DNA of 16,207 bases from an uncultured Clostridia bacterium. Lineage in GTDB: Bacteria > Bacillota > Clostridia > Christensenellales > Borkfalkiaceae. The position numbers were made by a program, and so were the translations under genes. The notes under the pieces are model-generated. The model was given only the letters and a program-made list of their open reading frames with translations, ran no database searches and had not been told where the DNA came from. The stretch is taken from the NCBI GenBank assembly GCA_947177825.1, contig CAMWWA010000011.1, positions 1-16,207 of the forward strand. Direction: 5' to 3'. The number at the start of each line of letters is the position of its first letter. Positions within the stretch are counted from its first letter, which is position 1. This document shows positions 1 to 16,207 of the stretch, piece by piece.

Positions 1-1281
1 CTTTGCGTACAGGCTGATATTTTTCAATATTACCTTATTCTCATTATAACCGAAAACCACATCGTTGAAACGTATATCGCCCTTTAAAGGGATATATTCG
101 AATCCGCCGTCCGCAGCAGGTCTCTTCCACGCCCACTTGCCTTCCTCGCTTTCACCGCGAGTCAAAACGACGTCGCCGCCCTTATCCTCGGGCTGTTCGT
201 CCGTCATTTCGAAAATTCTTTCCGCACCGGCAAGAGCCATAACTATTGAACTGAACTGTTGCGCAACCTGCATTACGGGCATATTGAACTGTCTTGCAAA
301 CATTAAGAACGAAACGAGCATGCCCGCCATTACCGCCATACGGTTGGGCTGAGCTTCGTTCATAACCGACGTGAATACGGACAGAAGCGCCGTTTCGCTT
401 TTGCCTACCGCCATTATGAGTACGCCCACGAGAGCGACTATAACGTATTGCAGATAGCCGATGTTGTTGGTTATGGGTCCGAGCAAAAACGCATACGAGT
501 TTGCTCTGTAACCGGCTTCGTTGAGTTCGTCGTTAACCTTTTTAAAATCTTCGCGCGCCTTCTGCTCGTGGCAGAATACCTTTACTACCTTCTGACCTTC
601 GGTCATCTCCTCGACAAAACCGTTAAGATTGCCCAAAGCCTTCTGGTGGATTACGTAGTGCTTAGCCGACCTGCCGCCTACGAATTTCGTAACAAAGAAT
701 ACCGAAACGAGGAATACCAGCACCACCATAAGAAGCGTTACGCTGTACAGCGCCATAAACACGAACACCGCCAAAATGGTCAATGCCGACGATATCAACT
801 GCGGTATTGTCTGCGACAAGAGCTGGCGCATCGTATCAACGTCGTTGGTGTAAAGGCTCATCAGGTCGCCGTGCGTGTGCGTGTCGAAATATTTCAAGGG
901 CAAATTCTGCATCTTCGAAAACATTTCGTTACGCATTTTACGCAGCGTGTTGTTGGATATATACATCATTATGAGGTTGTACGCCATTGACGATATAGAA
1001 CCGACCAGATACACGCAACCCATAAAAATTATGTTGGGATAAACCACGTTCCACAAATTGATGAGCGAAACGTCGTCGGAATAAGCCAGAAGCTCGGTTA
1101 CGATTACCGACACGCGCGACGCGGCGGTTACGTTTGCAACCGACGCAAGAAGCACGAAAAATACGACTAACGCGGTTGCCAGTTTATTGTTTGAGAACGC
1201 GTATACGAGTACGCGCTTCAAGGTCTTTTTGGGGTTCTTGGCGCCGCGTTTTGCTCCGCCTTTCATCATAGGATTACTCAT
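1..1281 (-). CDS. ABC exporter half-transporter, second subunit (partial, 3' end outside window)
   Basis: An ABC exporter half-transporter with an N-terminal membrane domain and a C-terminal nucleotide-binding domain. I translated 427 codons from the ATG at 1281 to the window edge without a stop. Residues 1-25 are basic, then several hydrophobic segments follow, including NKLATALVVFFVLLASVAN. The intracellular-loop sequence PLKYFDTHTHGDLMSLYTND is typical of type IV ABC exporters. An insertion of roughly 30 residues, rich in charged residues, separates the membrane domain from the nucleotide-binding domain, which starts at about DIRFNDVVFGYNENKVIL. The window ends before Walker A. The start overlaps the upstream exporter gene by 8 bp (shared ATGAGTAA), and a strong AGGAGGTG site lies inside that gene, so translation is probably coupled. 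It should pair with the upstream gene product as a heterodimer and would be expected to carry the consensus ATPase site. The substrate (drug, lipid or peptide) cannot be told. Confidence 0.92.
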   Translation of the reverse strand, partial: MSNPMMKGGAKRGAKNPKKTLKRVLVYAFSNNKLATALVVFFVLLASVANVTAASRVSVIVTELLAYSDDVSLINLWNVVYPNIIFMGCVYLVGSISSMAYNLIMMYISNNTLRKMRNEMFSKMQNLPLKYFDTHTHGDLMSLYTNDVDTMRQLLSQTIPQLISSALTILAVFVFMALYSVTLLMVVLVFLVSVFFVTKFVGGRSAKHYVIHQKALGNLNGFVEEMTEGQKVVKVFCHEQKAREDFKKVNDELNEAGYRANSYAFLLGPITNNIGYLQYVIVALVGVLIMAVGKSETALLSVFTSVMNEAQPNRMAVMAGMLVSFLMFARQFNMPVMQVAQQFSSIVMALAGAERIFEMTDEQPEDKGGDVVLTRGESEEGKWAWKRPAADGGFEYIPLKGDIRFNDVVFGYNENKVILKNISLYAK

Positions 1282-3055
1282 TTGCGGCACCTCCTTCCGC
1301 ACCGTCTTCCTGCCCTTTTATCTGAGATTCAAAAACTTCGCGGTAAATTTCATTTGATTTCAAAAGCTCTTCGTGAGTTCCCACGCCGTTAATTCTACCG
1401 TCGTCCAGAACAATAATTTTGTCGGCGTCTTGCACCGAAGCAACGCGCTGGGCAATTATAATTTTAGTAATTTCGGGCGATTGCTTACGCAAATTTTCAC
1501 GTATTATCGCGTCGGTTTTCGTATCAACCGCAGACGTGCTGTCGTCGAAAATTATAACTTTCGGTTTCTTTAAAAGCGCACGCGCAATGCAAAGACGCTG
1601 TTTCTGTCCACCCGAAACATTTACGCCGCCGTGTCCCAAATCGTATTGATATTTGCCCGGCATTCTTTCAATGAACTCCGCCGCGCAAGCCTGCTCCGCG
1701 GCAGCCTTTATCTCCTCTTCCGTAGCGTTCTCGTCGCCCCAGCGCAAATTTTCTTCGATAGTGCCCGAAAACAGAACGTTCTTCTGCAATACCATAGCAA
1801 CGTTGTTGCGAAGCGTGTTCAAATCGTAATTGCGGACGTCCACACCGCCCACTTTAACGTAACCCTGCGCAACGTCGTACAGTCTGGGAATGAGCGACAC
1901 GAGCGAGGTTTTTCCGCTGCCGGTTGCGCCGATTATACCTACCGTTTCGCCGGAATTTATGCGCACGGTTATGTCTTTAAGTACGGGCACGTCAGACTTC
2001 TGCGAATAGAAAAAGTCAACGTCGTTCAACTCGATAGAGCCGTCCGCAACCTCGTAAACGGGCGATAACGGCTTGGGAAGAGTCGTTTTTTCGTTCAAAA
2101 CTTCGCAGATACGGTCAGCAGAGCCCTTTGAAAGCGAAATAAAGTTCAGGCACATTGCAACCATCATTACGCCCGATAAAATCTGAGCGGAATACTGAAT
2201 AAGCGTCTGAATCTGGGACGGGCTGACGTTGCCTGCGATATTGCCGACGTACATATTAGAACCGATTGTCAGAATGACTATATTAACCATAAACATTACG
2301 ATAAACGTACTAGGCATCATTACGGTTAATATGCGTTCGGCTTTTACGGCGTATTTGTAAAGGTCGCCCGAAGCCTTTTCCATCTTGGAAATTTCGCGTT
2401 CCTCTCTTACATACGACTTTACCACGCGTATTGCAGTCAAATCCTCCTGCACGACGGCGTTCAGCTTATCGTATTTTTTGAACATCATGCGGAAGTAAGG
2501 CACTACCTTGAACATACATACCGCAACGACGATACCCAGAAGCACTGCCGCACAGCCGAAAATAAGCGCCATCGTCGGCTCGATTATAATCGTCATAACT
2601 ATGGACGATATAAATAAAATAGGCGCGCGCACCAGCATTCTTATACACATCTGATACGCCATCTGCACGTTGGAAACGTCGGTGGTTATGCGCGTGATAA
2701 GGCTAGCCGTTGAATAGTTGTCGATGTTTGCAAACGAATAGGTCTGCAGATTGTTGTACATATCCTCTCTCAAATTATGAGCAAATCCGCACGAAGCCTT
2801 GGATGCAAGCTTGCTGCCGAACGCGCCGCACAGCAGTGCGAAAATAGCGCACACAACCATTATCGACGAACAAATTGCAATAGTTTTTACGTTAACCGAA
2901 CCGCCGACCTTTGCCACCCTTTCAAGCTCGCCGACGATAAACGTCATTAAAAACGGGATAATAATTTCCATTACCGCCTCGCCCACCATCAAAATGGGAG
3001 TCAATATGGAAGCGGTCTTGTATTCCCTTACGCTTTTAAGCAAAGTTTTTATCAT
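1274..3055 (-). CDS. ABC exporter half-transporter, degenerate-site subunit
   Basis: First gene of a heterodimeric ABC exporter operon; 593 aa, the usual length for a TMD-NBD half-transporter. The membrane domain spans about residues 15-310. The nucleotide-binding domain shows Walker A GATGSGKTS (376-384), Q-loop Q424 in VLQKN, signature VSGGQKQ (480-486) and Walker B IIFDD (501-505). Two catalytic positions are altered: Asp505 stands where a Glu normally follows Walker B, and Gln536 in IIIAQR replaces the switch histidine. In known heterodimeric exporters such as TM287/288 and BmrC/BmrD, one subunit contributes a degenerate, poorly hydrolysing ATP site, and these changes fit that role. GAGGTGA lies 6 bases upstream of the ATG, and a consensus promoter precedes it. 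The downstream partner overlaps by 8 bp. The substrate is unknown; multidrug or lipid export is only a family-level guess. Confidence 0.95.
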   Translation of the reverse strand: MIKTLLKSVREYKTASILTPILMVGEAVMEIIIPFLMTFIVGELERVAKVGGSVNVKTIAICSSIMVVCAIFALLCGAFGSKLASKASCGFAHNLREDMYNNLQTYSFANIDNYSTASLITRITTDVSNVQMAYQMCIRMLVRAPILFISSIVMTIIIEPTMALIFGCAAVLLGIVVAVCMFKVVPYFRMMFKKYDKLNAVVQEDLTAIRVVKSYVREEREISKMEKASGDLYKYAVKAERILTVMMPSTFIVMFMVNIVILTIGSNMYVGNIAGNVSPSQIQTLIQYSAQILSGVMMVAMCLNFISLSKGSADRICEVLNEKTTLPKPLSPVYEVADGSIELNDVDFFYSQKSDVPVLKDITVRINSGETVGIIGATGSGKTSLVSLIPRLYDVAQGYVKVGGVDVRNYDLNTLRNNVAMVLQKNVLFSGTIEENLRWGDENATEEEIKAAAEQACAAEFIERMPGKYQYDLGHGGVNVSGGQKQRLCIARALLKKPKVIIFDDSTSAVDTKTDAIIRENLRKQSPEITKIIIAQRVASVQDADKIIVLDDGRINGVGTHEELLKSNEIYREVFESQIKGQEDGAEGGAANE

Positions 3056-3092
3056 TCTTCACCTCAAATTAAGATAACCGTTACAAATTAAG

Positions 3093-3121
3093 ATTATACT
3101 AAATATTTCCAATAATGTCAA
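3093..3121 (-). promoter_or_regulatory. Sigma-A promoter of the ABC exporter operon
   Basis: On the minus strand there is a perfect TTGACA (3121-3116), a 17-bp spacer and a perfect TATAAT (3098-3093). Transcription should start near 3086, about 30 bases before the ATG at 3055. A perfect match to both hexamers suggests strong constitutive transcription. Confidence 0.88.
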
Positions 3122-3196
3122 TTAACCGTATTCCTCATTATTATAAAAGCCGATTGTGAAAAAACGGTGATATAAAACGAAAAATTTTTACATTTT

Positions 3197-3227
3197 AAAA
3201 CGGACGGGCAGAATGCCCGTCCGTTTT
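3197..3227 (-). terminator. Rho-independent terminator abutting tRNA-Ser
   Basis: A perfect inverted repeat with 14-bp arms around a 3-base centre, and A/T runs on both sides. On the minus strand the hairpin begins at the last A of the tRNA CCA and runs into TTTTAAAATG. It is symmetrical, so it could also stop plus-strand transcription. The distance to the tRNA is zero. Confidence 0.88.
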
Positions 3228-3316
3228 GGCGCAGAGGAGAGGATTCGAACCTCCGTACGTATTCCTACGTAACACGATTTCGAGTCGTGCGCATTCGACC
3301 ACTCTGCCACCTCTGC
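3227..3316 (-). tRNA. tRNA-Ser(CGA)
   Basis: A class II tRNA of 90 nt including an encoded CCA. The acceptor arms GCAGAGG and CCTCTGC pair, with G as discriminator. The anticodon stem CACGA/TCGTG encloses the loop CTCGAAA, giving anticodon CGA, which reads UCG. A long variable arm (TACGTA, loop GGAA, TACGTA) is typical of tRNA-Ser. The T arm GGAGG-TTCGAAT-CCTCT is standard with one G-U pair. It stands alone between two protein-coding units that point away from it. Confidence 0.95.
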
Positions 3317-3340
3317 ATTCATATACAACAGCTATTACAG

Positions 3341-3367
3341 TTTATAACAATTAAAATTAAATTTCAA
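3341..3367 (-). promoter_or_regulatory. Possible promoter of tRNA-Ser
   Basis: On the minus strand TTGAAA (3367-3362) is followed after 15 bases by TATAAA (3346-3341), about 25 bases before the tRNA. The spacer is shorter than ideal, so this is tentative. The rest of 3368-3457 is AT-rich, and I see no gene in it. Confidence 0.35.
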
Positions 3368-3457
3368 GCAATTTTGCGTGCGTTACGGTAAAAATTTTTG
3401 CGTATAAGTTTTAACGTATCTTACGCGTGAATATTTATACAAAACATTTCTATATAA

Positions 3458-3486
3458 TTGACATTTTATGCGTTTAGCCGTATAAT
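3458..3486 (+). promoter_or_regulatory. Sigma-A promoter of the threonine ammonia-lyase/ridA unit
   Basis: Perfect TTGACA (3458-3463), a 17-bp spacer and perfect TATAAT (3481-3486), 31 bases upstream of the ATG. The leader is too short for an attenuator or riboswitch, so strong unregulated transcription is the simplest reading. Confidence 0.88.
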
Positions 3487-3517
3487 TTAAGAATAACACG
3501 CAAAAGGCGGATTTACT

Positions 3518-4723
3518 ATGCTAACACTCGATAAAGTGTATCACGCGCACTACGTTTTGAAGGAAGCAATAAGACAGACGGACGTTATCTACTCGCCCAC
3601 CATTTCCAACATCAGCGGATGCAGCCTGTATTTGAAATGCGAAAATTTGCAGATTACCGGCTCGTTTAAGGTGCGCGGCGCTTACTACAAAATTGCCCAG
3701 CTTACCGACGAAGAAAAGGCGCGCGGCGTCATTGCGTGCTCGGCGGGCAACCACGCGCAGGGCGTTGCTCTTGCCTCCAAAAAATTCGGCATAAAATCAA
3801 TTATATGTATGCCCGACGGCGCGCCCATATCCAAGGTTGAGGCGACCAGAAGCTACGGCGCGGAAGTCGTTCTCGTTCCAGGAGTCTACGACGACGCCCA
3901 CAACAGAGCCGAAGAACTGCACGAAAAGAACGGCTACACCTTTATCCATCCTTTCGACGACGAGGACGTCATTGCAGGGCAAGGCACAATCGGACTTGAA
4001 ATTATGGAACAGATTAAGGACGCCGATATCGTAGTCGTACCAGTGGGCGGCGGCGGACTCGTTTCGGGCGTGGCTTTCGCCGTTAAGTCGCTCAATTCCA
4101 AGGTGCGCGTGTACGGCGTGCAATCGACGGGTGCGCCTAGTATGGCTAACTCGCTCGAACACCATAAAATCGAAACTCTGCCCTCCGTTTCCACCGTTGC
4201 CGACGGCATTGCGGTCAAAGAGCCCGGGCACCTTACTTTCGATATCTGTTCCAAATACGTTGACGGAGTCGTTACCGTAAACGACGACCAGGTTTCCGCC
4301 GCCATTTTAACGCTTATCGAAAAGCAGAAAATGATTGCCGAGGGCGCCGGCGCGGTTGCTCTTGCCGCCGTTATGTTCAATAAAATCCCTAACTCCAAGG
4401 GCAAAAAAGTCGTCTGCCTAGTATCGGGAGGCAACATTGACGTTACTATTCTTTCGCGCGTAATAAGCCGCGGACTTCTGATGAGCGGCAGGCAGTGCTC
4501 TCTCACTCTCGAGCTGACGGATAAGCCCGGGCAGCTTGTGGGCGTTTCCGAAATAGTTGCAAACTGCGGAGGAAACGTAACCGCCGTACTGCACGAGAGA
4601 ACGAACGAAGGCTCGGCCATTAACGGCTGCTATCTGAAATTGCAGATTGAAACGCGCGATTTCGAGCATATAAAACTCATTAAAGACAGCCTGAAAGCAG
4701 GCGGATTTAAAGTTATTAACTGA
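3518..4723 (+). CDS. ilvA: Threonine ammonia-lyase (threonine dehydratase) with C-terminal ACT domain
   Basis: A PLP enzyme that deaminates L-threonine to 2-oxobutanoate and ammonia (often L-serine to pyruvate as well). The PLP lysine is K51 in GSFKVRGA. The substrate loop SAGNHAQG lies near residues 75-82. The phosphate-binding glycine loop GGGGL is at 177-181, and a conserved SGGN sits near 303. The last 75 residues (SLTLELTDKPGQLVGVSEIV onward) form a single ACT-type domain. At 401 aa it matches the medium-length, single-ACT class that includes many catabolic enzymes. It is shorter than the roughly 500-aa E. coli IlvA with its double regulatory domain. The symbol ilvA is the usual label, but tdcB would also be defensible. 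AAAGGCGG lies 7 bases before the ATG. The next gene, ridA, starts 18 bases downstream and detoxifies this enzyme's enamine product. No isoleucine pathway genes are visible, so a catabolic role is at least as likely as a biosynthetic one. Confidence 0.94.
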   Translation: MLTLDKVYHAHYVLKEAIRQTDVIYSPTISNISGCSLYLKCENLQITGSFKVRGAYYKIAQLTDEEKARGVIACSAGNHAQGVALASKKFGIKSIICMPDGAPISKVEATRSYGAEVVLVPGVYDDAHNRAEELHEKNGYTFIHPFDDEDVIAGQGTIGLEIMEQIKDADIVVVPVGGGGLVSGVAFAVKSLNSKVRVYGVQSTGAPSMANSLEHHKIETLPSVSTVADGIAVKEPGHLTFDICSKYVDGVVTVNDDQVSAAILTLIEKQKMIAEGAGAVALAAVMFNKIPNSKGKKVVCLVSGGNIDVTILSRVISRGLLMSGRQCSLTLELTDKPGQLVGVSEIVANCGGNVTAVLHERTNEGSAINGCYLKLQIETRDFEHIKLIKDSLKAGGFKVIN

Positions 4724-4741
4724 TTTGGAGGTAATTTTTAT

Positions 4742-5113
4742 ATGAAAACCGTATCAACGGATAAGGCACCTGCCGCGATAGGCCCCTACTCACAGGCAAA
4801 AATAGTCGGCGGACTTGTGTTTACCAGCGGACAAATACCCGTTAACCCCGCCACCGGCATTGTTGAAGCAAACGATGTTGCGGGACAAACCGAACAGTCG
4901 TGCAAAAACGTAAAGGCGCTTTTGGAAGCCGCAGGCTCCTCCATTGATAAAGTTGTCAAAACGGTCTGCTTCCTTGCAGACATAAAGGACTTTGCGGCGT
5001 TTAACGCGGTGTACGCCAAATACTTCACCTCCTCCCCCGCGAGAAGTTGCGTGGCGGTCAAGGACATTCCCAAGGGCTGCCTTGTGGAAATCGAGGCAAT
5101 TGCGGAGATTTAA
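4742..5113 (+). CDS. ridA: RidA family 2-iminobutanoate/2-iminopropanoate deaminase
   Basis: RidA (YjgF/YER057c/UK114) proteins are cytoplasmic trimers that hydrolyse the reactive enamine/imine intermediates released by PLP enzymes such as threonine/serine dehydratase. This protects other PLP enzymes from 2-aminoacrylate damage. The 123-aa length is typical. Visible family motifs are GPYSQA (14-19), FTSGQIP (27-33), the substrate-binding arginine R101 in SPARSC, and the C-terminal VEIEAIAEI. TTGGAGGT precedes the ATG. The gene follows the threonine ammonia-lyase by 18 bases with no terminator or promoter between, so the source of the toxic intermediate and its scavenger are made together. This is a recurring and sensible pairing. 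No clear terminator follows. Confidence 0.95.
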   Translation: MKTVSTDKAPAAIGPYSQAKIVGGLVFTSGQIPVNPATGIVEANDVAGQTEQSCKNVKALLEAAGSSIDKVVKTVCFLADIKDFAAFNAVYAKYFTSSPARSCVAVKDIPKGCLVEIEAIAEI

Positions 5114-5130
5114 TCACGCGCCGCAAATCA

Positions 5131-5160
5131 GTTGACTTGTCAACGGTTTATTGTTATAAT
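5131..5160 (+). promoter_or_regulatory. Promoter of degV with a dyad over the -35 region
   Basis: TTGACT (5132-5137), 17 bp and a perfect TATAAT (5155-5160). The -35 hexamer lies within GTTGACTTGTCAAC (5131-5144), two perfect 6-bp arms around TT, which could be a repressor site. The promoter sits 18 bases after the ridA stop, so degV is probably transcribed independently as well as by read-through. Confidence 0.8.
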
Positions 5161-5197
5161 AAGCGCATAGTTTTTAGTTTTTTAAGAGGGTTTACTT

Positions 5198-6064
5198 ATG
5201 AAAATAGCAATCGTTACCGACAGCAACAGCGGTATTACTCAGGATGAGGCAAAGGAGCTTGGCATCTTCGTCGTGCCCATGCCCGTTTTAATCGACGGCG
5301 AACAGTATTTCGAGGACCTGACTCTGTCTCAGGAACAGTTTTACGAAAAGCTGAAGTCCGACGCACAGGTTTCCACCTCGCAGCCCAGCGCATTCGACGT
5401 TGGCGAGCTCTGGAACAAAATTTTGAAGGACTACGACAAGATTATACATATTCCTATGTCGAGCGGTCTTTCCGAAACCTGCCATACCCTTTCGCACCTT
5501 GCGGAGACCGAGTATGCGGGAAAGGTTTACGTAATCGATAACCAGAGAATTTCCATAACCATGCGCAGGAGCGTTATGGACGCGCTTGATATGATAAAAG
5601 ACGGCAAGAGCGCGGAAGAAATCCGCGACTGGCTAATTGAGACGAAAATGCAGTCCTCCATTTATATCATGGTAGATACGCTGAAATATCTGAAAAAGGG
5701 CGGCAGGCTTACCCCTGCGGTTGCGATGATAGGCACGCTTTTGAAAATTAAGCCCGTTTTGCAGATTCAGGGTTTCAAACTTGACCAGTTTGCAAAGGTT
5801 AGAAAGCTTGTCGACGCTAAGACGACGATGATTAACGCCATTGACAGCGACCTGAAAAACAGATTTGCAGAGCTGAGAGCAAAGGGCAAAATGAGCCTTG
5901 CCGTTGCGCATACCGAGAATCTGGAAGAGGCGAAGATTTTTGCCGCCGAGCTTGAAGAGAGATTCCCCGACCTTAAAATCGAGTGCATCAACCCCCTCTC
6001 CCTCAGCGTTTCCTGCCATATCGGTCCCGGAGCGCTTGCATGTGCGGTATCGATTAAATACTAA
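5198..6064 (+). CDS. DegV family fatty-acid-binding protein (FakB-like)
   Basis: DegV/FakB proteins bind a fatty acid and, with the kinase FakA, present it for phosphorylation in phospholipid synthesis. 288 aa, the normal length. Family signatures are the N-terminal IAIVTDSNSGIT, a conserved VSTSQPSAFD near residues 57-66, MSSGLSETCHT around the fatty-acid carboxylate site, a central VDTLKYLKKGGRLTP, and the C-terminal HIGPGALACAV. Firmicutes usually carry several paralogues with different chain preferences, and the specificity of this one cannot be read. AAGAGGGT lies upstream of the ATG. The small lipoprotein gene that follows starts 15 bases after the stop and may be cotranscribed. Confidence 0.93.
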   Translation: MKIAIVTDSNSGITQDEAKELGIFVVPMPVLIDGEQYFEDLTLSQEQFYEKLKSDAQVSTSQPSAFDVGELWNKILKDYDKIIHIPMSSGLSETCHTLSHLAETEYAGKVYVIDNQRISITMRRSVMDALDMIKDGKSAEEIRDWLIETKMQSSIYIMVDTLKYLKKGGRLTPAVAMIGTLLKIKPVLQIQGFKLDQFAKVRKLVDAKTTMINAIDSDLKNRFAELRAKGKMSLAVAHTENLEEAKIFAAELEERFPDLKIECINPLSLSVSCHIGPGALACAVSIKY

Positions 6065-6079
6065 TGAGGTTTCAGTAAT

Positions 6080-6598
6080 ATGAAAAAGATTAAAAGCTTA
6101 ATCGTTGCACTTATTCTTTTTGTGACTTCTGCAGTAACAGCCTTTGCCCTTGCTGCATGCAATGGCAATGCAGATGAAACGCCTTCGAACAACAAACCAA
6201 ATGATAATTTAGTGTTTGTCGAACAGAGCGATGGTACTTACGGTGTTAAAACCACAAACAAAAATATTGAGGGCGCATTAGTTATTCCCGCGACATACAA
6301 CAATGCCGACGTCAGCATCGTGTTGGGAAAGGCTTTCTATAATTGCACAAAGATCACAAGCGTTGTAATTCCTAATACCGTAAAAATAATCGATACAGAA
6401 GCTTTCTTTAATTGCTATGGTTTGAATAGTGTTACGATTTACCCCTCTATTAAAGAAATCCGAGCAGAGGCTTTCCGCAGTTGCGGTGAATTTGATTTTA
6501 TTAAAATAGGGTCGATTAACAGCTTTAATTATACTACACTGAATAACTCATTCAGCGACTCAAAGCCAAACACCATTTATCAAACTGAATCAAATTGA
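6080..6598 (+). CDS. Small BspA-like leucine-rich-repeat lipoprotein
   Basis: 172 aa. The N-terminus is a lipoprotein signal peptide: basic MKKIK, a hydrophobic stretch and the lipobox LAAC with Cys27. A short polar linker (residues 28-45) follows. The rest carries two to three LRR_5 (BspA-type) repeats, seen as AFYNCTKITSVVIPNTVKII, then AFFNCYGLNSVTI, then AFRSC. Such domains occur on surface proteins and are thought to mediate binding. With so few repeats this may be a truncated or minimal member. Base use is visibly AT-richer than degV and the other neighbours, which suggests recent acquisition. TGAGGT directly follows the degV stop and serves as the ribosome binding site. The ligand and role are unknown. 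Confidence 0.8.
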   Translation: MKKIKSLIVALILFVTSAVTAFALAACNGNADETPSNNKPNDNLVFVEQSDGTYGVKTTNKNIEGALVIPATYNNADVSIVLGKAFYNCTKITSVVIPNTVKIIDTEAFFNCYGLNSVTIYPSIKEIRAEAFRSCGEFDFIKIGSINSFNYTTLNNSFSDSKPNTIYQTESN

Positions 6599-6607
6599 AT
6601 TATCATT

Positions 6608-6641
6608 AAAAAATGCTCCCCTCGGCATATTGCTGAGGGGA
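6608..6641 (-). terminator. Terminator hairpin, best on the minus strand
   Basis: TCCCCTC (6617-6623) pairs with GAGGGGA (6635-6641), and an inner GCA/TGC extends the stem. On the minus strand T6 (6613-6608) follows three bases after the stem, a good intrinsic terminator for the gene fragment at 6671-6850. On the plus strand it is followed only by ATAATTTTAT but may still help end the lipoprotein transcript. Confidence 0.65.
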
Positions 6642-6670
6642 TAATTTTATGTTGAAAAACTTTCTTTGTG

Positions 6671-6850
6671 TTATACCGCTTTAAAATCGGGGTCATCAAA
6701 CAGCGCACGCACGTTTGGATGCGCTTCTACGTGGAACCTGGTACGCTGTCGCGGTGAGCAGATTGCGAAGCAATCGCCGCGCTCAGCATTGGATATAAAT
6801 TCACGTTCAGCAGCGTTCAGCCCTCCAACGTTCTTATATTGGAATAATAA
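6671..6850 (-). pseudogene. Start-less C-terminal fragment resembling a VirB4/TraE-type conjugation ATPase
   Basis: Read on the minus strand, this stretch has an open frame of about 59 codons ending in TAA at 6671. It starts LLFQYKNVGGLNAAEREFIS, continues NAERGDCFAICSPRQR, and ends VRALFDDPDFKAV. The pattern (Leu, then a Glu-Arg-x-Phe-Ile helix, a small-residue GD turn, a hydrophobic strand with SPxxR, then xVxAxPxxRALF) resembles the extreme C-terminus of VirB4-like ATPases of Gram-positive conjugative elements. That is my reading from memory of the family, not a search. No Met or plausible start lies upstream; the frame runs back through the 6855-6882 hairpin and into the end of the yihY gene. 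The rest of the gene is absent, so this is most likely a remnant left by a mobile element. A conserved short unannotated protein is less likely. Confidence 0.45.
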
Positions 6851-6854
6851 ATGA

Positions 6855-6890
6855 GCAACCGTCCGAAGATTCGGACGGTTGCTTTTATTT
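6855..6890 (+). terminator. Strong terminator between plus-strand genes and convergent yihY
   Basis: Perfect 13-bp arms GCAACCGTCCGAA / TTCGGACGGTTGC around GA (6855-6882), followed on the plus strand by TTTTATTT. It ends plus-strand transcription from the degV unit. It lies 3 bases beyond the stop of the convergent yihY gene and can also act on the minus strand, where the tail is only moderately T-rich. Confidence 0.82.
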
Positions 6891-7658
6891 TAAAAATTTT
6901 CTTTCAACGGGATTGACGAGTTTACCGTTGTAAATTATACCTATTACCAGGCTATTGACCATCAGATAGCACCAGAACAGAAACACGATAACCGCCGCAA
7001 TCGCACCGTACAGCTTTTGAGGATTTGCAAACATCAGGTATATTGAAAAGCCGACCACGCACAACAGCCAAAGCGTAACCGTCAGCATAACGCCCGGCAT
7101 TGTATTTTCGAAGCCGAGCTTGTAAGGGCAAGCAAAAACGTTTAAAAAATAAGCAACGAAGAACGCGAGCATGGTTACGAACACGAGCGATATGCACTGC
7201 GCCACGAAATCTGGCATTATGATTTGCAGCACGCTATAGCTCAAAAAGGGAACCGCAGCGGCAAGCGCAACCAAAATTATGGTTAAAAAAACGGCAAGCA
7301 GCGAAGAAAACCGCAAACTGAAACCGCCTCTGTTTACTCTGCTGTCGTAAATTATTTCTCCGCTGCGCCTCAGATGATAGAAAAAATTCGTGGACGACCA
7401 CAGTGAAGTTAAAACGAGTATAACCCCCGCACTGCTTGCGGCGCCCACCGCGGAAGTTTGCAGATATTCCAGAACGGGAGCAACCGCAGAAAAAAATTCA
7501 TGAGATATAATATGGCTGAAATCAACGTCCCCCACCAGCAGAGCAAGCCAGAATAGAAACGGCGTGACCGACATAAGCAGAAAATAGACCAGCGTTCCCG
7601 CAAGTGTGGAAAAGCGCTTGTCCGAAAAGTATTTTATTTGCTCCAAAATTGCGCGCAT
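6885..7658 (-). CDS. YihY/virulence factor BrkB family membrane protein
   Basis: An integral membrane protein of the YihY/BrkB family (once mislabelled ribonuclease BN); its molecular role is unsettled. 257 aa with about six hydrophobic segments, for example TLVYFLLMSVTPFLFWLALL (residues 18-37) and AIAAVIVFLFWCYLMVNSLV near the C-terminus. Family-type features are the N-terminal segment with an early proline, LWSSTNFFYHLRRSGEIIYD near residues 86-105, and the closing hydrophobic segment GIIYNGKLVNP. I see no good Shine-Dalgarno before the ATG at 7658 (AATAATAGTATG), and no convincing promoter in the 83 bases separating it from the Cys-rich gene. It may depend on read-through from that gene, or its start may be slightly wrong. 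Confidence 0.87.
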   Translation of the reverse strand: MRAILEQIKYFSDKRFSTLAGTLVYFLLMSVTPFLFWLALLVGDVDFSHIISHEFFSAVAPVLEYLQTSAVGAASSAGVILVLTSLWSSTNFFYHLRRSGEIIYDSRVNRGGFSLRFSSLLAVFLTIILVALAAAVPFLSYSVLQIIMPDFVAQCISLVFVTMLAFFVAYFLNVFACPYKLGFENTMPGVMLTVTLWLLCVVGFSIYLMFANPQKLYGAIAAVIVFLFWCYLMVNSLVIGIIYNGKLVNPVERKFLK

Positions 7659-7698
7659 ACTATTATTTTTGACTTAAATACGACCGTTATGCAAATTA

Positions 7699-7732
7699 AA
7701 CGGGGAACGGCTTATTATTGCCGCTCCCCGTT
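7699..7732 (-). terminator. Terminator-like hairpin after the Cys-rich gene
   Basis: AACGGGGA then CGGC (7699-7711) pairs with GCCG then TCCCCGTT (7720-7732) with one A-C mismatch and an 8-base loop. The minus-strand tail (TAATTTGC) is only weakly T-rich, so it may be leaky and let transcription enter yihY. Confidence 0.6.
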
Positions 7733-7741
7733 ATAGCCGAT

Positions 7742-8065
7742 TCAGTTGTTACAACCGCAACCGCCGTTGCAGCCGCAGCCCGAACGATTGGAATTGCATC
7801 CGCAGCCGCTGTTGCAGCCGCAGCCGTTACCGTCGCTCTGTGTGCTGAAACCGTTGCCGCCGCTCCAACCGTTGCACCAGTTGAACCAGCAACCGCTATT
7901 GCAGCCGCTGCCGGAGCGGCTTGAATTGCATCCGCAACCGTTGTTGCAACCGCAGCCCGAACGGTTGGAATTGCATCCGCAACCGCTATTGTTGCCACTT
8001 AACAAGGACAATAACCCGCAACCGCACGAGTTGCCGGAACGAGAATTATTACAGCAGAAACACAT
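7742..8065 (-). CDS. Cysteine/glycine/asparagine/serine-rich repeat protein of unknown function
   Basis: 107 aa with 22 cysteines, mostly as CGC triplets separated by Asn, Ser and Gly. It begins MCFCCNNSRSGNSCGCG and carries recurring CGCNSNRSGCGCN blocks near residues 30-42 and 88-100, with a looser copy between. There is no Lys, Glu or His, and four Arg. The middle (WFNWCNGW) is aromatic. No signal peptide, leader-type N-terminus or transmembrane segment is obvious. The DNA repeats too: 44-nt units at 7767-7810, 7899-7942 and 7944-7987, the first and last differing at three bases. AAGGT lies 10 bases before the ATG at 8065, and a hairpin terminator follows, which favours this strand and frame. 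Because of the repeats, other frames are also open, as Gln/Pro- or Ala-rich products without a Shine-Dalgarno. Possible roles are metal binding, a disulfide-crosslinked coat or surface layer, or a modified-peptide precursor. None is shown by the neighbours. Confidence 0.65.
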   Translation of the reverse strand: MCFCCNNSRSGNSCGCGLLSLLSGNNSGCGCNSNRSGCGCNNGCGCNSSRSGSGCNSGCWFNWCNGWSGGNGFSTQSDGNGCGCNSGCGCNSNRSGCGCNGGCGCNN

Positions 8066-8170
8066 ATATAATTTTACCTTATCTTAAGAATTAAGGCGCA
8101 AAGGTTTTCCCCCTTGCCCCTTTAATTCATTATATGCGCACCGCATTATATAAAGTTAAAAAACCGCATT

Positions 8171-8198
8171 AAAAAACGGGACGGAAATTGCCGCCCCG
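8171..8198 (-). terminator. Terminator of the rubrerythrin/phosphoribosyltransferase operon
   Basis: On the minus strand CGGGGCGG (8198-8191) pairs with CCGTCCCG (8184-8177), with one G-T pair and a 6-base loop, followed directly by TTTTTT (8176-8171). The remaining bases of 8066-8170 hold a TATAAT-like element before the Cys-rich gene but no convincing -35 partner. Confidence 0.85.
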
Positions 8199-8237
8199 CT
8201 TTATTGTTTTCAATTTGATTTTCCGTCTTTCGAACGC

Positions 8238-8819
8238 CTATTTTATAAGAGGTAATTTAGCCATATATTTTACGGGAGGAGTAAGACTTTCGTCTCCCGT
8301 TTCCCATACCGCAACCACGCTGTCTATTACGGTCGCTCCGCACGTATTTGCAAGCTCTTCCAAAGCTTTTAAGGAAGCACCCGTCGAATACATATCGTCA
8401 AGCAGAACCACGTTAGCGCCATGTAGCTTTTTAACCTCGTTTTCGGCAAGCACCAAAAGGTCTCCTCCCTCCGCGGAGGTTATGGAAGTTTTGCCGACGG
8501 TTACAACTTTGCCGTAAAACTTTTTGTTTTCCTTGCGCGCAACGGCAATTTCTATCCTTTTATCCGCGCACGCTTGGGAAAGCGCATTGGCTACCGTATA
8601 GGCAAACGGAACGCCCTTGCTGACCGCGGTAAGGATAACTACCCTTTCAGCCGACTGAAAACGGTGGTTTTCCGCAATTGCTTCCGCCATATCCTGCGAG
8701 AGAGCTTTTACAAGTTCGAAATCGCAAAAACTGTCAAGATAAGCAATCTTTAATCCGCCACCCACTTCATAAACGGGCAAATCGCGCACTATACCCTTAT
8801 ATGTAAAACGGTAATTCAC
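8238..8819 (-). CDS. Phosphoribosyltransferase family protein (apt/xpt-like)
   Basis: Type I phosphoribosyltransferases transfer ribose 5-phosphate from PRPP to a base, or use the fold as a sensor. 193 aa. The PRPP-binding signature VVLLDDMYSTGAS lies at residues 137-149. A substrate-side loop TAVSKGVPFAYTVANAL (64-80) and VARKENKKFYG (93-103) resemble adenine/xanthine phosphoribosyltransferases and the PurR-like domain. The exact base is not determinable. The start is GTG at 8819; no in-frame ATG lies close enough. It begins two bases after the rubrerythrin stop (TAA-TT-GTG) with no good Shine-Dalgarno, so it probably depends on translational coupling. Cotranscription with an oxidative-stress gene suggests a link to purine salvage under stress, which is inference. 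Confidence 0.85.
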   Translation of the reverse strand: MNYRFTYKGIVRDLPVYEVGGGLKIAYLDSFCDFELVKALSQDMAEAIAENHRFQSAERVVILTAVSKGVPFAYTVANALSQACADKRIEIAVARKENKKFYGKVVTVGKTSITSAEGGDLLVLAENEVKKLHGANVVLLDDMYSTGASLKALEELANTCGATVIDSVVAVWETGDESLTPPVKYMAKLPLIK

Positions 8820-8821
8820 AA

Positions 8822-9349
8822 TTATTTGCCGAAATATCTCTTCAAAAGCCCCTTAAAGCCTGCGCCGTGACGAGCCTCGTCCTTTGCCATTTCGTGAACG
8901 GTATCGTGAATTGCGTCGTAGCCGAGCTGCTTAGCCTTCTTTGCAAGTGCAAGCTTGCCTTCGCACGCGCCTGCTTCAGCCGCCGCACGGAGTTCGAGGT
9001 TCTTCTTTGTGGAAGGCGTAACCACTTCGCCGAGAAGCTCCGCAAACTTGCTTGCGTGTTCAGCCTCTTCGTAAGCGTAACGCTTATAAGCTTCCGCAAT
9101 TTCGGGATAACCCTCACGGTCGGCAACTCTTGCCATAGCAAGATACATTCCTACTTCGGTGCACTCGCCCTCGAAATTGGCTTTGAGTCCCGCCATTACT
9201 TCCTTATCCTCGACAACGCCGTCGCCTACGTGGTGTTCGCAGGCATAAGCCGCAGCTTCCTCAACGGGAGCAAAGGTCTTAGCCTTGCAAACAGGGCAAA
9301 CTTCTACGTCATCTGCAACTATTTCGCCGCATACAGTACATCTTTTCAT
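8822..9349 (-). CDS. Rubrerythrin with N-terminal rubredoxin-like domain
   Basis: A non-haem di-iron peroxidase of anaerobes that reduces hydrogen peroxide to water. 175 aa. The N-terminal rubredoxin-like knuckle has CTVC (4-7) and CPVC (18-21). It is followed by a four-helix ferritin-like domain with metal-ligand motifs GECTE (61-65), YEEAEH (93-98), an acidic AEAGACEG helix (124-131) and DEARH (157-161). The rubredoxin-first order is that of reverse rubrerythrins, which are strongly peroxide-inducible in Clostridium. CAGGAGTG lies upstream of the ATG. The promoter contains a perfect palindrome, which fits PerR-type control. The phosphoribosyltransferase gene follows directly. Confidence 0.94.
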
Positions 9350-9388
9350 TTTTTTACACTCCTGAAAATTATTATTTTTGATATATTT

Positions 9389-9417
9389 ATCTTACCATAA
9401 TATGGTAAAAATTTCAA
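9389..9417 (-). promoter_or_regulatory. Rubrerythrin promoter with embedded operator palindrome
   Basis: TTGAAA (9417-9412), a 17-bp spacer and TAAGAT (9394-9389). The spacer holds the perfect palindrome TTACCATAATATGGTAA (9392-9408; 8-bp arms, 1-base centre), which also covers half of the -10. A repressor bound there would block the polymerase. Size and AT-richness recall Fur/PerR-family boxes, but the CC/GG steps differ from the usual TTATAAT-type PerR box, so the regulator is uncertain. Confidence 0.75.
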
Positions 9418-9421
9418 TTGT

Positions 9422-10069
9422 TTAGCCTAAAATTTCGTGCCGTAATTTTTTAAAGTTTTCGGCGAACCTCGTTGCGCCCGCCGCTTTTAACTGCTCCTTC
9501 GTGCGATATCCCCACAGCACGGAAACACAGTCCATACCTACGCTTTCCGCCGCCTTGATATCTGCTTCACCGTCGCCCACGAAAAGGCAGTCTTTTACTT
9601 TTACACCGAGCTTGTCCAAAACGTAATTCACGGACTGCGGAGAAGGTTTTAACGGAATTCCTTCCGTCTGCCCCTGCACGCAATCGAAAGCGAATCTTTC
9701 AAAGAAAATTCCGTTCGCTCTCATTGCGGCGTTATGCGGCTTATTGGTCAGGATTGCAATCTTTACACTCCTTTCCTTAAGTGCGTAAAGCGCTTCTTCC
9801 TCGCCCTCGTACAGACTCGCCAGCCCGTTATCGCTTTTTGCGTATTCCGTTTTATAGTAAGCAAGAATTTCGTCCAGTCTGTGCGCGTTGTCTTTGCCTA
9901 TGGCAAGACGGACAAGCTCCCTTGCGCCGTCGCCGATATACGATTGCGCCTGTCCGCGCGTAATCCGCGGCAAGCCGAACTTATCAAGCGTATGGTTGAG
10001 CACGGCTAATATGTCGTTTAAGCTGTCCAACAGCGTGCCGTCCAAATCGAAAATAACCGCTTTGTACAT
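9422..10069 (-). CDS. HAD-superfamily hydrolase, phosphoglycolate phosphatase-like
   Basis: A cytoplasmic phosphatase of the HAD subfamily that includes Gph and pyrophosphatase PpaX. 215 aa. Motif I is FDLDGTLLDS with Asp8 and Asp10, motif II is LTNKPH (107-112), Lys141 in PLKPSP is motif III, and motif IV is FVGDGEAD (163-170). A helical cap occupies about residues 15-80. The substrate cannot be deduced, so 2-phosphoglycolate is only the default guess for the group. The ATG follows the argS stop by two bases (TAA-TT-ATG) with no clear Shine-Dalgarno, so coupled translation within an argS operon is likely. No terminator follows before the rubrerythrin promoter, whose -35 begins 5 bases past the stop. 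Confidence 0.9.
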   Translation of the reverse strand: MYKAVIFDLDGTLLDSLNDILAVLNHTLDKFGLPRITRGQAQSYIGDGARELVRLAIGKDNAHRLDEILAYYKTEYAKSDNGLASLYEGEEEALYALKERSVKIAILTNKPHNAAMRANGIFFERFAFDCVQGQTEGIPLKPSPQSVNYVLDKLGVKVKDCLFVGDGEADIKAAESVGMDCVSVLWGYRTKEQLKAAGATRFAENFKKLRHEILG

Positions 10070-10071
10070 AA

Positions 10072-11754
10072 TTACATTTTATCGGGCACGCCTATACCCA
10101 GCAGCGAAAGGGCGTTCTGTAAGGTCTGCAAGGTCGCTTCGGTCAGTCTTACGCGGAAGCCTCTGCTTTCCTCTTCGGCTGTAAGAATTTTGCAGTCGAA
10201 ATAAAATTTATTGAATTTTTGCGAAAGGTCGACCGCGTAGCGCGCAATATAGCTGGGCTCGTACTTTTCCGCCGCGTCCTTGACCGTGTCGGGGAATGAA
10301 GCAAGGCATTTGATAACTTCGTATTCCTGCGGTAAAAGTCCGGCAGGCTTGCGCGTTTTAAACTGCATACCCTTTGCCTTTTGCAAAACCGAATTGGCGC
10401 GCGCACAAGTATACTGGCAGTAAACGCCCGTTTCCCCGTCGAAGCTTAAAACCTTGTCGTATGAGAAAACTATATCCTTGATTTTATTGTTGTAAAGCGC
10501 GCCGAAAATTACGGAACCCACGCCCACCTTTTCGGCAATTTCGCGCTTGTTTTCGAGGTCGGGATTTTTATCCTCGATAACTTTATAAGCCTTTTCTACG
10601 CACTTGTTTATTACGTCTTCCAACCATACGACTTTGCCCTTGCGCGTGGACATTGCGCCGTCCTCAAGCGAAACCATTCCGTATGCGACGTGCACCATAT
10701 CCTTTGCCCAGTCCTTGCCGAGCAATTCCAGCACTTTGAAAATCTGCTTGAAGTGCAGATTCTGCTGATACGCAACCACGTACAGACACTTATAAAAATC
10801 GTACGTGTCTTTGCGGTAATACGCCGCCGCGAGGTCGCGCGTGGCGTACAGCGAAGCGCCGTCCGAACGCAATATCAGGCAGGGCGGCATTGAGTAGGGC
10901 TCCAAATCAACTATTCTTGCCCCCTCACTGACCTTTAAAAGTCGCTTTTCCTTGAGCTCGTCGATGACGGGCTGCATCTTGTCCGAATAGAACCGCTCGC
11001 CGTTGAAGCTGTCGAACTTAACGCCGAGACGTTCGTAAATTTTGTTTACGTAGGCAAGCGTGAGCGACTTGAACCATTCGAAAATTTCGTTTGCTTCCTT
11101 GTCGCCGCTCTCGATAAGGCGGAAATACTCTCTTGCTTCCGCCTCCATTTCTTCGGTCGCCTCGCTGTTGAAACGCACGTACAAATCGTTTACGGCGTGT
11201 ATGCCGCCCTTTTCGACTTCCTCCCTGTTGCCCCAGTGCTTGTAAGCGCAGATGAGCTTGCCGAACTGCGTGCCGTAGTCGCCCAAGTGGTTTATACCTA
11301 CCACTTTATAGCCGAGGAAATCGTATATTTTGTACAGTGCGCCGCCTATGACCGTCGTGGAAAGGTGACCGATATGGAAGGGCTTTGCAATGTTTACGGA
11401 AGAATAATCTATGCAAACAGTCTTGCCCGTACCGATTTCCGAGGAACCGTATTTTGCGCCTTCGCTTTCGATACGGTCAAGCGTTGCTTCGGCAAGCCCC
11501 GTCTTATTGAGCTTGAAATTGAGGTAACCGTTGAGCGCGGTGACTTCCGCAATAACGTCGTCCGTTCCTATATTTCCTGCAAGATTTTGCGCGATTGCAA
11601 CGGGTGACTGGCGCAGCACCTTCGAAAATTTGAAACAGGGTAATGCGTAGTCGCCCATTTCGGTGTTGGGAGGTATGGCTATCGCCTCCGCTATTTCGTC
11701 TGCCGAAACGCCGTCAACCTTGATTTTTTCCGCAATATATTTTTTGTAATCCAT
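10072..11754 (-). CDS. argS: Arginine--tRNA ligase
   Basis: Class I aminoacyl-tRNA synthetase that charges tRNA-Arg. 560 aa, normal for ArgS. An N-terminal Arg-tRNA-synthetase additional domain (about residues 1-90) is followed by the catalytic core with HIGH at 127-130 in AKPFHIGHLSTT, INHLGDYGTQFGKL (154-167), and a KMSKS-type loop MSTRKG at 368-373. The helical anticodon-binding domain ends the protein. I start it at ATG 11754 (MDYKKYIAEK), 7 bases after AAGGTG. The open frame extends 61 codons further, but that stretch is antisense to the start of ychF and lies upstream of the argS promoter. The HAD phosphatase is the second gene of the unit. Confidence 0.96.
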   Translation of the reverse strand: MDYKKYIAEKIKVDGVSADEIAEAIAIPPNTEMGDYALPCFKFSKVLRQSPVAIAQNLAGNIGTDDVIAEVTALNGYLNFKLNKTGLAEATLDRIESEGAKYGSSEIGTGKTVCIDYSSVNIAKPFHIGHLSTTVIGGALYKIYDFLGYKVVGINHLGDYGTQFGKLICAYKHWGNREEVEKGGIHAVNDLYVRFNSEATEEMEAEAREYFRLIESGDKEANEIFEWFKSLTLAYVNKIYERLGVKFDSFNGERFYSDKMQPVIDELKEKRLLKVSEGARIVDLEPYSMPPCLILRSDGASLYATRDLAAAYYRKDTYDFYKCLYVVAYQQNLHFKQIFKVLELLGKDWAKDMVHVAYGMVSLEDGAMSTRKGKVVWLEDVINKCVEKAYKVIEDKNPDLENKREIAEKVGVGSVIFGALYNNKIKDIVFSYDKVLSFDGETGVYCQYTCARANSVLQKAKGMQFKTRKPAGLLPQEYEVIKCLASFPDTVKDAAEKYEPSYIARYAVDLSQKFNKFYFDCKILTAEEESRGFRVRLTEATLQTLQNALSLLGIGVPDKM

Positions 11755-11777
11755 AAAGCACCTTTTCGTTTTGCTAC

Positions 11778-11806
11778 ATTTTATCACACGCATAAAATTT
11801 TGGCAA
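11778..11806 (-). promoter_or_regulatory. Promoter of argS
   Basis: On the minus strand TTGCCA (11806-11801), 17 bp and TAAAAT (11783-11778), ending 23 bases before the argS ATG. It places transcription start inside the intergenic region and rules out the longer argS frame. Confidence 0.78.
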
Positions 11807-11824
11807 CTTTTAGCGCAAAGCGTT

Positions 11825-11852
11825 TTGAATTTTTCGGTGTTTATATTATAAT
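11825..11852 (+). promoter_or_regulatory. Promoter of ychF
   Basis: TTGAAT (11825-11830), a 16-bp spacer and a perfect TATAAT (11847-11852), 32 bases before the ychF ATG. It diverges from the argS promoter without overlap. Confidence 0.72.
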
Positions 11853-11884
11853 GGGATAAATAAACGACGTAAGGAATTATTACT

Positions 11885-12985
11885 ATGAAATTAGGCGTAG
11901 TAGGTCTGCCCAACGTGGGCAAATCGACTTTATTCAACGCAATAACCCACGCGGGCGCGGAAGCCGCTAACTATCCCTTTTGCACCATAGAACCCAACGT
12001 AGGCGTGGTTGCGGTGCCCGACGAAAGACTTGACAAGCTTGCGGCACTCTATCAGAGCAAGAAGGTCACCCCCGCTATCGTGGAATTCGTGGACATTGCA
12101 GGACTTGTGAAGGGCGCTTCGCGCGGCGAAGGTCTGGGCAATAAATTTTTATCGCATATAAGAGAGTGCGACGCAATTGTTCACGTTGTGCGCTGCTTCG
12201 AGGACGAGAACGTTACGCACGTAAGTAATGCCGTTGACCCCGTTGCGGACATTACCACCATTACTTTGGAGCTTATTCTTGCGGACATAGAGGCTGTGAA
12301 CAAGCGGCAGGACAGAATACGCAACACCGCAAAGGGCGGCGCGAACAAGGAAGCCGCCGCGGAATACGCGCTTTTGGAAAGGCTGGAAAAATTCCTTTCC
12401 GAAGAAAAGCCGGCGCGCCTTTTTGCGTGCGACGAGAGCGAAAAGCAGTTTATGGACAACCTCTTCCTGCTGACCGCAAAGCCCGTAATCTACGCGGCGA
12501 ACATTTCGGAATTCGATATGGGCAAGCCCGAGGACGATATACCATTCGTGGTCAAAGTCAAGGAATACGCAAAAGGCGAAAACAGTGAAGTTATGGTCAT
12601 ATGCGCAAAGACCGAGGATGAGCTTTCGCAGATGGAGCCCGAAGAGTGCGCGGTATTTTTGGAGGAACTTGGACTTAGCGAGAGCGGACTTAACCGCCTT
12701 ATTAAAAAGAGCTACTCCCTGTTGGGGCTTATTTCCTACCTCACCGCAGGCGAAAAGGAAACCAGAGCCTGGACAATCGTCAACGGTACAAAGGCGCCGC
12801 AGGCGGCAGGCGTTATTCACAGCGATTTCGAAAAGGGATTTATTAGAGCCGAGGTCGTTGACTACGCCACCCTTCTGGAGTGCGGCGGACTCGTGGGCGC
12901 GCGCGAGAAAGGCAAGGTGCGCAGCGAAGGCAAGGAATACGTCGTTAAGGACGGCGACGTTATTTTGTTCAGATTCAACGTTTAA
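11885..12985 (+). CDS. ychF: Redox-regulated ATPase YchF (Obg-like)
   Basis: YchF/OLA1 is a universally conserved P-loop protein of the Obg family that binds ATP rather than GTP, associates with ribosomes and affects stress responses. 366 aa, the usual length. G1 is GLPNVGKST (7-15). The G3-equivalent DIAG lies in VEFVDIAGLVKGASRGEGLG. The G4 position reads ANISEFD rather than the NKxD of true GTPases, as expected for this family. The C-terminus is a TGS domain ending VKDGDVILFRFNV. TAAGGAAT precedes the ATG. It is a single-gene unit with its own terminator. Confidence 0.96.
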   Translation: MKLGVVGLPNVGKSTLFNAITHAGAEAANYPFCTIEPNVGVVAVPDERLDKLAALYQSKKVTPAIVEFVDIAGLVKGASRGEGLGNKFLSHIRECDAIVHVVRCFEDENVTHVSNAVDPVADITTITLELILADIEAVNKRQDRIRNTAKGGANKEAAAEYALLERLEKFLSEEKPARLFACDESEKQFMDNLFLLTAKPVIYAANISEFDMGKPEDDIPFVVKVKEYAKGENSEVMVICAKTEDELSQMEPEECAVFLEELGLSESGLNRLIKKSYSLLGLISYLTAGEKETRAWTIVNGTKAPQAAGVIHSDFEKGFIRAEVVDYATLLECGGLVGAREKGKVRSEGKEYVVKDGDVILFRFNV

Positions 12986-12998
12986 AAAATGTATTACA

Positions 12999-13028
12999 AA
13001 AGCCCCGTGGCGTTTGCCGCGGGGCTTT
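12999..13028 (+). terminator. Bidirectional terminator between ychF and the ABC operon
   Basis: AAGCCCCG pairs with CGGGGCTT, and an inner GGC/GCC extends the stem. On the plus strand ATTTTATTT follows, and on the minus strand TTTTGT. It sits 13 bases after the ychF stop and 3 bases beyond the stop of the convergent ATPase gene, so it serves both. Confidence 0.85.
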
Positions 13029-13031
13029 ATT

Positions 13032-13685
13032 TTATTTAATCAAAGTCTGCATTATGCGTTCTCGCAGTTGTGAATTTCCGCCGTATGCGCATTTGTTTTC
13101 ATTTTTTAAATCGCATAAGATTGCGCCTTTATTTATTACCACTATGCGGTCGGCAAGGAACACAGCCTCGTCGACGTCGTGCGTGACAAACAGCGTGCAA
13201 CGCCCCTCTTCCGCCTGCAAAGCTTTGAAAAGTTCCATTACTGAAAGCTTGGTCTTTAAATCGAGCGAGGAAAAAGGTTCGTCCATTAAAAGCACTTCCG
13301 ACTTCTTTAAAAACGCACGGCAAAGAGATACCCTCTGCGCCTCGCCGCCCGACAGCTGAGCAGGATATGAATTCAACTTGTCGCCAAGCCCCACCTTTTC
13401 GAGCATTTTTTTTGCCTCGCCGCCGTCCGCGCCGATAAATTTAAGGTTGTCTTCAACCGTCAGATTTGGCATAAGCCGCGAATTCTGAAAGACGTAGGAT
13501 ACGCTTTTTTTGGTAATTTCGCCCTCGTAATTAATCAGCCCCGCAACGGCGTTTAAAAGCGTGGTCTTGCCGCAGCCGCTTTCGCCGAGAATACAGGTTA
13601 TTCCGCTATCCTCTATATCAAGGCTGAAATTTTCATAGACGGCGCGGCTTTGATATTTTTTTGTTAAATTCTTAATCGATATCAT
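13032..13685 (-). CDS. ABC importer ATP-binding protein (NitT/TauT-like)
   Basis: Cytoplasmic ATPase of an ABC uptake system, most like the SsuB/TauB/NrtD class. 217 aa. Walker A GESGCGKTT (34-42), Q-loop Q67 in YVFQNSRLMPN, signature LSGGEAQRV (111-119), Walker B VLLMDEP (131-137) and switch His169 in FVTHD are all intact. I choose ATG 13685: its ATGA overlaps the permease stop, and AGGTGG lies 8 bases upstream. A GTG four codons earlier is also open but lies on that Shine-Dalgarno. It is the last gene of the operon. At 217 residues it is somewhat shorter than SsuB/TauB (about 250). Confidence 0.92.
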   Translation of the reverse strand: MISIKNLTKKYQSRAVYENFSLDIEDSGITCILGESGCGKTTLLNAVAGLINYEGEITKKSVSYVFQNSRLMPNLTVEDNLKFIGADGGEAKKMLEKVGLGDKLNSYPAQLSGGEAQRVSLCRAFLKKSEVLLMDEPFSSLDLKTKLSVMELFKALQAEEGRCTLFVTHDVDEAVFLADRIVVINKGAILCDLKNENKCAYGGNSQLRERIMQTLIK

Positions 13686-14446
13686 GTCCGTTTCCACCTG
13701 AACGAAACCCTGGTTATGACGAAAAACAACCCTTCGATTAACAGCCCCGCAACTACGGATACCAGCGTCAGCGCGGCCAGACGTGCAATTTGGGTTGCAA
13801 AGTTTGCCGACTTCATCATTTCGCCGATACCGTTGCCGGCATAGGCGAGCACCTCGGCGGAGATTGTAAGCTTTAAGGCGAACGAAAGCACCGTACCCAG
13901 CTGCATAACTATGGCGGGCGCAATCTGCGGAATTATTATTTTGGAAAATACGGCGCGCCTTTTTACGCCGTACACCTTAGCCATATCCAGAAGCTCTTTA
14001 TCAACGCCATCGACAGCGGCGGATATCTGCGCGTAAAACATGGGAAAGACGACAAGCATAGTGACAACAACGGGCGTAAATGCCTTAAACGTGAGCATTA
14101 TGATAAGCGTAACCGCCATCGTAGGCACCGTGCGGCATACGGCGATTATAGGGCTGAAAAAATTTTTGAAGGGCGCGTATATCAGTCCCAACACTATACA
14201 GAGCGCGGCAATTACAAAGGATAAGACAACCGCCGCAAGAGTGCGCGCCAGCGTCATACCCAGCGCCTTCCAGAAAGCGCCCTCGGCAAACAGCTTAAAA
14301 AACTGCAGGAGCGTTTTGCCAATCGACGGTATGATTAGCTCGTTGGGCTTCACGCTCCAGCTCACCGCCCACGCGGCAAACATAAAGGCTATTGAAAGCA
14401 CGGCAAAAGCTACGCTCAGTCCGTGGCGCTTTAAAAATGCGGTCAT
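13682..14446 (-). CDS. ABC importer permease (NitT/TauT-like, binding-protein-dependent)
   Basis: Inner membrane permease of the same uptake system; 254 aa, about six hydrophobic segments, SsuC/TauC-like. The cytoplasmic coupling loop that docks with the ATPase is visible as AKVYGVKRRAVFSKIIIPQI. An IPSIGKTLLQFFKLF segment after the first membrane helix is typical of the family. The ATG at 14446 overlaps the substrate-binding protein stop as ATGA, with AGGGGAG inside the upstream gene. The frame is open for 82 further codons upstream, but that is antisense-style sequence inside the binding protein gene and basic in composition, so I reject it. The three transporter genes are thus translationally coupled, which fits fixed stoichiometry. 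Confidence 0.93.
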   Translation of the reverse strand: MTAFLKRHGLSVAFAVLSIAFMFAAWAVSWSVKPNELIIPSIGKTLLQFFKLFAEGAFWKALGMTLARTLAAVVLSFVIAALCIVLGLIYAPFKNFFSPIIAVCRTVPTMAVTLIIMLTFKAFTPVVVTMLVVFPMFYAQISAAVDGVDKELLDMAKVYGVKRRAVFSKIIIPQIAPAIVMQLGTVLSFALKLTISAEVLAYAGNGIGEMMKSANFATQIARLAALTLVSVVAGLLIEGLFFVITRVSFRWKRT

Positions 14447-15480
14447 ACGCTCCCCTGCGTGTATTCGATATAGTATTTTTCCAAAATCATTTTGAAGGTC
14501 AGTCCGGGCACGGCGGAAAGATTGACTACCCCCACGCTTTTGCCTTCCAATTTCTGCGACAGATTGTCCGCAGTTAACAAAGTGCCGTCGGAAGAAATAA
14601 TAAACAGATTGCCGTGCGTTACGCCGCCCAACAGCTGATATCTGCTGCCGTTGCCCAACAGCTTTGCCGCGGCGTTTACGGGCAGTACGCACAAATCCGC
14701 GTTGCTTGCCTCGTCACTATAAGTCACGCAGGAGTTGATTGCATTTGCGGCAATAACGTGAAAGTCGAGCGTTTTGCCGACGTCGGGCGTTGCGCACATC
14801 ATCTTTGCCATAGAAAGCGCGGGCGCGCCGTCGGGCATATAGACCGAAACGGTCGTCTTGCTTTGGTTTACAGTCGTTGCGGATATTCCGTCAACGTTGC
14901 AGAAGAACGCGTCCTCGCACTGTCCGAACATTGCGGGGCTGATTGCGTTTACCGAGTTCATATAGCTTAAAATACCCTGCTTCGCCTCAGCCGCCTTTTT
15001 AAAGTAAATGTTGCAGTTTTTCACAACCGTAGCCGACAGCATGGGCGCTTTTAACGTCGTGCCGCCGTGCGAGTTGATTGCCGTGACAATTTCGGTATAT
15101 GAAGTTTGGGCGTCAAGCCAGTTTGCGGTGGCTGCATACTCGGTTAAAAACTTGTTGACGAAAGCGCCGTCGTTTTCTATCAAGCTCTTTTTTGCAACCA
15201 GAACCGCCTGCGGATAGCTTTCCTCCCCGTAGAGCTGTTGAAGGCTTGCCACGTTCGAGTACTCAGTTCCTGCAGCCGTAAGTGCCTTTACTTTTGCCGT
15301 TGCCGCAGGCTCGGGTACAACGTAATACGAAATTCCGTCCACCCTGCCGACGTCGTCGGAGCTCACCTCAACGAGAGTAACCCCTTTCGTATTATTCTTA
15401 TTGCAGCCTACTGTCATAGCTGACACGCCCGCGCACAGTGCAAGAGCGCAAACCGAAACCAATATCTTTTTCCCTTTCAT
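14443..15480 (-). CDS. Substrate-binding lipoprotein of ABC importer with apparently permuted lobes
   Basis: 345 aa. A lipoprotein signal peptide ends at Cys26 (MTVGC). The mature part has the pieces of a NitT/TauT-type (NMT1/SsuA-like) binding protein in the wrong order. Residues 32-195 match what is normally the second part: VTLVEVSS, then YYVVPEPAATA (52-62), YPQAVLVAKKSLIENDGAFV (89-108), and a helical tail ending near AFFCN. After a polar linker (196-208), residues 209-340 match what is normally the start: VSVYMPDGAPALSMAKMM (211-228), ADLCVLPVNAAAKLL (261-275), GGVTHGNLFIISS (285-297), LEGKSVGVVN and VPGLTFKMILEKYYIE. The protein ends at the lobe junction. This is consistent with a circular permutation at the inter-lobe hinge. 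AAGGAG lies 9 bases before the ATG. The ligand is unknown. It follows the regulator gene by 21 bases and overlaps the permease by 4. Confidence 0.9.
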   Translation of the reverse strand: MKGKKILVSVCALALCAGVSAMTVGCNKNNTKGVTLVEVSSDDVGRVDGISYYVVPEPAATAKVKALTAAGTEYSNVASLQQLYGEESYPQAVLVAKKSLIENDGAFVNKFLTEYAATANWLDAQTSYTEIVTAINSHGGTTLKAPMLSATVVKNCNIYFKKAAEAKQGILSYMNSVNAISPAMFGQCEDAFFCNVDGISATTVNQSKTTVSVYMPDGAPALSMAKMMCATPDVGKTLDFHVIAANAINSCVTYSDEASNADLCVLPVNAAAKLLGNGSRYQLLGGVTHGNLFIISSDGTLLTADNLSQKLEGKSVGVVNLSAVPGLTFKMILEKYYIEYTQGSV

Positions 15481-15501
15481 TTCTATATTCTCCTTAATGA
15501 T

Positions 15502-15750
15502 TCACTTCTTACTCGTAACGGTCTTGGCGGAAACTCCGTCAAGCATACCGATTTTGCCCGTAATCTGGTTGATAATTTCAGTAGGCGCGTCCACCACGAT
15601 ACACAAAACCGAAACGCCCTTCTGCCTATACGGTATTCCCATTCTGCCCACAACGTAGTCACCGTGGGCGGATAAGATGCCGTTGATTTGCGCGCTTGCC
15701 TCGCGCTTTTCGACGATAATGCTTATTATTGCAATTCTGTTTTCGGACAT
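15502..15750 (-). CDS. TM1266-like putative iron-only hydrogenase system regulator
   Basis: 82 aa, a single ACT/ferredoxin-like small domain. The sequence IAIISIIVEKREASAQINGI, then HGDYVVGRMGIPYR, then GVSVLCIVVDAPTEIINQIT and GMLDGVSAKT, follows the TM1266 family, annotated as a putative regulator tied to [FeFe]-hydrogenase systems. No hydrogenase gene is in this window, so the link rests on the family. I start at ATG 15750 (MSENRIAI), 7 bases after GGGGAG. A 20-codon upstream extension from 15810 lacks a ribosome site, adds an unrelated cysteine-rich stretch and lies in the likely leader RNA. It is the first gene of the transporter operon, so it may sense the transported compound or the redox/metal state and control the operon. 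Confidence 0.82.
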   Translation of the reverse strand: MSENRIAIISIIVEKREASAQINGILSAHGDYVVGRMGIPYRQKGVSVLCIVVDAPTEIINQITGKIGMLDGVSAKTVTSKK

Positions 15751-15856
15751 AAAAAAACTCCCCGCGCACCGCAAGAGAGAACACAAAAAACGCACGCAAA
15801 AATTACGCACGGATATTCAGGCTCTTCACTCTCAGGCGCACCTTTGAATTCAGATG
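15751..15856 (-). promoter_or_regulatory. Candidate structured 5' leader of the transporter operon
   Basis: About 105 nt separate the predicted start site from the regulator ATG. CUCUC (15779-15775) can pair with GGGAG of the ribosome site (15762-15758) around an 11-base loop, and an upstream GAGAG (15833-15829) could pair with the same CUCUC and free it. GGTGCGC occurs twice (15842-15836 and 15770-15764), the second next to the ribosome site. A CTGAGAG occurs as in TPP riboswitches, but the rest of that consensus is missing. No known riboswitch class is recognised. Confidence 0.35.
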
Positions 15857-15882
15857 ACATTATGATAGCACGGGCGCATAAT
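15854..15882 (+). promoter_or_regulatory. Promoter of the Cys/Asp-rich lipoprotein gene
   Basis: ATGACA (15854-15859), 17 bp and CATAAT (15877-15882), each one base from consensus. Transcription would start near 15889, about 22 bases before the ATG. It lies almost entirely over the opposing promoter at 15862-15890. Confidence 0.55.
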
Positions 15883-15890
15883 TTTTTCAA
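15862..15890 (-). promoter_or_regulatory. Promoter of the regulator/ABC importer operon
   Basis: On the minus strand TTGAAA (15890-15885), a 17-bp spacer and TATCAT (15867-15862). Transcription would begin near 15855, giving a leader of about 105 nt. It overlaps a plus-strand promoter. Confidence 0.75.
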
Positions 15891-15910
15891 GTATTTTACA
15901 TACTGTGAAT

Positions 15911-16207
15911 ATGAAAAAGATTAAATTAAGTATCATTTGCACCGCAGCTCTTTTGCTTGCTCTGCCCTTTGCGGGCTGTATGCACGCCGATTCGGGCGAC
16001 ACCGCCACGCAGGGAACCACTCAACTTACGCAGGAAGTTAAGGACGAAAAGACCACCGAAGACGAATGTCCGGACGGTGATTGCGACGATGACGACGGCA
16101 AGTGCCCCGGGGAAGAGTGCCCCGACGATAAATGCCCCGACGGCGACGGTGAATGCCCTGACGGCAAGTGCCCGAAGAGAAGGCTTCCGCCCCGTCGCAG
16201 AGGCAAG
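15911..16207 (+). CDS. Cys/Asp-rich repeat lipoprotein (partial, runs off right edge)
   Basis: 99 codons are visible with no stop. MKKIK plus a hydrophobic stretch ending LPFAGC gives a lipoprotein signal with Cys23. A Thr/Gln-rich linker (25-50) follows. Residues 51-88 are a run of short ECPDGDC/KCPGEEC/KCPDGDG-like units with seven cysteines, each but one followed by proline, and many Asp and Glu. It then turns abruptly basic (KRRLPPRRRGK) at the window edge. Acidic Cys-Pro repeats on a membrane-anchored protein suggest metal binding or disulfide-linked surface material, but I recognise no family. No Shine-Dalgarno is visible before the ATG, and a GTG two codons earlier is in frame. The first part uses common local codons, so it does not look foreign. 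Confidence 0.7.
   Translation, partial: MKKIKLSIICTAALLLALPFAGCMHADSGDTATQGTTQLTQEVKDEKTTEDECPDGDCDDDDGKCPGEECPDDKCPDGDGECPDGKCPKRRLPPRRRGK

Follow-up and report, generated by a model that had tools for sequence, protein, structure and literature searches.

A circularly permuted substrate-binding lipoprotein of a Clostridia ABC importer and evidence for a labile chain order in its family

Can the halves of an importer's binding protein stand in reversed order in a working gene, and by what route would they come to do so? The locus that raises this question lies in a stretch of 16,207 nucleotides (hereafter the window, contig CAMWWA010000011.1) from an uncultured Clostridia bacterium, taken from a draft assembly of 210 contigs that is 83% complete. 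A sequence-only reading of the window had claimed that one gene encodes, in this order, a signal peptide, the C-half, a linker and the N-half of a NitT/TauT-type substrate-binding protein (SBP). We consider it highly likely that the explanation given here holds as a whole, namely that the gene encodes a permuted importer lipoprotein from a family in which chain order has changed recurrently, by a route of duplication and loss, and in which such genes are exchanged as cassettes. This goes beyond the earlier claims in that the permutation recurs, reverts and passes between species.

The window gene and its chain order

The gene (14443..15480, on the reverse strand, as are all its parts and neighbours named below) encodes 345 amino acids, predicted to form a circularly permuted NitT/TauT-type lipoprotein of the type that we call P1, in which a segment S is followed by the C part, a linker and the N-half. 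Residues 1-26 (15403..15480) comprise the signal peptide and what reads, by the usual rules, as a lipobox, with Cys26 invariant in an alignment of 46 permuted relatives. Segment S, at about residues 33-66 (VTLVEV..YYVVPEPAATAKV; 15283..15384), stands at the N-terminus in P1 proteins, at the C-terminus in a second type, P2, and internally in canonical forms. It is followed by the remaining C-half (about residues 67-200; 14881..15282), equivalent to the C-terminal part of canonical relatives, by a new linker from the old C-terminus to the old N-terminus (about residues 201-208; 14857..14880), and by the N-half (residues 209-345; 14446..14856), which is N-terminal in canonical relatives and here ends in a loop of lobe 2.

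The claimed order was confirmed when the halves (residues 32-200 and 209-345) were aligned separately, since they matched canonical homologues in opposite order: on the canonical protein P0059, the C-half fell on residues 170-323 (E 5e-25) and the N-half on residues 33-164 (E 2e-56). A profile of the 46 permuted proteins matched PDB 3hn0 in swapped order as well (E 9.5e-10 for the whole sequence), with profile positions 207-294 on chain residues 5-92 and positions 142-188 on residues 224-270; two further matches of this profile, to human RPRD2 (E 0.003-0.006), look like chance. The same chain was matched, via the N-half, by a profile of 14 canonical proteins. A collinear reading of the SBP was rejected on these swapped-order matches to the canonical homologues and to 3hn0. 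The window protein thus shares with NitT/TauT SBPs carrying the NMT1/THI5 domain (PF09084, for example 3hn0) a homology that spans both halves of this type II group, and an operon with permease and ATPase genes, but its order is C-half then N-half instead of the canonical one.

The position of the stop was less well judged in the sequence-only reading, which had put it at the hinge between the lobes; as far as can be told from the sequence, the new ends lie instead in a loop inside lobe 2, a placement that presumes the usual type II topology. In our model the old ends would be joined by the short linker and the new ends created in that loop, and the permuted protein would still fold as a two-lobe type II SBP, with a small ligand bound in the cleft and the membrane anchor moved to lobe 2.

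The same order recurs in related genomes, in many separate assemblies. Among the best 120 of 1593 homologues, a list biased to the query's own permuted order, 106 were permuted and 14 canonical; adding 104 more from the list for a canonical query gave 106 permuted and 118 canonical, with all 224 of 224 classified and both lists leaning to the order of their query. The motifs PDGAP, P-N, T-GN, EP and PQA are invariant or almost so in both the permuted and the canonical alignments. We therefore regard the window gene as a circularly permuted NitT/TauT-type SBP, a reading that the alignments support, and predict that it is functional.

Standard family models largely miss such proteins. The window protein matched no Pfam family at E<=1, and its sole NCBIfam match, SsuA_fam, scored 13.7 bits against a cut-off of 163.5 and came without a name telling the ligand. 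The NMT1 model was matched at E<=0.1 by 14 of 46 permuted relatives versus 13 of 14 canonical ones, suggesting that the failure is due in part to the swapped chain order and that linear family models under-detect permuted proteins. All eight permuted proteins that carry an NCBI name among the homologues listed are called 'hypothetical', as are some canonical relatives.

The chain can be cut at three sites, with lobe boundaries that we presume from type II SBPs in general. In P1 the mature chain starts at segment S and ends past the first helix of lobe 2; in P2 it starts after PEPAAS, at the DLQ-LYG stretch, and S closes it; in P3 it runs from the opening strand of lobe 2 round to the first inter-lobe crossing (the hinge). 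A set of 112 proteins gathered with a P3 query, the query included, held 26 in P3 order and 74 in canonical order. The assignment of P0328-P0330 to an order L2-N1-C was judged, on inspection by eye, to come from a chance match, and these proteins were read as canonical.

Permuted and canonical forms occur side by side in each of the genera g1, g19, g60, g62 and g69, and 44 chosen genomes were typed as 11 permuted and 33 canonical. In an even sample of the window's order, 111 of 297 genomes had a match at E 1e-20; in a sample of the class, 8 of 342 had one at E 1e-22, two of these eight outside the order. The family therefore seems centred on the window's order. Viral contigs that were searched held no relative of the SBP, and weak C-half matches outside SBPs proved to lie in GTPases that we presume to be EngA-like.

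A permuted SBP is known from another fold: TpMglB-2 (Tp0684) of Treponema pallidum, a glucose-binding protein of 'Type Ic / Cluster Bc', is a permuted type I SBP by crystal structure (PMC4990184). Judging from the portions of that source available to us, it resembles the window protein in its lipid anchor, its service to an ABC importer and its circularly permuted chain; it differs from the window family, known here from sequence, in its type I fold, its sugar ligand and its different cut. The same portions describe one permuted subclass, and no order-switching orthologues in a genus, several cut sites or reversion. The window protein itself has 3hn0 as its sole clear PDB relative and matches no MglB-like chain, so that a type I, MglB-like fold finds no basis in its sequence.

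In-place exchange of blocks and the route of permutation

A direct view of how the order changes comes from the genus g62, in which the permuted gene of G209 and the canonical gene of G232 lie between collinear flanks (DNA identity 82% upstream, including the signal peptide, and 78% downstream), with the inner blocks exchanged in place (N-half 80%, S plus C-half 71%). The P3 gene of G377 and the canonical gene of G310 show the same block exchange with collinear flanks, at 66-77%. Permuted and canonical forms reach up to 69% protein identity, and, inspected by eye, the linkers of permuted proteins look similar to the spacer at the old N-terminus of canonical ones.

One canonical protein of g62 appears to record a return. 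After its lipobox cysteine, G326 carries a stretch that can be aligned to the joint inside the permuted proteins of G209, G265 and G166, and that includes the tail with which their C-halves end, a tail absent from G326's own C-terminus; with its last 12 residues removed, the stretch still scored above all 2000 shuffles. Since canonical relatives from other genera have a tail of this kind at their C-terminus, we read G326 as derived from a permuted form, that is, as a reversion to canonical order that keeps a relic of the permuted joint. Among the four canonical g62 genomes read, this is the one with the relic, the stretch being absent from G232, G254 and G275. When 223 canonical spacers (a set to which G326 does not belong) were searched for the tail motif, one, in L128, had it, judged to be chance. 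P0212, a canonical protein inside the main P1 group, may be a second reversion; no relic of a permuted joint was found in it.

A further protein, the 425-aa mosaic P0331, carries at its N-terminus the N-half's first strand and helix, followed by a repetitive linker, S, the C-half and the rest of the N-half, a divided N-half as would be expected from complementary loss after duplication. The likely route would be a duplication in place followed by complementary loss, during which the signal peptide would keep its position. The sequence-only reading had likewise proposed duplication and partial loss, and the linkers, the G326 relic and P0331 give that route indirect support, while the tandem intermediate it implies is missing from the proteins and loci examined. 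No tandem duplicate appeared among the 224 proteins and the loci scanned, nor around 93 SBP genes, and near the latter no residual second half was seen apart from that of G105, in which an N-half lies behind an in-frame stop.

This lack of a tandem duplicate is what an alternative route would predict, in which the gene was split repeatedly into half genes that then fused in the other order. Fission and fusion is a recognised route to permutation, according to the part of the source available to us (PMC3320104). In the pairs described above, however, the signal peptide and both flanks stay while the inner blocks swap, and duplication with later complementary loss accounts better for the G326 relic and for the split N-half of P0331, which leaves fission and fusion improbable.

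Recurrence across the family

Chain order changes repeatedly on trees of the SBP itself, built after all sequences had been rotated into canonical order; each change counted may be a gain or a loss of the permuted form. A tree of 95 rows required 11 changes of form, seven of them forced by starred (well-supported) branches, and a tree of 148 rows again 11 (8 forced), with similar numbers for the N-half alone (11, 6 forced), for the C-half alone (12, 8 forced) and for core columns free of the joints (11, 7 forced; L086, P0018, P0193, G071, G080 and G105 were dropped from this set). More careful trees gave 11 changes for 46 chosen rows (bootstrap 9-12, 7 forced) and 17 for 64 chosen rows across the order (bootstrap 16-17, 13 forced), counts that are not frequencies, as the 46 rows and the 28 added for the 64-row tree were hand-picked for both forms. 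In the 64-row set, the number of changes was not low by comparison with random relabelling, as few changes being needed in 72 of 500 shuffles. A few labels were set by hand: L092 as P2 and L093 as divergent P1 in the 95-row tree (L093 as plain P1 in later trees), and G153 and G200 as P2 in the 64-row tree. L320 (G360) is a very divergent P2-type protein on an end branch of 3.9 changes per column, and its place in the tree is unsure.

A single clade of all permuted rows was rejected (p 3e-55). With groups named after the trees had been seen, and omitting P0212, the canonical row inside the main P1 group, AU tests further rejected joining the main P1 group with L059/P0115 (1.7e-4), with L069 (9e-4) or with the L057 group (2e-49), joining the two P2 groups (2e-4), and joining the g62 P1 proteins with G316 (4e-62). 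They did not reject as one clade the window's group plus the main P1 group (p 0.29), the tested P1 groups of the window's genus (p 0.0675), the P3 pair (p 0.30) and the g62 P1 trio (p 0.17). Several independent changes are therefore well supported, and a separate origin of the window's own group is not.

It could be asked whether one ancient permutation, scattered afterwards by gene transfer and tree error only, would suffice. Transfer is clearly at work, and within the window's genus the SBP tree needs two changes (1 forced), with one origin there not rejected. The changes were counted on the gene tree of the SBP, however, which transfer leaves unaltered, and one clade is rejected, as are the joins of the P1, the P2 and the g62 P1 and G316 groups, chosen as these were after the trees; together with the existence of three cut sites, this makes a single permutation very unlikely. 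We would rather suggest that chain order in the family has changed repeatedly at three cut sites, all in or beside lobe 2, with at least one return to canonical order.

Other families offer partial parallels, described here from the portions of the sources available to us. DNA methyltransferases and type I restriction S subunits have more than one permuted order per family, and partly duplicated intermediates are documented for the methyltransferases (PMC3320104, PMC6158711); those cases concern deep splits between groups or engineered permutants, whereas here orthologues of one genus differ at one locus. The cpRAS GTPases resemble the SBP family as natural circular permutants with a scattered distribution, but the authors who described them make the case for one origin and later losses (PMC2430557), in contrast to the recurrence seen here. 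The accessible text of the open-licence literature, a scope without subscription papers and preprints, yielded neither a permuted NitT/TauT (type II) SBP nor a recurrently permuted SBP family. If our reading is true, this would be the first family, to our knowledge, in which natural circular permutation can be traced as ongoing among orthologues. The mechanism of such permutation has mostly been inferred from old events; here sister species have permuted and canonical genes at one operon position, the proteins of the two forms are up to 69% identical and one reversion is half erased, so that the steps could be traced in the DNA and put to experimental test, as a natural experiment on the ways in which protein chains can be rearranged.

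Exchange within the genus, selection and the operon

Within the window's genus, represented by draft assemblies throughout, 90 of 93 genomes have the SBP: 37 permuted, 52 canonical and one (G098, split between contigs) without an order call; G020, G023 and G060 gave no match. The form hardly follows the species tree, as on an ArgS tree of 80 genomes (rows of <=380 residues dropped) the canonical label changes 23 times against a shuffled mean of 25.6, with 81 of 500 shuffles as low. Across the gene trees of the genus, the changes of form numbered 24 for TM1266, 21 for ArgS, 18 for the ATPase, eight for the permease and two (1 forced) for the SBP. Among 28 genome pairs with ArgS identity >0.90, the SBP cores were 0.64-0.92 identical in the 15 pairs of the same form and 0.43-0.49 identical in the 13 pairs of different form.

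The DNA of close relatives locates the replacement. Canonical G095 and permuted G090 have 96% DNA identity upstream of the gene and across the signal-peptide codons, beyond which homology breaks. The window's nearest relative of known form, G066 (ArgS 96%), is canonical; its DNA aligns with that of the window at 86-88% on either flank, and the alignment is lost immediately ahead of the SBP start and within the N-terminal region of the ATPase gene; G023, at 97% ArgS identity to the window, is without an SBP match. SBP and permease are thus replaced together, as one cassette, and a replacement of this kind probably accounts for a gain of the form in the window or a loss in its sister. Compared with L208/G066, homology in the window's ATPase gene (13032-13697) breaks at 13622, near the N-terminal end, and the exchanged cassette therefore extends into that gene.

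For this genus a single origin of the permuted form is compatible with the tests, and permuted and canonical forms alike spread in exchanged cassettes of SBP and permease. The two orders would represent old allele classes that replace one another at one locus together with the permease, the left crossover falling at the start of the SBP gene or within the signal peptide. Diversifying selection might act on a surface lipoprotein whose alleles evolve fast and are exchanged. For the family at large, we think it likely that chain order is a labile trait, with many in-place permutations at three sites that can revert and leave relics, and that within a genus it behaves like an old two-allele polymorphism exchanged with the permease between species.

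A programmed or phase-variable rearrangement that switches the order within a population could also make sister genomes of 96-98% ArgS identity differ in form, but the SBP cores of such sisters are merely 43-44% identical and therefore neither form was made from the other by rearrangement; a repeat scan found nothing informative around the gene beyond weak short repeats, no second half lay in the 93 loci scanned, and we give phase variation very little credence. One MAG (RGIG4556) has the same SBP match on two contigs, L080 and L091, either a duplication or duplicate contigs; in the window's own genome the SBP has one match.

The probable functionality claimed in the sequence-only reading is supported by purifying selection and by a conserved operon, besides the recurrence of the order in many separate assemblies. 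In eight permuted pairs dN/dS was 0.086-0.167 (0.086 for the window and L050, 0.113 for the window and L051), and in two canonical pairs 0.259 and 0.295; single values are rough, as dS is >1 for several of the pairs and stop-to-stop frames were used for the genome pairs. Decay of the permuted gene, or an error of assembly, as the fragmented draft and an in-frame stop in a permuted relative, G105, might suggest, is scarcely credible given these dN/dS values against two separate assemblies of the same order, on which decay was rejected, the 37 genomes of the genus that share the order, and its presence on contigs of 214 to 973 kb in other genera. The SBP gene of G105 (C84) is permuted, with the stop in its N-half; it may itself reflect decay or an assembly error.

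The transporter operon was correctly recognised. The SBP stop overlaps the likely start of a permease gene in an ATGA (14443..14446; the start codon is inferred), and the permease (BPD_transp_1; 13682..14446; PF00528, E 5e-18, above cut-off) is followed by an ABC ATPase (13032..13697; PF00005, E 4e-30), so that the gene product would serve, anchored by lipid, as the binding protein of an ABC importer that has one permease gene and one ATPase gene. The conserved upstream neighbour is a gene of the TM1266 family (15502..15810; PF21699, E 1e-28; TIGR03959 above cut-off). The order TM1266, SBP, permease, ATPase was found in all the loci of the genus that were examined closely, seven permuted and 13 canonical. 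Among the best 80 named of 192 loci, some of them from the same genomes, all three neighbours were present in 15 of 23 canonical, 30 of 42 P1 and 11 of 15 P2 loci; short contigs and diverged neighbours may be part of the cause in the others.

Most loci of either form have the TM1266-family gene ahead of the SBP; by its family name alone, this gene points to [FeFe]-hydrogenase biology; the titles and abstracts in the literature searched include none on its function. Elsewhere in the window, a 107-aa reading frame (7742-8065, reverse strand) consists mostly of Cys/Gly/Asn repeats (GCGCN-like), with overlapping frames that are repetitive too. A short likely lipoprotein at 6080-6598 (forward strand) bears a presumed likeness to BspA-type leucine-rich surface proteins, and another likely lipoprotein begins at 15905-16207 (forward strand), with Cys- and Asp-rich repeats (CPDGxC-like) that run past the contig end.
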